Source: Bdellovibrio sp. KM01 (GTDB lineage Bacteria > Bdellovibrionota > Bdellovibrionia > Bdellovibrionales > Bdellovibrionaceae). Taken from it: a stretch of DNA of 64,000 bases. The notes below the pieces were generated by a model. The model had not been told where the DNA came from. It did no database searches and saw only the letters and a list, made by a program, of their open reading frames with translations. Positions 1 to 64,000 of the stretch are shown here, in pieces. Within the stretch, counting starts at the first letter, position 1. Each line of letters opens with the position of its first letter. The stretch spans positions 372,001 through 436,000 of the forward strand of contig NZ_CP058348.1 in NCBI RefSeq assembly GCF_013752535.1, read 5' to 3'. The position numbers were made by a program, and so were the translations under genes.

Positions 1-546
1 GAGTTGTTCGTGAGTATCTTTGTGAAAATGCAAAGACCAAAACACTCCCAGTGCTGCCGTCGCAGGAAGTTTCAATCCGCCGAATGGAAATGGAAATCTG
101 TAGTTTCGCAAGAGTTTCCACACCGAAGGAAGAAAGCGTGCAGTTGGACCGCTGTCGCAAATTAAGGCAACAGTATCAACGCAATGACGTTTCGCCATCG
201 CTTCGATGGCCGAAGCTGAGGGATTCGAGAAAGCGTAAACTATTTTGTTACCGGGAATTGCATTTAGCAGTTTTTCAATTTGTGCGGCATAGACGTGCTT
301 TACACCCATCGCACCATCTGCAGTTATCGGCAGACGTTTAAAAAGATCCTTGGCGGTGCCGTTCAGTTGGAATGCAAATGCATCAAAGCCAAATTCATTC
401 ACCATCTTGATATGACGGATCAGCTCGCGCTTGGAGCCTTCGTAAAAATGCACGAAGAATATCAATTCATTGTAGCGTTTGTTTTTAGAGAGAAAAAACT
501 CTCCTTCAAACGGAAATTCTGATTTCGCGAGTTCTGTATAATCCAT
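1..546 (-). CDS. Alpha/beta-hydrolase-like protein, C-terminus beyond the window
   Basis: The frame is open from an ATG at 546 to the left edge, giving 182 residues with no stop, so the gene is cut by the window. The N-terminus begins MDYTELAKSEFPFEG. A beta-strand (LIFFVHFYEG, about residues 28-37) and a helix with polar residues follow, then a second strand (FDAFAFQLNG). This pattern, together with later strands at IVYAFSNPSAS and VALICDSG, recalls the alpha/beta-hydrolase core, where the last would be the nucleophile-elbow region. The catalytic triad cannot be confirmed because the C-terminus is missing. The gene is upstream of nothing on its strand and lies downstream of the aceE terminator. 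The fold assignment is inference from strand and turn pattern only. Confidence 0.6.
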   Translation of the reverse strand, partial: MDYTELAKSEFPFEGEFFLSKNKRYNELIFFVHFYEGSKRELIRHIKMVNEFGFDAFAFQLNGTAKDLFKRLPITADGAMGVKHVYAAQIEKLLNAIPGNKIVYAFSNPSASAIEAMAKRHCVDTVALICDSGPTARFLPSVWKLLRNYRFPFPFGGLKLPATAALGVFWSLHFHKDTHEQL

Positions 547-596
547 GGCTGCTCCAACCACGTTAGAGTGCCAGCGGCAGGCGTCATTGTGAAGAT

Positions 597-628
597 AAAA
601 AAAGGGCTCCCTTGGGAGGAGCCCTTTT
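597..628 (-). terminator. Intrinsic terminator of aceE
   Basis: An 11-bp stem (AAAAGGGCTCC on the + strand at 600-610, GGAGCCCTTTT at 618-628) is followed, in minus-strand reading, by a run of seven T. It lies 25 nt past the aceE stop. Confidence 0.85.
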
Positions 629-652
629 CAGAGTTTTTGATCTATTCAGTTC

Positions 653-3490
653 TTAGTGTTTGTGAACTGGATTTTTCGAAGGCCAAAGATCTGTCCAGTG
701 AGCTGTACGACCTTCCGCTTGGTGGGTCGCACCCAACGCGCTTTCAGAAACGATTACTTTTTCAAGAGCCGTTTCTGCTAACACCTTACCGCATGCTTCC
801 ACCACAGCGTCAGCGTCGATGTGGTGATAAGCATAGATCTCTGAAGGGCGACCGCACTTAGAGTGCTTGATCACGCCCAATGCTTCCTGGCGAACACCGA
901 TCAATGATCCGATGTTATCAAGCATACCAATCTCACCATCCGCGACCGATACGACTGGAACACGTTTACCAGCGACAGTGATCAAATCACCAGTGGATAC
1001 GTCTTCAGACTTTCTCAAGTAAAGGTTGGAGTTGATGCCCAGACCGTTTTTCAAGTAATCGTAATCGTTTTCGTGACCCAAAATACCGCAAAGTAGATCT
1101 TGTGAAGTCACCGCGATCACGTTTGCGTAGATACCGCGAGCAAGCAAGGCCTCAGAAGCTTTGATACCTTCAGTAACCATTGTGCCTAGTGCAAAGATAT
1201 TCACAACGTTGTCACCTGGCTCGTAGCCAGCGTAACCACGGTAGTCGATCAAGTAATAAGCGCCTTGCAACACTTCTTCACGAAGAGTTTGCAAAATAGA
1301 AGCGTCATCCATAGCGGCCACTTCTTCTTCATTGATTCCACCCGCAACTGGGAACTCCGCACGAGACAATTGACCTTCCAGGCCTTGTTTGAAGCGAGCT
1401 TGAGTTTTCAGGTATTTCAAAAGATCTTTTTGCTCCACACCACGAGTTACCAGACGAAGCAAAGTACCTGTACGGCCGGCATTGTCGTTCATAACGTGAC
1501 GTTTGATTGTGTCGCACATGATCCAATCAAGTTCGATACAAGAGAACGGCTCCCACGTGATTTGGTTCGGAATCTGGATGTCAGACTTCCAACCGTGCTG
1601 CGCACCTTCCGGAGAAAGAGAAACACCTGATGGAGTACCCACACAAATAAATGAGCTCTTCCAGTAGAGGTTGTAGAAGTATTGGTCCAAGGCACGTTTG
1701 ATAAAGAAGTCGTAGACAGTCATCAAGGGGATGATAGGTACACCTACGATGTCGCGCATTTTACCGAATGCACCCACGCAAGACATAACGTTACCTTCGG
1801 CGATTTCGAAACGCAGGAAGCGGTCAGATTCTTCTTCGCCAGGAACCAAGTCAGGAAGTTTGTGGTCTTTAACGCCCAAGTCAGTTTCGTGGTCGACAAC
1901 AACTGGAGCACCGAAAATTTTACCGTCCATCGCAGGATTCAAGTTCGTTGAAGTACCAACATCTGGAGCCATAGAGATGAACAACTCGCCCGGAAGTTTG
2001 AATGGTTTTTCATGGTCCGTTAGAGGTTTTTGTTTATCAGTCAATTTTGATTCATCAAGCGGAGTATTCGCAATACGAGTCAACTTTGCAGTCAACTGAC
2101 CAAGCATCCACTGTGTATGAGGGTAGCTTGTCATTTTCGTATTGATGTCCAAAGCCTGAGGGATTTCGCCGAACTCAGTCAGCTTTTTCAAGAAGTACTC
2201 TTGGTTCTTAGCTTTCAAAGCGTATTGCGCTTTCATCTCGCCAAAGATTTTTTCAGAGCGAGCCGCCAAGAACTTTCCAGCTGCAGAGTTTGGATCAAGG
2301 CGTTGGTATAAAGTATCACCAGTGATGCCCTGAGCAGCTTTAAGTGCATTCACTTCGTCTTCTTGTGGAAGAGAGCTGTGATTGCCTGGTTGAGCTGCAG
2401 CTTTCAAGCCCCAGCCTTTAAGAGTATGCGCGATGATGATTGTTGGACGACGTGTAGAAAGCTTTGATTGCTCCATTGCTTGCGCAAGTTGAATCATATC
2501 GTGACCACCGAAATCGCGAAGACCTTCGTAAAGCTCTTCGTCAGTTACAGAGTCCAAGAATTTCTTCATGTCTGGGTGTTCTTTAGCGATGCCTTTTTTC
2601 AAAGCTTTCATGTCTTGAACAAGAAGCAATGATTGAAGTTCATAGTCTTCCAATTTCTTTTCTAGGAAGTTTTTGAAAGTTTCACCGTCTTTTTTAGCAA
2701 ACAAAGCCAAACGTTTAGAACCGTGACGTACTTGGATAACTTCCCAGCCATTCGCAGCCATTGTGCGCTCGACACGGTCAGCATCTGTCCCGTTCATGAT
2801 TTCTTTGTTCGTGATACGGTGACCATCAAGTGATTGACGGTTGTAATCCAGGATCCAAGTCAAAGATCCGATTTCGCGCTCAGCAAAGTCAGGAACTGCT
2901 TCATACATGGAACCTTCACGGAATTCAGAGTCACCGCAAACAGCCCAGAAGTGTGCATCTGGAACTTCATAACCATGTTCGCGAGCGTAACGGTATGCAA
3001 GTGCCATGTAACCAGCTTCAACAGGTGGAATACCTACTGTACCAGAGGGGAAGAAGTTGTGGTGATCTGGATCGTATGCAGAGTGGTAAGATTGGAATAC
3101 GAATTCAGAACCATCAGTGAACTTACGAAGACCATTCATTGCCTGGTCTGCTTGTTCTTGTGTTAGTTTCGTAAGATCGTTTTTAAGCAAAAGATCCAAA
3201 AGGTAGTTGTAAGAGTGATCCACTGGAGACGCATGCGGTTTATTCGCGATGTGGTCGAAACCAGTTTTAGCCATCAAGTGCAAAGCACCCATGATATGCA
3301 GAGAGCTTGCGCAGGCTGCCGGGTGACCACCGATTTTTGGGTCGCCTTTTTCTTTGTCGGAACGATGATTGGCTTGCCAGATCATTTGAGTTGAAAGGTA
3401 AAGAGCACGGCGTGCGATAACGTCCAAAACTTCAGGGGTAGCACCCTTCAAAGTTTCTGGCTTCGCATTCTTGTTCTTAGAGTCAGCCAC
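653..3490 (-). CDS. aceE: Pyruvate dehydrogenase E1 component, homodimeric AceE type
   Basis: The enzyme decarboxylates pyruvate on thiamine diphosphate and hands the acetyl group to the lipoyl domain of E2. The protein is 945 aa, a little longer than the roughly 890 aa of enterobacterial AceE. Near residues 50-60 it has the KIGGHPA transketolase-type motif. The ThDP-binding stretch is GDSEFREGS followed by DYNRQSLDG. A pyrimidine-binding transketolase domain follows (VGAFGKMRD, then EGAQHGWKSD), and the C-terminal domain is present (YVNVFALGTMVTEGI-like region). The start is GTG at 3490 with AAGGAG eight bases upstream. No E2 or E3 gene is adjacent, so the complex must be assembled from distant loci. 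A related 2-oxoacid dehydrogenase substrate cannot be excluded. Confidence 0.85.
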   Translation of the reverse strand: MADSKNKNAKPETLKGATPEVLDVIARRALYLSTQMIWQANHRSDKEKGDPKIGGHPAACASSLHIMGALHLMAKTGFDHIANKPHASPVDHSYNYLLDLLLKNDLTKLTQEQADQAMNGLRKFTDGSEFVFQSYHSAYDPDHHNFFPSGTVGIPPVEAGYMALAYRYAREHGYEVPDAHFWAVCGDSEFREGSMYEAVPDFAEREIGSLTWILDYNRQSLDGHRITNKEIMNGTDADRVERTMAANGWEVIQVRHGSKRLALFAKKDGETFKNFLEKKLEDYELQSLLLVQDMKALKKGIAKEHPDMKKFLDSVTDEELYEGLRDFGGHDMIQLAQAMEQSKLSTRRPTIIIAHTLKGWGLKAAAQPGNHSSLPQEDEVNALKAAQGITGDTLYQRLDPNSAAGKFLAARSEKIFGEMKAQYALKAKNQEYFLKKLTEFGEIPQALDINTKMTSYPHTQWMLGQLTAKLTRIANTPLDESKLTDKQKPLTDHEKPFKLPGELFISMAPDVGTSTNLNPAMDGKIFGAPVVVDHETDLGVKDHKLPDLVPGEEESDRFLRFEIAEGNVMSCVGAFGKMRDIVGVPIIPLMTVYDFFIKRALDQYFYNLYWKSSFICVGTPSGVSLSPEGAQHGWKSDIQIPNQITWEPFSCIELDWIMCDTIKRHVMNDNAGRTGTLLRLVTRGVEQKDLLKYLKTQARFKQGLEGQLSRAEFPVAGGINEEEVAAMDDASILQTLREEVLQGAYYLIDYRGYAGYEPGDNVVNIFALGTMVTEGIKASEALLARGIYANVIAVTSQDLLCGILGHENDYDYLKNGLGINSNLYLRKSEDVSTGDLITVAGKRVPVVSVADGEIGMLDNIGSLIGVRQEALGVIKHSKCGRPSEIYAYHHIDADAVVEACGKVLAETALEKVIVSESALGATHQAEGRTAHWTDLWPSKNPVHKH

Positions 3491-3837
3491 GATGGTTCTC
3501 CTTGAGTAATAACTCGGTAATTTAACGGAGCGAAACTAGCATTCTCGAGAGGGGGAGACAAGGTTTAAGGCCTTGAAAAAGGGGTCTTTTTCCATCGAGT
3601 GACGCAGTAAGAAATAGGCTCCGTCAGCCCCGAGTTTACACCCTGAAAACTGGTGGATCACGCGTCGGTCTCACAATGGTTCCGGTTTGGACCAAATACG
3701 AGGCTTTCATTCGAGTTTTCTGGATGTTTGGAGGGGTAGTTAAGGTCCCTTAGTGTAAATAGGGACCTTTTTCAGAGAGAAATGCGGTTTTTTAGTCACA
3801 GGGCTCGTGGAACCCCGGGCTATAAAGGGGGAAGCCA
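3491..3837. other. Intergenic region, 347 nt
   Basis: It contains the aceE ribosome binding site at its left end, a weak hairpin near 3558-3575 (CAAGG and CCTTG arms), and a good plus-strand terminator-like hairpin at 3742-3772. No credible ORF or tRNA was found. See the separate terminator entry. Confidence 0.5.
3742..3772 (+). terminator. Plus-strand terminator-like hairpin with no upstream plus-strand gene
   Basis: Nine-bp perfect stem AAGGTCCCT (3742-3750) and AGGGACCTT (3761-3769), 10-nt loop, then T-rich tail on the + strand. In the minus direction the tail is AACTACC, a poor U-tract. The neighbouring gene upstream on the + strand does not exist, so it could end a small RNA or simply be an imperfect terminator for the minus-strand gene at 3838. 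Confidence 0.5.
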
Positions 3838-4467
3838 CTAGAAACTTGCACCCACATAGAAACGAACGAACTGGAAGTAAGAGCTTTTTAGGTAAGTGTT
3901 TTGAGCATCATCCATGCTTTGTTGGGCATAAGTCGTATTGTCGTAGATTTGCTCGGACGTGATGTTCGTGGAAATCGGTTGAGAAAAAGAAATCCAATCT
4001 GCTCCCAAGGTGAAGTTTTTGATCTGCCACTGATTGCCTAAACCAAATGAAGCCGCGATGGAAGTTCCTTTGAACTTTTCGTCTTGAGGAATTTCATAGT
4101 TCGAGTAGTCAATTGAACGGCCGACGGCTCCCATTTTCATATAGAACGAGTTGCCCAGGAATTTTTTGTACATCACTGCGATACTTTGCGATTTAATTTT
4201 CACATCGCCATCTAGGTTGTGCCAGAATCCAGTTTCTTCTGCACCGTAGGCTTCCACCAAAAGCAAAGAATCGGGATTGAAATAAACACCAGCGATAACG
4301 CCTGATTCACTTCCCACTTTGCTGGTCATGCCGACAAGTTGACCTGCGATCATCCAGTTTTTTCCGACACGGTCTGTTTTAAAAACATCTGAAGTGCTCG
4401 TACCTTCGGCTGCGAATACTGAAGATGAACCAAGGATCATTGCGAAAGCTAATAAGATTTTTTTCAT
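3838..4467 (-). CDS. Exported outer-membrane beta-barrel-like protein
   Basis: The 209-aa product starts MKKILLAFAMILGSSSVFA, a clear Sec signal peptide with an AxA-like cleavage site. The mature part is rich in alternating aromatic and hydrophilic residues (for example WMIAGQLVGM, SYFQFVRFYVGASF) and ends in F, as outer-membrane barrel proteins do. It therefore probably inserts in the outer membrane as a small eight-strand barrel. It is the last gene of a minus-strand run that begins at 7117, 18 nt after the metalloprotease-like gene, so co-transcription is likely. No specific family was recognised, and the function is unknown. Confidence 0.7.
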   Translation of the reverse strand: MKKILLAFAMILGSSSVFAAEGTSTSDVFKTDRVGKNWMIAGQLVGMTSKVGSESGVIAGVYFNPDSLLLVEAYGAEETGFWHNLDGDVKIKSQSIAVMYKKFLGNSFYMKMGAVGRSIDYSNYEIPQDEKFKGTSIAASFGLGNQWQIKNFTLGADWISFSQPISTNITSEQIYDNTTYAQQSMDDAQNTYLKSSYFQFVRFYVGASF

Positions 4468-4485
4468 AATTACCTCAAGAAATTA

Positions 4486-5556
4486 TCATAGGTTTATATT
4501 ATTAAGGTTGGCAGCAGAAATGCGTTCTTCGGACCAATTAATTGTATTCAGGATGATTTCACGAACCTTTACCCAGTCGCTTAAATCTGCGGGAACAATC
4601 AAGCCGCGCAGATCGAAACTCATGAACTCATAGGATTTATATTCTGTGGTAAAGATCACGCGGATGGCGCCAGTTGAGGGGTCATACTTCGAGGAGTAAG
4701 GGATCGCTCCATGCATGATTCGAGCTTTGATCTTCGCAAGCATTTCCTGGGATTCCGCCGAGAAACGCTTCAGGTTCTGGACCTTATCTTTAACCACAAC
4801 GTCGCGGTATTTCTTGATTGAATCAAGGGCCGAACTGGTTAGTCCTTGAGTGATAAGATCCAGATCGCGTTGTGCTACGATTCCCGGGTCAGTCAGTAAG
4901 TGGTAGTCGTTAAGATGTGTTTCAATTTCATCAACACGGAAATAGTTTCCGTAATTTACCGATCTGCGGCCTTCGGAGTTCATCAGCTCGATACGGCCCA
5001 GACTCATTTTGCCCAGACGAACTTTTTCGTGCTCCACCGAGTGAAGCTGTTCGTGCTGAAGGGTGGAGGTGATTCCCATCAAATTTAATCTGAACACATG
5101 GGGACCCACGAAGATTGTTTCGTTTTCGTAGTGGCCAAAGTACTTATAGTTATAAAGATACAGTGGATCCAGAATCACGGGGACTGAGGTTTCAGTCAGT
5201 GACTTTGAAATCGCATCACCTTGTCCGGACCCACGCAACTGGTAACGAGTGTAGGTGACGGATTGGCCTTTAACTATTAAGGAAGTGGGAAGCTTTTTAA
5301 ATGTGATGTCCGCAACCTTGAAATAGCTCTCGTTTAAAGCCTCGATTTTTCTTAGCTGTTGAATAAGGTCTTTGCGCGCAGCTGGGCCTTTTCTTTTCAG
5401 TGTTTTTACGACAACATCGGTTTCCTCACTCAAGCGATCCAAAGCTGAATAGCTGGAGGCGCACAGAAACCTGCCGCAATTTTGGCTCGCCATTGCCGAG
5501 TTCTTTGACAATAGGATCGCGCTAATAAGGATTAAAGCCTTAAAGACCCAATTCAT
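4486..5556 (-). CDS. Exported putative metalloprotease with HEQLH motif
   Basis: From the ATG at 5556 the 356-aa product begins with a hydrophobic signal peptide (MNWVFKALILISAILLS) ending near AMAS. An upstream TTG at 5607 in the same frame would place 17 extra residues before the signal peptide, so it was not chosen. The sequence HEQLH at residues 168-172 matches the zinc-binding HExxH consensus of gluzincin/zincin peptidases. Further acidic residues at 210 and 212 (VDEIETH) could supply the third ligand. Two cysteines near residues 27 and 32 may form a disulphide. It lies 37 nt after another exported gene, so they are probably one operon. Peptidase activity is inference from the motif, as the family was not recognised. 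Confidence 0.6.
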   Translation of the reverse strand: MNWVFKALILISAILLSKNSAMASQNCGRFLCASSYSALDRLSEETDVVVKTLKRKGPAARKDLIQQLRKIEALNESYFKVADITFKKLPTSLIVKGQSVTYTRYQLRGSGQGDAISKSLTETSVPVILDPLYLYNYKYFGHYENETIFVGPHVFRLNLMGITSTLQHEQLHSVEHEKVRLGKMSLGRIELMNSEGRRSVNYGNYFRVDEIETHLNDYHLLTDPGIVAQRDLDLITQGLTSSALDSIKKYRDVVVKDKVQNLKRFSAESQEMLAKIKARIMHGAIPYSSKYDPSTGAIRVIFTTEYKSYEFMSFDLRGLIVPADLSDWVKVREIILNTINWSEERISAANLNNINL

Positions 5557-5593
5557 GATTTTTAGTGGAGCAAGGGGGATGCCAGAAGATGTC

Positions 5594-6640
5594 TCATAAT
5601 GAGTCAATTTGCTCGCGCATCTCTTTGATCTCGGTATCCGTGGCTTTGCGTTGGTTCATTGATTCAAACAGGGCAAGGGTTTCCTCGAACATGGTTTGTT
5701 TCGGGTCTTGACTCGTCAGTTGATCGATTTGCCCGCCGACTTTGTCTAATGCCTGCATCGCCGCTGCAAAGGCTTCGTCACGTTTGCGGATTGTTTCAGG
5801 ATCGTTCTCGCGCTCTTTTATTTTATGATTGATTTGATCTTCGATCTCTTTCTGAAGATCGGGGAACGTATTGTATAAAACCGCAATCATCACAACCATA
5901 GCGGCTTTCCCGTAGATGCGTGATACATCGTTGTAGATATCGACAGCGTGGTCCTGCCGCATGGACTTGCCATCCAGGGATTTATTGATTTTGGGAAGGT
6001 TCAAGGGAAGCCCCAAAATTCCTGATGAAGCGATTTTCTTGAGGTTGATGCGTGCCTTTTGTAAAGTGGTTGGATTTGTGAAGCCAAGCTCTTTAAGAAT
6101 GCCAGCAAGGCCATCGTTCAACAGTCTTTGTTCTGCAGTTCTTTCTGCCCAACTCGAGATGGTCTCAATGCGACTGAGCTCGATAGATTTACCCAGTCCA
6201 ATCCAAGGTGACTGACTTAGTAAGTAAAGTTGAGTTACGAATTGCCTGCGCAGAAATGGATCTTGGAGATCCGCGATTTTGGATCTGGATAATAGGCTGT
6301 TCAATTCGCGTAAGCGCATGACTTTCAAATTTAATAGGCGAGCCGTCCATCTTTCGCTGGAAGCGGGAAGTGTTTTATCAATAATGGCAAGTTTTGTTTC
6401 GAGTCGTTTCAAATCTTTGTTTGTAAGATTTAAATCCTTAGATGGTGTCGTTCTGACATGCCAGTAAAGTTCAGCGTCAAACTTGTTCACGACTCTTGGA
6501 GTAAGAAGAGTGCGGATAAATTCACTGGGTTTCGAAATCTCGGAGGTAAAGACGGAAGAGCACAATTCAGGACGCGCCAAGGACTGTAGACTGAATCCAA
6601 GTATCAAAATTGAAATTAGAATCTGTCTGACAGTCCTCAT
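5594..6640 (-). CDS. Exported protein of unknown function
   Basis: The start is the ATG at 6640, which has AGGTGG five bases upstream. A GTG three codons earlier overlaps that site and is unlikely. The N-terminus is a signal peptide (MRTVRQILISILILGFSLQ, cleavage near SLA). The rest of the 348 residues is helical and charged, with a hydrophobic stretch near residue 245 (AAMVVMIAVLYNTFP) and a coiled-coil-like acidic/basic C-terminus (EIEDQINHKIKEREND). It follows the 6650 gene by 9 nt and precedes the HEQLH gene, so the three genes look like one transcription unit. The function is unknown; it may be a partner or substrate of the putative peptidase. Confidence 0.6.
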   Translation of the reverse strand: MRTVRQILISILILGFSLQSLARPELCSSVFTSEISKPSEFIRTLLTPRVVNKFDAELYWHVRTTPSKDLNLTNKDLKRLETKLAIIDKTLPASSERWTARLLNLKVMRLRELNSLLSRSKIADLQDPFLRRQFVTQLYLLSQSPWIGLGKSIELSRIETISSWAERTAEQRLLNDGLAGILKELGFTNPTTLQKARINLKKIASSGILGLPLNLPKINKSLDGKSMRQDHAVDIYNDVSRIYGKAAMVVMIAVLYNTFPDLQKEIEDQINHKIKERENDPETIRKRDEAFAAAMQALDKVGGQIDQLTSQDPKQTMFEETLALFESMNQRKATDTEIKEMREQIDSL

Positions 6641-6649
6641 TGCAACCAC

Positions 6650-7117
6650 CTATCTAACAGTTAAAGTCGCTTCAGCGGCTTCAATTCTTGCATTCAGGTC
6701 AGAAATTTTAGCTTCCAGTTCTACGACTTGGTCGTTCGTCAAAGCGACGCCAATTTGGGCTAGGCCAGCAGTCAAACCCGAAGCCGCAGCGATAAGACCA
6801 TAAAGGAAAAAGTTTTTGTTGGTCTCAGTTTTATAATTAATAACAGTCATTACGCTTGCCACGCCAGCCGTGGCGATTGAAATATTGCGAGTCCATTTAG
6901 AAGCCTGATATCCGAATCTGCTTTGTTCCTTATCAAGCTCTGTGCGCATGTCAGCCAATTGAATTTTTAGGTTGTTCAATTGCTCGCGTACTTTTGCATT
7001 TTCAAGACGCTTTTGAGTAATAGCTTGTTGAATAGTCATGTTTTGAGCGGTTGCGAATTGGGGAGCTGCAGCTGCTAACATAACTACTGACATTGCGATT
7101 CTAATAGCCTTTTTCAT
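6650..7117 (-). CDS. Exported coiled-coil protein with two hydrophobic segments
   Basis: A 155-aa protein with signal peptide (MKKAIRIAMSVVMLAAAAP, cleavage near ATA). A long coiled coil spans about residues 28-72 (heptads of L, I and K/E). Two hydrophobic stretches follow near residues 80-95 and 103-125 (FFLYGLIAAASGLTAGLAQ), then a second coiled coil at the C-terminus (ELEAKISDLNARIEAAEATL). This layout suggests a membrane-attached periplasmic protein that oligomerises. It is the first gene of the exported gene group that runs down to 3838, with its promoter presumably in the 7118-7286 gap. No family was recognised. Confidence 0.6.
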   Translation of the reverse strand: MKKAIRIAMSVVMLAAAAPQFATAQNMTIQQAITQKRLENAKVREQLNNLKIQLADMRTELDKEQSRFGYQASKWTRNISIATAGVASVMTVINYKTETNKNFFLYGLIAAASGLTAGLAQIGVALTNDQVVELEAKISDLNARIEAAEATLTVR

Positions 7118-7286
7118 ATTTCTTCCTTTGTTTGGGTTGTGTTTCGAAAGTGGTTATAGCAAGCGCTGTGCCCGCTTTTGTGCTCACGTTGAGCTCAAAA
7201 GTGAATTTCAAAACCATTTTTGTTCAAAGTTCTTGAAAGGAATTCGAAAAGCACCTAAAGCTCACTGAGTGAATTTGGGAGGATGC

Positions 7287-7808
7287 GTGGGAAAAAACTT
7301 TTACTTAAAGTTAACAAGTCTGATTTTATTTGTGTGCACAGCTGTAGCCGGTAATGGCGATATTGGTTCTGTCGGCGATGCAGCTCCCTCCAACGTGACA
7401 TCGACCAGTCAATTAATTAGACAGTACAGTCCGCAAAGTGATGCTCTGACGATTCAAGATCTTTGTTTGATGTTTGATTCTCCAAAAATCGTTTGGGGAA
7501 AATCAAGATTGAGATGTGTACAACGTGCAAATGGAATTTTGGAGATTCGCGGCTATACCGAGCGTGGCACATTGTCAGTGTTCGCGAATCCCAACGATAT
7601 GACGGTGTATGAGGCTTTTGGTGCAGACGATATCCAGCAGTACTGCAACAACCTAGATCAAGGATTTCGAATTCATTTGGAATGGGTCTATACGGAGTCA
7701 AAGCGTGTTGGCGGAGTTCCTGTGCAGCAAGGCTATTTTAAAGTAGATGCTTACCTTACGAGCAAAGATCAGACTTTGCGCGTAGGGTATTACGACTATT
7801 TACAATAA
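7287..7808 (+). CDS. Exported protein of unknown function, paired with TIGR02147 gene
   Basis: The GTG at 7287 has GGGAGG four bases upstream and yields a good signal peptide (MGKNFYLKLTSLILFVCTAVAG), so it is preferred to the GTG at 7269. The 173-aa product has about four cysteines in the mature part (for example DLCLMFDS and RLRCVQRA), which suggests disulphide-stabilised folding in the periplasm or outside. The C-terminal half has alternating strand-like segments. It is followed by the TIGR02147-family gene after about 70 nt in the same direction. In Bdellovibrio such regulators are often next to a small exported gene, so functional linkage is likely but unproven. Confidence 0.6.
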   Translation: MGKNFYLKLTSLILFVCTAVAGNGDIGSVGDAAPSNVTSTSQLIRQYSPQSDALTIQDLCLMFDSPKIVWGKSRLRCVQRANGILEIRGYTERGTLSVFANPNDMTVYEAFGADDIQQYCNNLDQGFRIHLEWVYTESKRVGGVPVQQGYFKVDAYLTSKDQTLRVGYYDYLQ

Positions 7809-7879
7809 GGTCCTGAGCTCACAAATGAGCACAGAATTGTCATTGATCAAGTGAGGTGGGCTTGCTGAAAATAATCAAA

Positions 7880-8710
7880 ATGAAAGACACCCTGGTTAAG
7901 CCGAATATCTTTGATCACATTGATATAGGTACCTATCTGCAAGCTCACTATCAGTTTCGTAAGAAGAACACGAAAGGTTTTTCTTACGAATCTTGGGCCA
8001 ATGATCTTGATATTAAAAGTAGGTCCTTGCTGCGAATGATGGTCACGGGTAAACGCTCGGTCACCAGAAATTTTGCGCAAATCATTGAAAAGTCTCTCGA
8101 GTTAAATTCCCAAGAAAGAAAGTACTATTTCCTGCTGGTCGAATATTGTCGCGCGGAAAGTGAAGAGCAAAGAAATTCGCTGTGGAAAAAAATGGTGGTC
8201 CTTATGGACAGTCATTTGCCAGCGGAACATATTTCTCATGCGGGATTCATTTCGTCTCATCTCTTGCCCAAGATTCAGACCCTTTTGACCTTTGAAGATC
8301 TGTTGAAGACCTCAGAGAATATCGCGGAAGTACTGGGAGCTCCGGTGCAACAGGTTGAAAACTGTCTGTTGCAGTTGCAGGAGCTTTCGTTGGTGAGCCG
8401 CTCGGAAAGTAATCCGTTGGAATGGGTCACGGATATCAAGCGATTTAAGGTCCCAGATTCAATTCAGCATGAATCGTTAAAGAATTACTATATTAAAGCG
8501 TTTCAGGATTCGATTGATGCCATACAATTGCCGCCTGAAACTCGCAAATTCAGAAGCTTGTTGATTCCGTTAAATAAAAAGGAATATGCAGAGGTTTTGG
8601 AGAAGTTAGAAGACGCCTTCCGAGAGATTTTGCATCAGTATAAATCGGAAACTTTGGAAGGTCGCAGAGTTTACCAGTTGAACACAAGTCTGTTTCCGCT
8701 CAGTAAATAA
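7880..8710 (+). CDS. TIGR02147 family protein, likely DNA-binding regulator
   Basis: The family is known from Fibrobacter and Bdellovibrio, with many paralogues per genome. The N-terminal part contains the family signature: a short YLQAHYQFRK segment and then a helix-turn-helix-like stretch (SYESWANDLDIKSRSLLRMMVTGKRSVT). A winged-helix-like segment follows further on (NCLLQLQELSLVS). The C-terminal part includes the DUF4423-like region with a charged helix (KKEYAEVLEKLEDAFREIL). The ATG at 7880 gives the family's usual short N-terminus. A GTG at 7856 would add eight residues and cannot be excluded. The role is probably transcriptional control of the exported neighbour. The family's biochemistry is poorly known. 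Confidence 0.8.
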   Translation: MKDTLVKPNIFDHIDIGTYLQAHYQFRKKNTKGFSYESWANDLDIKSRSLLRMMVTGKRSVTRNFAQIIEKSLELNSQERKYYFLLVEYCRAESEEQRNSLWKKMVVLMDSHLPAEHISHAGFISSHLLPKIQTLLTFEDLLKTSENIAEVLGAPVQQVENCLLQLQELSLVSRSESNPLEWVTDIKRFKVPDSIQHESLKNYYIKAFQDSIDAIQLPPETRKFRSLLIPLNKKEYAEVLEKLEDAFREILHQYKSETLEGRRVYQLNTSLFPLSK

Positions 8711-8716
8711 GGTTAA

Positions 8717-8739
8717 GAGAGCCAAGCCATGTGGCTCTC
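8717..8739. other. Hairpin between convergent genes
   Basis: Perfect 8-bp arms GAGAGCCA (8717-8724) and TGGCTCTC (8732-8739) with a 7-nt loop. It lies between the ends of the TIGR02147 and TonB-like genes. No U-tract follows on either strand, so it may stabilise 3' ends rather than terminate. Confidence 0.45.
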
Positions 8740-8744
8740 AGTCA

Positions 8745-9740
8745 TTAGGATTCAAGAACGAAGTCCCAGCGGATCTTCACAGTGCCATCACCTTCGATGA
8801 TGCCTTTCGGAGGATTCGGGAATGGTGCAGCCGCGCGGAAGGCCTCAATGGCAGCATCATCCAAATCGCGAACGCCGGAATCACTCATCACCTGGACATT
8901 TACCAGAGTGCCTCTGTCATTCAGTACGATCATAAGTTTTGTCACACGGTCTTGGCCAGTCGATGCCGGAGCTCGACCTTCTTTAAACATTTTCGAAAGT
9001 TTTTCGCGCACGCGGCCTTCCCAGTGTTGGGCCAATTGGCGGCGGATGCGGTTATAGTACGAGTAGTACTTAAACTCACGCGTGTTCAACATCGTCTCAA
9101 GACCCTGATCGACATCTTTCAAATAGTCATTGGAGCGGCTGGTGTCAGCGCCCTCTTTCGCGATGTCTTCGTTATTACCCCGACCAAGGCCCTGGCCTTG
9201 TTCCGTGTCTTGATCTTTTTTACGATCAGCTACTTTTTGGCGTTCTAAGGCCTCTGATGCATCAAAAGATTTAAACAAATCGCGGACGATTTTTTCTTTC
9301 TGCTCAGGTGTAGCTTTCGCTTCAGCCTTGGCAGTGGATTTAATTTTACCATCACCTTTTGGTCCAGTTTTTTGAGGCGCGGCTTTCTTGATATTCTGGA
9401 ATTCGCCGTGCTCTTTTGCTACTGACTGCTTGGTAACGGTTTGGTTTTTCGCACTCAAAAAGCGTGAATCTACTGGCTCGGCCTCGTTAAGGGAGTTTTC
9501 GCTTTGCTCTACAATTTGATTTTTAGGAACCGTCGGTACTGGAACTTTCTTAATCTGACCAGCTTCCTGTGCCTCTACCAGCTTTTGCATTTCCTCGGGC
9601 GTAAGCAAATCAATGCTGACGCTTTCCTGTTTAGGAAACTTTTGCTGAAGAGCCTCTACCAAATAAAATGCGCCGAACACCAAAATGTGGACTGCGATGG
9701 AGAGCAACACATACTTTTTGAAAGACGGTGACTTCTTCAT
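8745..9740 (-). CDS. TonB-family energy transducer or gliding/transport TonB-like protein
   Basis: The 331-aa protein has the TonB plan. A single N-terminal membrane segment (YVLLSIAVHILVFGAFYLVE, about residues 10-29) is followed by a long periplasmic linker rich in K, E, P, Q and A, interrupted by a Gly-rich stretch (GQGLGRGNNED). The C-terminal TonB domain has LMIVLNDRGTLVNVQV, then DDAAIEAFRAAAPFPNPP and final strand KIRWDFVLE. This domain normally contacts outer-membrane receptors to pass on energy from ExbB/ExbD. No exbB or exbD is adjacent. The gene starts at ATG 9740 and is divergent from the PP2C gene. A TolA-like role is an alternative. Confidence 0.8.
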   Translation of the reverse strand: MKKSPSFKKYVLLSIAVHILVFGAFYLVEALQQKFPKQESVSIDLLTPEEMQKLVEAQEAGQIKKVPVPTVPKNQIVEQSENSLNEAEPVDSRFLSAKNQTVTKQSVAKEHGEFQNIKKAAPQKTGPKGDGKIKSTAKAEAKATPEQKEKIVRDLFKSFDASEALERQKVADRKKDQDTEQGQGLGRGNNEDIAKEGADTSRSNDYLKDVDQGLETMLNTREFKYYSYYNRIRRQLAQHWEGRVREKLSKMFKEGRAPASTGQDRVTKLMIVLNDRGTLVNVQVMSDSGVRDLDDAAIEAFRAAAPFPNPPKGIIEGDGTVKIRWDFVLES

Positions 9741-9872
9741 AGAACCTCGCCTCTCCTATCGGTATTATGACACCTGATAATGAGGAACAGGTGAGCCAGT
9801 ATTTAATTATTCGACAGAGGTCTAGGGCCGGACTTTGACGTATGAAAGGCTTTAGGGGAGAATGTAACTTCT

Positions 9873-10598
9873 ATGAAATTTGACTGCTGGTATTTAACAG
9901 ATAAAGGCCTCAGACGTGAATCAAATCAAGACTCATGCCTCGTCAACAAGGAGCTTGGACTCTTTGTTGTCGCCGATGGAATGGGTGGACACTCTGGCGG
10001 CGAAGTCGCTTCCAGCATGGCTGTGGAGACGGTTGAAGAAATCATGCTTCAACCGGGATCAGCAAATCGCTCACCCCGCGAGATGATTCAGCATTCGTAC
10101 GAAGAAGCTTCGCGTAGAATTTTTGATAAAGCGGCCAACGAAAGACCCGAGCTTTCCGGAATGGGAACGACGATGGTGATGGCTTATTTGCGTGGCAATC
10201 ACCTGTACGTAGGAAATGTGGGGGATTCGCGCTGCTACATGTATAAAAAACCGCAGCTTTGGCAGATCACTGAAGACCATTCTTTGATCAACGAGCAATT
10301 GCGCGCTGGTGTGATGAGTGAAGAACAAGTTCGTCAGTTCGTAGGTCGAAATGTGATCACCCGCAGCGTGGGATACGAGAGAGAAACGTATCCCGATATT
10401 GTCGAAAGAGAAATTGCTCCCGGTGAAATGTTTTTGATGTGTTCCGATGGCCTTTCTGGTTTGGTTGAAGATCAAAAAATTTGCGACATCATCAATAAAA
10501 ATAAACCTGACAAAGTAGTTAAAGCCTGTGTAGAACAAGCACTGGCAAATGGTGGTGACGACAATGTCACCGTTATGTTGATTCATTTTTACGAGTAA
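9873..10598 (+). CDS. PP2C-family serine/threonine protein phosphatase
   Basis: The 241-aa length is typical of bacterial Stp/PrpC phosphatases. The metal-binding aspartates are present: D20 in ESNQD, D35-G36 in VVADGMGGHSGGE, the DG of MCSDGLSGL near residue 193, and the final GGDDNVTVML near residue 230. GMGTTMV and GNVGDSR match the remaining motifs. The enzyme should be a soluble, Mn-dependent, active phosphatase that reverses Hanks-type kinase signals. It is 23 nt upstream of the M23 gene, so both are probably co-expressed. FHA-domain proteins at 57544-62292 could be part of the same phospho-signalling, which is only inference. Confidence 0.92.
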   Translation: MKFDCWYLTDKGLRRESNQDSCLVNKELGLFVVADGMGGHSGGEVASSMAVETVEEIMLQPGSANRSPREMIQHSYEEASRRIFDKAANERPELSGMGTTMVMAYLRGNHLYVGNVGDSRCYMYKKPQLWQITEDHSLINEQLRAGVMSEEQVRQFVGRNVITRSVGYERETYPDIVEREIAPGEMFLMCSDGLSGLVEDQKICDIINKNKPDKVVKACVEQALANGGDDNVTVMLIHFYE

Positions 10599-10621
10599 GC
10601 GGTTAGTGGATAGGGGAATTT

Positions 10622-11626
10622 TTGGATAAAAAGAAAGTCACGCTATTTATAGTGAGTAACCAAACGGGCAAAACCCGTAAATTGGTGCTCTCTGCAGCCT
10701 GGCTGAAAGCCGTGTCCTTTATTTCCGCGGTCGTAATCATTATCTTTGCAGCGGGTATGGTCGATTATTTTGGTTTGCTTTTGCAAGCCATGGAAAATAA
10801 ACGACTGAAAGCCGAAAATGCTCAACTCTCAAAGCAATTCCAAGTGGTTGAAAGTAAAGTCAGCGCCTTGGAAAACTCTTTGGAGCGTGTAAAAACATTC
10901 ACGACAAAATTGAAATTGATCACCAACGTCGATGCGGAAGACCGTATTACGAAGCTGACGATGGGACCAAAGCCGGCTCCAAATCAGCCGGTCGAGGAAT
11001 ACGAACCAATGGAATCCCGTGATGACGGCGAGGGATTGGCTCAGCAGGACGCGACGTTTGCTAATAAAAAACCTTTGAACGATCAGGCGGGTGAACTTGC
11101 GAACGAAACGGCAGACAAAGATTACGCATCTTTGGTTATCCGTATCGAAAAGGCAGTTAAAGAAACTCAGCTGAAAGAACAATCTGTCATCGACTTGTGG
11201 GAAAGTTTATCAGAGCGCCAAAGCTTGCTGAACGCTACTCCGAACATGAAGCCTGCCAAAGGTTGGATCACGTCTCGTTTTGGTTACAGAACTTCGCCGT
11301 TTACGGGAAAAACAACTTTGCATGCGGGTCTTGATATCGCCGCAGCGCCGGGTTCACCAATTTATGCACCAGCAGATGGTGTCGTCATCTTTGCAAGTTA
11401 TGATGAAGGCTACGGTAAGTTAGTAAGTATCGACCACGGTTTCGGTGTAACAACTCGTTTCGGTCACATGTCACAGATCTATGTTCAAGTCGGTCAGCGT
11501 GTGAGCAAATGGGACGTTGTCGGCGCTGTAGGTAATACGGGTCGATCAACAGGACCTCACTGTCACTACGAGGTTCGCATCAACGGAACGCCAGTCGATC
11601 CAATCAATTACATCCTCGACGAATAA
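10622..11626 (+). CDS. Membrane-anchored M23-family metallopeptidase
   Basis: The start is TTG at 10622, with AGGGGA about five bases upstream. The 334-aa protein has an N-terminal membrane segment (about residues 22-48), a coiled-coil region (about 55-100), an acidic linker and a C-terminal LytM/M23 domain. All zinc ligands of an active enzyme are visible: H234 and D238 in HAGLD, H282 in GHMS, and H313/H315 in HCHYEV. It should cleave peptidoglycan peptide crosslinks on the periplasmic side. It could serve in division, self-wall remodelling or predation. It follows the PP2C gene by 23 nt and is followed by the palindromic element at 11635. Confidence 0.9.
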   Translation: MDKKKVTLFIVSNQTGKTRKLVLSAAWLKAVSFISAVVIIIFAAGMVDYFGLLLQAMENKRLKAENAQLSKQFQVVESKVSALENSLERVKTFTTKLKLITNVDAEDRITKLTMGPKPAPNQPVEEYEPMESRDDGEGLAQQDATFANKKPLNDQAGELANETADKDYASLVIRIEKAVKETQLKEQSVIDLWESLSERQSLLNATPNMKPAKGWITSRFGYRTSPFTGKTTLHAGLDIAAAPGSPIYAPADGVVIFASYDEGYGKLVSIDHGFGVTTRFGHMSQIYVQVGQRVSKWDVVGAVGNTGRSTGPHCHYEVRINGTPVDPINYILDE

Positions 11627-11634
11627 GTCGGGGC

Positions 11635-11774
11635 GGTTCGTGAAAAGCGGCCAATCGACTGCGTTGTCGGGTGCGGTCCTCGCTCCGACGTGCCTGGGGC
11701 ACGCCTGCGCTGTGGTTCGCTCCCTCCGCCTTGCGCTTGACCACTTTTGACGAACCTTTGGTTTTGTTTTTTTT
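11635..11774. repeat. GC-rich imperfect palindromic element with T-run
   Basis: Twenty-nt arms at 11635-11654 (GGTTCGTGAAAAGCGGCCAA) and 11737-11756 match in 17 of 20 positions when inverted. A perfect hairpin sits inside: CGTGCC (11689-11694), loop TGG, GGCACG (11698-11703). GC content is far above the flanks. A T-rich tract (11762-11774) follows on the + strand. It may double as the M23 gene terminator. The size and ends suggest a non-autonomous, MITE-like dispersed element, but only one copy is in this window. Confidence 0.6.
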
Positions 11775-11860
11775 GGCTGGCCCTGTGGGCGCCGCTGCTT
11801 TGTTGTAAGGCACATGGATTTTATCTTTTTAGGCTCCTACAATTTTGATGTGGGGGTTTT

Positions 11861-12454
11861 ATGATTCTCCGAATTTGCTCATCTTTGATATTGTTTTCTT
11901 CAGTATCTTTGGCGGCTTTGCCTCCGCAGTTTGCGGATTGCATGAGTACTGAAGTCAGCTCGGCTTCGGTTTATGATGTGAAAGAGATTGCGAAGGTCGC
12001 AAAGGTTAATTACTGCCAGAATCAGATGGGATTAACGAACAAGATTGATACGATTGATCTGCTTAAAACGGGCAATGCAAATATTGGGATTTCGGTCGCT
12101 AAGACAACTTACACACGTGAAGATCTAGCCGAGATTTCAAAGTCTGGTACTTACGTTTTGTATGTCGATAGCAATCGCATCGCGAAAGAATATTTAAATA
12201 CTCTCGCTGGGCAGGGAGTGCAGATGGTGGTGATGAGTGCTACCGCAGGGTTAAGCCAAGCGGATTTGTTGGCTTTAGCCCGAGTCCGTCCCTTTGTTTA
12301 CAACGTAAATTCAGCGGTCATTAAAGAAGACGTGATAGCTTTGGTTCAGGCGGGCGTGACTGTGGTTTTTCGCTCGAATACGTCGGGATTAAGCCGCGAA
12401 CAGATCGTTGAGATCGCTAAGGTGAACCCGTCTCTGGTGACGCTTTCACCTTAG
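11861..12454 (+). CDS. Exported repeat protein, unknown function
   Basis: The 197-aa product has a signal peptide (MILRICSSLILFSSVSLA) and two cysteines soon after it. The mature part consists of about four to five tandem units of 35-40 residues. Each unit has a pattern of a short helix beginning with L/Y-[ST]-[RQ]-[EAD]-[DQ]-L/I, then a beta-strand: YTREDLAEISKSG, LSQADLLALARVR, LSREQIVEIAKVN. The repeating helix-strand layout suggests a small solenoid exported to the periplasm or surface. The start codon is ATG at 11861. It ends 13 nt from the oppositely oriented 12468 gene. No family was recognised. Confidence 0.65.
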   Translation: MILRICSSLILFSSVSLAALPPQFADCMSTEVSSASVYDVKEIAKVAKVNYCQNQMGLTNKIDTIDLLKTGNANIGISVAKTTYTREDLAEISKSGTYVLYVDSNRIAKEYLNTLAGQGVQMVVMSATAGLSQADLLALARVRPFVYNVNSAVIKEDVIALVQAGVTVVFRSNTSGLSREQIVEIAKVNPSLVTLSP

Positions 12455-12467
12455 CATTAAATTTAGA

Positions 12468-14753
12468 TTATAATGAAGTGCTGCAGTTCAAACGAGTCAT
12501 GCGATCATTTAACAACATTGCCTGCTTATAGTAAGACTGCAATTGCTGTTGAGTGGTGCTGATTGTGGAAATAGTACCACTAAGCAACAAGTCCCCTGCG
12601 CAGTATTTAATGATTTTTTTATCCATAGAGTTATCAAGAACACCAGAAATCATATCACACATAACCTGCACAGTTCCCAAGTGATCCCAAGCTGCCGTGT
12701 ACTGCACGTAAGTTTGTTTAAGCGTCTTACAAATAAGGGCGCGCTTTTCTTCGTTGATGTGCTTATTCTGCGGGATTAAGTTCGAAAGAGCTGCCGCTTG
12801 TGCTTTGTCCTCTTTAAACTGCTGGCCAATAACCAGCATTTGCGGGTCATTGATCTGTGATATGTGTTTACGAATGTCTGCCGCTGATTGCGTGATATTC
12901 ATAGCAATAGTTTGCAGGTCTTTAATGCCTCTGTTGTAGGAAGCCATTGATTGGTCGTAGATACCAACTGTGTATTTCAACCATGACCATACTGGTGCGA
13001 CACCGCTGCCCCCTCCGAACAATCCCACTTTAATGGAATCAGCACCCTGGATGATGTTCGAACGATTTACGATGGAGTTATCTTTCGCAAGTTCTTCCAT
13101 TGCGTATTTCACGCGGTCAAATGTCTTGCCTTCGTCGCGAGCGCGCTCAGCATCGCTTTTTTTGCCGCCGTTGTTCGCCAGGTTTGAGCCGGCAGGTCCG
13201 TCAACGATGATATTTTCAATTTCCGTCAAAGTTTTCTTGATGCTTGTAATCCATTCTTTTGTATTGGACGCGCAGTTGCGAACTTCGTTTGGATTTCTTG
13301 TATTTGCTTTTGCGATTTCGCTTTCGTAGTATTTAATCGTGTTGATACGGCCTTCAACATTCACGCGCTTAATTTTTTTCGTTTGATCCAAATTAAGTGC
13401 ATCTTTTAAATTCGCGAAAATAGACGCTGGAAAGTCGAAATCTGCTGATTTCATACGAGCTAAATCTTCCAAAGCTGAACGGCCAAAGAAACAAACGCTC
13501 ATGTCACCGCCATCAGCTTCACCATTGTAAGCCGCTTCAAGATCCTTAAAATCTTTGATGTCTTTGATGTATTGAGCTTTCACTTGGTCAAATTTCGTGT
13601 TTGAAACAAGGTTTGTGAACGTTGAAAGCTTTTTGTTATTCAAGCTTGCTTTGTAAAGCGGAAATTCGGCTCTTAATGAATTTCTGAATTCATTAAAACG
13701 GTTTTCAGCAGTCAGCTGAAGATACGTTACCTTTTTAGAGATTTTGATGTACTGACATGTGTTTTGGAAAACAGCCATGCGTTGATCCTGCAAGGACATA
13801 TCAATCGTTTTATTTTCCATGACCTTTGTAAGCGCTGTAATACCTTTTGTCGCGACCGCACCACCCAGAACGAATGGAAGAGCCGGTGCCAGGGCTGCAT
13901 TCATAGAAACCGCGAACAATGCCATTGGAGCTAAACCATCCAACAGTTCGTTGAATGCCAAAAGTGCTTTACCACTCTTCATAGAGTCGGAACCACATTT
14001 ACTATTTAGGAATGAGTTATCACCCAGAATATCACCGATAGTCGTGGTCGCATTCATGGTATTTGTCATCGCATCAGAAAGTTCATTGTAGTTTACTTCT
14101 GTGCCTGGGCTGGCATTCATAATCTTTTGCAAAACCTGAACGTTTTGCATCACGCTTTGGCTGTTTTTCTGCAATTGATCAGCAGATGTATTTCCAGAAC
14201 AAGCGGACTTCGTCGTGATCTCGCGATTCATATCAGTAATTGCTTGCATCAAAGCCGCTTGCGAGCTGTTTTCAAATAAATTACATGCAAACTCATCTGC
14301 AACTTTCACAGCTTTCATCGTCGGGCGACTGCCGTTGTTGTTGACGGAAGAGTTATTGTTTGAACCATTCTGATTGGTATTTTGGTTCGGTCTGTTATTG
14401 CTATTATTATTGTTGTTGTTGTTTTGATTTTGGTTGTTTCCGCCAGTTTGTGGGCGAGGCAGTGGTCCAAGGCGGTTGCCACCTTGATTCTTATTTCCGT
14501 TAGATTGCTGGTTGCCACCGGCTTGTTGGTTTCCTTTGTTGCTACCATTATTAGGTAGTTGCGGGCCAACTTGTGAACCATCACTATTATTAGTTGATCC
14601 CGTCGCCGGAGTTTCAGCGATATCGAACAGATCGATAGGGAAATTACTTGGAGCGTTCTCCGCTGCAAATACTTTTGTAGGCATTTGCGGCGCCAAGAAT
14701 CCAATTGAAAGAATGGCTGCAAGGGCACATCTTTTAACGTTCACTTTATTCAT
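12468..14753 (-). CDS. Large exported Asn-rich protein of unknown function
   Basis: The second ATG (14753) is preferred since GGAG lies nine bases upstream and a signal peptide follows directly (MNKVNVKRCALAAILSIGFL, cleavage near VFA). The 761-aa product has a low-complexity region of N, Q and G at about residues 55-145, with an uninterrupted Asn run. It then forms a helical body of about 600 residues with at least seven widely spaced cysteines (for example FACNLF, KCGSD, NTCQY, CKTL, MCDM, YCAGD, NCSTS) that could form disulphides. A hydrophobic segment near residue 285 (APMALFAVSMNAALAPALPF) might be membrane-associated. No family was recognised. The length and cysteines suggest an extracytoplasmic structural or adhesive role, which is inference. 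Confidence 0.65.
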   Translation of the reverse strand: MNKVNVKRCALAAILSIGFLAPQMPTKVFAAENAPSNFPIDLFDIAETPATGSTNNSDGSQVGPQLPNNGSNKGNQQAGGNQQSNGNKNQGGNRLGPLPRPQTGGNNQNQNNNNNNNSNNRPNQNTNQNGSNNNSSVNNNGSRPTMKAVKVADEFACNLFENSSQAALMQAITDMNREITTKSACSGNTSADQLQKNSQSVMQNVQVLQKIMNASPGTEVNYNELSDAMTNTMNATTTIGDILGDNSFLNSKCGSDSMKSGKALLAFNELLDGLAPMALFAVSMNAALAPALPFVLGGAVATKGITALTKVMENKTIDMSLQDQRMAVFQNTCQYIKISKKVTYLQLTAENRFNEFRNSLRAEFPLYKASLNNKKLSTFTNLVSNTKFDQVKAQYIKDIKDFKDLEAAYNGEADGGDMSVCFFGRSALEDLARMKSADFDFPASIFANLKDALNLDQTKKIKRVNVEGRINTIKYYESEIAKANTRNPNEVRNCASNTKEWITSIKKTLTEIENIIVDGPAGSNLANNGGKKSDAERARDEGKTFDRVKYAMEELAKDNSIVNRSNIIQGADSIKVGLFGGGSGVAPVWSWLKYTVGIYDQSMASYNRGIKDLQTIAMNITQSAADIRKHISQINDPQMLVIGQQFKEDKAQAAALSNLIPQNKHINEEKRALICKTLKQTYVQYTAAWDHLGTVQVMCDMISGVLDNSMDKKIIKYCAGDLLLSGTISTISTTQQQLQSYYKQAMLLNDRMTRLNCSTSL

Positions 14754-14768
14754 AGAGAACAACTCCAT

Positions 14769-15062
14769 CTTCTGTCTAACAAATCAACGACTAACAATTT
14801 CTGCTGGTCAAATTCCGCTACTTTCCACCAAGTCTTCTGCTCTAAGCATTTGAAAAGACTTAGTTCCGATAGCGATTCTGAACGGCAAATTCATCAGCCG
14901 TAACAACAGTTGCAAAAGGTGTCCCAGGTTGAAACAGACCGGTTTCTTGGTGTCATTATGACGACAGCTGCAGCGATTAAAGGCACCTTTTGCACCTGGA
15001 ATAGAGGAGCGCTTGGTTATTTGCTTTTGATCTCAAATATAAGGGGAGTTTAGGATCTAAGA
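14769..15062. other. Intergenic region with inverted AAAAGGTG boxes
   Basis: About 320 nt separate the divergent genes at 14753 and 15093. GCAAAAGGTG (14912-14921) and its inverse CACCTTTTGC (14984-14993) could close a long stem. Inside are smaller palindromes (GAAAC/GTTTC near 14931-14946, GTCATTATGAC near 14952-14962). The promoters of both genes presumably lie here, but no convincing -35/-10 pair was identified. Confidence 0.45.
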
Positions 15063-15092
15063 TTGGAACGCAATTTGTATAGGAATAGAGTC

Positions 15093-15647
15093 ATGGGATA
15101 CATTTGGTCCTTCCTATTTTTTGTTTCATCATTTTTATGCGCCGGAAAGTGCATGGCTGGTGTTGAGCTTTCAACGACCAAAAAACTGGTAATCCCAGTT
15201 GATAATGTGACTCCCAAGATTACTGCTCAAGACGTCAATAAAGTTATTCCTACCGATAATTTGGGTGCAGAAACAACTTCCACAATGATGGGCAGAATTG
15301 CGGATAGATCATTTAATCTATGGTTCAATTCTGACGTCGTTCAAGAAAGTATCCTGGGTCGAGTTGTTCAAGAGACTCAAGAAACATTAAAAACAGATGT
15401 TGTTGTTCCAGCAGCTTCCAAAACCGGAACCTCCCATAAATTTTCATTTAGAGTCGAGGCATTCCAGGCTCTCGCAAAGATGGAATATAAAGGTTGGTTG
15501 AATGCGGCCGTGAATTACAACGCGCGTGCAGCAGAAACAGACGTCCAAGTTAAAGAGCGTGTCTTCTCTGACAAAGATCTTATCGTCAGTCACAAGGGAA
15601 CAAGCCGCGACAGTCTAGCTATGATAGGCCTTGCTTGGCAGTGGTAA
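15093..15647 (+). CDS. Exported protein of unknown function
   Basis: The ATG at 15093 follows AGGAATAGAGTC and opens directly into a signal peptide (MGYIWSFLFFVSSFLCAGKC, cleavage near CMA). A TTG 30 nt upstream has no reason to be used. The 184-aa product is mostly strand-like in its C-terminal third (KFSFRVEAFQALAKMEY, LNAAVNYNAR, AMIGLAWQW) and ends in WQW, consistent with a small outer-membrane or periplasmic beta protein. It lies 18 nt before the thiolase gene and may share its transcript. No family was recognised. Confidence 0.6.
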   Translation: MGYIWSFLFFVSSFLCAGKCMAGVELSTTKKLVIPVDNVTPKITAQDVNKVIPTDNLGAETTSTMMGRIADRSFNLWFNSDVVQESILGRVVQETQETLKTDVVVPAASKTGTSHKFSFRVEAFQALAKMEYKGWLNAAVNYNARAAETDVQVKERVFSDKDLIVSHKGTSRDSLAMIGLAWQW

Positions 15648-15665
15648 TGAGCATACGCTTATGCC

Positions 15666-16847
15666 ATGGAAAAAATCGTATTTATCTCCGGAAAAAGAAC
15701 TCCATTTGGCGCCTTCGGCGGATCTCTTAAAGATGTTTCAGGTACAGACCTGGGCGTAGCAGCAGCTAAAGCCACACTTGAAGCCGCAAAAGTATCTCCT
15801 GAAAAAATTGATCACGTGGTATTTGGCAATGTTGTCCAATCGGGCGCAGACGCCGCATATCTTCCTCGTCACATCGGTTTGAAATCAGGAGTTCCAATTA
15901 ATGTTGGAGCACTGGGTGTGAATCGTCTGTGCGGCAGCGGTTTTCAATCTTGGGTAAATGCGGTTCAAATGATTCAAACGGGTGAAGCCACGGCAGTTCT
16001 TGCGGGTGGTGTTGAACAGATGTCGCAAATTCCTTACGTTGCCAGAAAAGTTCGTTTCGATGGAATGCGCATGGGGAACTTCGAACTTGAAGATATGATG
16101 ACCTCTGCATTGACGGATGCCTACGCGGGAACACCGATGGCGATCACTGCAGAAAATCTGGCAGTGAAGTATTCTATCACTCGCGAAATGGTAGATAAAT
16201 ATTCAATACAATCTCAAACTCGCTACAAAGCCGCTTTTGATAAAGGTTACTTTGCAGAGGAGATCGCTCCGGTCACAGTGGAAACTCGCAAAGGTTCTGT
16301 TGTTATTGAAAAAGACGAACATCCAAAACCAGATTCTACATTGGAAAAAATCGCTGCGATGAAACCGATCTTTAAAAAAGACGGTGTCGTTACGGCAGCG
16401 GGTGCCTCCGGTATTGTCGACGGTGCTGCTTGTTCATTGTTGATGGGTGAAAGCAAAGCGAAAGAGTTGGGCTTGAAACCTTTGGCGCGTATTGTAAGTT
16501 ATGCTTCCGTCGGTTGTGAGCCAAGCATTATGGGTATTGGTCCTGCAGGTGCGGCTCGCATGGCTTTGCAAAGAGCTGGCTTAACGTTAGAGCAAATGGA
16601 TTTGGTTGAAGTGAATGAAGCTTTCGCAGCTCAGTACTTGGCTGTAGAAAAAGAATTGAAACTAGATCCGGCTAAAACAAATGTAAATGGTGGTGCAATC
16701 GCAGTAGGACATCCATTGGGTGCTTCCGGAACTCGCATCATGAATCACCTGGTTTATGAACTTCACCGCAGAAATGCAAAATATGCGTTGGGTTCTGCAT
16801 GCATCGGTGGCGGCCAAGGTATCGCCATCATCATCGAAAAAATCTAA
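15666..16847 (+). CDS. Acetyl-CoA acetyltransferase (thiolase)
   Basis: The 393-aa length is standard for thiolases. The nucleophilic Cys is C89 in NRLCGSGFQ. The active-site His is H349 in GHPLGASG, and the second Cys is C379 in ACIGGGQG. NEAF (about residues 317-320) is also conserved. The enzyme either condenses two acetyl-CoA into acetoacetyl-CoA or cleaves 3-ketoacyl-CoA. The genes that follow (a degenerate SDR, then a hotdog thioesterase) point to short-chain or beta-oxidation acyl-CoA turnover. The stop codon lies in the left arm of a REP palindrome (16846-16872). Confidence 0.93.
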   Translation: MEKIVFISGKRTPFGAFGGSLKDVSGTDLGVAAAKATLEAAKVSPEKIDHVVFGNVVQSGADAAYLPRHIGLKSGVPINVGALGVNRLCGSGFQSWVNAVQMIQTGEATAVLAGGVEQMSQIPYVARKVRFDGMRMGNFELEDMMTSALTDAYAGTPMAITAENLAVKYSITREMVDKYSIQSQTRYKAAFDKGYFAEEIAPVTVETRKGSVVIEKDEHPKPDSTLEKIAAMKPIFKKDGVVTAAGASGIVDGAACSLLMGESKAKELGLKPLARIVSYASVGCEPSIMGIGPAGAARMALQRAGLTLEQMDLVEVNEAFAAQYLAVEKELKLDPAKTNVNGGAIAVGHPLGASGTRIMNHLVYELHRRNAKYALGSACIGGGQGIAIIIEKI

Positions 16848-16872
16848 AAGGTACGCCGTACCTTTTGGGGGT
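16846..16872 (+). repeat. REP palindrome, copy 1
   Basis: Core GGTACGCCGTACC (16850-16862) with AAAA and TTTT flanks, then GGGGGTGCGG. Arms are 9 nt with a 3-nt loop. It is in the forward orientation and shares its first two bases with the thiolase stop codon. The same family brackets the RAYT gene at 20368. Confidence 0.9.
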
Positions 16873-16911
16873 GCGGCGTGTAAACTGTAGCAATTTTCTC
16901 TTAGGATCATC

Positions 16912-17685
16912 ATGGACAATGGATTGAATTTACACCAAAGAGTGGCCTTGATCGCAGGGCCGATGACAACGACTGTTTCTAGCATTGTGATGACCCTGAC
17001 CAGAATGGGTGCCGATTGTGTGATCTTAGATCCAGATAAAACGGTGGCTTCGCCTTTTATCAATCAAATCAACGACGCTCGCGAGATCAGTGATAAATAC
17101 GGTCGCGCAATGGCGATTCAGACGGAATTGAAAACACCGGAGCAAATCAAAGATGCTGTTGGCAAAGCCGCGACTACCTTCGGTGGTTTGGATATTTATA
17201 TTGATGCCAACATGATGCAAAAACCGTCGCCGATTCGTATGGACGGTGGCATTGATTTGGTGGACGAAATGTTAGATCGTCATTTGAAGCTGCCGTTGAT
17301 GCTGACTCAAGCGGTGATTGGATATCTGAAAAGCCGCAAAAAAGGCCGTATCATTTATCTTTTGAATGATTCTCCAGTCGCAAAAATCAAAGAAGATGTG
17401 ATGGGGCATGGTGTGCGCTCGGGGCTGATTGATTTCGCAGGAGCTTTGGCGAAACAAACTTCTGAATTCAACGTCACAGTGAATACTCTGACAGTGGCTT
17501 TAACGGAAGAATACATCTTGGCTCATGATCCAGAATCTAAATCCATCAAAGAAGCGATGGAAAAAATGAAGCTGATCGATCCGTCATTGAAAATCACAGA
17601 AGCAGATAAGATCTCTCAAACTGTGGCATTCTTGGTAAGTCCAATGGGTGCGACAATGAACGGTCAAAAGTTCTCCTTGTCGTAA
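16912..17685 (+). CDS. SDR-fold protein lacking canonical catalytic motifs
   Basis: The 257-aa size and fold pattern match short-chain dehydrogenases: beta-alpha-beta start (RVALIAGP), a GGLDIYIDA strand where NNAG is usual, and GRIIYLLND before the active-site loop. The glycine-rich nucleotide loop TGxxxGxG is replaced by AGPMTTTVS (residues 15-23). The Tyr and Lys of the YxxxK pair appear replaced by HGVRS near residue 165. NAG is also absent (DANMM). It may thus be a pseudoenzyme or use a non-standard mechanism. It follows the thiolase and precedes a thioesterase by 12 nt. RBS-like AGGA precedes the ATG. Confidence 0.75.
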   Translation: MDNGLNLHQRVALIAGPMTTTVSSIVMTLTRMGADCVILDPDKTVASPFINQINDAREISDKYGRAMAIQTELKTPEQIKDAVGKAATTFGGLDIYIDANMMQKPSPIRMDGGIDLVDEMLDRHLKLPLMLTQAVIGYLKSRKKGRIIYLLNDSPVAKIKEDVMGHGVRSGLIDFAGALAKQTSEFNVTVNTLTVALTEEYILAHDPESKSIKEAMEKMKLIDPSLKITEADKISQTVAFLVSPMGATMNGQKFSLS

Positions 17686-17697
17686 TAGGGCCTTGCG

Positions 17698-18240
17698 ATG
17701 AATCTGATATTCCGTCTGATTTATACTCTCTTGTTCTCGCGCTTTCGTTCAAAAGTTGGCGCGTTGGACGAATGCTTAACTCCCTACCGTTGCTGGCCGA
17801 CGGACTTGGATGTTCTTCGTCATATCAATAATGGTGTGTATTTCTCTCTGCAGGATTTGGCTCGTGTGGACTTTATGATCCGAATGGGAGCCATGCCTAA
17901 GATGAACGCGAACGGTTGGTACCCCGTTGTCGTGGCAGAACGCATGCGTTTTAAAAAATCTATCAAGCCTTTTCAAAAGTTCCACATCAGCACACGATTG
18001 GCTTATTGGGACGATAAGTACACTTATATCGAGCACAAGTTTATCGTTAAAGGGGAGCCGGTAGCCTTTGGTATGATCCGCGCACGGTTCTTAAAAAAAT
18101 CAGGTGGGCTTGTGGCTACGGAAGAGTTAATCAACTTAGTGGGAGTGACGTCGGAGCGACCTGCTCTATCGGATCATTTAAAAGCCTGGATCGATGCCGA
18201 AGACCGTCATATCGAAGCGGTTGTTCCACCGAAAAAATAA
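17698..18240 (+). CDS. Hotdog-fold acyl-CoA thioesterase (4HBT family)
   Basis: The 180-aa protein has the family hallmark DLDVLRHINNGVYF at about residues 38-51, where the D-(x)n-H-x-N-N-G motif supports catalysis. Strands typical of the hotdog fold follow (FQKFHISTRLAYWDD, YTYIEHKFIV, AFGMIRARFLKK). The N-terminus has a short hydrophobic segment (LIFRLIYTLLFSRF), which could attach it to the membrane, as in the THEM6-like branch. It should release fatty acids from acyl-CoA. It is the third gene of the thiolase unit, 12 nt after the SDR-like gene. Confidence 0.85.
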   Translation: MNLIFRLIYTLLFSRFRSKVGALDECLTPYRCWPTDLDVLRHINNGVYFSLQDLARVDFMIRMGAMPKMNANGWYPVVVAERMRFKKSIKPFQKFHISTRLAYWDDKYTYIEHKFIVKGEPVAFGMIRARFLKKSGGLVATEELINLVGVTSERPALSDHLKAWIDAEDRHIEAVVPPKK

Positions 18241-18254
18241 TAGCTAAAGATTTT

Positions 18255-18836
18255 TTAGCGTATCGCGATGACGTGATAGACGTGCCAGAACTTATCGGGG
18301 CCTGTGGCGGTTTTCCCCATTTCTTTGTCTTCGGCAAATTTGATTGTGGGAAATGATTTTAGCATTTCGCGAATTTGCTCTTTCGTATGTCCCGTGCACA
18401 TACCATTTTTTACCCAGTCGTCTTCAGGGCCAAAAAAGTTTGTTGCGAACACACACTTTTCACCGAAAGATGAATCAATCACTTTCCAAAACTGAGGGAA
18501 TGCGTCGGCCTTGCAGAACGGAAGACTAAGAGCTGAATATACCAGTGATGCTTTTGGCAGATTTATTAGATTTTCGAATTCTGATTCAACAATATCGAGC
18601 TTAGAGTTTTGCTCCGGGGAGAGTTGGGCCTTAAGCATCTGGATGCCTTGGGATTCTTTCTCAACAGCAGTCACAGACCAACCTTCATTTAGAAGGTGAA
18701 GTGTATCAATGCCCGGTCCTGATCCCAATTCAATGGCTGTCTTGGGCATGTCTTCTGAAACTTCCCTAAGAGCGTTTAAAAGCAATTTTCTGACCGGGCG
18801 ATTCTTGATCTTTTCAAAATATTCGCTCCACGACAT
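18255..18836 (-). CDS. Class I SAM-dependent methyltransferase
   Basis: The 193-aa protein carries motif I of the Rossmann methyltransferase fold (TAIELGSGPGIDTLHLLNEG, about residues 35-54) with the acidic residue after strand 2 in VTAVEKES. The sequence SLVYSALSLPFCKAD (about 96-110) fits motif IV, and FATNFFGPEDDW fits post-motif. The substrate is not evident; a small molecule is more likely than DNA or RNA. It converges on the thioesterase gene with a 14-nt gap and is 10 nt downstream of the HD gene, with which it is probably co-transcribed. Confidence 0.85.
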   Translation of the reverse strand: MSWSEYFEKIKNRPVRKLLLNALREVSEDMPKTAIELGSGPGIDTLHLLNEGWSVTAVEKESQGIQMLKAQLSPEQNSKLDIVESEFENLINLPKASLVYSALSLPFCKADAFPQFWKVIDSSFGEKCVFATNFFGPEDDWVKNGMCTGHTKEQIREMLKSFPTIKFAEDKEMGKTATGPDKFWHVYHVIAIR

Positions 18837-18846
18837 CGTAAGCTCG

Positions 18847-20163
18847 TTAGATTTTAATTGTGCGAAGGATTTTATCTGCGCGTTCGAACTCTTCAGGGGC
18901 GACGTACAGACGATCGATGATGCGCGTGCCTTCGTAGCGGCGGAAGATCTCCGTCGATTGATTGATTGGGGTCGGGTGGCTCCAAGGATCTAATTGGTCG
19001 ACGACGAAAATTTGTGAAGCGCGCTCTTCCGGAGAAGCGGAGTGATACTTTGACAAGCGTGCGTGCGATGAAGCCCAGATCACTTCCAAGCCTTCTTTTT
19101 CCAAAGCTTTCTTCACCATTTCGGGACGATCAGACTCGGTCGTATTATGCTGCTCTAGCAAAACCTTGAAGGGACGACGTTGGGCAATTCTTTGTGCCCA
19201 TGGGTTGCTCACCGAACGCAAATGCTCGTGTAAGCGATAGTCATTGTACAACGTGTATTCGTCGATATTACCGGGTAATTGGAATGTGCAGTCCGGAGAC
19301 GTTAAATAGCGATTCAACATCTCTTCGTAGATAATTGATTTATGATGCCCGTAAACCATCAAATGCATGTGGTGACGAGAGATCAAGAAATCGTCGAAGG
19401 AGTACAAAGCTCGGCGATTCAAAGCTAGATATAATTTATCTTCCACACGGTGGAAGGTCATGTTTTGAATCAACCAGTGAGAGTCAATTTTACCGTAGTT
19501 TGTTCCACAGAAGTAAGAGTCACGCTCTAAGTAATCCATGCGATCCGCATCGATTTCACTTGAAACCAACTGCGAAAGAATCGGGCGGAAGTCCACGCCA
19601 TTATCGATAAAGAAATCATCCGGGCAGTGCAAAGCCTTATCAATCAAGCAGGCGATATAAATCGGTGCGATATCAGAGAAGTTTTTTTCAATCGTCGTAG
19701 AGATATTGGAATCAGTGACATACTTGATTGTGTAGTCCTCATGATTCGCACGGCGATTTTTATACATCACCGTATGTGCGGCATCTCCGTACTTAAGCTC
19801 TTCATCATAAAGTTTGATTTTAAGCTCAGATAATTGTGGCATCACCGTTTCAGTCGTATGCGATAGAGGACCGTGACCCACATCGTGAAGCAACGCTGCC
19901 AAGCGAACAGTTTGGCGCAAGCGAGTTTTCACAGAAGGCTTTGAAAATGGATAGATGCGGAAGATAGAATCAAAAACTCTTCCCACCATATGCGCAACAC
20001 CGACGGAGTGTAAGTACCGATTGTGTGTAGCACCAGGGAAACTCATCTCGGAGAAACCCAGTTGTTTGATCGCGCGAAGACGTTGGTATTCAGCGGTGTC
20101 TAAGATAGCTACTTCAGGCTCTGCATAATAGATCGAACCGTGAATGGGATCTCTGATTTCCAC
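18847..20163 (-). CDS. HD-domain phosphohydrolase, SAMHD1/dGTPase-like
   Basis: The start is GTG at 20163 with GGAGG six bases upstream. A longer in-frame ORF to 20271 would read through a REP palindrome and the promoter, so it was rejected. The 438-aa product has the HD core: H in RYLHSVGVAHM, LLHDVGHGPLSH near residue 85, and a later D in EIDADRMDYLERDSYF. That order matches SAMHD1-like dNTP triphosphohydrolases, which remove the triphosphate from dNTPs. The C-terminal half is helical and specific to this branch. It is first in the unit with the methyltransferase. The substrate cannot be read from sequence. Confidence 0.88.
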   Translation of the reverse strand: MEIRDPIHGSIYYAEPEVAILDTAEYQRLRAIKQLGFSEMSFPGATHNRYLHSVGVAHMVGRVFDSIFRIYPFSKPSVKTRLRQTVRLAALLHDVGHGPLSHTTETVMPQLSELKIKLYDEELKYGDAAHTVMYKNRRANHEDYTIKYVTDSNISTTIEKNFSDIAPIYIACLIDKALHCPDDFFIDNGVDFRPILSQLVSSEIDADRMDYLERDSYFCGTNYGKIDSHWLIQNMTFHRVEDKLYLALNRRALYSFDDFLISRHHMHLMVYGHHKSIIYEEMLNRYLTSPDCTFQLPGNIDEYTLYNDYRLHEHLRSVSNPWAQRIAQRRPFKVLLEQHNTTESDRPEMVKKALEKEGLEVIWASSHARLSKYHSASPEERASQIFVVDQLDPWSHPTPINQSTEIFRRYEGTRIIDRLYVAPEEFERADKILRTIKI

Positions 20164-20183
20164 TAAAAACCTCCGCGATTCCC

Positions 20184-20210
20184 GAAGGTACGCCGTACCT
20201 TTTGGGGGTG
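20184..20210 (+). repeat. REP palindrome, copy 2 (left side of RAYT)
   Basis: Core GGTACGCCGTACC (20187-20199), then TTTTGGGGGTG. It is in the forward orientation, about 20 nt upstream of the HD gene start codon on the opposite strand. A second hairpin TGCGCC/GGCGCA follows at about 20213-20231. Confidence 0.9.
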
Positions 20211-20240
20211 CATTGCGCCATGGGCGGCGCATTTCAGCTA

Positions 20241-20271
20241 TATATATGTAGGTTGGAGCGGTTGGTGTCAA
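20241..20271 (-). promoter_or_regulatory. Sigma-70-type promoter for the HD gene
   Basis: Reading the minus strand, TTGACA (20271-20266) is a perfect -35. After 17 nt comes CATATA (20248-20243), within an AT-rich TATATATA tract. Transcription would start near 20235, giving a 5' leader of about 70 nt that contains REP copy 2 and the TGCGCC hairpin. Confidence 0.65.
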
Positions 20272-20367
20272 TTAAAGCGAAACGGCGATTTACGGACCGG
20301 CGACAAGGTTACTAGCGATAGTTGATAGTCCATAAGCAAGGCCCAGATATTGATGGCATGGCTCATT

Positions 20368-21000
20368 ATGCCTAGAAAAAAATTCCAACCGAACTCTGAG
20401 TTTCCTTATCACGTACGGGCGCGTACAACGAATAAAGATTGGTTCGAGCTGCCATTGGACGTGGTTTGGTCCATCTTTGCAGACTACCTCCACTTTCTCT
20501 GGAGAGCGTATGATGTCCGAATACATTCATTTGTTTTAATGAATAACCACTTTCATATGATTGTTTCTACTCCGGATGCAAATTTGGATGAGGCAATGAA
20601 TTATTTGATGAGAGAGGTGAGTAAAAGAATCGGTGAGAGAGTGGGACGCATAAATCAAATTTTCGGCGGCCCTTACAAGTGGTCGCTTATCAAGGATGAT
20701 ATCTATCTACACCATGCCTATAAATATATTTATAGAAACCCTGTCGATGCGGGAATGATTTCTAGAGTGGAAGAGTATCCATTTTCCACTTTAAGGGGGC
20801 TTTTGGGTTTAGATTACCTCCATATCCCCACTTATGATCCTTTAGATATAGGACGGGAGCTGAACTCCCAGCTTAATTGGTTGAACCAGGCCTATGCGCC
20901 GGACGAGCGTGAGACAATTAAGAAGGCTCTTTCAAAAAAAGAGTTCAGATTTACCCGCGACGATAAAACAAGAAAAATGCCAATAATTACAATTACTTAA
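20368..21000 (+). CDS. REP-associated tyrosine transposase (RAYT, Y1/IS200-like)
   Basis: The 210-aa protein has the Y1 fold of TnpA_REP proteins. The HUH metal motif is intact at H61-F-H63 (MNNHFHMIV), and YKYIYRNPVDAGM near residues 118-130 contains the expected catalytic tyrosine (Y120 most likely). RAYTs nick and join single-stranded REP hairpins. The gene is bracketed by inverted REPs at 20184-20210 and 21012-21046, the usual design of a REP-RAYT unit. The start at ATG 20368 gives the family's usual short N-terminus. An upstream TTG/ATG pair (20350, 20353) is possible. No clear Shine-Dalgarno sequence is visible. Confidence 0.92.
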   Translation: MPRKKFQPNSEFPYHVRARTTNKDWFELPLDVVWSIFADYLHFLWRAYDVRIHSFVLMNNHFHMIVSTPDANLDEAMNYLMREVSKRIGERVGRINQIFGGPYKWSLIKDDIYLHHAYKYIYRNPVDAGMISRVEEYPFSTLRGLLGLDYLHIPTYDPLDIGRELNSQLNWLNQAYAPDERETIKKALSKKEFRFTRDDKTRKMPIITIT

Positions 21001-21011
21001 GTAACTAATAT

Positions 21012-21046
21012 TGACGCGACGAACCCCCAAAAGGTACGGCGTACCT
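21012..21046 (-). repeat. REP palindrome, copy 3 (right side of RAYT)
   Basis: Inverted relative to copy 2. It reads TTGACGCGACGAACCCCC, then AAAAGGTACGGCGTACC, with one base change in the core centre (GGC for GCC). It shares the TTGACGCG-CGAACCCCC tail with copy 4 at 42125. It ends about 60 nt before the flagellin promoter. Confidence 0.9.
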
Positions 21047-21088
21047 CCGGGCTTTGGGCTAGTTTTGCACTTTTTTGAGACGTATCAC

Positions 21089-21115
21089 TTTAGGAATTTT
21101 GAGACACACCGATCA
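21089..21115 (+). promoter_or_regulatory. Candidate sigma-28 (FliA) promoter of first flagellin
   Basis: ACCGATCA (21108-21115) resembles the -10 consensus GCCGATAA at six of eight positions. TTTA (21089-21092) sits exactly 15 nt upstream but matches TAAA only partly. The position, about 90 nt before the flagellin start, is sensible. Confidence 0.4.
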
Positions 21116-21141
21116 GTAAGGGGAGAGATGAACTACCCAAC

Positions 21142-21203
21142 GGCACCAGTAAGGTGCCTCGAGTTTCAAGGATCGAAACTCGGTAAATCTTCAAGGAGGA
21201 GGA
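21142..21203 (+). promoter_or_regulatory. Two-hairpin flagellin leader with CsrA-like GGA sites
   Basis: Hairpin 1: GGCACC (21142-21147), loop AGTAA, GGTGCC (21153-21158). Hairpin 2: CGAGTTTC (21160-21167), loop AAGGATC, CGAAACTCG-type arm GAAACTCG (21175-21182). The second loop holds CAAGGAT, close to the CsrA consensus core CARGGAU. The Shine-Dalgarno sequence AAGGAGGAGG (21193-21202), preceded by C, gives a second CAAGGA site 25 nt on. This two-site design with one site on the ribosome binding site is known for CsrA control of flagellin in other bacteria. Binding here is inference. Confidence 0.6.
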
Positions 21204-21206
21204 ATT

Positions 21207-22055
21207 ATGGGTTTACGTATTAACACGAATACAGCTTCGTTGAATGCACAGAGAGTTCTGTGGGGCACGAAGATTGGTCTTGATAAGAGCATGGAAAAGC
21301 TTGCTTCAGGATTCCGTATCAACCGCGCTGGTGACGATGCAGCCGGCCTCGCGATTTCTGAGAACTTAAAAGCTCAGGTGCGCGGTCTAAAACAAGCATC
21401 ACGAAATGCTCAAGACGGTATCTCCCTAGTCCAAGTGGCTGAGGGTTCGATGAATGAGATCTCTGGGATCTTGATTCGTTTAAGAGAATTGTCTGTACAA
21501 GCAGCTTCTGACACGGTCGGACCGACTGAACGTCAGTTCCTGAATGTGGAGTATGATCAATTGGTATCTGAGATCGATCGTATCGCAGAAGGTACAGAGT
21601 TCAACGGAACTCAACTTTTGGCGGGTGTCGGTTCTATCTTGGACTTCCAAGTAGGTACTAGAAATAATCCTGAAATCGACCGTATCTCTTTCGATGCTTC
21701 TAAAGCTGACGCAAACTCTGCGGCACTTGGTGTAAACTTGACGTCTGTAGCTGATAAAGCTTCTGCGCAAAATGCACTAGCAGCAATCGATACAGCAATC
21801 GTAAGCGTTTCCGCGATGAGAGCTGACTTCGGTGCGATCCAAAATCGTCTTCAATCAACTGTTTCGAATATCCAAGTTTCAGTTGAGAATATGTCAGCCG
21901 CTAACTCTCGTATCAGAGATGTGGATGTAGCTGAAGAGACATCTGAAATGACTAGAAATAATATCTTGTTGCAAGCAGGTACTAGCGTACTAGCACAAGC
22001 GAACCAACAAGCTAACGTAGCACTTGGACTCTTGAACAAATCTTTCCAAGGTTAA
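21207..22055 (+). CDS. fliC: Flagellin
   Basis: The 282-aa protein is the filament subunit. The N-terminal D0/D1 helices carry the conserved flagellin core (MGLRINTNTASLNAQR, then SGFRINRAGDDAAGLAISENL). The C-terminal core ends in RIRDVDVAEETSEMTRNNILLQAGTSVL-type sequence (residues about 230-260), with LLNKSFQG last. Only about 100 residues separate the two cores, so the variable outer domain is nearly absent, as in Bdellovibrio flagellins, whose filament is sheathed. The start ATG has an excellent Shine-Dalgarno sequence. A 560-nt structured spacer separates it from a second flagellin gene. In Bdellovibrio multiple flagellin genes, often in tandem pairs, are known. Confidence 0.97.
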   Translation: MGLRINTNTASLNAQRVLWGTKIGLDKSMEKLASGFRINRAGDDAAGLAISENLKAQVRGLKQASRNAQDGISLVQVAEGSMNEISGILIRLRELSVQAASDTVGPTERQFLNVEYDQLVSEIDRIAEGTEFNGTQLLAGVGSILDFQVGTRNNPEIDRISFDASKADANSAALGVNLTSVADKASAQNALAAIDTAIVSVSAMRADFGAIQNRLQSTVSNIQVSVENMSAANSRIRDVDVAEETSEMTRNNILLQAGTSVLAQANQQANVALGLLNKSFQG

Positions 22056-22064
22056 TAGTCTGAT

Positions 22065-22098
22065 GAACTTATCCTAACAAGGATGCTAGGGTAAGTTC
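22065..22098 (+). promoter_or_regulatory. 12-bp hairpin presenting ACAAGGATGC in its loop
   Basis: Arms GAACTTATCCTA (22065-22076) and TAGGGTAAGTTC (22087-22098) pair fully with one U-G wobble. The 10-nt loop ACAAGGATGC contains the whole CsrA core ACARGGAUG. It lies 10 nt after the flagellin 1 stop codon. Confidence 0.6.
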
Positions 22099-22453
22099 CG
22101 ACTCTGACCACGAAAGACCGGTTCCCGATCTTATCTTCAATGATCAAGATCACCCTCAAGAGAACTCTCATCTATGATGTAGAGTTCCGAGTGTAACAAG
22201 CCCGAAGCTCACTTTACGAGCTGACAATTGATCTCTGTTTCCTGCGACGTGCCCCCTACAGAAATGTGGGGGACCACATTTCCGAAAATGGAAAAGTCGA
22301 CAATCGAAAATCGATTGGGACGGGGAGTTTCGATTTATACTTTCAACGAAGTCTTCGTTGAATTGCGACGTTCTTGTCGCTGATCTTTTCTGTGTGCCAT
22401 GCACACTCGACATTGTTCTAAAAATTTCCCTTAGATAAAAATTAAAAAATTTG

Positions 22454-22488
22454 AATGAAACTGGACTCGAGTGACTTCATTTTTTTTC
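22454..22488 (+). terminator. Terminator closing the flagellin 1 region
   Basis: AATGAA (22454-22459) and TTCATT (22476-22481) form the base of a hairpin with an inner ACT/AGT pairing. A run of T to 22487 follows. Six closing pairs are few, so efficiency is uncertain. The T-run is directly joined to a TCCGATGA -10-like box (22487-22494), possibly the next flagellin's sigma-28 promoter. Confidence 0.55.
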
Positions 22489-22539
22489 CGATGAGAATAG
22501 CGTCAGCTTTTCGCAAGCAGACAGATTATTAATTTAACA

Positions 22540-22574
22540 GACGCACGGATCGCGTCTTATGCCAATGGATGGCA
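22540..22574 (+). promoter_or_regulatory. Two GGA-loop hairpins in leader of second flagellin
   Basis: GACGC (22540-22544), loop ACGGATC, GCGTC (22552-22556); then TGCCA (22560-22564), loop ATGGA, TGGCA (22570-22574). Each loop exposes GGA, as CsrA-family proteins prefer. Further GGA sites lie on the ribosome binding sites at 22581-22590 and 22602-22611. Confidence 0.5.
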
Positions 22575-22595
22575 ACACTTCACGGAGGAAGAAAC

Positions 22596-22613
22596 ATGAT
22601 ACACGGAGGATAG
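22596..22613 (+). CDS. Five-codon leader ORF overlapping the flagellin 2 ribosome binding site
   Basis: ATG ATA CAC GGA GGA TAG encodes MIHGG. It has its own strong Shine-Dalgarno sequence (ACGGAGGA at 22582-22589, seven bases before the ATG). Its last two sense codons, GGA GGA, are the Shine-Dalgarno sequence for the flagellin GTG at 22615. The stop ends two bases before that GTG. The geometry suggests translational coupling or ribosome interference. It is too short for composition statistics, and translation is inferred only from the two well-placed signals. Confidence 0.4.
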   Translation: MIHGG

Positions 22614-22614
22614 A

Positions 22615-23448
22615 GTGGGATTAAGAATTGGTACAAACGTGTCAGCGTTGAATGCACAAAAAAACCTGTACATGACACGAATCAACGCAGATAGATCAAT
22701 GGCAAGATTGGCTTCTGGACAAAGAATCAATCAGGCTGCAGACGATGCTGCGGGACTTGCGATCAGTGAGAATTTGAAGGGTCAAATTCGTGGTATGCGC
22801 CAAGCTAATAGAAATGCCAACGATGGTATCTCTTTGGTTCAGGTTGCAGAGGGTAGCTTGAATGAAGTTTCCAATATGCTTATCCGCTTGAGAGAGTTGG
22901 GTGTGCAGGCTTCATCTGACACTATTGGTAACACAGAAAGAAAGTTCCTGGATGTCGAGTATCAACAATTGAAGTCTGAGATTCAGCGTGTAACTGAATC
23001 TACGAAATTCAACGGATACGAGCTTCTGAACGGAACGGGCGGAATGATTGATATTCAAGTTGGTGTTAACAATGATCCATTCCAGGATCGTATTAGCTTC
23101 AACGCCGGTGCAGCGAATTCATCGCTGGACTCCTTGGGATTGACTGCGGAATCAGTTGGTACCAAAGAAGGCGCTCAAACGAGCTTGAGCTTAATCGATG
23201 GCGCTTTGACTTCGGTAAATGCGATTCGTGCGAACTTCGGTGCGCTACAAAATCGTCTGGTTTCAACATCCAATAACTTGTTGATCGCAGATGAAAACTT
23301 GTCAGCAGCGAACTCTCGAATCAGAGATACTGACGTGGCAGCAGAGACTTCTGAGATGACAAGAAATAACATCTTGTTGCAAGCAGGTGTGTCTGTATTG
23401 GGTCAGGCGAATCAGTCCCAACAATTGGCACTGAAGCTCTTGGGCTAA
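22615..23448 (+). CDS. fliC: Flagellin, second copy
   Basis: The 277-aa flagellin has intact N-terminal (MGLRIGTNVSALNAQK, then SGQRINQAADDAAGLAISENL) and C-terminal cores (NSRIRDTDVAAETSEMTRNNI, ending LALKLLG), and a very short central domain. It is clearly homologous to the 21207 copy but diverged across its length, so this is an old duplication and not an assembly artefact. The start is GTG at 22615, with GGAGG five bases before it. The leader holds two GGA-loop hairpins and a five-codon ORF. A strong terminator follows at 23476. The two subunits may occupy different filament positions or growth phases. Confidence 0.97.
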   Translation: MGLRIGTNVSALNAQKNLYMTRINADRSMARLASGQRINQAADDAAGLAISENLKGQIRGMRQANRNANDGISLVQVAEGSLNEVSNMLIRLRELGVQASSDTIGNTERKFLDVEYQQLKSEIQRVTESTKFNGYELLNGTGGMIDIQVGVNNDPFQDRISFNAGAANSSLDSLGLTAESVGTKEGAQTSLSLIDGALTSVNAIRANFGALQNRLVSTSNNLLIADENLSAANSRIRDTDVAAETSEMTRNNILLQAGVSVLGQANQSQQLALKLLG

Positions 23449-23475
23449 TCGCTGTAAATAACGAAAGTTTCTATT

Positions 23476-23516
23476 AAACCCCCGGTGGTAAAAGCCTCCC
23501 GGGGGTTTGTTTTTTG
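23476..23516 (+). terminator. Intrinsic terminator of second flagellin
   Basis: Arms AAACCCCCGG (23476-23485) and CCGGGGGTTT (23499-23508), then GTTTTTTG. Strong GC-rich stem and U-tract 28 nt after the stop. Confidence 0.9.
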
Positions 23517-23601
23517 TTTCAATTGATTTTCAAGACGCCAATTTTCGCAAAAAGTCAGAATAAACGGTTGCTTCATGGCTGCAAATTTGGAATTTAGAGC
23601 C

Positions 23602-24750
23602 ATGAACAAAATCGCCGTAATTTTACTTAGCTGCCTGACTTCTTTTTCAGCATTTGGTTTCTGGGATTTGAACGACGTTTCTTACCTGATGCCTCTTCCC
23701 CGCAAAGTTGGCCAAGACCAACTTTTAAGCCTGAAATCAAACGGTGCGGGTGGGCCGATTCTGCCAGTTCGTTTTATGGATACGATTCCGCCACTTTCTC
23801 CGGTAATGACTCAAGATCAGACCAATGAAGCTTTGCGTGTGGTGGCAATGCGTATTGATCCTTGTTTCCCACTTCCCACTCCACAAAATTGTCAGCGCCA
23901 ATTGCGTTTGGTGTGGCAACCTTTGGAAGATGGTCGTTTTAAATCTCAAACTGTCGATGCGGCTCTTCACTCTTTTTATGTTTTGACAGATGAAGAGTTC
24001 ATTTCTTTGTTGAATGACCTGCAAAATTGGAAATTTAAGTACCAGATGAATACGACAGGATTGCCTTTGCAGGTTCATCCGGTATGGGCTCACGTTCAGG
24101 AAAATCACTCATCAATTGCGGATTTCAATAACATCGTTTTAAAGTATGCTGGATTGAAAAATCTTTCCCGCGTGACGGCGATGGTTCTGCGTGGTGCAGG
24201 TGACATGTGGGCGTTCGGTGGTTTTGACGTCAAGGGCGGTAAGCTTCAGATGTTCAAAATTCATCGCACAGATCGCGCGGCACAGGCCTTTATCAATCGC
24301 GCCGTGCCGGCAGACCACTTTGATCAGGGCATGATTTCTCCAGCGCCTGCGGGCGACGATACGATCAATAAGATCGTGGTAAATTCAGCGAATCTGCAAA
24401 CAGGGAATGAAGACTTGATCCGTAAAGAAGTCTTTGCTGCCTATCGCATTGAAAATCCAAAAACCTTCCACGCAGAAAACATGGATTGTGTGAGTTGCCA
24501 CGTGGCTCAGACGGCGCGCGAATGGGCTTTCAGAAAACGTGCTGACATCAATTATACAGATCTGTTTCAAGCGACAGCCTATCAAAATGCAAAATATAAT
24601 ATGCAGAACGTCACTCCAATTCTGGGTCATACACAGAACATTCGTGCGTTTGGATACTTCATCGAAAACGTAGCTATCAGCCAACGTGTGATTAATGAGT
24701 CTGCTGAAGTGGCAGATATCATAAATCAATTTGTCTCTTCCCAACGATAA
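23602..24750 (+). CDS. Exported protein with one haem-binding CxxCH motif
   Basis: The ATG at 23602 opens directly into a signal peptide (MNKIAVILLSCLTSFSAFG). The upstream start at 23575 would add nine residues before it and is rejected. The 382-aa protein contains a single CVSCH motif (C296, C299, H300 by this numbering), the covalent c-type haem attachment site. A distal Met or His cannot be named with certainty. The N-terminal two thirds show no known domain, with two cysteines in CFPLPTPQNC. It is likely a periplasmic, perhaps outer-membrane-associated, monohaem cytochrome-like protein. It has its own terminator and no respiratory neighbours. Confidence 0.65.
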   Translation: MNKIAVILLSCLTSFSAFGFWDLNDVSYLMPLPRKVGQDQLLSLKSNGAGGPILPVRFMDTIPPLSPVMTQDQTNEALRVVAMRIDPCFPLPTPQNCQRQLRLVWQPLEDGRFKSQTVDAALHSFYVLTDEEFISLLNDLQNWKFKYQMNTTGLPLQVHPVWAHVQENHSSIADFNNIVLKYAGLKNLSRVTAMVLRGAGDMWAFGGFDVKGGKLQMFKIHRTDRAAQAFINRAVPADHFDQGMISPAPAGDDTINKIVVNSANLQTGNEDLIRKEVFAAYRIENPKTFHAENMDCVSCHVAQTAREWAFRKRADINYTDLFQATAYQNAKYNMQNVTPILGHTQNIRAFGYFIENVAISQRVINESAEVADIINQFVSSQR

Positions 24751-24777
24751 TTATCAGTCCAGTTTTAAGCTACATTG

Positions 24778-24803
24778 AAAGGCGACAGAAGTGTCGCCTT
24801 TTT
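24778..24803 (+). terminator. Intrinsic terminator after the CxxCH gene
   Basis: AAAGGCGACA and TGTCGCCTTT arms with a short GAAG loop and TTTT tail, 27 nt after the stop at 24750. Confidence 0.9.
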
Positions 24804-24905
24804 CATGTCTTTCATCCACCGACTTGCGTCCCTCTCCTAGATAGTTCCGAATAAGAGCTACACAAAAAGTATATTTCCAATCAAGGAAGATAAAAGGAGA
24901 GATTC

Positions 24906-25463
24906 ATGAAGAAGCTGCTCGTTGTATTAGCTGTAGGTTTAGCAGGAATGGTCGCGAAAGCGGAAACTGCAGATATGTCTATGATGACCGATGACGTATC
25001 GATGCAAGGTGGTCACACTTGGGTGTGTGGTATGCACTTTAAAGGTGTTTCGAAAGGTTTCAAAATCATCGCAGGTAAATTCAAAACAACTGCGTATGGT
25101 ACTTTGAAATGTACTAGTTTCAACGGGACAAAATGGAGCCGTCCTGTGAAAATCACAATGGGCGCTCATTGTATTGGGCCTCAAGTGGGTCTTGGCTGGT
25201 TGAAATTCCACGGTATCGGTGGGGAGCTAAGTTTGTTCAACACCGATCCAGACGTAATCTTGGGCAAATACTTGGCAGTTAATGGTGACGCTGCTGTGAT
25301 CATCGGTGCCGGTTCTTTCAGAGCAGTTAAAGTGGGTTGGCCACAACTTGCGATGAACATGTCTGTTAAATTGGATGCTGGTTTCGGTGCAACAGTTGGT
25401 CTTGACCACCTGTACATCTCTGAAAACGGTGGCGAAGTTATTGAACCACCAACTCCACACTAA
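24906..25463 (+). CDS. Small exported protein of unknown function
   Basis: The 185-aa product has a signal peptide (MKKLLVVLAVGLAGMVAKA) preceded by AAAGGAGAG. The mature part is rich in Gly and beta-prone segments and has three cysteines (WVCGM, LKCTS, AHCIG). The pattern of a GTLKCTS strand, then glycine-rich strands (LGKYLAVNGDAAVIIGAGS, FGATVGLDHL) is reminiscent of DUF992-like exported proteins, but similarity is too weak to assert. It is monocistronic, bounded by terminators at 24778 and 25490. Codon choice (GGT, GTT, AAA) suggests good expression. Confidence 0.6.
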   Translation: MKKLLVVLAVGLAGMVAKAETADMSMMTDDVSMQGGHTWVCGMHFKGVSKGFKIIAGKFKTTAYGTLKCTSFNGTKWSRPVKITMGAHCIGPQVGLGWLKFHGIGGELSLFNTDPDVILGKYLAVNGDAAVIIGAGSFRAVKVGWPQLAMNMSVKLDAGFGATVGLDHLYISENGGEVIEPPTPH

Positions 25464-25486
25464 TCTTAGTAAGAGTAAAAATGAAA

Positions 25487-25517
25487 AGAGGATCTGTTTT
25501 GCAGATCCTCTTTTTTA
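25487..25517. terminator. Intrinsic terminator between convergent genes
   Basis: AAGAGGATCTG and CAGATCCTCTT arms with loop TTTTG and T-tail on the + strand. A-rich flank makes it usable in both directions, for the 24906 gene and the LysR gene that ends at 25515. Confidence 0.9.
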
Positions 25518-26285
25518 TTCGCTGATGGCTTCCGTGATATTTTCCCAAAGTACGGGATTTAAAAGCTCAGAACCAATCATCAGCACTGGTTCCGCGTCTT
25601 TCGCTTTACCGCGCTTAGCTTCTGTTGGTAGGTGGCCCGTTCCGCCGGTCTCGTTTAACCACGAACGACGTACTGACAAGGAATTCGAAACAAAGATATG
25701 TGGAAAGCGTTCCAATTCTTTTTTATTAGCGCGACCGTACTCAAAAGTACTCAAGACGGCATAGTTCTTGTTGCTTTCGATCAACTCCAGCTTTTGAAAG
25801 CCCAACTCCGTCAGGTATTTAAATTTTTGGCGCCCTGGAGATTTTGATGTGAAGATCAAATCCAAATTTCCCGAAAGAAAGTTGGCTTCAAGCTCATTCA
25901 AATCAAAAATATCCAGAGTAATCTTACTGACGCCGACTTCTTTAAAGCATTGACGGCAGGTGTTCATCGCAAAATCGGAAAGACCTTCCAACGTTCCAAT
26001 GTGAAGTTCGCCTACCATTTGGTTATTGCTGATACCCTGAAGTTCCGTTTCCAGCCTGCGAATGGATTTTTCAAAAATTTCGGAAAGCTGAAAAGCGACT
26101 GCCGTCCAACCTGATTTTCTTTTCGCCGAGCGATCCAAAAGAACGATTTTAAGTTCGTCTTCGATTTTGGCAATAATTCTGGAAAGTTGTGGTTGGCTCA
26201 ATCCCACATGAAGTGCGGCAGCGGAAAGATTCTTAAAGTTCACAGCTTTCGCTAAAATACTCATTTCATAATATAACTGCTGCAT
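25515..26285 (-). CDS. LysR-family transcriptional regulator
   Basis: The N-terminal winged helix-turn-helix of LysR is seen in about residues 1-60 (LSAAALHVGLSQPQLSRIIAKIEDELKIVLLDR). The effector domain starts near residue 92 (GELHIGTLEGLSDFAMNTC), where the first beta-strand of the periplasmic-binding-like fold normally begins. At 256 aa it is 40-50 residues shorter than typical LysR proteins, with the second effector subdomain reduced. It lies 8 nt downstream of the ubiB-like gene on the same strand, so it is transcribed with rnr and ubiB rather than divergently from a target. The ligand is unknown. Confidence 0.88.
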   Translation of the reverse strand: MQQLYYEMSILAKAVNFKNLSAAALHVGLSQPQLSRIIAKIEDELKIVLLDRSAKRKSGWTAVAFQLSEIFEKSIRRLETELQGISNNQMVGELHIGTLEGLSDFAMNTCRQCFKEVGVSKITLDIFDLNELEANFLSGNLDLIFTSKSPGRQKFKYLTELGFQKLELIESNKNYAVLSTFEYGRANKKELERFPHIFVSNSLSVRRSWLNETGGTGHLPTEAKRGKAKDAEPVLMIGSELLNPVLWENITEAISE

Positions 26286-26293
26286 GTGAGTTC

Positions 26294-27967
26294 CTATGAC
26301 TTCTTAATATAGTTAATGAAAGCAATAAATCCGATCCCCATCGCCAGGCCAAATCCAATAAAGCTCATGGTTGGAATGCCTGCGATATGGTTTTCTGTCG
26401 GATGAACGGAAATATAGGCGGAGCTTAAAATCAAAGAGCTGATAATCACGCCTAAGAATAAAAGATTAAAGGAAACCTCGATGGATTTCTTTAAGTCAGT
26501 GAGTTCCGCAACTTTTAAGCGGAAGGAGTGATCCGGACTATTAATTTTTCTAAAATAGAAATTCAACTGCCGCGGCAATGCGTTCAGGAAGCTGCGGGAT
26601 TCGCGCGCAATTTGCGACATCTCATCCATCACTCTGGCTGGACCCAGTTGAGTTTTTGCCAGATCTCCAGCGAAAGCCAACGAGTACTGCAGGAAATCGA
26701 AATCTTTGTGAAGTTTTCGGCCAATACCTTCAATTGAAATAATAGATTTAAAGAACATCATAAGTTCCGTAGGAACTTTGATGTGATGTCTTGCTGCAAT
26801 TCCTGATGATCTTAAAAGCAGTTTACCCAAATTAACGTTTTTAAGTGTCAATCCATAGTAAGGAGCGATTAGTTCGCGCAATTCCTTGGCGAATAGATCC
26901 ACGTTCACCTGATCCGAGAAAGGAGCCAGGTCCACGTACTCAAACGCCAGGCGTTCGTAATCTTCAGTAGAAAGCGCCAAAAGCATATTGGCGATGGTCG
27001 CTTGAGTTCGTTTATTTAAACGACCCACGACACCGAAGTCGATCAGACCAATGTGATTGTCTGGCAGGATAAAGAAATTCCCGGCATGCAAATCACCATG
27101 GAAAAGCCCGTCTTCAAATACCATTTGCAGATAGGCTCCCAAAGCACGCTTGATCACCTCGTGGGAGTCGATACCTTCACGCATTGTGGGCTCTGCACTT
27201 AAGGGAACCCCAGGAAGAGCTTCCATAATTAGAACGCGCTCAGTGGAAAGATCTAAATGAACCCGTGGAATTTTAATCGTGGCATCGTCTTTAAAGTTTT
27301 CTTTGAAGCGGCGGATGTTATTTGCTTCCACGATAAAGTCCGTCTCAAGTTCCAGAGTTTTGAAATACTCTTGCACAATCGCTTGAGGATTAAAGGGACG
27401 ACTTTCAGGAACGTAGGTTTCCAAAAGATCTGAAAGCAAATACAGTACATTCAAATCGTCATTAATCGTTTGAATAATGCCAGGGCGCTGAACTTTGATA
27501 ACCACTTCTTCGCCAGTGGATAGGCGAGCTTTATGAACTTGAGCGATGCTGGCTGAACCCAGTGGTTCAGGGGCGATACTTGAAAAAGTCTTGTAAAGCA
27601 TTTCACCGAATTCGTCTTTTAAGACACCCTCAATAACTGAAAAGGGCAACGGCTGGACACGGTCATGGAGTTTTTCGAATTCGTTGATATATGCTTCAGG
27701 AACCAAATCGGGACGAGTCGCTAAAAGTTGTCCCAGCTTTACGAAAGTGGGACCTAATTCTTCGAAGCTCATACGCATACGCTCTGGCATTGAATAGGTT
27801 TCAATGTCAGAGGATGCGTTCAGACGATCGATGATGAATCTACCGAGTTTTACCTTTTCCGCGACCTTGTGAAACCCGTGCTTTGCGAACACCCCGACTA
27901 TCGTTCGAAGTCTGGCCGCGTTTTTTAGAGTCTTTCCGATTTGGCTTCCGGTCTTTAAGGCTGTCAC
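26294..27967 (-). CDS. ubiB: UbiB/ABC1 (AarF) family atypical kinase
   Basis: Members support ubiquinone biosynthesis at the inner membrane. The 557-aa protein shows the KxGQ motif (FVKLGQLLATRPD), the Ala-rich loop (LGSASIAQVH), the invariant Lys strand (EVVIKVQRPG), HGDLHAGN and the DFG-like LIDFGVVGR. Two membrane spans are at the C-terminus (LLFLGVIISSLILSS; SFIGFGLAMGIGFIAF). The start is uncertain: GTG 27967 has GGAGAAG five bases upstream, while ATG 27991 and another at 28018 lack one. In every case the N-terminus overlaps the rnr 3' end by at least 128 nt in another frame. Confidence 0.88.
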   Translation of the reverse strand: MTALKTGSQIGKTLKNAARLRTIVGVFAKHGFHKVAEKVKLGRFIIDRLNASSDIETYSMPERMRMSFEELGPTFVKLGQLLATRPDLVPEAYINEFEKLHDRVQPLPFSVIEGVLKDEFGEMLYKTFSSIAPEPLGSASIAQVHKARLSTGEEVVIKVQRPGIIQTINDDLNVLYLLSDLLETYVPESRPFNPQAIVQEYFKTLELETDFIVEANNIRRFKENFKDDATIKIPRVHLDLSTERVLIMEALPGVPLSAEPTMREGIDSHEVIKRALGAYLQMVFEDGLFHGDLHAGNFFILPDNHIGLIDFGVVGRLNKRTQATIANMLLALSTEDYERLAFEYVDLAPFSDQVNVDLFAKELRELIAPYYGLTLKNVNLGKLLLRSSGIAARHHIKVPTELMMFFKSIISIEGIGRKLHKDFDFLQYSLAFAGDLAKTQLGPARVMDEMSQIARESRSFLNALPRQLNFYFRKINSPDHSFRLKVAELTDLKKSIEVSFNLLFLGVIISSLILSSAYISVHPTENHIAGIPTMSFIGFGLAMGIGFIAFINYIKKS

Positions 27968-30458
27968 TATTCTTCTCCGAGTTTTCGTCATTATCACGAA
28001 GTTTGCTTTGCTCGGCAAATAGCAATTTCTTACTTAACTTCGGTTTGTCCTGAGAATCTTCTCTGTTGGCTTTGCGTAACTCTGCCGGGCCCAGGATCAT
28101 GCGGAGCAGACTCTCATCCGGTCCTTTTTTCTCTTGGCCCTCGTTAGCAGGACGGAATTGGAAAGCTTTCTGTTGCTTTTCTTCGCGTCCACCTTGCTCT
28201 TCACGTTTATCACCAAAGAAGCGTGATTTTTGATTTGGATTTCTATTTTCGGTCTGAGTCTTTTTAGGACCGCCACGTTCTTGATCGCGACGATTTTTTT
28301 GATCCTTATGACCTTTGCGATCTTCACGAACGCTGAAAGATTTTTCGTCCTTAGGTCCACGACGATCCGTCTGACGACGGTCATCACCACGACGGCGGTC
28401 TTCTCCGCCCCATTCGTTGTTTTGTTTTTCCTTCTTACGCAGACGATTTAGATACTTTTCTGCAGATTTAGCGGCAGGTGATTTACCTTCACCAGTTTCG
28501 TCGTCAAATTCTTCGGCCATTTCATCTTTAATTTCCATGCCGGCTTTAACAAAGTTAATTTGACCCAATTCAGGATCAGCTGCGGAAACTTGGATGCGGA
28601 TGTTATCACCGATATTATAAGACATTCCTGAACGCTTCGCGATCAGGCGCAGGTTTTCTTCGTCGAACTCCCACTTGTCGTTGCCAAGATCATCGAGACG
28701 GACCAGTCCATCGATATCGTATTCACGTAGTAAGACAAAAATACCAAACTTGGCCACGGAACTGATCATGCCATCGAACTCTTGGCCCAGGAATTTTTCC
28801 ATAAAACGGGCTTTTTTTATCGATTGAACCTGACGTTCTGCTTTTGTGGATCTTTGCTCGGCCGCTGATAAAATCGTTCCCGCTGACGCTAAATCATCTT
28901 CGCTCATCAAACGGTATTGATTGCTTTTCACCACTTGAGTTTTAAGCAGGCGATGGATGATCAAGTCAGGGTAACGACGGATCGGGGAGGTAAAGTGAGC
29001 ATAGAATTCAAAGCCCAAACCAAAGTGGCCCACATTGTTCGGGCTGTATTTGGCTTGGCTCATCGATCTTAGTGTCAGAATATTTAGAATTTGGGCTTCG
29101 GGACGGTTTTCAAACTCTTCCAAAGCTTTCGTCAGACGTTTTTGCAATTTACCCTGACCCAGCTTCGTTTTACCACCGAAAGTTGCCATGTACTTTTCAA
29201 GAGTGCGAATGGCCATTTCATTTGGTGGTTCATGGATACGATAAAGAGCCGGAACGTTTTTCCCGTGAAGGAATTTTGCTACGCCAACGTTTGCAGCCAG
29301 CATCATCTCTTCAATCAGGCGATGGGCGAATAGACGTTCAGAACGTTGAATATCAATGGGTACACCCGCACCATCGATAACCAATTCGGTTTCAGGGATT
29401 TCAAGATCCAAAGAGCCTTCTTTAAATCTTTTCGCCATCAGAATCTTGGCAAGGTCGGCCAGGCGCAGAATATTGTCTTTTACATGGTTGAATTTTTCAT
29501 CGCCATTGCCATCAATAACTTCTTGCGCTTGACCATAGGTCACGCGGGCTTTGCTTTCCATAACCGCTTCATAGAAATCGGATTTGGTCATTTCGCCGTT
29601 AAAATCGAATTGCATTTCCGCGACCATGCAAAGGCGGGGAACGTGCGGGTTCAATGAGCAAAGCCCGTTACTTAGGACTTCTGGAAGCATCGGTACCACA
29701 AAGTTCGGGAAGTAAACGGAAGTACCGCGCTCGTAAGCATCACGGTCAATGGCAGAGCCCGTTTGCACATAGTGACTGACATCGGCGATGGCTACGTAAA
29801 GAAGGAAGCCTTCGCTGTTCATTTCCACATAAACAGCGTCGTCGAAATCTTTTGCTGTTGCGCCGTCAATAGTAATCAAGTCAAGTCCGCGCAAATCTGT
29901 GCGGCCTTTATAATCTTTTTCTTCGGGAACTTCTTTAAAGCGTTTTGCTTCCTCTAAAGTATCTGCGGAAAATTCCTGAGGAATGTTAGAGGACAATATT
30001 ACGCGTTTAATATCAGTTAAAGGATCTAAAGCGTCTCCAATGACAGAGGTCACTTTGCCGGTAAAGGACTTGCCGCTTTCAGGGTAAGTCAGAACTTCGG
30101 CTGCAACCAATTCCTTATCTTTTGCCTGCATGGAGTCTTCGATTTTGATCTTCAGATCCTGACCCCAGCCTTTGCCCTCATCGCGTAAGATTCCAATTTT
30201 ATCGTTTAAGCGATAAAAGCGACCGACAAAAGTTTTTGTTCCTCTTTGAACGACACGAATGATTTCGCCACGGAAACGATCACTGTTTTTTTCAGGATAA
30301 ACTTCGACGGTGACCTTATCGTTGGTCATCACGCCTTCCATAGAGTTGCGGGGAATATAAACGTCAGGGTGTTCCTTATCTTCTGGGATAAAGAAGCCGA
30401 AGCCATCTGGATGTCTTTTGATTGTGCCTGTAAGGATGGACTTTTTATGAGTGCTCAA
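27840..30458 (-). CDS. rnr: Ribonuclease R
   Basis: This 3'-5' exoribonuclease degrades structured RNA and mRNA fragments. Domains in order: cold-shock OB fold (GTIKRHPDGFGFFIPE, about 10-25), second CSD, RNB catalytic domain beginning TDLRGLDLITIDGATAKDFDDAVYVE (four Asp of the active site) at about 190-215, and S1 domain (DGMISSVAKFGIFVLLREYDIDGLV) near residue 590. The last 220 residues are a very charged, disordered tail of K, R, E, D and Q. The start at ATG 30458 is followed by a basic N-terminus. It is the first gene of a unit with ubiB and lysR. RNase R tails bind RNA in other bacteria, but this one is unusually long. Confidence 0.96.
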   Translation of the reverse strand: MSTHKKSILTGTIKRHPDGFGFFIPEDKEHPDVYIPRNSMEGVMTNDKVTVEVYPEKNSDRFRGEIIRVVQRGTKTFVGRFYRLNDKIGILRDEGKGWGQDLKIKIEDSMQAKDKELVAAEVLTYPESGKSFTGKVTSVIGDALDPLTDIKRVILSSNIPQEFSADTLEEAKRFKEVPEEKDYKGRTDLRGLDLITIDGATAKDFDDAVYVEMNSEGFLLYVAIADVSHYVQTGSAIDRDAYERGTSVYFPNFVVPMLPEVLSNGLCSLNPHVPRLCMVAEMQFDFNGEMTKSDFYEAVMESKARVTYGQAQEVIDGNGDEKFNHVKDNILRLADLAKILMAKRFKEGSLDLEIPETELVIDGAGVPIDIQRSERLFAHRLIEEMMLAANVGVAKFLHGKNVPALYRIHEPPNEMAIRTLEKYMATFGGKTKLGQGKLQKRLTKALEEFENRPEAQILNILTLRSMSQAKYSPNNVGHFGLGFEFYAHFTSPIRRYPDLIIHRLLKTQVVKSNQYRLMSEDDLASAGTILSAAEQRSTKAERQVQSIKKARFMEKFLGQEFDGMISSVAKFGIFVLLREYDIDGLVRLDDLGNDKWEFDEENLRLIAKRSGMSYNIGDNIRIQVSAADPELGQINFVKAGMEIKDEMAEEFDDETGEGKSPAAKSAEKYLNRLRKKEKQNNEWGGEDRRRGDDRRQTDRRGPKDEKSFSVREDRKGHKDQKNRRDQERGGPKKTQTENRNPNQKSRFFGDKREEQGGREEKQQKAFQFRPANEGQEKKGPDESLLRMILGPAELRKANREDSQDKPKLSKKLLFAEQSKLRDNDENSEKNSDSLKDRKPNRKDSKKRGQTSNDSRGVRKARVSQGRGKGKTR

Positions 30459-30507
30459 GGTTGCTTCCTTTACTAAGAATTATGGTAGCACACTTGATGG
30501 GGATGTC

Positions 30508-30539
30508 GAAAAAAAAGGGACCCCGAGGGCCCCTTTTTG
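30508..30539 (-). terminator. Intrinsic terminator for the 30546 porin
   Basis: In minus-strand reading, AAAAAGGG pairs with CCCTTTTT around a GGCCCTCGGGG-type loop, then continues as eight T. It is directly past the stop of the gene at 30546. Confidence 0.85.
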
Positions 30540-30545
30540 CGGGAA

Positions 30546-31619
30546 TTAGAATTTTGCTAAAACACCCAGTGTTAACAGTTGGGCATTTTCGGTTGAATTG
30601 CCGTCGGTATCGGTGAAACATTTTTCATCGGCATGATCAGTACGGTATTCTACGTAAACGTTCAAGTTTGGATTCAACTCGATTTTGTCGTTCAAAGTCA
30701 GGGAATTAACTTTGTCAGCGTTTCCATATACAAGAGTATCAAATTCTCTTAAGTGCATCGCTCCACGCACCATTTCATAACGGGCCGAGAAGGAGTTATT
30801 CCAAAGTTTATAGTTTACAACAACGCCCAAGTCGTCAGACCAACCCGCAACATCATTGTCGGGCTTATAGGTTTTAGAGTCGTACATTGCTGCTATCATC
30901 CAAGAATCATTGATGCGGTAAGAAGCCCAAATGTTGCTGGAAGTGTTTTCAGCAGTGCCCGTTGTTGGAGAAAGGGCTGAGTCTTTACCGAAAAAGTATC
31001 CAGCAAACCATTGCAAGTTACCGAAAGCACCATTTGCAGAAAGCTCAGTAGTTTTTGTCGGTGTATAGTCGTCGCCGTATATATTGTATTTGGACTGGTT
31101 ATAAGTGGAAACGGTCGCCGTCAACAGGTCACTCATCACGTATCTTGCACGCAAACCTTCGCCATATCCTGGTGTAATCCCCTGGAATGCAATGGAGTAT
31201 CCGTAAAACAAGTTTTCAGATCTCAAAACAGATTCATAACCCATCGTCGTCAAGAACCGACCCGCGCCTATATATAGATTCGGAAGAGGTTTATAATACA
31301 CCTCGACCTGGTCCACCATTCCAAGATTATTCGTGGACTTAACTTCTGAAGGCGTTGTCGCCGTCACATAAGTTGTTGGGGTGTAAACCAATCGAGCCAA
31401 AACATAAAACTGTTCTGTTTCTTTTTTTGCCAAGATTTGGCTGGTGTTAATTCTGTAAGTTTCATATGGAGCGGAGCCGGAAAATGGAACAGAAGTGGTG
31501 TCTGGTAAAAAGTTGTAATCGAATGCGATCTCACCATTCACTGTGATTCCACCAATATCAGCGGCATTCGCAAAGGAAGCAGCAAGAGTCATGAATGCCA
31601 GTATCTTGAAAATTCGCAC
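30546..31619 (-). CDS. Outer-membrane beta-barrel porin-like protein (BBP2-like)
   Basis: The 357-aa protein has a signal peptide (MRIFKILAFMTLAASFANA) and a mature part built of amphipathic strands with aromatic girdles. VEVYYKPLPNLYIGAGRF and LRARYVMSDLLTATVSTYNQS are typical of 16-strand porin-like barrels of the OmpL-like/BBP2 group. It ends LGVLAKF, with the terminal Phe that the BAM machinery recognises. One Cys is in the last extracellular-type loop. It is a single-gene unit ending in a strong terminator. The substrate is unknown. Confidence 0.75.
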   Translation of the reverse strand: MRIFKILAFMTLAASFANAADIGGITVNGEIAFDYNFLPDTTSVPFSGSAPYETYRINTSQILAKKETEQFYVLARLVYTPTTYVTATTPSEVKSTNNLGMVDQVEVYYKPLPNLYIGAGRFLTTMGYESVLRSENLFYGYSIAFQGITPGYGEGLRARYVMSDLLTATVSTYNQSKYNIYGDDYTPTKTTELSANGAFGNLQWFAGYFFGKDSALSPTTGTAENTSSNIWASYRINDSWMIAAMYDSKTYKPDNDVAGWSDDLGVVVNYKLWNNSFSARYEMVRGAMHLREFDTLVYGNADKVNSLTLNDKIELNPNLNVYVEYRTDHADEKCFTDTDGNSTENAQLLTLGVLAKF

Positions 31620-32137
31620 CGGGTTCTCCTTTTTATGTTTTTTTTATTGGATTCGTTCACATCCGGTTTGTCATTTCTCTGCTGAGAGATAAGACCTAGG
31701 TCCAGTCAAATAACATATTCATGATGTGTTACTAGACCATCATCGAGGTTCTTAAGACTAGATTGGGATTTTGCGTCAATCAAAGTTGTTTTGGCCCTAA
31801 GTAAACATCAATTTCTATGTGGAAATCTTGAACATTGTTGAACGTGTGACTGAATCTTTCAGAACTATTTGTCTGCATAGAAATCGCTGCCAATGCGGAT
31901 TTGCGTGGAGTGAGTTCGAAACTATTCTGAGGTCATTTTTTGAGAAACATAAAAATTTTGTTAATCGAAACTTTTTGATTTCGGCGAAGTAATTACTCCA
32001 TTTTTTGTAGGATTCACGTGTTTCCCGGCATTTTTGTTGTTGATCTTGCCGAAGGTCCTATTTAGCATTTTTTTATAAACAAAGCTTTTAAACGATTTGA
32101 AAGTTCAAATTTGCAACGAAATTGAAAGGATGCATTT
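31620..32137. other. Long AT-rich intergenic region between two divergent porin genes
   Basis: The 518 nt between the divergent porin-like genes lack a plausible ORF. Visible elements are the palindrome GACCTAGGTC (near 31692), a TAACA/TGTTA hairpin near 31710-31730 and AGTAATTACT (near 31987). A weak TTGATC-N17-TAGCAT promoter-like pair lies at about 32040-32070, before the 32138 gene. Both porins are likely controlled from here. No riboswitch or known RNA was recognised. Confidence 0.4.
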
Positions 32138-33232
32138 ATGAAAAAACTTTTAGTATTAGCAGCGACTTTTGCAGCTAGCTCGGCTTTCGCAGGTGTTAAA
32201 TTGGAAGTACGTTCTGACTACGTTAACACGGCAGACTACTCTGCAGCTAACGGAGCAAACGTAGCTGGTTCTTCTTTGTTCACTCCGAATGTAGCTCGTC
32301 TTTACTTGAACGGTAACGTTGGTGAAGCAGTTGTTGAATCTGCTTGGAACTTGCGTTCTTTCGAAGCGTTCGTAGATTCTACTGGCGACCTTCATAAAAA
32401 CATGACTGTTGATAAATTCGTTGACCACCTTTGGGCTGGTAAAGGAATGGGCGCATGGATGTTCAAAGCTGGTAAGCTTGAAGTGAACACTGGTGGTTTC
32501 GAGCGTCAAAAAACTCTACACGGTGACACTTACCTTACTTCTATGGCGAACAGCGGCGTTGGTGCTAACTCAACTGCAACTTCTTCTGACGTAGCTCTTA
32601 TCGCTAACCCAGAAAACTCTTCTGGTATCTCTGCTGGTTACACAATCACTGAGAACCATAAGTTGGAAGCTCAAGTAACTAACCAAACTAACACAACTAC
32701 TGTTGATGGCGGCGTTCGTTCTACTGATAAACGTCACAACATGGGCTTGAACTACCTTGGTTCTTTCATCGACAAAATGTTGGTTCTTAACTTGAACTAC
32801 ACTTCTGGCGCTGGCGATGTAGTTGGTACTGGTCATGAGCAAAGCTTCACAGCTGCATCTCTTCGTGTAGCTCCAATGGCTGATTTGACTATCGACCTTG
32901 AGTACTTCGGTAACGTAGACAAAGCTACTACGACTGCAACTACTATCGAAAGAAAAACGAACTCAACTATCGTTGAAGCTCGTTACAACATCAACGGTTG
33001 GATCCCAGTTCTTAAGTACGAAATGTCTGAAAACAAATCAGACACTGCTTCTGAGCAATTCAAACGCGATGCTTTCGCAGTTGCTCTTGAGTACGTACCT
33101 AAAGCTGACGAAGCTTTCCGTTACCACGTAGCTTACACGTCTATCAAAGACAAAGATTTCTCAACTGCTGGTGATTCTACTAAAAACGTGATCACTGTTG
33201 GTTTCAAATACACTGGCGACATGGCTAAGTAA
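32138..33232 (+). CDS. Major porin-like outer-membrane protein
   Basis: The 364-aa protein has a signal peptide (MKKLLVLAATFAASSAFA) and strand-turn repeats throughout the mature barrel (AKLEVNTGG, NLNYTSGAGD, LEYFGNVDK, RYHVAYTSI). Codon use is strongly biased to GCT, GGT, ACT, GTA and CTT, the sign of very high expression. It resembles the 47767 protein in size, start and last segment (both contain FRYHVAYS/T before a final strand), so the two are probably paralogues. GGATG precedes the ATG as ribosome binding site, and a strong terminator follows. It is probably a general diffusion channel for small solutes. Confidence 0.8.
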   Translation: MKKLLVLAATFAASSAFAGVKLEVRSDYVNTADYSAANGANVAGSSLFTPNVARLYLNGNVGEAVVESAWNLRSFEAFVDSTGDLHKNMTVDKFVDHLWAGKGMGAWMFKAGKLEVNTGGFERQKTLHGDTYLTSMANSGVGANSTATSSDVALIANPENSSGISAGYTITENHKLEAQVTNQTNTTTVDGGVRSTDKRHNMGLNYLGSFIDKMLVLNLNYTSGAGDVVGTGHEQSFTAASLRVAPMADLTIDLEYFGNVDKATTTATTIERKTNSTIVEARYNINGWIPVLKYEMSENKSDTASEQFKRDAFAVALEYVPKADEAFRYHVAYTSIKDKDFSTAGDSTKNVITVGFKYTGDMAK

Positions 33233-33256
33233 TTTGATTCTCACAAGCTGAGATAA

Positions 33257-33288
33257 AAAAAGCCCAGGGCAACCTGGGCTTTTTTGCG
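33257..33288 (+). terminator. Intrinsic terminator of the 32138 porin
   Basis: AAAAAAGCCCAGG and CCTGGGCTTTTTT arms with a GCAA tetraloop. Very strong, 25 nt after the stop. The A-rich flank also suits the convergent gene at 33310. Confidence 0.93.
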
Positions 33289-33309
33289 TTTAGAATATGG
33301 AAAAACCGA

Positions 33310-33744
33310 TTACTTGGATTTTGGCAAAGACTTGATGCTGGCATCCAAGATACTGGAAACATCTTTTGCATGCTTCATGTCAAACTTATTTTGAAGCGAA
33401 GTGTAGTCTGCTTCTGCAGCAAACAACGCCTGGCCACGGCTTACAGTTTGGTTGCCAACTTTTACTTCATCCAAGAATTTGGATTTTTCAGCCAGAACCA
33501 TAATTTTTTCTCTGATTTCGCCAAGCTTTTCAGCTTTTGCCATTTCGGCTTCAGCAGTTTGTATTTTGCTGATTTGGTTCTCAATCATCGCATCGTTCGT
33601 AAGCATTTCATCGGAACTCATGATGGAATCTTCCTCAGAAGCTTCGGTTTTAGTACGTTGATTTTCGTCATAAGCTGATGCCATCGCTTTAACTGAACCC
33701 AGCACCATGATGATCGCCATCGCAAGCATTACTCTCTTTTTCAT
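33310..33744 (-). CDS. Small exported helical protein
   Basis: A 144-aa product with signal peptide (MKKRVMLAMAIIMVLGSVKA, cleavage near MAS). The mature chain is highly charged and helical, with coiled-coil-like stretches (NQISKIQTAEAEMAKAEKL and EIREKIMVLAEKSKFLDEV). No cysteine and no membrane span are present, which suggests a soluble periplasmic protein. It begins about 20 nt before the convergent porin terminator and shares no operon. No family was recognised. Confidence 0.55.
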   Translation of the reverse strand: MKKRVMLAMAIIMVLGSVKAMASAYDENQRTKTEASEEDSIMSSDEMLTNDAMIENQISKIQTAEAEMAKAEKLGEIREKIMVLAEKSKFLDEVKVGNQTVSRGQALFAAEADYTSLQNKFDMKHAKDVSSILDASIKSLPKSK

Positions 33745-33841
33745 AGATCTCTCCCTTTAGTTAAAAGAATCCACCTTTATCTGTGCGAGGGCTGTGCCTG
33801 GGTCTTAAGGAATAGGGGAGATTTGAAGGCGAAAAAGTTAA

Positions 33842-33866
33842 ACAGGAGCCGTTAAATGGCTCCTGT
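33842..33866 (-). terminator. Probable terminator of the chemoreceptor gene
   Basis: Nine-bp perfect stem: ACAGGAGCC (33842-33850), loop GTTAAAT, GGCTCCTGT (33858-33866). Minus-strand reading continues TTTAACTTTTT. Two more small hairpins (33867-33880, 33881-33893) lie between it and the stop codon. Confidence 0.6.
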
Positions 33867-33900
33867 ACTAAGCAGTACTGTCTCATAGTGAGATTAAGAA

Positions 33901-35415
33901 TTACCCTGCTTTTTCAAACATTTCGGTGCGTTTCAAGGGAGCGGTTTTTCGCGAAAGTTGAGGCACAGATATTTCGTTTTGTTCGGTATGGCTTTGGCCA
34001 CGAATCGCGTGGGCGAGTTCCTGAATGACACTACCTAAACTTTCCGCTTGAGCGGCTAGCTCTTCTGATGAGGCAGCGGCCTCTTCGGACGATGCCGCAT
34101 TGATTTGAGTTGTTTGATCCAATTGATTTAGGGCTTTGCTGATTTGCTCAATACCATTTGATTGTTCCATACTTGCTGAAGAAATTTCCTGGTTTAGCGC
34201 AGATACCTTTGTCACAGAGTTCAAAATTTCGGCTAAGACCGCCGCACTTTTTTGTGCTTGTCCACTGCCCGTATCGATTCGTGTGACGCTGGAGCGGATT
34301 AATTCGCCAATGTCTTTGGCCGCTGCGGAACTTCGTTGCGAAAGCGCACGTACAGCCTCTGCAACGACCGCAAAGCCTTTGCCTTGCTCTCCCGCTCGGG
34401 CGGCTTCAACCGCCGCATTAAGGGCCAACAGGTTCGTTTGAAAGGCAATATCATCGATGACCGCGATGATGTCGTTAATCTTTTTAGAATCAGCAGCGAT
34501 ATCCGTCATCGATTGAGAAAGTGCGTTCATCTCGACTTCGCCACGTTTTGCTATTTCGCTGGTATCGCTGGATAGTTTTGCTGCCGCAGCTGCATTTTCG
34601 GAATTAATTTTAACCATCGATGATAGTTCTTCGATGGTGGCAACAGATTCCTCTAAAGAGGCGGCCTGTTCCGTAGTTGCTTCGGACAGTTCTGTCGCCG
34701 CTGTAGCAATTTGATCGGACGCAGAAGAAACCTCTCGGGAAGAAAGAGTGAGGTTGCTAATCACGCCATTGACCGACTTACTCAGTTTATATAAGACGAT
34801 CCCCGCAATACCGCCGCCAATGATCATTGAAAGGGCGGTCGCCAAAAGCATCATAAGGCGAGCTTCATTGTACTGCTCAGACATATGAATAACTTCTTCC
34901 TGCATCTTTTTTTCATTGCGGTCTACTGTTGAATCAATAATAGCTTCTCCATTCAGACGAAGCTCCCTATTGGTGACCGTGCTGATCTTGGATGCCTGGT
35001 CCTTATTGCCGGCTTGCACATGCTTGCGCAGTTCGTGAGAGTTTTCCCACCAGGTACCATAGACGGCTTTGAATTTTGTAAGTTCTTCTTTTCCTACTTC
35101 AGTTGAAATCGCAATCAGATCGTCGATTTTTTTTAAAAGTTCGTCGTGACGTTTATTCATTCTCTCTTCAATAATTGTCACGTCATTTTTGTCGTCCACG
35201 AGAATATAATTTTTTTCATTGATCAACTGAATATAAAACAACCCGCGGATATCTTTGATTAAAGAGACGCGGGCACTTTTTTCGTGAACCAATTTGTGAA
35301 TTGCGTCGTTCATGCTTCCCAATCTGGATAATCCGATCCCAGTGATAGAAAGTGAACCTGCAAGTAAGATTCCCATGACGAAAATCATTTTAAAATTAAG
35401 ACTTCTGTTTTTCAT
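33901..35415 (-). CDS. Methyl-accepting chemotaxis protein
   Basis: The 504-aa receptor senses signals and controls CheA. The ATG at 35415 with GGAG nine bases upstream is preferred to ATGs at 35430 and 35442. TM1 lies at about residues 9-28 and TM2 at about 182-205. Between them is a four-helix-bundle-type sensor ([21 protein letters not shown]). The cytoplasmic hairpin has the conserved tip ([23 protein letters not shown], then [16 protein letters not shown]). A HAMP domain is short or absent. There is no C-terminal CheR-tethering pentapeptide. No che gene is nearby. The ligand is unknown. Confidence 0.95.
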
Positions 35416-35603
35416 TCTAAATTTCTCCATTGGAGTTCTCATCGGAAATGTTCAATTTAGAATAAATTAAATTTAGATTACAAAGTTCGGATATGACCTC
35501 TCAGGCAATCAAGTTTTCTTGATGTCAGAGAAAATCAACATTTGTTAAAGCTGTTCGTCGTGAAGATACTGCTAAGTTATCCACGCCCGTTGGAGAGAAT
35601 GTG

Positions 35604-35630
35604 AAAAAAAAGGCCGCTTTTGGAGCGGCC
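35604..35630 (-). terminator. Terminator of the nuclease/nucleoside-importer operon
   Basis: GGCCGCT and AGCGGCC arms, loop of five, and eight T in minus-strand reading, just past the stop of the S1/P1 gene. It ends the five-gene run that begins at 41089. Confidence 0.92.
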
Positions 35631-35639
35631 TAAATCTAT

Positions 35640-36713
35640 TTATTTTTTGTCAGTCTTAGAGTCTGGTGTGGCTGAGTAGTAGTCAGGCATTACGAAATCC
35701 ACAGTGAATGGATATTTATAAGACTTGTAAGCACCAATCTTAGGGCTTCCAGCTTTCACATAAGCCTCATCCCAAAGAGCAGCGAGTAACAATGCTCCGC
35801 GAGCCATATCATTCACGATCACTGGTTTCATTTTTTTGAAAGCAACAGCTGCCGGTTTTCTTTCAGCTTTCGTTTTGATTTCCATGCCGTGTTCTTTCTT
35901 TAGTTCCGACGGCTTAGTAACTGGATCCATCTTAAGAATCTTTGGAATTTCTGTATTGGAGATCACAGAAAGAGACTTCATTTTTTCGATCACGGTCGCA
36001 GGCTTCAAGAACGGCGCATTTTTAATCGTGCGCGCTTGTTTTAATACTAACCAGTCAAGGTCGCCATCAAACTCTCCGACTACAGCGTCTTCGAAGTAGG
36101 CGTGGATGCCACCGTGACCTGCTGCCCAACCATCATAGTCAGCAGTCGTGTGGAATGGCTGAGAGATGTCGCCAACGAAGTGACCCATCAAACCCATGTC
36201 CACAGCCATTTGATAAGCCAGCTTGTTGAATGGCAGGTTTTCGTCCTGTTCTTCTTTAAAATTTGTTGGAGCTTTCGCCGCCGCGAATTCAGGTTTCAAA
36301 GCAGCGATGCGATTAACGAATTGATCCGCTCTCCACCAAGCAGAACCAAATTCAGTGGGAATGTCTTTGATGGTCGTTCCATCGTTTTTGAATTTGTTTT
36401 CTTTGCCCGTGAAGTCCGTCATGATTTTTTTATAATCAGTCGAGATGTCGGAAACTTTAAGACCGATAACTTCGATATCGATAAAGTGAGCAGGGTTACC
36501 GTGTTTAGCAGCGTCGCCACCCAGGCTTTTCCAATAGAAGTCCGGGATGTTACACAAATGGCCCATCATTTGAGGTTTGTTGCGCAAGTATTCTTTCAAA
36601 CCTTCTTCTTTAACCAGGAAAACAGCAGCACGGCAGATTGCATCGTGACCACGGCCTCCCCAAGCAAAAGCTGAAGAAGATACCAACAGCAGGGGCAAAA
36701 TAATTTTAAACAT
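35640..36713 (-). CDS. Exported S1/P1-family nuclease
   Basis: These tri-zinc enzymes cut single-stranded DNA and RNA to 5'-nucleotides and also act as 3'-nucleotidases. The 357-aa precursor has a signal peptide (MFKIILPLLLVSSSAFA) that would leave W18 as the new N-terminus, which must be a Zn ligand in this family (WGGRGH, H23). Further ligands lie in HFIDIE (about residue 77) and the MGHFVGDISQPFHT stretch, then HGGIHAYFED. All key motifs are intact. AAGGAG is eight bases before the ATG. It is 14 nt after a nucleoside-type ABC permease gene, implying that it supplies nucleosides for import. Confidence 0.92.
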   Translation of the reverse strand: MFKIILPLLLVSSSAFAWGGRGHDAICRAAVFLVKEEGLKEYLRNKPQMMGHLCNIPDFYWKSLGGDAAKHGNPAHFIDIEVIGLKVSDISTDYKKIMTDFTGKENKFKNDGTTIKDIPTEFGSAWWRADQFVNRIAALKPEFAAAKAPTNFKEEQDENLPFNKLAYQMAVDMGLMGHFVGDISQPFHTTADYDGWAAGHGGIHAYFEDAVVGEFDGDLDWLVLKQARTIKNAPFLKPATVIEKMKSLSVISNTEIPKILKMDPVTKPSELKKEHGMEIKTKAERKPAAVAFKKMKPVIVNDMARGALLLAALWDEAYVKAGSPKIGAYKSYKYPFTVDFVMPDYYSATPDSKTDKK

Positions 36714-36727
36714 GATGAACTCCTTCT

Positions 36728-37603
36728 TTACAATTCGCGGCCTAAGGCTTTAGGAGGACGGCTGGCGCCGATGAATCCCGCCAAGGCAATGATCGTAACG
36801 ATGTATGGTAAAATTTGAATAAATTGAACGGGGATAGTCACGCCGCCGATTTGCACACCCTGCAAGCGGATTTGAACCGCATCTGCAAAGGCAAACAACA
36901 AGCAGGCAAAGAATGCTGGCAACGGTTTCCATTTACCAAAAATCAAAGCAGCCAACGCCATAAAGCCGCGACCACCAGACATCATCGGAGAATAAGAAGA
37001 AGCCAGGAACAAGGAAAGACTTGCTCCACCCCAAGCTGCAAAAGCACCACTTAAAGAAACCGCAGCCCAGCGGACTTTGCGAACGCTGATGCCCGCAGCT
37101 AGCAAAGCCTCTGGATTTTCACCTGCAAACAACAGCCACAAACCCGAGCGGGATTTTTTAAGCCAGAAAGTCAGCAAGGCCACCAACACGAATGCGAAAA
37201 TCAATGGTTCATAAGCAAAGCGGAATTCTGCTGGCAATGGAGGAGTGGAGCCTGTGGAGTTAAACAGAATCTTTGTAGCAAAAGGAATCACTCCCATCAC
37301 CAAAAGATTAAATGCCATGCCGGTTACGATTTGATCGGCACCCAATTCAATAACAAACAATGCGTAAAGTGCCCCAATGATCAGACCTGCAACTAAAGCG
37401 GCACCCCAGCCAAGCCACGCCGACGAAGAATAAACTGCGACTACAGATCCCGCGAAAGCGCCCACCAGCATAAAGCTTTCAAGGGCCACATTCACGACAC
37501 CCGAGCGTTCGCTCATCATACCGCCCATGGAGGCGAAAATTAACGGAGTCGCCAAACGCAAAGTCGCAAGAGCCAAAGCGAAGATTACGAAAAAGAATTC
37601 CAT
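36728..37603 (-). CDS. ABC transporter inner-membrane permease, nucleoside type
   Basis: The 291-aa protein has about eight membrane spans and belongs to the BPD_transp_2 permease family (NupQ/BmpD-system-like). Conserved features are the GGMMSERSGVVNVALESFMLVGAF start and GFIGASRPP end. The ATG overlaps the stop of the preceding permease by one base (TGATG), a sign of tight translation coupling. It forms the heterodimeric channel with the 37603 protein and is powered by the ATPase at 38631. The substrate is inferred from the BMP binding protein to be nucleosides. Confidence 0.9.
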   Translation of the reverse strand: MEFFFVIFALALATLRLATPLIFASMGGMMSERSGVVNVALESFMLVGAFAGSVVAVYSSSAWLGWGAALVAGLIIGALYALFVIELGADQIVTGMAFNLLVMGVIPFATKILFNSTGSTPPLPAEFRFAYEPLIFAFVLVALLTFWLKKSRSGLWLLFAGENPEALLAAGISVRKVRWAAVSLSGAFAAWGGASLSLFLASSYSPMMSGGRGFMALAALIFGKWKPLPAFFACLLFAFADAVQIRLQGVQIGGVTIPVQFIQILPYIVTIIALAGFIGASRPPKALGREL

Positions 37604-38634
37604 CAGTCTTTCTTCCTTTTGCGACGAACGCGATATTCCCAGTAAGCACTCGCAGCCACACCAAGAATGATAAACGCCTGAATGATACGAGAGAAGTCAC
37701 GAGTGATAGTTGAGGTTTCCAAATCTAAATCCGAAGCACCTTTGTGAAGAGCGCCCATCAAGAAACCAGCAGCGATAATTCCCAAAGGATTGTTTGCCGC
37801 CAGTAATGCCACGGCGATACCGATGAAACCATAGTCGGGAGAGAAGCCCACGCGGTATTGACCCGCACTGCCGATGACTTCAGACAAAGCCACGCACCCC
37901 GCGCAAGCGCCAGCCAAAGCCATCGCAATAATTTGAATACGTTTGGCAGAAATACCAGAACGTTGAGCCGCTTCGGGATTCGAACCCACCGCCCGCAACT
38001 CGAAGCCCCATGTGGTTTTCCAAAGGAATATCCACATCAAAACCGCAAGAATAATCGCAAACACCAAGGAAGCATTCACAGGAGTGTCAGGGAAGAAGCG
38101 AGCAATCAAATCATAGTCTTTAAACATATAGTTCGCAGACACCATCGCCGTTTCAGGATTTTGTGAATTCGGATTTGGAATAACTTTAAGAGCAAACCAG
38201 CTGGCAAGGCCAGCTGCGATAAAGTTCATCATGATCGTGATGATAACTTCATGGCTTCCACGCAAAGCCTTCAACAAACCTACAATCCAACCCCAGAAAG
38301 CTCCGACAGCCAAGGCCCCCAAGAAAGCGACAAGGGGAGCCAAGGGGAAAGGAACATTCGGAAAGAACACACCAATGGCAGCGGCTGTGACGGCGGCCAT
38401 CGTCAGCTGACCTTCAGCCCCGATATTAAACATGCCTGCATGAAAACCAATCGCCACGGATAAACCGCAAAAGATCATCGGAGTTGCGTAAGATAGAGTC
38501 ATGCCTAGGTCATAAGTTGAACCAAAGGCGCTCCTTAAAAGAATCATAAAAATATTCAGCGGATTTTCACCCGCCAAGAATGTCAGTGAAAGGGCCGCGA
38601 CCAAACCAATGGCGAAACCTAGCAAGCGTCTCAA
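37603..38634 (-). CDS. ABC transporter inner-membrane permease, nucleoside type (second subunit)
   Basis: The 343-aa protein has about nine membrane segments. Conserved stretches typical of BPD_transp_2 permeases are present, such as FNIGAEGQLTMAAVTAA (near residue 70), FELRAVGSNPEAAQRSGIS (EAA-like coupling loop) and GFIGIAVALLAANNPLG. The start is TTG at 38634, overlapping the ATPase stop by four bases, with GGGAGGTGG as ribosome binding site just before. It pairs with the 36728 permease. Confidence 0.9.
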   Translation of the reverse strand: MRRLLGFAIGLVAALSLTFLAGENPLNIFMILLRSAFGSTYDLGMTLSYATPMIFCGLSVAIGFHAGMFNIGAEGQLTMAAVTAAAIGVFFPNVPFPLAPLVAFLGALAVGAFWGWIVGLLKALRGSHEVIITIMMNFIAAGLASWFALKVIPNPNSQNPETAMVSANYMFKDYDLIARFFPDTPVNASLVFAIILAVLMWIFLWKTTWGFELRAVGSNPEAAQRSGISAKRIQIIAMALAGACAGCVALSEVIGSAGQYRVGFSPDYGFIGIAVALLAANNPLGIIAAGFLMGALHKGASDLDLETSTITRDFSRIIQAFIILGVAASAYWEYRVRRKRKKD

Positions 38635-40106
38635 TGGCCACCTCCCATCGCCGCACCAATTTTGATCTCATCAAATTCCTGACGAGTGAATTCAGCGACA
38701 AAGTGACCTTTATAAAGAACTAAAATACGATCAGACAAAGCCATCAATTCATCCAACTCGGAAGAAATCAGTAAAACACCCGCACCCGCATCACGGGCAG
38801 CACGAATTTCATTGTGAATAAATTCAATCGCGCCAATATCCACGCCGCGAGTCGGTTGGGCAGCTATAACAGCTTGTGGTTGTTGTAACAAAGCCCTGGC
38901 CACAACCAGCTTTTGCTGGTTACCGCCCGAGAAACTTGCAAACGTCAGGTTTTCGTTGCGAGGGCGAACATCATATTGTTCCATTGCTTTGCGCGTGGCC
39001 TGGATGACGTCATTCATTTTCAGGAAAATACCGCGCGCAAACTTTGCTGAGCGATGTTGACCCAAAAGATAGTTTTCATAAGCCGGGCGAGTTGGCAAAA
39101 CCCCAAAACGTAAACGGTCTTCGGGAAAGGACCCCACTTGCCCGTGAGTTACGATTTTCCCGGATAAGTGCTTTTTGGAGAAAGTGTGCTTGTCCAGCAA
39201 GGCACGAATCAAAATATCCTGGCCGTTGCCTTCCACTCCCGCGATACCCACGACTTCGCGTGTGTGCACAGTCAAATTCAGGTTTTCAATGGAATGATTT
39301 CCCAAAGTCGCAGAAAGATTCTGAATCTCAATCACAGGTTTTGGATCGATCGTCGTATTGCGCTCGTGAGGGTTTTGCAGGCGTCGACCGACCATCATCT
39401 CCGCGAGCTCGGGAATGGATGTTTCAGAAGTTTTACGGCAGCCAATAACCTTACCTGCACGAAACACAGTTACTTCATCGGTCAAGGCCATCACTTCTTT
39501 CAGCTTATGAGTGATGATAAGGATTGTTTTACCTTCGGCTTTTAACTGACGAAGATTTTTAAAGAAGTCTTGAACTTCTTGCGGAGTTAAAACCGCTGTC
39601 GGTTCATCCAAAATCAAGATTTCAGAATTTTGTGAAAGGATTTTTAGAATCTCGACACGTTGTTGAGCGCCGACAGAAAGATCTTCGACTTTTGCATGTA
39701 AATCCACTTCGAACCCATAGCGTTTCGCCACTTCGTTCAAATGTTTGATTTGTTCTGCACGGGGAAGAAGAGAAAACGGACCACCATCTTGCTGAAGAAG
39801 GATATTGTCCAAAGCCGTCAGTGGTTCAGCTAACATAAAGTGCTGGTGCACCATTCCGATTTTGGCTTTCATGGCATCGATCGAGGAAGTGAATTCTTGA
39901 GTGGTGCCATGAACCAGGAACTCTCCGCCAGATGGCGTGTAAAGTCCGAAAAGGATTTTCATGGCGGTGGATTTGCCGGCGCCGTTTTCGCCTACGATCC
40001 CGTGGATCGTGCCTGCTGTGACTTTGAAAGAGATATCTTCATTGGCGACGCAATCACCGAAAATTTTCGAGATACGTCGGAATTCAACAGCAGGGACTTG
40101 GTTCAT
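38631..40106 (-). CDS. ABC transporter ATPase with two nucleotide-binding domains, nucleoside type
   Basis: The 491-aa protein has two fused ATPase domains. The first has full Walker A (GENGAGKST, about residue 37), signature LSVGAQQR and Walker B (ILILDEPTA). The second has a degenerate Walker A (GVEGNGQD) but intact signature FSGGNQQK and Walker B-like AAQPTRG. This split of one strong and one weak site is usual in the YufO/NupO group. It sits between the binding protein (6 nt) and the permeases (4-nt overlap) in a single transcript. Confidence 0.93.
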   Translation of the reverse strand: MNQVPAVEFRRISKIFGDCVANEDISFKVTAGTIHGIVGENGAGKSTAMKILFGLYTPSGGEFLVHGTTQEFTSSIDAMKAKIGMVHQHFMLAEPLTALDNILLQQDGGPFSLLPRAEQIKHLNEVAKRYGFEVDLHAKVEDLSVGAQQRVEILKILSQNSEILILDEPTAVLTPQEVQDFFKNLRQLKAEGKTILIITHKLKEVMALTDEVTVFRAGKVIGCRKTSETSIPELAEMMVGRRLQNPHERNTTIDPKPVIEIQNLSATLGNHSIENLNLTVHTREVVGIAGVEGNGQDILIRALLDKHTFSKKHLSGKIVTHGQVGSFPEDRLRFGVLPTRPAYENYLLGQHRSAKFARGIFLKMNDVIQATRKAMEQYDVRPRNENLTFASFSGGNQQKLVVARALLQQPQAVIAAQPTRGVDIGAIEFIHNEIRAARDAGAGVLLISSELDELMALSDRILVLYKGHFVAEFTRQEFDEIKIGAAMGGGH

Positions 40107-40111
40107 CGTGC

Positions 40112-41089
40112 TTACTTCTTCTTATAGTAATCCGGAACTTGAATCTGGCCTGCGATGATTTTCTTTTTAATCTCGTCGACCTTTTTCTTCATTTCCGGGG
40201 TGATCAACTTTTCGTTATATTTATCCAGCGTGTAGTCCACACCGTTATTTTTCAATCCAAAGCGAGCAACCTCAGCTTTGAATTTACCATCTTTCGTTTC
40301 TTTGATGGTTTCGTATACAGCTACATCAACTGCCTTCAGCATGGAAGTTAGGATTGTGCCAGGTTTCATCCAGTTTTGATTCGAATCAACACCGATAGCG
40401 AATTTCTTTTTCTCCTCAGCAGCGTCAAACACACCAGAGTTCGAAGCACCAGCCGCAACGAAAATAACGTCCACACCTTTGCCGTACTGAGCAAGGGCCA
40501 ATTCTTTGGATTTGGCTGGATTGTTCCAAGCCTCACCCGTGACGCCCACATAGTTTTCAGAAATCTTGATTTTTGGATCAACGTATTTTGCGCCAGCATC
40601 GTAACCCATTGCGAATCTGCGGATCAAAGGGATGTCCATGCCACCCACGAAACCAACGGAGTGAGTTTTGGAAGCCATCGCTGCTAAAGCACCAACCAGA
40701 AAAGAACCTTCGTGCTCTTCAAACATCAAAGAGCGAACGTTCGCTGCGGTCACTTCACCATCAACGATAGCGAACTTTACTTTTGGAAATTGAGCTGCAA
40801 CTTTTTTAACGGCATCAGTTTGTGCAAAGCCAACACCGATAACCAAGTCATAGTTTTTACGAGCAAAATTACGATGCAAATTTTCAATCGCATTCGTGTC
40901 AGTTGCTTCAACGTATTTCAATTCGATTTGTAGGTCTTTTTCTGCTTTTGTCGCGCCAGCGTAGGCTGCAGAGTTGAAAGATTTGTCGTCCTTACCACCT
41001 TTATCAAGGACAAGACCGACTTTAATATTTGCGAAAGTTGTGGTGCTGATTGACAGAAGAAACAGTGTAACGAAAAACTTTTTTGTCAT
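40112..41089 (-). CDS. BMP-family substrate-binding protein of a nucleoside ABC importer
   Basis: The 325-aa protein captures the solute in the periplasm. The family start KVGLVLDKGGKDDKSFNSAAYAG (about residues 23-45) and VGVGFAQTDAVK are visible. The signal peptide ends in TTTFA with no lipobox cysteine, so it is soluble rather than a lipoprotein, unlike many Gram-positive relatives. Purine nucleosides are the best guess for the ligand from family precedent (BmpA, RnsB, NupN). It is the first gene of the operon, and the 41090-41350 gap carries its promoter, divergent from a Crp/Fnr regulator gene. Confidence 0.92.
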   Translation of the reverse strand: MTKKFFVTLFLLSISTTTFANIKVGLVLDKGGKDDKSFNSAAYAGATKAEKDLQIELKYVEATDTNAIENLHRNFARKNYDLVIGVGFAQTDAVKKVAAQFPKVKFAIVDGEVTAANVRSLMFEEHEGSFLVGALAAMASKTHSVGFVGGMDIPLIRRFAMGYDAGAKYVDPKIKISENYVGVTGEAWNNPAKSKELALAQYGKGVDVIFVAAGASNSGVFDAAEEKKKFAIGVDSNQNWMKPGTILTSMLKAVDVAVYETIKETKDGKFKAEVARFGLKNNGVDYTLDKYNEKLITPEMKKKVDEIKKKIIAGQIQVPDYYKKK

Positions 41090-41350
41090 TTGATGATTCC
41101 TTCACACGCGCTAAATTTCTGCGTCTGCGCATTTAATAAGCGTTTGATTTCACAAATTTTTTAAGATTTTTTGTCGGGGTGAAATTACGAGGCTCTACTT
41201 TATGAGTCAAGGCAAATCATTTCAATCGCCTAATGGTCAACTCTTACAAGTCGGTTATGTCTTAATTTCAATTAGGCACTTGTTTTATACCAGATTAGGA
41301 TGGCCTAAACGTTAACCAACAACTCAGATAACGCACGGAGGACTAAGAGC

Positions 41351-42067
41351 ATGGAATCGCAAACGATACTCAACGGCGGAGTTAACTCCCTAGGTTTTAT
41401 GGGCCAACAAAACATCAACATCCAAACAACTTCGAATGTGCCATACGAAGTTATTCACCTTAAAGAAGAAGAGATGATCTTCAAGGAAGGCGATACTCCA
41501 AAAGGATTGTATTATGTGCAATCAGGATGTGTGAAAGTTGTCGTAAATCGTTCTCACGCAAGAGGCCGTACGACGACAAATGAATATGTCACAAAGCTTG
41601 TATCTCCAGGGGAATACTTTGGCTACAAGGCATTGGTAAAAGGTGCCACAGCACAATGTCACGCTAAAGCAGTCAAATCGACTGTCTTGTGGTTGTACCC
41701 TCGCGAGTTGATCCAAGTTGCTATGGCACAGGCTTCACCGATGGTTAAATTACTTTTGAATCAGTCAGTAAATGATTTGGAAGCATTCGAAAACACAAGC
41801 CAATTGCATTATTTGGCTTCTGTTCAAGAGCGTATTGCTTACCAGTTGGTGATTTTGGCAGACCGCTTCGGTACGCAAACTCCAAATGGAATCTCTTTGA
41901 ATCTAAAACTAACTCGTAATGAGTTCGCTCAGCTGGCAAGCACGATCAATGAATCGCTGTCTCGTCATCTGACTGAGTTCAAAAACGAAGGTTTGATCGA
42001 CTTAAATGGGAAAGAAATCATCATCAAAAATCGTGACGGTTTGATGAGACGTTCCGGTAACTTCTAG
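41351..42067 (+). CDS. Crp/Fnr-family transcriptional regulator
   Basis: The 238-aa protein has an N-terminal cyclic-nucleotide-binding-like barrel (FKEGDTPKGLYYVQSGCVKVVV, about residues 43-65; SPGEYFGYKALV) and a C-terminal winged helix (LTRNEFAQLASTINESLSRHLTEFKNEGLIDL, about 185-217). No N-terminal Cys cluster for an Fe-S centre is present, and the cAMP-binding residues are not clearly kept, so it is not FNR and probably not a classical Crp. An N-terminal extension of about 30 residues is unusual. It is divergent from the nucleoside importer and may regulate it. A strong terminator follows. Confidence 0.92.
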   Translation: MESQTILNGGVNSLGFMGQQNINIQTTSNVPYEVIHLKEEEMIFKEGDTPKGLYYVQSGCVKVVVNRSHARGRTTTNEYVTKLVSPGEYFGYKALVKGATAQCHAKAVKSTVLWLYPRELIQVAMAQASPMVKLLLNQSVNDLEAFENTSQLHYLASVQERIAYQLVILADRFGTQTPNGISLNLKLTRNEFAQLASTINESLSRHLTEFKNEGLIDLNGKEIIIKNRDGLMRRSGNF

Positions 42068-42095
42068 AATCTCTCCCGAAAATTGAAATCCACTA

Positions 42096-42124
42096 AAGGC
42101 CGATCCAAAAGATCGGCTTTTTTC
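42096..42124 (+). terminator. Intrinsic terminator of the Crp/Fnr gene
   Basis: AAAGGCCGATC and GATCGGCTTTTTT arms around CAAAA, 28 nt after the stop. It directly abuts the TTGACGCG start of REP copy 4. Confidence 0.92.
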
Positions 42125-42160
42125 TTGACGCGTCGAACCCCCAAAAGGTACGCCGTACCT
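42125..42160 (-). repeat. REP palindrome, copy 4, directly before the trmO start codon
   Basis: TTGACGCGTCGAACCCCC, then AAAAGGTACGCCGTACCT. Its last base is followed at once by the trmO ATG (42161). It is in the same orientation as copy 3 and shares its TTGACGCG tail. It replaces any normal Shine-Dalgarno region. Confidence 0.9.
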
Positions 42161-42871
42161 ATGGAACCAATTGGATTTATTGAGAGTTGCTTTAAGGATA
42201 AATTTGGCACCCCGCGCCAGCCTGGGTTGGTGAAAAGCGCGTGGGCTAAATTGAAAATCCGCGCTGATCTTCAGCCTGAAGAAGCACTTCAGGGGCTGGA
42301 AGGCTTCAGTCACGTGTGGTTGGTGTGGGTCTTCCATCAAAACAAAGTCGCTCGTTATCACGCCAAGGTTCATCCTCCACGCATGGGGGGAAAGAGTATC
42401 GGATTGTTTGCGACTCGCACCCCTCATCGTCCCAATCCCATCGGTTTGTCATTAGTGGAGCTGATAAAAGTTGAAAAAGATGGCATCATCGTTTCCGGCG
42501 CCGATTTGGTGGATGGAACGCCGATTCTGGATATCAAACCTTATCTTCCTGAAATTGAATCTATCCCGAATGCCAAGACAGGGTGGACTTCCGAAGTTGT
42601 CAAAGATCCTATCCAGGTGGAGTTCACTGAACACGCGTCAAAAATTCTCGCTCAATGGCAGCAACGAAATCCTGACAAAAAACTGCAAGAAGTGATTGAG
42701 GATACATTGAAGTTGGATCCGCGCCCTGTCGTTTATCGTGGTTACGAGGGTGCTGGCGAAGCTCCCTATCGAAATAAACATGCTGTTCGACTGTTTGATG
42801 GTGATGTGCACTTTGAATTTGAGAGTGCAACTCTGGTCAGAGTTCTCGATATTCTTTTTACGCATAATTAG
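42161..42871 (+). CDS. trmO: tRNA (t6A37) methyltransferase TrmO/TsaA-like
   Basis: TrmO methylates N6 of threonylcarbamoyl-adenosine 37 in tRNA(Thr) with SAM. The 236-aa protein has the family's FGTPRQPGL near residue 15, FSHVWLVWVFHQN (about 49-61), LFATRTPHRPNPIGLS (about 85-100, the SAM-binding signature) and VDGTPILDIKPYLP (about 120-133). The C-terminal domain is intact. The ATG at 42161 matches the family N-terminus (MEPIGFIES), and the in-frame extension upstream would translate the REP. There is no regular ribosome binding site. AAAAGG inside the REP is 12 nt away and buried in the hairpin. Confidence 0.92.
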   Translation: MEPIGFIESCFKDKFGTPRQPGLVKSAWAKLKIRADLQPEEALQGLEGFSHVWLVWVFHQNKVARYHAKVHPPRMGGKSIGLFATRTPHRPNPIGLSLVELIKVEKDGIIVSGADLVDGTPILDIKPYLPEIESIPNAKTGWTSEVVKDPIQVEFTEHASKILAQWQQRNPDKKLQEVIEDTLKLDPRPVVYRGYEGAGEAPYRNKHAVRLFDGDVHFEFESATLVRVLDILFTHN

Positions 42872-42932
42872 TTGCAGTTGCCTTTAGAATAAGCAACTTG
42901 GTATTGTCCATTCATCAAAAAAGGGGATAACC

Positions 42933-43919
42933 ATGAGAACGATCGAAACTAGCTCTCACGCAGAGAACAGCACTCTTCGCAAAGTTCCAACTTTAAGCCT
43001 GGCAAGTTACACTAAAGGCTCTGGATCTGAAAAAGCCCGCTTCATCGATCAACTTTTCACTGGCCTTAAAGAATACGGTTTCATCATCCTGAAAGATCAC
43101 GACGTTAAAGCTGCGGACCTTCACAAAGCATATGACCTTCTTGAGAAATTCTATGCTCTTCCCGAAGACGTAAAAAAATCCTATATCTCTCCTACTGCTG
43201 GTTTCCAACGTGGTTACACTCCATTCGGTAAGGAACACGCGAAAGACTCTCCAGTAATGGATTTGAAAGAGTTCTGGCACGTGGGCCGCGAACTTGTGGT
43301 CGCGAGTGAGTTGAAATCTATCTATCCAGACAACATCTGGCCAACGGATGTTATCCCTGAATTTAAAGATCATTTCTTGAAATTATTTTCGGCTCTTGAA
43401 GAAGCGGGCGACGTGATGCTTGAAGCTTTGACGATGCCATTGGAAGTCGACAAAGATTTCTTTGCGCGCATGACGAAAGATGGAAATTCAATTCTTCGTT
43501 TGTTGCATTATCCACCAATTCCAGAGGGTGTGGATCCTCGTTGTGTGCGAGCGGCCGCTCACGAAGATATTAATTTTATCACGATTCTTCCAGCAGCAAC
43601 CGCTTCAGGTCTTCAATTGCAAGACCGCGATGGCACGTGGTTGGATATCGAATCTGAACCAGATACGTTGATCGTTGACGTGGGTGATATGTTGGCTCGT
43701 CTGACAAATGATGTTTTGCCTTCGACTACTCACCGTGTGATCAATCCTCAAGATGGAACGAACTCGCACCGCTATTCAATGCCGTTCTTTATGCATCCAC
43801 ATCCAACTGCAATGTTAAGCTGTTTGCCATCCTGCAAAGGAACTGGGGCAAAGTACGCGGATATCACAGGACAGGATTTCTTGATGCAACGTTTGCGTGA
43901 AATCGGTCTTATCAAATAG
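42933..43919 (+). CDS. 2-oxoglutarate/Fe(II) oxygenase, isopenicillin-N-synthase-like family
   Basis: The 328-aa protein has an N-terminal DIOX_N-like domain (FTGLKEYGFIILKDHDV; FQRGYTPFGKEHA) and a C-terminal double-stranded helix. Fe ligands are visible as H and D in AAHEDINFITIL (about residue 211) and H in STTHRVINP (about 269). R and S of the 2-oxoglutarate anchor are in HRYSMPFFMHP. Such enzymes hydroxylate or cyclise small molecules. The substrate is not evident, and no peptide synthetase or secondary-metabolite gene is nearby. GGGGATAACC precedes the ATG. It is 60 nt downstream of trmO and may be co-transcribed. Confidence 0.9.
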   Translation: MRTIETSSHAENSTLRKVPTLSLASYTKGSGSEKARFIDQLFTGLKEYGFIILKDHDVKAADLHKAYDLLEKFYALPEDVKKSYISPTAGFQRGYTPFGKEHAKDSPVMDLKEFWHVGRELVVASELKSIYPDNIWPTDVIPEFKDHFLKLFSALEEAGDVMLEALTMPLEVDKDFFARMTKDGNSILRLLHYPPIPEGVDPRCVRAAAHEDINFITILPAATASGLQLQDRDGTWLDIESEPDTLIVDVGDMLARLTNDVLPSTTHRVINPQDGTNSHRYSMPFFMHPHPTAMLSCLPSCKGTGAKYADITGQDFLMQRLREIGLIK

Positions 43920-43960
43920 AGCACATTGACCGGGACCTTATATAAATCGATAGTTAGGGA

Positions 43961-44686
43961 ATGATGAATTCAAAGCAAAAAATCATTATTCCCGTCGTTG
44001 TGGTCCTGGCATTGGCTGCCGTCAGTCTTTTTATTCTAAAGCAAAGAGCAGGGTACGTCGGGCATTTTCCTGAAGATATGCCTGATTTAAACTATACTGC
44101 CGAAGACAAATCCACATCTGGAAGTTCAGGCTTTCTACCGACTCAAATGGAAAATCCTGAATTGTTTCAAGCTTGGGCCAAGAATGCTCCAGTCATGGCA
44201 GAGTGTCTGGATGTTGAGGTCACAGCTCCCACAGCTCAGGAAGATCTTTCTTTAAATGCTTTAAGCAGAATCGTTCGTAACTCTTTTGGTGAAGTCTTGG
44301 GCGTGCAGAATAAATGGACGGTGGTGGATTATAAAACCAAATACGGCGAGATCCGCCGCGTGTATGTGGAATACTCAACTGATCGCACTGAATCTTTGGC
44401 GCGCAAAGTTCAGCACTTCACAATTCTGACCAGCGGAAAAGTTCGCGACATTCGCTTGGATAAAGAGCTAACCGACAACCCAACTGACGAAGAAATTCAA
44501 AAACTTTCCGAGGACGGCACCGTGCTTGCGACAGCAATGTCCAGTCGAATCAATTTCGCAAATGGTGATGAAATCAACTTCGTAGAGAAAAACGGCAAAG
44601 TTCATTCCTTCATCGCCAGCCATTTAGGAAAATACTTCCGCTGCAACGACACCGACTCCGAAAAAATGTCCTGCTCTTGCAACTGA
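43961..44686 (+). CDS. Membrane-anchored protein of unknown function
   Basis: The 241-aa protein has one N-terminal membrane helix (KIIIPVVVVLALAAVSLFILK, about residues 7-27). A periplasmic domain of mixed strands and helices follows, ending in CNDTDSEKMSCSCN with three cysteines in the last 15 residues. The cluster could bind metal or form a disulphide. A second ATG directly follows the first, so either may be used. It lies 42 nt after the oxygenase gene and ends before a strong terminator, so a trmO-oxygenase-membrane protein transcript is plausible. No family was recognised. Confidence 0.6.
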   Translation: MMNSKQKIIIPVVVVLALAAVSLFILKQRAGYVGHFPEDMPDLNYTAEDKSTSGSSGFLPTQMENPELFQAWAKNAPVMAECLDVEVTAPTAQEDLSLNALSRIVRNSFGEVLGVQNKWTVVDYKTKYGEIRRVYVEYSTDRTESLARKVQHFTILTSGKVRDIRLDKELTDNPTDEEIQKLSEDGTVLATAMSSRINFANGDEINFVEKNGKVHSFIASHLGKYFRCNDTDSEKMSCSCN

Positions 44687-44763
44687 CCTCCAATGTGGCT
44701 ACTTTCCTGAAAAGGTGCACTCTTACGAAAGGTAAGTAGCTGGCGAAATAACGCCATATCAAT

Positions 44764-44796
44764 AAAAAAGGCTTCCAGTTACGGAAGCCTTTTTTT
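44764..44796 (+). terminator. Intrinsic terminator after the 43961 gene
   Basis: AAAAAGGCTTCC and GGAAGCCTTTTT arms around AGTTAC, then more T. It is about 80 nt past the stop. The preceding spacer holds a CTACTT/AAGTAG inverted pair and an AAAAGGTGC box (44710-44718). Confidence 0.92.
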
Positions 44797-44848
44797 GTGG
44801 TGAAAGTTGTCGCTTTCATTTCCGCTGCGGTTTCGCACTGCATACGTA

Positions 44849-44868
44849 AATAGGACCTGGCACCTATT
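44849..44868. repeat. Palindrome at the valS stop codon
   Basis: AATAGG (44849-44854), ACCTGGCA, CCTATT (44863-44868). The valS TAG (minus strand, 44866-44864) lies in it. The reverse reading AGGTGCCAGGT resembles the AAAAGGTGCC boxes at 47659 and 14984. No U-tract is present. Confidence 0.5.
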
Positions 44869-47545
44869 GGAAACGAGTTAGGGCGTCTTTCAAGGATTCC
44901 AATTGAACCTTTGATTGAGCCAGTAACGCGCGGTCTGCGGCGATCACGTCTTCGTCGGCGTTTGCGACGAATTTTTCATTCGACAATTTGCCAGTAAGGA
45001 TCTGGATGTCTTTGTTGAATTTTTCAATCGCTTTGTTGATACGTTTGATCTCTTCATCGAAATCAACCAAACCTTCAAGCGGAATGATCACTTTAACATT
45101 GGCATCTTTAACTGCTACTGGAGCCACCGCACATTTCATCAGATTGCCTTCAGCACCGATTTCCATTTTTTCCAGGCGGCCCATAGTCATCAAAGCTGTG
45201 CGATTGTTTTCCAGGATTTGCTTCACTTGATCGTTGGCAACGCCCAGGCGTACGTTCAATTTGATTGCCGGGCTGATGCGGTTTTCCCCACGGATGTTAC
45301 GCATTGCTGTGATCACTTCTTTCACGATATCGATTTCAAAAGCAGATTCATTGGAAGCCAACGCCAAGAACTCTTTATCGTTACTAGTTGTTGGGTATTG
45401 ATCCACAATACAAGCTTCGCCTCTGATCGGAAGTTTTTGATAAATTTCCTCAGAGATAAATGGAGTGAATGGGTGAATCAGGCGCATGATACGGTTCAGA
45501 ACCTGAGCGATCACCAATTGAGTGGCCGCTTTTTCTTCTGCGTTGTTGCCGTTCATGATTGGTTTCGTGAATTCGATATACCAGTCACAGAATTGATTCC
45601 AGATGAACTGATACAAAGCGATGGATGCATCAGAGAATCTCTCTTGATCCATGGCTTCTTCAACTTCTTTTGTCACTTCAGCAAGCTTTGTGATGATCCA
45701 TTTATCGAAAACGCTGATGTGCGCTTTGTTAGGCAAAGCCTTCACGCCTTCGGCTGGAGCTTTGAAGTCAGAAAGATTTGAAAGTGCGAAACGAGCCGCA
45801 TTCCAGATCTTATTCATAAAGTTGCGGTAGCCTTCCAAACGTTGCTCGCTGAACTTGAAGTCTTTACCCGAGAATAAATGAGCAGAGAAAGTAAAGCGCA
45901 GGGCATCTGCACCATGCTTATCAATCATCTCTACCGGATCGATCGAGTTCCCCAAAGACTTGGACATCTTGCGGCCCTGAGAGTCGCGAACCAAGCCGTG
46001 GATGTAAACTGTTCTAAACGGAACATCACGTTTAAATTCCAGACCCATCATGATCATACGTGCAACCCAGAAGAAAATAATATCGTGACCAGTTACCAGG
46101 TAACTGGTTGGGTAGAACGTTTTCAATGTTTCAGTCTCATTCGGCCAACCCATTGTAGAGAAAGGCCAAAGTGCAGACGAGAACCAAGTATCCAAAACGT
46201 CGTCGTCCTGGTGAAGATCGTGCTTACCGCACTTTTCACAAGCTGTGACGTCAGTTTCAGAAACTGTTTGATGGTTACAAGAGTTGCAATACCAAACTGG
46301 AATACGGTGCCCCCACCACAATTGGCGAGAGATACACCAGTCTTCGATATTGTTTAACCAGTGAAGGTAAACTTTTGTCCAAGACTCGGGTTCAAAGCGG
46401 ATGGTGCCGCTTTCAACCACGCGTTTAGCAGGAGTCGCCAGCTGTTCCATCTTAACGAACCACTGTTCAGACAAGAACGGCTCAACGACTGCGCCGGAGC
46501 GAGAGCAGTGACCTACAGAGTGAACATGTGGTTCTTCTTTAACGAGCAAGTTTTGCTCTTTAAGGTCTTCCACAACTTTCTTACGAGCATCTGCCACTTT
46601 CATGCCGGCGTACGGACCCGCGTTTTCATTCATCTCTGCTTTTTTAGTCAAAAGGTTGATGAATTCAAGGTGGTGAGTTTTACCGATTTTATAGTCGTTG
46701 AAATCGTGAGCTGGAGTGATTTTAACAACGCCAGAACCAAACGCTTTATCAACATAAGTGTCAGCGATGATTTTGATCTTTCTATTGATCAACGGAACGA
46801 TCACAGTTTTGCCGACCAATGCTTTATAACGTTCGTCTTCTGGATGAACGCACAAAGCCGTATCGCCCAGCATTGTTTCTGGACGAGTTGTCGCAACTGT
46901 TAGGAAGCCAGAGCCGTCTTCCAGAGGATAGTTGATGTGGTAAAGAGCGCCCTTAACTTGTTTGTGTTCAACTTCCAAGTCAGAGATCGCAGTTTCAAGT
47001 GGGCCTGACCAGTTCACCAGGCGTTGACCACGATAGATCAAACCCTTTTGGTGAAGAGTTACGAATACCTTGCGAACGGCTTTAGAAACGCCTTCATCCA
47101 ACGTAAAGACAGCACGATCCCAATCGCAAGAATCACCCAAACGACGCATTTGAGAATAAATGCGATTACCATATTGATGTTTCCAGTCCCAAACCTTTTC
47201 AACGAAAGCTTCGCGGCCTAGCTCGTGGCGAGATTTGCCACCTTCTTTTTTTAGTTCACGCTCCACTACGGATTGAGTTGCGATGCCGGCGTGGTCAGTC
47301 CCGGGCAACCACATTGTGTTGTAACCGCTCATGCGTTTCCAACGGATAAGGATATCTTGGATCGTATGATCCAAAGCATGGCCCATGTGCAAGAAGCCGG
47401 TGACGTTTGGTGGAGGCAAGATGATGGAGAACGGTGGTTTCGTAGATTTGTCCTGTGCTTTAAAAAAGCCGGAATTTTCCCACCATTGATAAGTTCTATT
47501 TTCTACATCTGCGGGATTGTAGCGATCTGATAATTGTTCTGACAT
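44864..47545 (-). CDS. valS: Valyl-tRNA synthetase
   Basis: The 893-aa class I synthetase charges tRNA(Val). HIGH is present as HMGH (PPPNVTGFLHMGHALDH, about residues 47-63), and KMSKS in GRKMSKSLGNSIDP (about 520). The editing CP1 domain lies between (TTRPETMLGDTALCVHP). A C-terminal coiled-coil domain is typical of ValS. The ATG at 47545 is chosen because the GTG eight codons earlier would read through the leader hairpin region. The stop is embedded in a palindrome. The gene is monocistronic. Confidence 0.97.
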   Translation of the reverse strand: MSEQLSDRYNPADVENRTYQWWENSGFFKAQDKSTKPPFSIILPPPNVTGFLHMGHALDHTIQDILIRWKRMSGYNTMWLPGTDHAGIATQSVVERELKKEGGKSRHELGREAFVEKVWDWKHQYGNRIYSQMRRLGDSCDWDRAVFTLDEGVSKAVRKVFVTLHQKGLIYRGQRLVNWSGPLETAISDLEVEHKQVKGALYHINYPLEDGSGFLTVATTRPETMLGDTALCVHPEDERYKALVGKTVIVPLINRKIKIIADTYVDKAFGSGVVKITPAHDFNDYKIGKTHHLEFINLLTKKAEMNENAGPYAGMKVADARKKVVEDLKEQNLLVKEEPHVHSVGHCSRSGAVVEPFLSEQWFVKMEQLATPAKRVVESGTIRFEPESWTKVYLHWLNNIEDWCISRQLWWGHRIPVWYCNSCNHQTVSETDVTACEKCGKHDLHQDDDVLDTWFSSALWPFSTMGWPNETETLKTFYPTSYLVTGHDIIFFWVARMIMMGLEFKRDVPFRTVYIHGLVRDSQGRKMSKSLGNSIDPVEMIDKHGADALRFTFSAHLFSGKDFKFSEQRLEGYRNFMNKIWNAARFALSNLSDFKAPAEGVKALPNKAHISVFDKWIITKLAEVTKEVEEAMDQERFSDASIALYQFIWNQFCDWYIEFTKPIMNGNNAEEKAATQLVIAQVLNRIMRLIHPFTPFISEEIYQKLPIRGEACIVDQYPTTSNDKEFLALASNESAFEIDIVKEVITAMRNIRGENRISPAIKLNVRLGVANDQVKQILENNRTALMTMGRLEKMEIGAEGNLMKCAVAPVAVKDANVKVIIPLEGLVDFDEEIKRINKAIEKFNKDIQILTGKLSNEKFVANADEDVIAADRALLAQSKVQLESLKDALTRFQ

Positions 47546-47567
47546 TGAGGCACCCCAATAGGTCTGC

Positions 47568-47586
47568 ACTCCGACTTGGTCGGAGT
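47568..47586. promoter_or_regulatory. Hairpin in the valS 5' leader
   Basis: Perfect 8-bp arms ACTCCGAC (47568-47575) and GTCGGAGT (47579-47586) with a 3-nt loop, 22 nt upstream of the valS ATG. On the + strand it is followed by AAGATTTTT, so it could act as a weak terminator in that direction. No T-box features were found. Confidence 0.4.
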
Positions 47587-47708
47587 AAGATTTTTAACCG
47601 TTTGAGTCTATCAGATTCAGGAACTTAAGGATAGATCCAGCTCGGAAAACGTACTCGCAAAAGGTGCCTGGCGGTTTTTGGTAGCAGCGGCGCGTCGAAG
47701 TTGGGGAA

Positions 47709-47735
47709 AAAAGAAGGGAGGCTTTGGGGCCTCCC
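47709..47735 (-). terminator. Intrinsic terminator of the 47767 porin
   Basis: GGGAGGC and GCCTCCC arms (+ strand 47717-47735) around a 6-nt loop, then TTCTTTTTT in minus-strand reading. Confidence 0.88.
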
Positions 47736-47766
47736 TTGATAAAAGTCGGTTATGCGACTCTTTTGA

Positions 47767-48870
47767 CTATTTCAAGAAGTCAGCGTTCATACGAGCGCCG
47801 ATTGTGATTTGGTCAACTTTAGCATCAGCTAAATTCGTTGCTGGAGCAGTTCTGTCAGAGAACTTCTGAGTCGTGTTGCTGTATGCAACGTGGTAGCGGA
47901 AGTTCGTATCAGCCATCGGTTTGAATTCAAGAACCGCGCCGTAACCCATGAATTCATTTGTACCATTGTTCGCTGCCGTGCCGTTTGTTTCAACTTTTTC
48001 TGAAGAAGAAATTAGCTCTAGGCGTGGAGTCCATTGTTCCCAACCAGTGTAAGCAAGTTTACCGATTGCAGACCAAATAGAATCTTTCGCGCCAGTAGAA
48101 TCTCTCTTGAAGTCAGAAGCTGTGTAATCAACTTCCAAGTTCCAAGCTGCTCCCATTGTCCAGTTGAAGCCAGCTGAATACAAGTTGTACATGTCTTTAG
48201 TTGGTGTGCCTGTACCGTAGTGGTAAGAAGCCATTACTTTAAAGTTTTTATCCATGAAAGCACCTTTATAGATAAGGCCTTCCATCATTGCATTTGAAGT
48301 TGCAGCTGGAGGAGGTGCAGTTGGTGTTGTTGAACCATCTGGAGTTTTGAAAGCTACCAAAGAAAGAGATTGGTCTGGAGTCATGTTCCAAGCCAATTTA
48401 GCACCCAACACGTATAGTAGGCTGGATGTATTCAACCAAAGACCTTGCAAGTTCCCGTTTGGACCAGTCTTTGTGTAGGCTTGAGAAGTAAGGTACAAGT
48501 CTGCGCCAGAAGTTTGAGACTCTAGAGTACCGTACTCAGAACCCAATTTACCGATTTGCAAAGACATGTCGCCCATTTTATGGGTCAAGTAAGCGAACTC
48601 AAGTGCTGTCTGAGAGTTGTCACCCGAACCCGATGTTTGTGTCGCATTCTTGTTGTATGCAGCACGTAGGCGCATAGAAAGTTCTTCGTTAACTTTTCCT
48701 TGGTAATCCAAGCGAATAGTTTTGAAGTAAAATTTGTTTGAATCCTGAAGAGCAGAGTCCGTGTACGTCGACGTATCATAGTCTGCGCGTGCATCAAAAT
48801 TCAAAGTACCTGCTTTTGCAGCTGATACAGCTGTTGTCGTTGCCAAAGCGGCGATGAAAAACTTTTTCAT
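47767..48870 (-). CDS. Porin-like outer-membrane protein
   Basis: The 367-aa protein has a signal peptide (MKKFFIAALATTTAVSAAKA) and regular amphipathic strands (LNFDARADYDTS, IRLDYQGKVNEELSMRLRAAYN, FKVMASYHYGTG, FRYHVAYSNTTQ). It resembles the 32138 porin in length, N-terminus (LNFDARADYDT compared with LEVRSDYVNT) and C-terminal FRYHVAY strand, so the two are paralogues. A Pro-rich loop (TTPTAPPPAATS) near residue 190 may be an extracellular loop. It is monocistronic with a strong terminator. A role in solute uptake is likely. Confidence 0.78.
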   Translation of the reverse strand: MKKFFIAALATTTAVSAAKAGTLNFDARADYDTSTYTDSALQDSNKFYFKTIRLDYQGKVNEELSMRLRAAYNKNATQTSGSGDNSQTALEFAYLTHKMGDMSLQIGKLGSEYGTLESQTSGADLYLTSQAYTKTGPNGNLQGLWLNTSSLLYVLGAKLAWNMTPDQSLSLVAFKTPDGSTTPTAPPPAATSNAMMEGLIYKGAFMDKNFKVMASYHYGTGTPTKDMYNLYSAGFNWTMGAAWNLEVDYTASDFKRDSTGAKDSIWSAIGKLAYTGWEQWTPRLELISSSEKVETNGTAANNGTNEFMGYGAVLEFKPMADTNFRYHVAYSNTTQKFSDRTAPATNLADAKVDQITIGARMNADFLK

Positions 48871-49087
48871 TAAATGTCCTTCTATAAAAAGTTTTGGTTA
48901 AGTTGTTCGTTATGTCCGTTAACGATGTCATTATGCTATAGTCAATTCTTTGGGCCAACAACGGAATATCCATTTATGTCGCTTGTCGGTGCTTTGCGTG
49001 TAAATGACTTGTCGTGCTTGGGAAATGACAGAGAGAAGTAAAGATGTTGCTTCTAAGACACTAACAAAAAACTAACCAAGTTCTGAT

Positions 49088-49125
49088 GAAAAAGAAAACG
49101 GGGATTTTGAAATCCCCGTTTATGC
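49088..49125 (-). terminator. Intrinsic terminator of the MFS/rhodanese-like unit
   Basis: AAACGGGGATTT and its complement AAATCCCCGTTT form the stem around CAAA or TTTG, and minus-strand reading continues TTCTTTTTC. It is directly past the stop at 49129. Confidence 0.88.
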
Positions 49126-49128
49126 TTG

Positions 49129-49455
49129 TTAGTTTTCTTTTTGTAATCCGGTAAGGCCGTCTTTCACTGTGTAGACATTGTTGAAACCTTTTGCCTCCAG
49201 GGCTTGTACCAGCGGGGAGTAGGTGTTTCCGTTCTGATCGATGATCACGATCGGATAGTGAGCAGGAAGTTTTTTACTTTCCACCTGGCTGACGATTTCG
49301 TCCGTTGATCCCACGATTTGGCAATTGTCGATATGAAGGGCTTCAACCTGTCCATATAAAGACTTTAGATCCACGCCTAGATTAACCAAAATCATGGGGA
49401 TGCGGCCCTTGATCAGATTGTTGAATTGGAAGTGTCCAAGTTGAGAAATATCCAT
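49129..49455 (-). CDS. Rhodanese-like domain protein lacking the catalytic cysteine
   Basis: The 108-aa single-domain protein has the rhodanese order: PMILVNLGVD strand, EALHIDNCQIVG turn, PIVIIDQNGNTYSPLVQALEAKGFNNVYTVKDGL. In active rhodaneses the position of D73 (IIDQNGNTYS) is the sulphur-carrying cysteine of CxxGxRS. Its loss suggests a binding or regulatory role. The gene starts 4 nt after the MFS gene and both share a terminator, so they are co-expressed. It may sense or bind something linked to that exporter, which is inference. Confidence 0.75.
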   Translation of the reverse strand: MDISQLGHFQFNNLIKGRIPMILVNLGVDLKSLYGQVEALHIDNCQIVGSTDEIVSQVESKKLPAHYPIVIIDQNGNTYSPLVQALEAKGFNNVYTVKDGLTGLQKEN

Positions 49456-49459
49456 GTTT

Positions 49460-50677
49460 TTAACCTACACGCGCATGATCAGGGATCAGTTTGAAATTAA
49501 TGATGACGATAGCTAAAGCTGCAAAGGCCAAGGTTCCAGAAACCCAGAATGGCGCTGTCATCGCAACACTTCCGTAAAGGGCTCCACCAATAGCGGGTCC
49601 CAAGATGCGCCCCAAGGAGGCCATGCTTTGAGTAACGCCCATCGCAGCGCCTTGCTCTTTGGGATCGGTCAGCAAGCTGATGCTGCCAAGAACAGAAGGA
49701 TTTGATAAGCCATTGCCCAATGAAAGCAAAGTCATCGCAATCGCCATTCCGAAAAGTGTATCAGAGATAGCAATTGTCGTAAGTCCGACGGCAAAGCAAA
49801 CCAAGCCCACGCGCAAAACTTGGCGTTCGCCAAACTTAGGCAGCATACGGCGCACTAAAAAACCTTGCGTGAAAATAATAATCAAACCGATGTAAGCAAA
49901 ACCAAAGCTGACTTGTTTGATTGTCCATTGGAACTTGTCACCCATGAACAGAATCAACGTCGCTTCCATTCCCGACATCGCCAGAGAGGAAAGTAAGAAA
50001 ACTGACATCAAGGCACCCACTGTTTTTATGTTCAAATAGTGCCACATAACAGAGAAGCGTTTTTTCTTAGCTGCTGATTCGCTTTTCTCTGATAAAGATT
50101 CTTTCAGGAATTTGATGCCGAAAAGGAAGTTTGCAAAACATAAAGCAGCAACCCAGCAAAATGAAAAAGAAGTATCAAAGTGCGGAGCCTCGTTGATGTG
50201 GTGACCCCAGACTGCAAGCAGACCACCCAGTGCCGGGCCCACAACGAAACCCAGGCCGAAAGCGGCGCCAATCAAAGCCATGCCTTTGGAGCGTTCGTGT
50301 TTGGGAGTGATATCGGAAATGTAAGCTGAAGCTGTGGAAAGACTTGCGCCAAAGAATCCAGCCAGTAAGCGCGCAACAAACAACCACTCAAGGCTGCGGG
50401 CCCAAGCAAACAAGATATAAGAAAGTCCCTCGCCCAAAAGGCAGAACAATAAAATCGGGCGGCGACCCATACGATCACTGAGGCGGCCCCAAAACGGAGA
50501 AAACAGAAACTGCATCAAAGAATATACTGAGAGAAGCAAGCCAGTTTGCAGAGCCGTGGCTCCAAAGTTTTTGCTAAGGAGTGGGATGATTGGAATGACT
50601 ACACCAAAGCCCACAAGATAAAGGAAAACAGTAAAAAATATGATAGCGAGCTGTGATTTGTTTGATGTCGTGGTCAT
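49460..50677 (-). CDS. MFS exporter, TetA-like (DHA1) group
   Basis: The 405-aa protein shows 12 membrane segments. The DHA1 signature loop GRLSDRMGRRPILLF lies between TM2 and TM3 (about residues 63-77). Motif C of antiporters is visible in GFVVGPALGGLLA (about 146-158), typical of drug-proton antiporters. The substrate cannot be read. The start at ATG 50677 is 23 nt from the divergent outer-membrane gene at 50701, so their promoters overlap. Confidence 0.9.
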   Translation of the reverse strand: MTTTSNKSQLAIIFFTVFLYLVGFGVVIPIIPLLSKNFGATALQTGLLLSVYSLMQFLFSPFWGRLSDRMGRRPILLFCLLGEGLSYILFAWARSLEWLFVARLLAGFFGASLSTASAYISDITPKHERSKGMALIGAAFGLGFVVGPALGGLLAVWGHHINEAPHFDTSFSFCWVAALCFANFLFGIKFLKESLSEKSESAAKKKRFSVMWHYLNIKTVGALMSVFLLSSLAMSGMEATLILFMGDKFQWTIKQVSFGFAYIGLIIIFTQGFLVRRMLPKFGERQVLRVGLVCFAVGLTTIAISDTLFGMAIAMTLLSLGNGLSNPSVLGSISLLTDPKEQGAAMGVTQSMASLGRILGPAIGGALYGSVAMTAPFWVSGTLAFAALAIVIINFKLIPDHARVG

Positions 50678-50700
50678 GGGGTTGTTATTATTAGGAACTT

Positions 50701-51855
50701 ATGAAAATGGCAAATAATCTTCAGTGTTTGAGCGCGTTCCTGTTGAGTTTATTGGTGGCAAGTTCCACCGCGATGGCCTTTGATAATTACAAAGAGTTTC
50801 GCAGGGATCGCTGGGATTTCGAATTGGGCACGAATTTCTTTTATTCGGAAGCCAATTACGAAAACTTTGGGGATGGATCAAGCAACCTAACCAGTGGAAA
50901 CCATTACCAACTTTTGGATATCGATTTTGGCACCCGCTATATGCCTGCTAAAAATTGGTCCGTTTTCGCCTCTGGAACTTTGAGTTCGGCGGAAAGTAAG
51001 AACTCCGTCGCAACGCGCACCAACACAAGCTTTACGGATTTCATTGGGGGGCTAGATTTCATCGCCTATGACGGTTGGTTACAGCTGGTACCTGAGTTTG
51101 GCTTGTTGATTCCCTTTCAAGAGGTCAATGGAACTGGCGATGATGCTTTAAATTCCGAAGGTGTCTTTGAATTTTGGGGGCGCTTAACGGCGCAAAAAGA
51201 TTTCGGTACGATTCGTATGTATGGCTGGTTGGGATATGACTATCGCGGTGATGGCAGATCTTCGTTGCTTCCTTGGGGTGGTGGTTTGCAGTTAAAAGCA
51301 AATGCGTTTCGCTTTGGTGGAGAGTTGATCGGCAGTCAATCTTTATCCAACGACAAAGACACGAACACAAAATACATTCGCAATGCGTATCTGCAAAATG
51401 TGAATGCGGGATCTTATAGGTTTTATTCTGTGAATCCGTCTTTGATCGACACTCTTTTTTATGCCACTTGGGTGATTGATTCTAAGTGGAGTTTGCAAGC
51501 AAATGGTGGCGCAACCGTGGCAGGTGAAAATACAGCTGCAGGTTATCACATCGGTGGTTTTATTCGTTATAGCTTTGATATGACGGAAGGTTATGCTGAA
51601 GAAACTTATACTCCGACGTACAATCCGACGCCAAGTTCTGCGCCTATGGGGCGTTCAGGTATGTATGATCGTTCCGATACTCAGATCAGCACTCCGAATA
51701 CTCGCAAATTCAAAGAAGCGACCGATGATGGTGTCGATCAAAAGCAGTTCAAGCCTCGTCCGACAAAAAAGAAGAAAAAGAAATCTGACGTGAATCTGCA
51801 GCAGCAGCTGGATAAAACCGAATTTGAAGTGGAACTAAAGCGCGGCGGTCACTAA
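50701..51855 (+). CDS. Outer-membrane beta-barrel protein with Lys-rich C-terminal tail
   Basis: The 384-aa protein has a signal peptide (MANNLQCLSAFLLSLLVASS from the second ATG, cleavage near AMA). Barrel-like strands cover about residues 35-300 (GTRYMPAKNWSVFASGTLSS, GGLDFIAYDGWLQLVPEFGL, FIRYSFDM). A Pro/Ser/Thr linker then leads to a very basic tail (PRPTKKKKKKSD) and ends in KRGGH. Such a tail after a barrel is unusual, since barrels normally end in a terminal aromatic. The strand ending SFDM might be the real barrel end. The last 21 nt overlap the convergent yggU gene. Confidence 0.7.
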   Translation: MKMANNLQCLSAFLLSLLVASSTAMAFDNYKEFRRDRWDFELGTNFFYSEANYENFGDGSSNLTSGNHYQLLDIDFGTRYMPAKNWSVFASGTLSSAESKNSVATRTNTSFTDFIGGLDFIAYDGWLQLVPEFGLLIPFQEVNGTGDDALNSEGVFEFWGRLTAQKDFGTIRMYGWLGYDYRGDGRSSLLPWGGGLQLKANAFRFGGELIGSQSLSNDKDTNTKYIRNAYLQNVNAGSYRFYSVNPSLIDTLFYATWVIDSKWSLQANGGATVAGENTAAGYHIGGFIRYSFDMTEGYAEETYTPTYNPTPSSAPMGRSGMYDRSDTQISTPNTRKFKEATDDGVDQKQFKPRPTKKKKKKSDVNLQQQLDKTEFEVELKRGGH

Positions 51856-52122
51856 GGCTTTTGCATCGCTTAAGGAAATACCTTCGACATCGACAGTTTT
51901 CTGTCTGCCGGTGTCGCCTTTAATCAACGTGACATTACGCTTTGGAACTTTAAAAAATTTAGCAAGATATTCGATCAGTTCGGTATTCGCTTCGCCATCA
52001 ACGGGTGGGGCGGAGATCTTAATTTTTAGCATGCCGTTGTGGGGACCCACGATTTGATTCTTGGAAGACTTGGGCTGAATAAAAAGGTGGAGCCGAACTC
52101 CACCTTTGATTTCTTCAATCAC
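51835..52122 (-). CDS. yggU: DUF167/YggU family protein
   Basis: The 95-aa protein matches the small YggU/DUF167 family (about 95-100 aa). Its conserved core is visible: RLHLFIQPKSSKNQIVGPHNGMLKIKISAPPVDGEAN (about 10-46), followed by LAKFFKVPKRNVTLIKGDTGRQKTVDV. Its biochemical function is unknown, though neighbours here and in many genomes are division or translation genes. It is 9 nt after divIVA and presumably last in that operon. Its tail overlaps the convergent 50701 gene by 21 nt. Confidence 0.9.
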   Translation of the reverse strand: MIEEIKGGVRLHLFIQPKSSKNQIVGPHNGMLKIKISAPPVDGEANTELIEYLAKFFKVPKRNVTLIKGDTGRQKTVDVEGISLSDAKALVTAAL

Positions 52123-52131
52123 GGACTTTAA

Positions 52132-52689
52132 TTACTCTGCGGATAGCGGAGAAATATTTGTCGATCGTGTATTGCCTGTCGCAGTGCCTGTGCTATTTGG
52201 GTTATTTACAAAGTTTTGATTTTGCAAATGCATTTGTGGCATATACTTTTCGCCTTGTTCAAGCAAAGAAAGGTGAGCTTGTGCTAATGCTTTCAAATTC
52301 GCTTCAAACTGCATGCGAGCACGTTTAAGTTCATTCACTTCTTGATACATGCGTTTCAAAGAATCGCGGGAATCCCGAGTGATGATCTCTGCTTTTTGGT
52401 TGGCATCGGCAGTGATCAGCTTAGCTTCGCGTTCCGCATCCTGGCGAAGGCGGTCTGCCATCTGAGTTGCAGTAGCGATTGTTTCTTTCAAAACTTGATC
52501 GCGCTCTTTATACTCCATCAAGGACAGTTCTTTTTCGCGAAGAGCTTCTTTAAGAGAGTTTCTATCTTGAATTAAAGCTTCCATTTGTGCGGCGACCTGT
52601 TGGAGGAAATCCATAACCTCATCAGTGTCGAGACCCATCATTCTTTTACCAAATGATTTGTGAGCTATATCAATGGGTGTGATTTTCAT
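52132..52689 (-). CDS. divIVA: DivIVA-domain protein
   Basis: The 185-aa protein has the DivIVA N-terminal motif ITPIDIAHKSFGKRMMGLDTDEVMDFLQQVA (about residues 3-33), which binds curved membrane in Gram-positives. A long coiled coil (about 35-145) follows, with an Asn/Thr/Ser-rich tail. In Bdellovibrio a DivIVA homologue is known to affect progeny morphology. The gene lies in a yggS-proC-divIVA-yggU order like the ylm/divIVA clusters of Firmicutes. AGGAGG precedes the ATG. Confidence 0.93.
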   Translation of the reverse strand: MKITPIDIAHKSFGKRMMGLDTDEVMDFLQQVAAQMEALIQDRNSLKEALREKELSLMEYKERDQVLKETIATATQMADRLRQDAEREAKLITADANQKAEIITRDSRDSLKRMYQEVNELKRARMQFEANLKALAQAHLSLLEQGEKYMPQMHLQNQNFVNNPNSTGTATGNTRSTNISPLSAE

Positions 52690-52750
52690 GTCTGTTCCTC
52701 CTTGAACACTATGAAATAAGGATAAAAGTCTATTCAGGCACCCGGCAAGG

Positions 52751-53578
52751 TTATTTGATTTCCCGGGCCATTTCTTTGTTTCTCATCGCGGCCTTTTCGA
52801 AGCTGATTCTAAGGGCGCGCTCGATTTCAAGCTCTCTCATGGACTGAAGTCCAGCTGCCGTGACGCCTTTTTTGGATGTAACGCGGGCTTGGAGGTCTTC
52901 GACGTTTTCGCGAGCTTGGGCGGCCAGCAAAGAGGCTCCTACAAATGTCTCAATGGTCATGACGCGGGCTTCTTCAATCGAAAATCCGTGTTCTTCGATC
53001 CAATCCTGCCAATACATCATCATTTCAAAGACAAATCCCGTTCCGCTGGAGCAAGAAATCATCAAAGCTTCGAATTGATCTTCATCTGTTACTTTGATCA
53101 CTCGGCCCAGGGGTTCGAACAGATCTTCAACGGTGCTTTCTAAAGCGTCGTCATCGTCTTCATTTAATAGATAACCAATAACTCCGCGACCGATCACGGA
53201 TGGAGTGTTCGGCATCACGCGGGCTATGCGAGCTCCGTTGAGGAAGCGCTCAAGCATTTGCATACGCACACCGGCGGCTACGCTGATAACAATTTTGTTT
53301 TCATCAAAGGCTCTTCCAACTGGTTCTAAAGCAGTTAAAAGATCCTGAGGCTTTACTGCCAAGATGATGATGTCACAAATATCGATCAGGTCTTCATTGT
53401 TCGGAAGAGAATTGATTTTATACTGTTCAACCAGTTTAACCAATTTTCCTTCTGATCTGTTGGTAGCGTAAATGTGATTAGCAGGAATACCGCCTTCGAT
53501 AAGGCCTTTGATCATGGCTTGTGCCATGTTACCTGCACCCAGAAATCCGATTTTTTGAGCTTTGAGCAGTGGGTTCAT
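52751..53578 (-). CDS. proC: Pyrroline-5-carboxylate reductase
   Basis: The enzyme makes proline from pyrroline-5-carboxylate with NAD(P)H. The 275-aa length is normal. The Rossmann motif is GFLGAGNMAQAMIKGLIEGG (about residues 12-31). ILAVKPQDL (about 72-80), RVMPNTPSVIGRGV (about 117-130) and the substrate-binding DLQARVTSKKGVTAAGL near residue 227 are conserved. It is in the yggS-divIVA cluster, 60 nt before divIVA. Such proC-yggS pairing is common across bacteria. Confidence 0.97.
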   Translation of the reverse strand: MNPLLKAQKIGFLGAGNMAQAMIKGLIEGGIPANHIYATNRSEGKLVKLVEQYKINSLPNNEDLIDICDIIILAVKPQDLLTALEPVGRAFDENKIVISVAAGVRMQMLERFLNGARIARVMPNTPSVIGRGVIGYLLNEDDDDALESTVEDLFEPLGRVIKVTDEDQFEALMISCSSGTGFVFEMMMYWQDWIEEHGFSIEEARVMTIETFVGASLLAAQARENVEDLQARVTSKKGVTAAGLQSMRELEIERALRISFEKAAMRNKEMAREIK

Positions 53579-53657
53579 AGATTCATCCTACCTTCAGCTT
53601 GGGAATTCGCCAAACGAAATCATCCACTATGTCAGACTCCGATGAATCTAATTTCGG

Positions 53658-54308
53658 TTAATTTCTTGCTCCAAATAGAATTGTGCCTAAGCGAACCAAT
53701 GTGGCGCCCTCTTGGATGGCAACCCTAAAATCATTGCTGGTTCCCATGGATAGCGTTTTAAGCGGATGTCGCGTTAAATCCGTATTTTTAGCAAGCGACT
53801 GTTGAAGTTCACGCAGTTCCTGGAAGTAACGACGAACCTCTTCGCCAGTTTCCGTCAGGGGAGGCATGGTCATTAAACCGTCAATAGTTAAATGGGGGAG
53901 GCTTGCGACCTCTTGCCATTTTGCGATCAAGGAGTTTTTATCAAACCCACCCTTGCTTTCTTCGTGGGCAAGGTTCACCTGAAGCAATATCTTTTGACTG
54001 ACCTTTTTACTGTCGCATTGGCGACTGAGGGTTTGTGCAAGTTCCAAAGAATCCACGGAATGAATGAGGGCAAATTGACCCACCACGAACTTTGCTTTGT
54101 TTTTTTGAAGGTGGCCGATCAGATGCCATTCGATATCGCTTAAATCTTTCAGTTGCTCTTGCTTCTCTAAGGCTTCTTGAACGTAGTTTTCGCCAAACTT
54201 GCGCTGACCTTGTTGGTAAAGATCGCGGATCTTTTCAATCGGTTGAAGTTTGGAAACGGCAAGAATTTTGTCAGCACCGATTTCGGCGCGAATTTCCTGA
54301 AAGCTCAT
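53658..54308 (-). CDS. yggS: YggS-type PLP-binding protein (PLPBP)
   Basis: The 216-aa protein is a single-domain alanine-racemase-like barrel that binds pyridoxal phosphate and helps its homeostasis. The PLP lysine is in LAVSKLQPIEKI (K19 region). GENYVQEALEKQ, WHLIGHLQKNK and HSVDSLELA are family hallmarks. The C-terminal SMGTSNDFRVAIQEGATLVRLGTILFG binds the phosphate. It is first in the cluster with proC, divIVA and yggU. A strong gap of about 140 nt on the other side leads to the transposase-like gene. Confidence 0.96.
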   Translation of the reverse strand: MSFQEIRAEIGADKILAVSKLQPIEKIRDLYQQGQRKFGENYVQEALEKQEQLKDLSDIEWHLIGHLQKNKAKFVVGQFALIHSVDSLELAQTLSRQCDSKKVSQKILLQVNLAHEESKGGFDKNSLIAKWQEVASLPHLTIDGLMTMPPLTETGEEVRRYFQELRELQQSLAKNTDLTRHPLKTLSMGTSNDFRVAIQEGATLVRLGTILFGARN

Positions 54309-54411
54309 GGGGCAAACCTAGCAATCTTTTTACTCTCCTGCCATCTTTGCTGCGTTGCGATCGCATTAATTCCTGGAAATTTCATTAAAAAATACCATCG
54401 CTACTTTTTTC

Positions 54412-54440
54412 TTGACGAAGGTTGGGGGTGCTCCTATAAC
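54412..54440 (+). promoter_or_regulatory. Near-consensus sigma-70 promoter for a leaderless gene
   Basis: TTGACG (54412-54417), 17-nt spacer, TATAAC (54435-54440). The expected start site, seven or eight bases on, falls on or next to the ATG at 54448. No Shine-Dalgarno sequence can exist on such an mRNA. Confidence 0.7.
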
Positions 54441-54447
54441 ATGGTTC

Positions 54448-54972
54448 ATGTACCGCTCCTCCCGTCGAATAGCGATATACAAATCTCAGGACCCTCGGCT
54501 GCGAAAACAGTTCGGGGGTGCGCTTTTAAAAAACAGCAATGCCAAAAAAGCGCGACCTATCAGCACCAAACATGCAATGCATGTGGTGTTGTTCTCCCAT
54601 CAAGCCAAGGGCACTTGGTCATTCCGAAACCATAAAAACTGGAAACGCATTTCCGAGATTCTGACGTTGCAGGCGCGACGCTACGGCGTGCAGTTGCGCG
54701 AAGTTGTGAATGGCGGGGATCATCTTCAGCTGGTTTTAAAGTTAAAAAACCGCGAACTTTTTAGTTCTTTTATTAGGGCCATCAGTGGAATCATTGCAAT
54801 GGTGGTAACGGGTGCGGCAAAAACTCGCGCTTTAAAAGATAAGTTCTGGGATTTTCGACCGTGGAGCCGAGTTGTTGCTCTAATTCCTAAATATTCGGTG
54901 CGAGCGGATCAAGCTGTGCAGAAATACTTGGTCGAGGCCAAGATTTTCAATTTTAAAGAGGCGCCAGCTTGA
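54448..54972 (+). CDS. Degenerate Y1-transposase-like protein without HUH motif
   Basis: The 174-aa protein keeps the layout of IS200-like/REP-associated transposases: a basic N-terminus, the first strand HAMHVVLFSHQAKG (about 42-55), a helix with Trp and Arg, then GGDHLQLVLKLK at residues 89-100. In active enzymes this last segment is the HUH motif, as in NNHFHMIV of the 20368 RAYT. Here it reads H92-L-Q94, so one metal-binding His is lost. A later Tyr-containing helix (VQKYLVEAKIF) remains near the C-terminus. The gene is intact and has a strong promoter, so domestication is more likely than decay. It is probably leaderless. Confidence 0.65.
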   Translation: MYRSSRRIAIYKSQDPRLRKQFGGALLKNSNAKKARPISTKHAMHVVLFSHQAKGTWSFRNHKNWKRISEILTLQARRYGVQLREVVNGGDHLQLVLKLKNRELFSSFIRAISGIIAMVVTGAAKTRALKDKFWDFRPWSRVVALIPKYSVRADQAVQKYLVEAKIFNFKEAPA

Positions 54973-55010
54973 CGTAAACTAATGACGATTGATTCATCTG
55001 GGAGGACACA

Positions 55011-55697
55011 ATGAAGAAGATCGTTTTGGCATTCGCGCTTTTGGCGTCAATCACCGCCGGAGCTCAAGAAAAATCTGCAGACGAAATCGCTGCGATGAAA
55101 GAGGACGACAGCAAATCCGCACCAAGCAGTGGACCGGGATCGCACTCTGGTCACTTCGTATTGGGAGCTTATCTTAATACTTTGAGTGACATGAAATTCA
55201 AGGACGCAAAATCAACGACAGGGTCAACAACGACTGCTGCGGAGTACGATTTGAAATCCTCTGCAAGTTTGGGTATCGATGCTCACTTTCTTTTCTGGGG
55301 CGAGCAGGCGTGGGGCTTTTCCGTTGGTGGATTTTTCGATCTGGGCCGTAAAGTTAAAAGCGAAAGCGTTGCGATTTTCGGAACAACCAAGGATGAATAT
55401 CTTGGAATCATCGGTTTCGAAGGAAATGCGATTTACCGCTTTAAGCAGCTCTATATTCCATTCGGTATAAACACATCTTTTCCGGTAATTGGTTTGGAAG
55501 ACAGCGAGATCACAGATCTGCAGCCGGGTGTGGGTGTCCAAGCGGGTGTCGGTTACATGATTTCTGAAAGCAACGCCTTGGAGGCGAAAGTGCGCACGAC
55601 AGCTTTTGGTTATACGCAAACAGTTAACAACATAAAACTTGAAACAGGTCGCGGCACAGGTGTCGGCCTGGTTCTGGGTTGGAAATACGTATTCTAA
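55011..55697 (+). CDS. Exported outer-membrane beta-barrel protein
   Basis: The 228-aa product has a signal peptide (MKKIVLAFALLASITAGA) after GGGAGGACACA. An acidic, Ser-rich segment follows (SADEIAAMKEDDSKSAPSSG), then about eight to ten amphipathic strands (GHFVLGAYLNTL, GIDAHFLFW, GFSVGGFFDLG, GVQAGVGYMIS). It ends LVLGWKYVF, the typical terminal-Phe signal of outer-membrane proteins. It overlaps the end of the maf gene by four bases, tail to tail. No family was recognised. OmpW- or OprF-like barrels are similar in size. Confidence 0.75.
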   Translation: MKKIVLAFALLASITAGAQEKSADEIAAMKEDDSKSAPSSGPGSHSGHFVLGAYLNTLSDMKFKDAKSTTGSTTTAAEYDLKSSASLGIDAHFLFWGEQAWGFSVGGFFDLGRKVKSESVAIFGTTKDEYLGIIGFEGNAIYRFKQLYIPFGINTSFPVIGLEDSEITDLQPGVGVQAGVGYMISESNALEAKVRTTAFGYTQTVNNIKLETGRGTGVGLVLGWKYVF

Positions 55698-56269
55698 ATT
55701 TTCGCGAGCATTGATTTAACAAGTTCCACTGGAAGGCCCACGACGTTGTCGAATGGGCCTTCGTATTTTTCGACGAATTTCCCACCCAAGCCCTGAATTC
55801 CATAGGCACCGGCTTTATCCATCGGTTCTCCGGATTCAATATAGGTCCAGATTTCTTGGTCCGTCAGATTCTTGAAAAAAACTTTTGTCGTTTCAATTTG
55901 AGACAGCTCTTTCCCTGTCGCAGAGTCAATGATGCAGACTCCGGTCTGTACATCGTGAGTCTTTCCGGACAAACGTCTTAACATTTGAAAGGCGTCATCC
56001 TTGTCAGCGGGCTTTCCTTGCAGTTGGCCCTCGAAAATCACCTCAGTGTCGGCGGAAATGAGAGTAAACTCCTGTAATTTACTGGACTTTAGGTGAGTGA
56101 ATGCCGCTCTGGCTTTACGTCTGGCGATATCTAAAATCTGCTCCGTTGCATTCAGGTTTTTGTCAGGAATTTCCGATACTTTTACTGATGCTACGTCGAA
56201 TGAAAAACCTGCTTGTTGAAGCAATTGTTTACGGCGTGGAGACTCTGAAGCCAGGATCAATGTTTTCAT
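55694..56269 (-). CDS. maf: Maf-like nucleoside triphosphate pyrophosphatase
   Basis: Maf proteins hydrolyse unusual or canonical NTPs and affect septum formation. The 191-aa length is typical. The first signature ASESPRRKQLLQQAGFSFDV is at residues 7-26. The catalytic-base region ISADTEVIFEGQLQGKPADKDDAFQMLRRLSGKTHDV lies at about 68-104, with D70 and the G-K-P motif. GAYGIQGLGG and the final GLPVELV are also conserved. It is near the division cluster but on its own, divergent from the Tad-like gene. Confidence 0.95.
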   Translation of the reverse strand: MKTLILASESPRRKQLLQQAGFSFDVASVKVSEIPDKNLNATEQILDIARRKARAAFTHLKSSKLQEFTLISADTEVIFEGQLQGKPADKDDAFQMLRRLSGKTHDVQTGVCIIDSATGKELSQIETTKVFFKNLTDQEIWTYIESGEPMDKAGAYGIQGLGGKFVEKYEGPFDNVVGLPVELVKSMLAKI

Positions 56270-56298
56270 GAGTCTGAATAGAACACGAAGAGGCCAAA

Positions 56299-57207
56299 AT
56301 GGGAAGTGCAGAGTTAATGCTGATTTTGGGTCTGCTCCTAGCAGGAGTAGCGGTCTTCCTATTCGTAAACTCGATCTTTGCCAGCAACAACGATAAGCAA
56401 CAATTGTCCTGGGCTAACAATGACGAGCCAGTTAAATCCAAAAATCCAATTATCAATTTCTCGCGTCCATTAGTGCATCAATTCACTTTGCAACATGCGC
56501 TTAGAATTCGCAGTGAATCTTACCGCAAAAAAGTGCGCAAGTTCATTATGACTTCGGGTCTGTCTCAGGAATTGAACGAGGATGAATTCATCGGCTTACA
56601 GCTCCTATGGGGCGTGATGTTCCCGATATTTTTGTTGATCATGAATTTTTCCCTGCAATTGGAACTGCCACTTGCAGGTTGTATTGGGGTGGGCTTGATA
56701 GGTTTCTATCTGCCGCAAATTCACGCCAAAGGTGAGAAAAAGAAACGTGAGCTTTCGGTTCGTGGTGATCTGCCATTCTTTATCGATCTGTTGGCTTTGT
56801 CAGTGGAAGCGGGTTTGGACTTTTTCTCGGCAATCCAAAAGATCGTGGATAAGGCGCAAGGAACTAAAAGTGTCCTGGCTGATGAGTTCAATATTGTTTT
56901 GAAAGATATAAAAATCGGCTCTTCCAAGTCGCAAGCCCTTAAAGAAATGGGCGAGCGCTTGGATATGAACGAGATTACCAGCTTCGTGGCTGTCCTGATT
57001 GATGCCGAGGCGACGGGGGCAAGCATTTCCCAGGTTTTGAAAGATCAATCAGTGCAAATGCGTTTGGAGCGTTTCGTGCGTGCTGAAAAAGCCGGTGCGC
57101 AAGCGTCTCAGGCAATTTTGATTCCGTTGATGTTATTTATTTTGCCAGCCGTGTTCATTATGGTTTTTGGACCGGTTGCGATTTCATTTATGTATGGACC
57201 TAAATAA
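56299..57207 (+). CDS. tadC: TadC-like type II secretion F-domain membrane protein
   Basis: The 302-aa protein belongs to the T2SSF/TadC family of inner-membrane platform proteins that support Tad/Flp pilus assembly or type II-like export. It has an N-terminal membrane helix (about residues 5-25), two in the middle (about 90-110 and 120-138) and one at the end (ILIPLMLFILPAVFIMVFGP). The cytoplasmic F-domain is visible (DLPFFIDLLALSVEAGLDFFSAIQKI, then MNEITSFVAVLIDAEATGASISQVL). No ATPase or pilin gene accompanies it here, as the upstream neighbour is the divergent maf gene. It heads an operon with DUF192 and FHA genes. Confidence 0.88.
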   Translation: MGSAELMLILGLLLAGVAVFLFVNSIFASNNDKQQLSWANNDEPVKSKNPIINFSRPLVHQFTLQHALRIRSESYRKKVRKFIMTSGLSQELNEDEFIGLQLLWGVMFPIFLLIMNFSLQLELPLAGCIGVGLIGFYLPQIHAKGEKKKRELSVRGDLPFFIDLLALSVEAGLDFFSAIQKIVDKAQGTKSVLADEFNIVLKDIKIGSSKSQALKEMGERLDMNEITSFVAVLIDAEATGASISQVLKDQSVQMRLERFVRAEKAGAQASQAILIPLMLFILPAVFIMVFGPVAISFMYGPK

Positions 57208-57557
57208 TGATGAAGAAGCTTGAGAACTCGACAACTAAAACCACTTTGATCCCGAATCTCGAGGTTGCAGATGATATCCGCACTCGTGGAGTGGGTCTTT
57301 TGGGTCGTAGTTCACTGGCAGAAGATCATGCTTTGTGGATCTTAAGATGTAATAGCATCCATACGTTTTTCATGAAGTTCGCAATTGATTGTGTATTTGT
57401 AGATAAGAATTTGAAAGTGAAAGCTGTCTATAAAGATGTGAAACCCTGGAGGCTCTTGCTTCCAGTATGGGGTGCCAGATCTGTATTTGAGATGGCTTCA
57501 GGTGTAAGCAGCAAGTTGAACATCAGAGTGGGAGATCAGCTGAATGTGGGCGCTTAG
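57207..57557 (+). CDS. DUF192 family protein
   Basis: The 116-aa protein matches the DUF192 core: DIRTRGVGLLGRSSLAEDHALWILRCNSIHTFFMKFAIDCVFVDKNLKVKAVYKDVKPWRL (about residues 22-82), then ARSVFEMASG. DUF192 members are small beta-sheet proteins, usually exported, of unknown role. This one lacks a signal peptide. Its ATG overlaps the tadC stop by one base (TAATG), and its end overlaps the next FHA gene by 14 nt, so translation of all three is coupled. The link of DUF192 to Tad/FHA genes recurs in deltaproteobacteria-like genomes. Confidence 0.9.
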   Translation: MMKKLENSTTKTTLIPNLEVADDIRTRGVGLLGRSSLAEDHALWILRCNSIHTFFMKFAIDCVFVDKNLKVKAVYKDVKPWRLLLPVWGARSVFEMASGVSSKLNIRVGDQLNVGA

Positions 57558-59169
57558 AATCTTGTCCGGCCCTCAAGCCGGCGGCATTTTAGAGCTAAAA
57601 ATGGGGAGAAACCTAGTCGGTCGCTCTCCGCATTGTGATATTAAAATCACAAGCCCTGGCGTGTCCAAAGAACACAGCGAGATCGTTGTTTACAGTGATA
57701 AGATTGTCGTAACTGATTTGAAATCCAGCAACGGAACTTATTTAAACGGTGTGCGCATGCAGACTGGCTTGATGCGTTTAGGTGATAAGCTGGGCATTCA
57801 CGATGTCTTGGTTGATATCATTCCAGCTCCCGAAAAAAGAGCGCAAGCTCCAGTGATGCAGCAGCCAGGTTACGGTATTCCGCAGGGAATGCCAGTGCCA
57901 CAAGGAATGCCGCAACCGATGGGCATGCCTCAGCCAATGGGGGCGGGTCCTGCGGGTCCCGCTCCAGAAGCAGCGCCGGCTTACAGTCCCGGTGGTTTGA
58001 AAGCAGTTTGGGAAAGATTCCTGGAATATTTAGACCGCGTGGCTTTGCCGGGCGTTTATAAAATTCCGACTTATCTGGAATTCCGCATGGTTCTTTTGGG
58101 CTTTGTGGTGCTCTTTATTTTTGTCACGACATTGCTGGCGATGATTCCAATGGTGCAAATCACTCGAGCAAGTATCATCACTGAAAGTAAACGTCGTGCC
58201 GCTTCGATTGCCAGAACTTTGGCGACGATCAATCAATCTGCTCTTTTGCAAAATAGTTATTCTTCTTTGACAACAAATCAGGCGGAAGCAGAGGACGGTG
58301 TTAAGCAGGTTCTCATTGTGCAGCAGTCAGATGGTATGATCCTGGCTCCAGCCACTCGTGCAGGGACGACTCCTGATTTGCCATTCGTGCATCAGGCCCG
58401 TCGTGAAATGCGCCCGGAATCTGTCGAAGTAGACTCGAGCACGATTGGTGCAAGTTTCCCAATCGGTTTATTTGATCCAAATACCGGAGAACAATCGGTG
58501 AAGGCTCATGCGATTGTCCTTTATGATATTGGCAGCATGGCTTTTGATGATGGTCGCGCGATCAGTTTATTCATGCAGACGCTGGTGATTGCAACATTGG
58601 TGGGGTTAATCTTGTACTTCTTTATGTACAAACTGGTTGAGTATCCACTGGTGACATTGAATCAACAGCTCGATACCGCCATGAGAGAGAAAACAGATAA
58701 TACCAGCGTGGACTTCATGTTCCCGCCACTTCAGGCATTGATTGGGAATATCAATAGTCTGCTGACACGTTATATTCACGGTGAGGGTGCCGGGGCTGAA
58801 GGTGGAATGGGTAGCTTCGTCAATAAAGATGGCGAAGCTGAAAATTTGGTTCAATTGATTGGTTTCCCATCTATTGCGATTTCTAAAGACGGTCGTATTA
58901 TGGCGGGAAGCTCTTCCTTTGGACAAGTGGCCCGTACTGAAGTTGCGCAACTGATCGGACAGCAGTACCAAGCGATTCCGGATGTGGCTCTTCAGCAGAA
59001 TATCGACAGTCTTATGCAAAAGACCCGCGACAATGCCCGCGTGATTCATACGGATCAGTTGGAGTTCAACGGTCACCCATGTATTTTAAGTTGTCAGGGA
59101 ATGTCTTCACAGCCAAATGATATCGATTACTTTGTAATCACGATCTCTCCGGCAGAGGGAGGATCCTAA
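57544..59169 (+). CDS. FHA-domain membrane protein with periplasmic sensor-like domain
   Basis: The 541-aa protein begins with an FHA domain at about residues 15-95 that carries the phosphothreonine-binding motifs GRS, SKEHSEI and NGTYLNG. A Pro/Met/Gln-rich linker is at about 103-150. TM1 is at about 178-200 (EFRMVLLGFVVLFIFVTTLLA). A domain of about 140 residues follows, then TM2 at about 343-362 (SLFMQTLVIATLVGLILYFFM), and a C-terminal domain that reads like PAS/DUF with FPSIAISKDGRIMAGSS. The plan is that of a sensor that links a phospho-signal inside to the periplasm. It overlaps the DUF192 gene by 14 nt and the next FHA gene by one base. Confidence 0.85.
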   Translation: MWALRILSGPQAGGILELKMGRNLVGRSPHCDIKITSPGVSKEHSEIVVYSDKIVVTDLKSSNGTYLNGVRMQTGLMRLGDKLGIHDVLVDIIPAPEKRAQAPVMQQPGYGIPQGMPVPQGMPQPMGMPQPMGAGPAGPAPEAAPAYSPGGLKAVWERFLEYLDRVALPGVYKIPTYLEFRMVLLGFVVLFIFVTTLLAMIPMVQITRASIITESKRRAASIARTLATINQSALLQNSYSSLTTNQAEAEDGVKQVLIVQQSDGMILAPATRAGTTPDLPFVHQARREMRPESVEVDSSTIGASFPIGLFDPNTGEQSVKAHAIVLYDIGSMAFDDGRAISLFMQTLVIATLVGLILYFFMYKLVEYPLVTLNQQLDTAMREKTDNTSVDFMFPPLQALIGNINSLLTRYIHGEGAGAEGGMGSFVNKDGEAENLVQLIGFPSIAISKDGRIMAGSSSFGQVARTEVAQLIGQQYQAIPDVALQQNIDSLMQKTRDNARVIHTDQLEFNGHPCILSCQGMSSQPNDIDYFVITISPAEGGS

Positions 59170-60272
59170 TGGGAGCAGCCTCTAAGGTGAAAGACGCTTT
59201 GAAGTTTGATATTGAAGTGGTGAAAGGTCCGCACACGGGTCTTCGTCTTTCATTTGCAAGCGGCGCCGCCACTATGGGGCGTGGTCCAGAAAATGATATC
59301 GTTTTGGCGAATGATCCACGTATCAGTCGTCAGCACGCTGAAATCCGTCAGCGTGGAAATGAATTCCTGATCGTCAATTTAAGTCAGAAAAACTTTGTCA
59401 TGCTCAATGGCGAAAGTATTCAGTCCGAGATTTTACATAAAGGCTCGGTGATTCAAATTGGTGATTCTGAAATTCGCTTCACTCCAGAAGCTGTTGCCAT
59501 AGAACCCGTGATGCCGGTTATGCCAGCAGCTCCGCCAGTGCCAACTCCGTCAGCGTCGGTATTAAAACCAGTTGCGCCGACAGGTTTGCCTCAAATGCCA
59601 GCGGCAGGAATGCCAAGTATGCCTCCAGGTGCGGTAAGACCGCAAATGCCGATGGGCCACCCACAAGGAGTGGGCTATCAGCAACAAGCGCCTCGTCCAG
59701 CACCACGTCCGGCAAGCAGTGGTGGTCTGCTTTCAAATCCGAAGACGCGTTTTTATGCGATCATCGTGGTTTTAGGATTGATCGGTTGGTATCTGATGAC
59801 GCCAGCTAAAAAAGGCAAAGACCAAAATGCCTTCCGTACGTCTGCGATCAGTATGCAGGACGTGGCCGAGGCGGAAAAGCGCACACAGGAATTGATGAAT
59901 ATTAAAAAGGAAAAGTACGACTCCGTTCAATACAAGCGAGCGCAGGAAAACTTTATCCGTGGATTCCGTGATTTCCAACAGGGCCAATACGCACGTGCGC
60001 GTGAGGCGTTCCAAGTGGTATTAAATCTGGATCCAGAAAATGAACTGGCAAAACGTTATTACCATCTTTCGAAAATCAAATTCGATGAGTTGGTAAAATT
60101 CAATTTGATCCAGGGCAGTCGTTATCGTGAAAAGAAAAACTGGCGCATGTGTCAGTCGAACTATTCTAATGTGATTACAATGTTGCAGAACCGCAGAGAT
60201 GATCCAAGTTATAAAGAAGCGAAGCAATTTTACGAGGAATGTACTTTAAATCTGGAAGGAGGACGACTCTAA
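59169..60272 (+). CDS. FHA-domain membrane protein with TPR-like C-terminus
   Basis: The 367-aa protein has an N-terminal FHA domain (about residues 20-105) with GRGPENDIVL and ISRQHAEI. The NG-T loop is varied (KNFVMLNGE), so phosphopeptide binding may be weaker. A low-complexity linker of P, A, M, Q and G follows (about 115-185), then one TM (FYAIIVVLGLIGWYLM, about 196-211). The C-terminal 150 residues include a TPR-type unit (REAFQVVLNLDPENELAKRYY, about 277-297). The start overlaps the previous stop by one base (TAATG). It probably assembles with the flanking FHA proteins at the inner membrane. Confidence 0.85.
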   Translation: MGAASKVKDALKFDIEVVKGPHTGLRLSFASGAATMGRGPENDIVLANDPRISRQHAEIRQRGNEFLIVNLSQKNFVMLNGESIQSEILHKGSVIQIGDSEIRFTPEAVAIEPVMPVMPAAPPVPTPSASVLKPVAPTGLPQMPAAGMPSMPPGAVRPQMPMGHPQGVGYQQQAPRPAPRPASSGGLLSNPKTRFYAIIVVLGLIGWYLMTPAKKGKDQNAFRTSAISMQDVAEAEKRTQELMNIKKEKYDSVQYKRAQENFIRGFRDFQQGQYARAREAFQVVLNLDPENELAKRYYHLSKIKFDELVKFNLIQGSRYREKKNWRMCQSNYSNVITMLQNRRDDPSYKEAKQFYEECTLNLEGGRL

Positions 60273-60273
60273 T

Positions 60274-62292
60274 ATGGCACATCTTATAGTTCGTCTTCGT
60301 GGAAAGACAGTATATAACATGCCTCTGGAAGAGGGGCGTTCGTATGTGGCAGGCCGTAAAGAGGACTGTGACATCGTTCTGCAACCTGAAAAAGGCATTT
60401 CCCGTGAGCACTTTAAAATAGTCTCTGACAATGGCCAGTGGACATTGCAAGTGATCTCTCGTTACGGCGAAGTGATGGTGAATGGCGAACCGACTCAGCA
60501 AGTGGCTTTGGACCACGGTTTTACTTTTACTATTGCGCCTTATGAATTTGATTTCCTGATGTCATCCGCAACTGCGCAACCTACGCCATCAATGGATGCT
60601 CCATCGCATCCCGAAGGCAGTTACTTGCCTGCAGTTCAAAGTGGCACGTCTGGTGGCGAGGAAAAAACTATTGTGGGTGCGGCTCCGACAGCGGCCTATA
60701 TTAAAATTGTTGATTCTAACAGTGATGCTAAAGAACTGATCCGTTTGGATGAGGGGGATTCCTGGATTGCAGGACGAGATCCGTCTTGTCATATCCAGAT
60801 TCGTGACCAACGCGTCAGCCGTCGCCAATTTGAACTTCGTCGCAATGGCAATCAATACCAAATTATTGATTTGGGCAGTGTGAATGGAACGTTGGTTAAC
60901 GGTAACCCGATTTCATCCACAGATTTGACAAATATCCGTAGTGGCGATGCCATCACGGTTTTGGATAACTATTTATTCTTTGAATTGCACGATGCTCACT
61001 TCCAAAGTCGTTTGGACATGGTAAAGGTGGCTCCGCCAAATCCATTGGTGCAAATGTCGCACAATCCGGTGCCGGCAGAGTACGATCAGCAAGGCTACGG
61101 TATTGCGCCTTATCAGCAACAAGGTGGCGTGCCGATGCAGTATCAGGGCTACGGTCAAATGCCAGGTCCTGTGGCGCCAGCTCCAGAAGTAAAACCTAAA
61201 TTCGATTTCCAAAAGCACCGTCCAAAATTAATGATCGGTGCGGTGGCGTTGTTGGTTGTCGTTTACCTGGTTAAGGGTGGCGACAAAGATACTGCACCCG
61301 TTGGTGCGCCGGGCACCGTGGCGGCTCCGGGGTCTCCGCAGGAAGTATTTAATAAATTGAAGCCTGAACAACAGTCATTGATCCGTCAGCGCTATAAAGA
61401 TGCCAAAAATCTTTATATGCAAGGTAAGTATCAATTGGCTCAGGATGAAATCGTTAAGATTCATGAATTGGTTCCTGATTATGAAGACACCAAAGAGATT
61501 CAACGCCTGGCTAAGGAGGCGATCTATTTGGAGCAGGAAAAAATTCGTATTCAGCAAATCGAAGCTGCCAAAGCCGAGGCTGAGCAAAAAATCCTGGCTC
61601 AAACGGCCATCTGTCAGAAAAAGATCAATCCAAATATCACCATGGATGAGATGGAGAATTGCTTAACATCCGTTTTGCAATTCAATCCGGATCACCCGAA
61701 AATTTTGGAATTGAAATCTCAAGTGGAAGCTTTGACCACCGCTCGTGACGTTAAAAAAGCAGCCAATGCTGAATATGCGGCAAGAGTGGCGCGTCTAAAA
61801 GCAATCTATGACAAGGCACAAGCTCTCCATAAAGTAGGTAAAAAACCTTTGGACATCATTGATGCCTACACCAAAGTGACTAGCTCAAGTCTACCAGATC
61901 CAAATGGTTATAAAGGAATGGCCGGACGAAGTATTGCTTCGGTTCGTAACCAAATGAACCAAAAGATCAAAGGCAGTCTGGAAAAAGCTGATAAGTTCTA
62001 CCAGAATGGAAATCTTAAAGATGCCATCGGTGCTTTAAGAGAAGCGAAAGCTATTGATCCAGAAAATCCAGAGGTACCACCAAGAATCGAAAAGATGGTG
62101 TTGGAACTTCGTAAGCAGATGATGGCTTTGTATCAAGAAGGTATTCTTGAAGAAAGCTTTGGTAACGTCGATGGTGGCGAATCCAAAGCTGGTGCCAAAG
62201 AGAAATGGAAGAAAATCCTGGAGCTCGATATTTCTGACGGCGAGTATTATAAGAAAGCCTATATCAAGCTTAAGAAATACGGAGCTATGTAA
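60274..62292 (+). CDS. Double-FHA membrane protein with TPR repeats
   Basis: The 672-aa protein has two FHA domains. The first is at about residues 15-95 (AGRKEDCDIVL, ISREHFKI, MVNGEP). The second is at about 160-235 (AGRDPSCHIQI, VSRRQFEL, NGTLVNGNP), where the canonical NG-T-x-x-N-G is intact. A Gln/Tyr/Pro-rich linker (about 265-310) leads to one TM (KLMIGAVALLVVVYLVK, about 314-330). The long C-terminus holds several TPR-like and coiled-coil segments (YQLAQDEIVKIHELVPDY; LKDAIGALREAKAIDPENPEV). It is 1 nt after the prior FHA gene, within the same transcript. It may act as a scaffold. Confidence 0.85.
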   Translation: MAHLIVRLRGKTVYNMPLEEGRSYVAGRKEDCDIVLQPEKGISREHFKIVSDNGQWTLQVISRYGEVMVNGEPTQQVALDHGFTFTIAPYEFDFLMSSATAQPTPSMDAPSHPEGSYLPAVQSGTSGGEEKTIVGAAPTAAYIKIVDSNSDAKELIRLDEGDSWIAGRDPSCHIQIRDQRVSRRQFELRRNGNQYQIIDLGSVNGTLVNGNPISSTDLTNIRSGDAITVLDNYLFFELHDAHFQSRLDMVKVAPPNPLVQMSHNPVPAEYDQQGYGIAPYQQQGGVPMQYQGYGQMPGPVAPAPEVKPKFDFQKHRPKLMIGAVALLVVVYLVKGGDKDTAPVGAPGTVAAPGSPQEVFNKLKPEQQSLIRQRYKDAKNLYMQGKYQLAQDEIVKIHELVPDYEDTKEIQRLAKEAIYLEQEKIRIQQIEAAKAEAEQKILAQTAICQKKINPNITMDEMENCLTSVLQFNPDHPKILELKSQVEALTTARDVKKAANAEYAARVARLKAIYDKAQALHKVGKKPLDIIDAYTKVTSSSLPDPNGYKGMAGRSIASVRNQMNQKIKGSLEKADKFYQNGNLKDAIGALREAKAIDPENPEVPPRIEKMVLELRKQMMALYQEGILEESFGNVDGGESKAGAKEKWKKILELDISDGEYYKKAYIKLKKYGAM

Positions 62293-62293
62293 A

Positions 62294-62971
62294 ATGAAAC
62301 TTCAGGAACGCTCTTATAGCAGCAAGATCATGCGCCCTAAGCCTCAGATCCATGTGGAAGAGGACGGGTCATTGATCGTTGTTGTGACGGCTTGGGGGCA
62401 ACCTGAGCACGGGGAGCGAGCATTAACTGAAGTTGTGAAATACGTCAGTGCCGCCAAGGCAGACGTCGAAGTGACTTCGCCATTTGAATTCCTAACTTGT
62501 ATAAGTGATGAAGCGAACTATGTGCGCACAGCTTTGATGATCGCCAATGATGCCCTTTATAGAGGTGAAAATCGTAAAGAATACGCCTCTGGAGTGGAAG
62601 TCCTGGCATTGTTTAGACGAGGCACGCAAGTTGCCTGGGCCCAAGTGGGAGCTCCCAGCATTTTTGTACAAAGACAGAATCAACGGGTGCAGCCTTTAAG
62701 CGTCGCAAGTGATTTGGCATCGGAACTTCGCGATGGTCACAGCCTGCCGCCACTTCCAGCTCAGCTTTTAGGATTGGATCCAACGGTCAATATCCAGACG
62801 GGACACACTCACGTGAATGAGGGTGATAAGTTGATCTTGCTTGCCGGAACCTCTGTGGCGACTGCGTTGTGGGGTCTTCAATCCTATGAAACTGATTTGA
62901 ATCTTATTACTCAGTCGATGGTTCAAGAAGAACCCGAATTGCCATTCTGGCTGGGGTTGATTGCTGTTTAA
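62294..62971 (+). CDS. PP2C-like protein without the metal-binding aspartates
   Basis: The start ATG (62294) is 1 nt after the FHA gene stop. The in-frame extension to 62147 lies inside that gene and was rejected. The 225-aa product has strand order and sequence features of PPM phosphatases: VVVTAWGQPEHGERALTEVV (where ADGMGG is usual), YASGVEVLALFRRGTQVAWAQVGAPSIFVQR (where GTT...GDSR is usual), LPPLPAQLLGLD and GDKLILLAGTSVATALW (where SDGL is usual). The catalytic Asp residues are replaced at each site. It is likely a pseudo-phosphatase that binds FHA-linked phosphoproteins. The fold call is inference and would need structure prediction. Confidence 0.55.
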   Translation: MKLQERSYSSKIMRPKPQIHVEEDGSLIVVVTAWGQPEHGERALTEVVKYVSAAKADVEVTSPFEFLTCISDEANYVRTALMIANDALYRGENRKEYASGVEVLALFRRGTQVAWAQVGAPSIFVQRQNQRVQPLSVASDLASELRDGHSLPPLPAQLLGLDPTVNIQTGHTHVNEGDKLILLAGTSVATALWGLQSYETDLNLITQSMVQEEPELPFWLGLIAV

Positions 62972-64000
62972 CTATTCTTCCTGATCAATTGTTGCCAGGG
63001 ATTTATAAACCTGGGTGCGGATTTTTGCATATTCCGGCAGGTGTAATGCCAGTTCTGCGCGCGATGGTGCATAGCTACTTTCGCGAGCTGTATCCCAGAT
63101 CATTCCTAAAGCTATATTGCTGCGCTGGATCTCTTGATCAAGCATATAGTTTTTAAAAGAGCGTTCAAATTTTTTGCGCTGAGTTTCTTTGGAAAGCCCG
63201 CGAATATCTGAACGAAGCCAATCCACCAACTCAATAAAAAGATTGTCATTGCACTCTTTCAAGTGAGAGCTGTCGATTTCTTTGATGGATAAAAGCTCTA
63301 TGCAAGAATCCGTATTTTTCAGATTCTTGGCATTTAGATTCTTATCGGCGATGTATTGCCATAACGGCACATTGTTTTTCTTACCCAAAGTACGCAAAGT
63401 TTCCCAATCTTTTTGGTTCAATGCGACCTGGGCTGTCCAATTAAGAATATTCAGGCTGTGATAGTTGCTATTGCTGCTGAGGCGTTTTAAATCGCGAAGC
63501 AACAAGGGCTCTTGATCTGCGCGAGTCCAACGATCATAAGGAATGCTTAGTCTTGCCATCCACTCTTCATTTGGAGGCGTGAATGAAGGGAATTGATTTT
63601 TCTTAAGCAATGCTTGGATGCGATTTGTGGTAGGCAACAAACTTTGTTGCAAAAGAGGCAAGGGATTTAATTCCATGCGATCCACCAAAGTGTTGAATAG
63701 CTTGGGATTCGCGTCGTTGATGTACAAGACATGGTGAGAAATCGCAGCCGTACGTAAAGGGCCCGCATTTCTCCACAAAGACCAACCAGATTCCAAAATA
63801 AAAGGCCGATCCTCTGCCCAGTCCGCCACAGGGGATTTCAAAACACCCGCCAAAGAGTGAGCCGGGAAATCACTGTTGTCGTTTTCCACGACGCTTTCCC
63901 CAAGAATTTCAAAAAGCGTTTTACCCAGGTCTGCGAGATTTACGTTTTGATCGACTTTCCAGTAAATCGGCTGTTCTGTTTTCTTTTTTTGAGCAGGCTT
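62972..64000 (-). CDS. Protein of unknown function, N-terminus beyond the window
   Basis: The reading frame is open from the stop at 62972 to the right edge, so the gene is longer than the visible 343 residues. A GTG at 63889 is only an internal codon of a longer protein. The visible part begins with a basic, Gln-rich stretch (PAQKKKTEQPIYWK), then mixed helices. SLWRNAGPLRTAAISHHVLYIND suggests a strand-helix unit, and the C-terminal 100 residues are helical and charged. One or two cysteines occur in TDSCIELLSI and LKECNDN. No family was recognised. It converges on the FHA operon with no gap. Confidence 0.6.
   Translation of the reverse strand, partial: KPAQKKKTEQPIYWKVDQNVNLADLGKTLFEILGESVVENDNSDFPAHSLAGVLKSPVADWAEDRPFILESGWSLWRNAGPLRTAAISHHVLYINDANPKLFNTLVDRMELNPLPLLQQSLLPTTNRIQALLKKNQFPSFTPPNEEWMARLSIPYDRWTRADQEPLLLRDLKRLSSNSNYHSLNILNWTAQVALNQKDWETLRTLGKKNNVPLWQYIADKNLNAKNLKNTDSCIELLSIKEIDSSHLKECNDNLFIELVDWLRSDIRGLSKETQRKKFERSFKNYMLDQEIQRSNIALGMIWDTARESSYAPSRAELALHLPEYAKIRTQVYKSLATIDQEE

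Follow-up and report, generated by a model that had tools for sequence, protein, structure and literature searches.

A six-gene TadC, FHA and PP2C-fold cassette of Bdellovibrio sp. KM01 as a probable detached half of its Tad pilus machine

The Bd0470-Bd0475 operon of Bdellovibrio bacteriovorus HD100, from another species of the same genus, has the same six genes in the same order as the cassette described here. Bd0470 is annotated as tadC, and mutants in this gene fail to attach, while a transposon mutant in Bd0474 attaches and does not kill (PMC6561027). The FHA, DUF192 and PP2C genes of the operon are treated as hypothetical in published work, and the papers found give no description of the PP2C relation, of the domain make-up of FHA1 or of the operon's promoter.

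A second related system is Kil of Myxococcus xanthus, which, like the system considered here, is Tad-like, has a single ATPase, is encoded in two clusters and has FHA proteins beside its platform genes (PMC8460266). The Kil authors list the Bdellovibrionales among carriers of Kil-like systems and propose a contact cascade through FHA proteins (PMC8460266). The two systems also differ. DUF192 and PP2C genes were not seen beside the Myxococcus TadC, and the Kil ATPase, KilF, has an N-terminal FHA domain, whereas the ATPase of the KM01 genome is a TadZ-like-TadA fusion, with no FHA match at its Tad ATPase locus. In type VI secretion, the PpkA/PppA/Fha1 module likewise uses an FHA reader and a PP2C phosphatase to steer an envelope machine. 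The cassette departs from that module in its lack of a cluster kinase, its predicted dead phosphatase, its membrane-anchored readers and its Tad base.

The cassette and its conservation

The window, the whole stretch of DNA analysed, is 64,000 nucleotides long. The six ORFs of the cassette (Table 1) are joined by junctions of -1, -14, -1, +1 and +1 nt, in agreement with the initial annotation, which had described six genes that overlap or abut within 14 nt. Its count of four FHA domains in three proteins is matched both by Pfam, which finds FHA in three cassette proteins with two domains in FHA3, and by a genome scan, which places in the cassette four of the nine FHA domains of the whole genome. 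It was also right that the cassette contains no Tad ATPase, pilin or kinase. Of the transmembrane and TPR parts that it had claimed, the former stand, given that hydropathy indicates two segments in FHA1 and one each in FHA2 (195-213) and FHA3 (319-337); the TPR parts of FHA2 and FHA3 are matches below Pfam curated cut-offs (TPR_2 at 2.5e-5 for FHA2). Neither a signal peptide nor a transmembrane segment was seen in the DUF192 protein, and NCBIfam gave no above-cut-off match for any cassette protein.

Table 1. Positions in the window and supporting features of the cassette genes and the candidate promoter
Feature	Position	Strand	Basis or domain layout
Candidate FliA (sigma-28) type promoter, TCAGG-N16-CCGATA	56152..56178	+	Inside divergent maf ORF
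TadC, inner-membrane platform protein	56299..57207	+	Pfam T2SSF 2.4e-16; orthologue of HD100 Bd0470 and Myxococcus KilH
DUF192 (COG1430) protein	57207..57557	+	Pfam DUF192 1.4e-19
FHA1 (Bd0472 orthologue)	57544..59169	+	FHA, linker, TM, extracytoplasmic alpha/beta sensor domain, TM, HAMP-like helices, PAS
FHA2 (Bd0473 orthologue)	59169..60272	+	Cytoplasmic FHA, TM, TPR-like tail; Pfam FHA 2.7e-16
FHA3 (Bd0474 orthologue)	60274..62292	+	FHA, FHA, TM, TPR-like extracytoplasmic tail; Pfam and genome scan
Predicted PP2C-fold pseudophosphatase (Bd0475 orthologue)	62294..62971	+	AF2 model, Foldseek, metal-site motifs

In 55 of 60 Bdellovibrionota loci, the genes follow the order TadC-DUF192-FHA1-FHA2-FHA3-PP2C. 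Therefore, the layout is not due to chance, and the claim that the genes belong together is supported across the phylum. Through FHA1, the order is kept in 59/60 of these loci, and DUF192 adjoins TadC in 59/60. In one genome (L090), the segment retrieved carries TadC without the other cassette genes. A TadC match is present in 144/144 genomes of the phylum. For one order-level relative (G029), TadA is present and TadC and FHA3 are absent. True loss was rejected in this case and an assembly gap is suggested, because maf is missing there too.

Orthology to Bd0470-Bd0475 rests on the locus of genome G073, whose identity with HD100 is itself inferred, and which carries the same six genes in the same order at 67-89% identity to the cassette (67% for FHA3 against Bd0474). 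The published lengths of Bd0473, Bd0474 and Bd0475 (386, 674 and 228 aa) agree with those of the corresponding G073 proteins.

Relation to the Tad locus

The genome has a single Tad locus, about 300 kb from the cassette, with TadZ-TadA, TadB, RcpA, RcpC and Flp. The TadA ATPase, the secretin RcpA/CpaC and RcpC/CpaB are all present there, together with an ORF read as Flp1-like, and no TadC was found. In HD100, TadB is Bd0110 and TadZ-TadA is Bd0111. The cassette TadC is the only Tad-type platform (T2SSF) gene in the genome besides the TadB of the Tad locus, such that the TadB/TadC platform pair of a Tad system is present with one member in each place. The prepilin peptidase TadV is reported to be absent from Bdellovibrio genomes (Avidan et al., PMC5430801).

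Comparison with relatives bears on the same point. The cassette TadC matches the Myxococcus TadC at 230 bits and TadB at 66 bits, and TadB and TadC are each reciprocal best matches of the adjacent TadB and TadC of Myxococcus. Myxococcus, Hyalangium and Corallococcus have the order RcpC-TadB-TadC-FHA-FHA, in which the second FHA protein matches FHA3 through its TPR part; as in Kil, the FHA proteins of the cassette are encoded with a Tad platform gene, with four FHA domains following TadC. A profile search of 17 genomes, mostly Myxococcota, found no FHA1-type sensor, and matches to FHA1 were rejected as exact counterparts, being only HAMP/PAS matches in other proteins. The cassette and the tad genes are contiguous in 13 of 20 extended loci, from 13 other genomes of the phylum, where the cassette is followed by RcpC-RcpA-TadZA-TadB; 11 of these run through TadB.

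Because the sole Tad locus lacks TadC, the cassette holds the sole other platform gene, the order is conserved and the two halves are contiguous in 13 genomes, the cassette is probably the detached half of the only Tad pilus machine that the cell has, which is of type IVb/IVc and Kil-like, with phospho-gating by FHA domains as its putative control. The initial annotation had instead read the cassette as a membrane-spanning, phosphorylation-controlled machine in its own right, which borrows the Tad platform and would need neither Tad ATPase nor pilin. Such a machine would fit the lack of Tad ATPase, pilin and kinase in the cassette and the roughly 300 kb between the loci in this genome, but no TadC is encoded in the Tad locus itself, 13 genomes carry both halves joined, TadB and TadC occur together with FHA genes in Myxococcus, and tadC mutants fail in predation (PMC6561027). 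The stand-alone machine was rejected on the platform count and the contiguity in relatives, and it is considered highly improbable.

FHA domains and the PP2C-fold protein

FHA1 was modelled by AF2 with a pLDDT of 86.7, and among PDB structures it comes closest to the sensor kinase WalK, in a match that spans 388 columns but has a low TM-score. No Pfam domain was found in the C-terminal part of the window sequence, where relatives match PAS (12/25 FHA1 family members), and no kinase domain was seen in FHA1. The protein thus models as a kinase-less transmembrane sensor.

The residues predicted to bind phosphothreonine are conserved in FHA1 (R27, S41, H44 and N63), where they are kept in 58-59 of 59 sequences. 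Arg and Ser are kept in 59/59 FHA2 sequences, and in FHA3b Arg is kept in 56/57 and Ser in 57/57. The binding-loop set of Arg, Ser, His and Asn is full in FHA1 and mostly so in FHA2, while FHA3b has Arg, Ser and Asn with Gln at the His site. FHA3a does not have the set, given that the conserved Asn is missing in all loci; therefore, some of the FHA domains may have a structural role. No ORF with kinase motifs was found in or near the 60 loci, and three Pkinase genes lie elsewhere in the genome. The lack of a nearby kinase counts against control of the machine by phosphorylation, which is nonetheless plausible as a hypothesis.

The last protein of the cassette has a PP2C fold, modelled by AF2 with a pLDDT of 92.9. 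Its best PDB matches are tPphA (Foldseek E 4e-14), PstP and PppA of the type VI system, and its Pfam PP2C_2 match of 7e-5 is below the cut-off for that family. The four metal-site Asp motifs are all missing from the window protein and from each of the 22 Bdellovibrionales rows scored, and all four are present in 12 of 21 outgroup rows. Fold and motifs together bear out the earlier description of a PP2C-like protein without catalytic Asp. The dN/dS of the gene is low, as judged from the nearest pairs alone, given that distant pairs are saturated. As judged by its residues, the protein is a pseudophosphatase in the Bdellovibrionales lineage, in which the catalytic residues are lost.

An appreciable possibility, although on balance a doubtful one, is that the FHA domains are structural adaptors of the Tad base, similar to the FHA-like cytoplasmic domain of YscD/SctD, with no phosphorylation involved and the PP2C fold as scaffold. 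Several observations would suit a scaffold: each of the three FHA proteins has a match to the Pfam YscD_cpl model as well, the Asn is gone from FHA3a, no kinase is encoded nearby and the PP2C protein is catalytically dead across the whole order. However, the pocket Arg, Ser and Asn are near-invariant in FHA1, FHA2 and FHA3b throughout the phylum, which a pure scaffold does not need, and in 12/21 outgroup sequences a catalytically intact PP2C is encoded next to these same FHA genes.

Promoter, predation and a proposed mechanism

The candidate promoter upstream of the cassette shares its spacing with TCAAG-N16-CCGATA, the sequence that precedes flp1 in the tad operon, and the published attack-phase consensus is TTAAG-N16-CCGATA (PMC3627812). 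Under the candidate promoter, the synonymous choice in maf codons 31-33 is frozen among 23 Bdellovibrionales sequences (GTA 16/16, TCG 23/23, GAA 23/23). The candidate FliA-type promoter of the cassette resembles that of the tad operon. FliA-type promoters are common to many attack-phase genes, which leaves room for co-transcription in attack phase as all that keeps the genes together, with the FHA and PP2C proteins serving gliding, type IVa pili or similar. Bd0075, which is reported to interact with FHA3 (PMC12034629), does not belong to the Tad proteins, and DUF192 is not known to be connected with pili, as would be expected in that case. This explanation is unlikely, however, given that the order is kept across the phylum and adjoins Tad genes where the loci are unsplit, and that in Myxococcota too the FHA genes come right after TadC.

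The link to prey contact that had been suggested for the cassette is supported independently by the genetics of Bd0470 and Bd0474, its orthologues in HD100 (PMC6561027). The transposon phenotypes in HD100 may include polar effects. A two-hybrid link connects Bd0474 (FHA3) to Bd0075, and a contact between FHA2 and the PP2C protein has been predicted (PMC12034629).

In the proposed mechanism, TadC would complete the TadB/TadC inner-membrane platform of the Tad machine. FHA1 may be a membrane receptor that senses an envelope or prey-contact signal via its extracytoplasmic and PAS domains, while FHA2 and FHA3 would keep their phosphothreonine readers, which face the cytoplasm, anchored to the base, with TPR-like arms that reach into the periplasm. 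A Ser/Thr kinase encoded elsewhere would write the mark, and FHA binding would gate whether the Tad base assembles or fires. Elsewhere in the phylum, the PP2C protein would erase the mark; in the Bdellovibrionales it cannot, and is probably a binding or scaffold subunit. The DUF192 protein has no place in this model.

A more specific version is offered tentatively, as rather less probable than not: the cassette could be the switch by which prey contact triggers a Tad weapon, in which FHA1, a sensor receptor with no kinase of its own, would relay an envelope signal to TadC and the ATPase by contacts between phosphothreonine and FHA domains. In the Bdellovibrionales, the phosphatase that erases the mark would have become a dead reader subunit, and the switch would perhaps be one-way, matching irreversible invasion. 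The Kil authors suggest that touching prey probably switches that machine on through FHA proteins that had not been characterised (PMC8460266), and the conserved parts can now be named: one FHA protein with the shape of a receptor, two FHA readers with a single membrane span each, and a PP2C-fold protein whose catalytic site many outgroups retain but the Bdellovibrio order has lost. The PP2C catalytic loss in the Bdellovibrionales, the conservation of FHA residues, the FHA1 sensor model and the candidate promoter inside maf are new here. Descriptions of the machine usually cover only the bd0108-bd0119 locus, yet it would be encoded in two places with matching promoters. Therefore, the second operon should be included in work on the Tad pilus in predation.

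A TadC gene apart from the other tad genes

Re-reading of the window confirmed the six ORFs, gene order and overlaps that the initial annotation had claimed, and its family labels were borne out: T2SSF/TadC for the first gene, DUF192 for the second, FHA for the next three (four FHA domains in all) and PP2C-like for the last. Its reading of the cassette as a machine that borrows the Tad platform is altered by the rest of the genome (3.96 Mb in a single contig, with the window at bases 372001-436000).

Six T2SSF matches occur genome-wide. Four fall in two proteins with two matches each, each protein adjoining its own T2SSE-family ATPase; judged by position, these are the type IVa pilus and type II secretion platforms. 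The remaining matches are one in the window and one in the Tad locus at 127 kb, which encodes TadB, a 735-aa TadZ-TadA fusion, RcpA, RcpC, TadE-like proteins and a Flp pilin, and at which no TadC was found. Given that there is no other Tad-type T2SSF gene, the window TadC is left as the sole candidate for the platform's second subunit. Against a Myxococcus genome, it scores 230 bits to TadC and 66 to the adjacent TadB, whereas the 127 kb gene shows the reverse preference for the same pair, 130 against 25. The Tad ATPase carries an N-terminal TadZ/MinD-like domain, in place of which an FHA domain is reported for Myxococcus KilF.

Features in and around the cassette, and the Tad ATPase (window positions unless stated)
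Feature	Position	Strand	Remark
IS200-like transposase match	54412-54972		Y1_Tnp, barely above cut-off; about 1.3 kb upstream of cassette
Promoter-like element TCAGG-N16-CCGATA	56152-56178 / 56171-56179	+	upstream of TadC, inside divergent maf; frozen maf codons
DUF192 gene	57207-57557	+	
FHA1	57544-59169	+	
FHA2	59169-60272	+	
FHA3	60274-62292	+	domains FHA3a and FHA3b
PP2C-like	62294-62971	+	
Tad ATPase	L021:16052-18259		fetched locus; genome 128-130 kb, 735 aa

The Tad operon has an equivalent of the promoter-like element, TCAAG-N16-CCGATA, directly 5' of flp1. The attack-phase FliA consensus is TTAAG-N16-CCGATA (PMC3627812), and control of the tad operon by FliA has been demonstrated (PMC5430801). 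In 23 Bdellovibrionales maf sequences, the three codons that the -10 element overlaps show no synonymous variation (GTA 16/16, TCG 23/23, GAA 23/23), while other conserved Maf serines use three or four codons; CCGATA is found at the corresponding position in 22 of 24 fetched loci. On these observations, a functional element at this site is well supported; it would probably be a FliA promoter.

Conservation and contiguity

A TadC match was found in 144/144 Bdellovibrionota genomes, the one in G029 being weak and possibly to TadB. The C-terminal part of FHA3 is present in 109 of the 144, mostly within a few kb of TadC and on the same strand among the matches listed. The proposed unity of the cassette held in the neighborhood survey across the phylum, with the six genes together in the order TadC-DUF192-FHA1-FHA2-FHA3-PP2C on one strand in 55 of 60 fully read loci. 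Four loci have no recognizable PP2C, in two of which the third FHA gene fits the FHA2 model best, and one has TadC alone. The DUF192 gene lies between TadC and FHA1 in 59/60 loci; this family is not known to act in pili.

Twenty loci from outside Bdellovibrionales were extended to read the flanking genes. In 13 of these, RcpC and RcpA come next after the cassette, and beyond them the ATPase and usually TadB. The cassette and the hit/tad locus therefore belong to a single gene cluster. It is divided in Bdellovibrionales and in the family of genome G008, and the contiguous arrangement is presumably ancestral. In G029, of the same order, TadA is present and TadC, FHA3 and maf were not found, most likely due to an assembly gap in the draft genome.

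An RcpC-TadB-TadC-FHA-FHA run occurs in Myxococcus, Hyalangium and Corallococcus, and its second FHA protein aligns with FHA3 via the TM and TPR part. The run agrees with published cluster 2 of Kil, the Tad-like predation system of Myxococcus xanthus; the same work already proposed that Bdellovibrionales have Kil-like systems and that FHA proteins act in signaling (PMC8460266).

FHA proteins and the PP2C-like protein

In FHA1, FHA2 and FHA3b, the Arg, Ser and Asn that bind phosphothreonine are near-invariant (57-59 sequences), and FHA3a is the sole FHA domain that lacks the Asn throughout. The FHA1 model runs from the FHA domain through a TM segment, an extracytoplasmic alpha/beta domain carried by a long helix and a second TM segment to HAMP-like helices and PAS; PAS models match 12/25 FHA1 relatives, and the extracytoplasmic domain may be cache-like by our reading of its topology. 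Over its whole length, FHA1 matches the sensor kinase WalK best, although domain arrangement keeps the TM-score low. No output kinase domain was found in FHA1, and none of the 60 loci has an ORF with kinase motifs; the genome carries three Ser/Thr kinase genes at other sites.

Structure prediction gives the last cassette protein a confident PP2C fold, closest to tPphA, PstP and T6SS PppA. Motifs were scored in 43 aligned family members, 21 outside Bdellovibrionales and 22 within, window included. Outside, all four metal-site motifs are present in 12/21, partly lost in 8/21 and absent in 1/21; within, they are absent in 22/22. The partial-only losses of Asp motifs (L074, L085, L068, L077, L089, L091, L092, L062) apparently fall in several lineages. 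Bdellovibrionales form a single, strongly supported clade in the TadC tree; overall, PP2C must have changed between intact and not intact at least five times. In the nearest pairs, the PP2C-like gene has low dN/dS, with dS near-saturated, indicating that the catalytically dead protein is under purifying selection. As a working interpretation, an active eraser may have turned into a binding subunit in Bdellovibrionales.

The cassette in predation

The orthologous operon of B. bacteriovorus HD100 would be Bd0470-Bd0475, as G073, the genome taken as HD100, keeps the gene order and has proteins of matching length at 67-89% identity. Transposon mutants of Bd0470 (tadC) lose attachment, killing and rounding of prey, but those of Bd0474 keep attachment and lose killing and prey rounding (PMC6561027). 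A two-hybrid assay shows binding of Bd0474 to Bd0075, and a contact between Bd0473 and Bd0475 is predicted (PMC12034629). In host-independent strains, bd0470 is down-regulated together with tad genes (PMC3818213). Mentions of these loci in the open-access papers searched were not found beyond these three papers and PMC8460266.

The cassette is ordinary in being part of a predation apparatus already known and published. Its interest is that the survey yields a conserved sensory-phospho module whose phosphatase has lost its catalytic residues across the Bdellovibrio order, and that contact triggering becomes testable one gene at a time.
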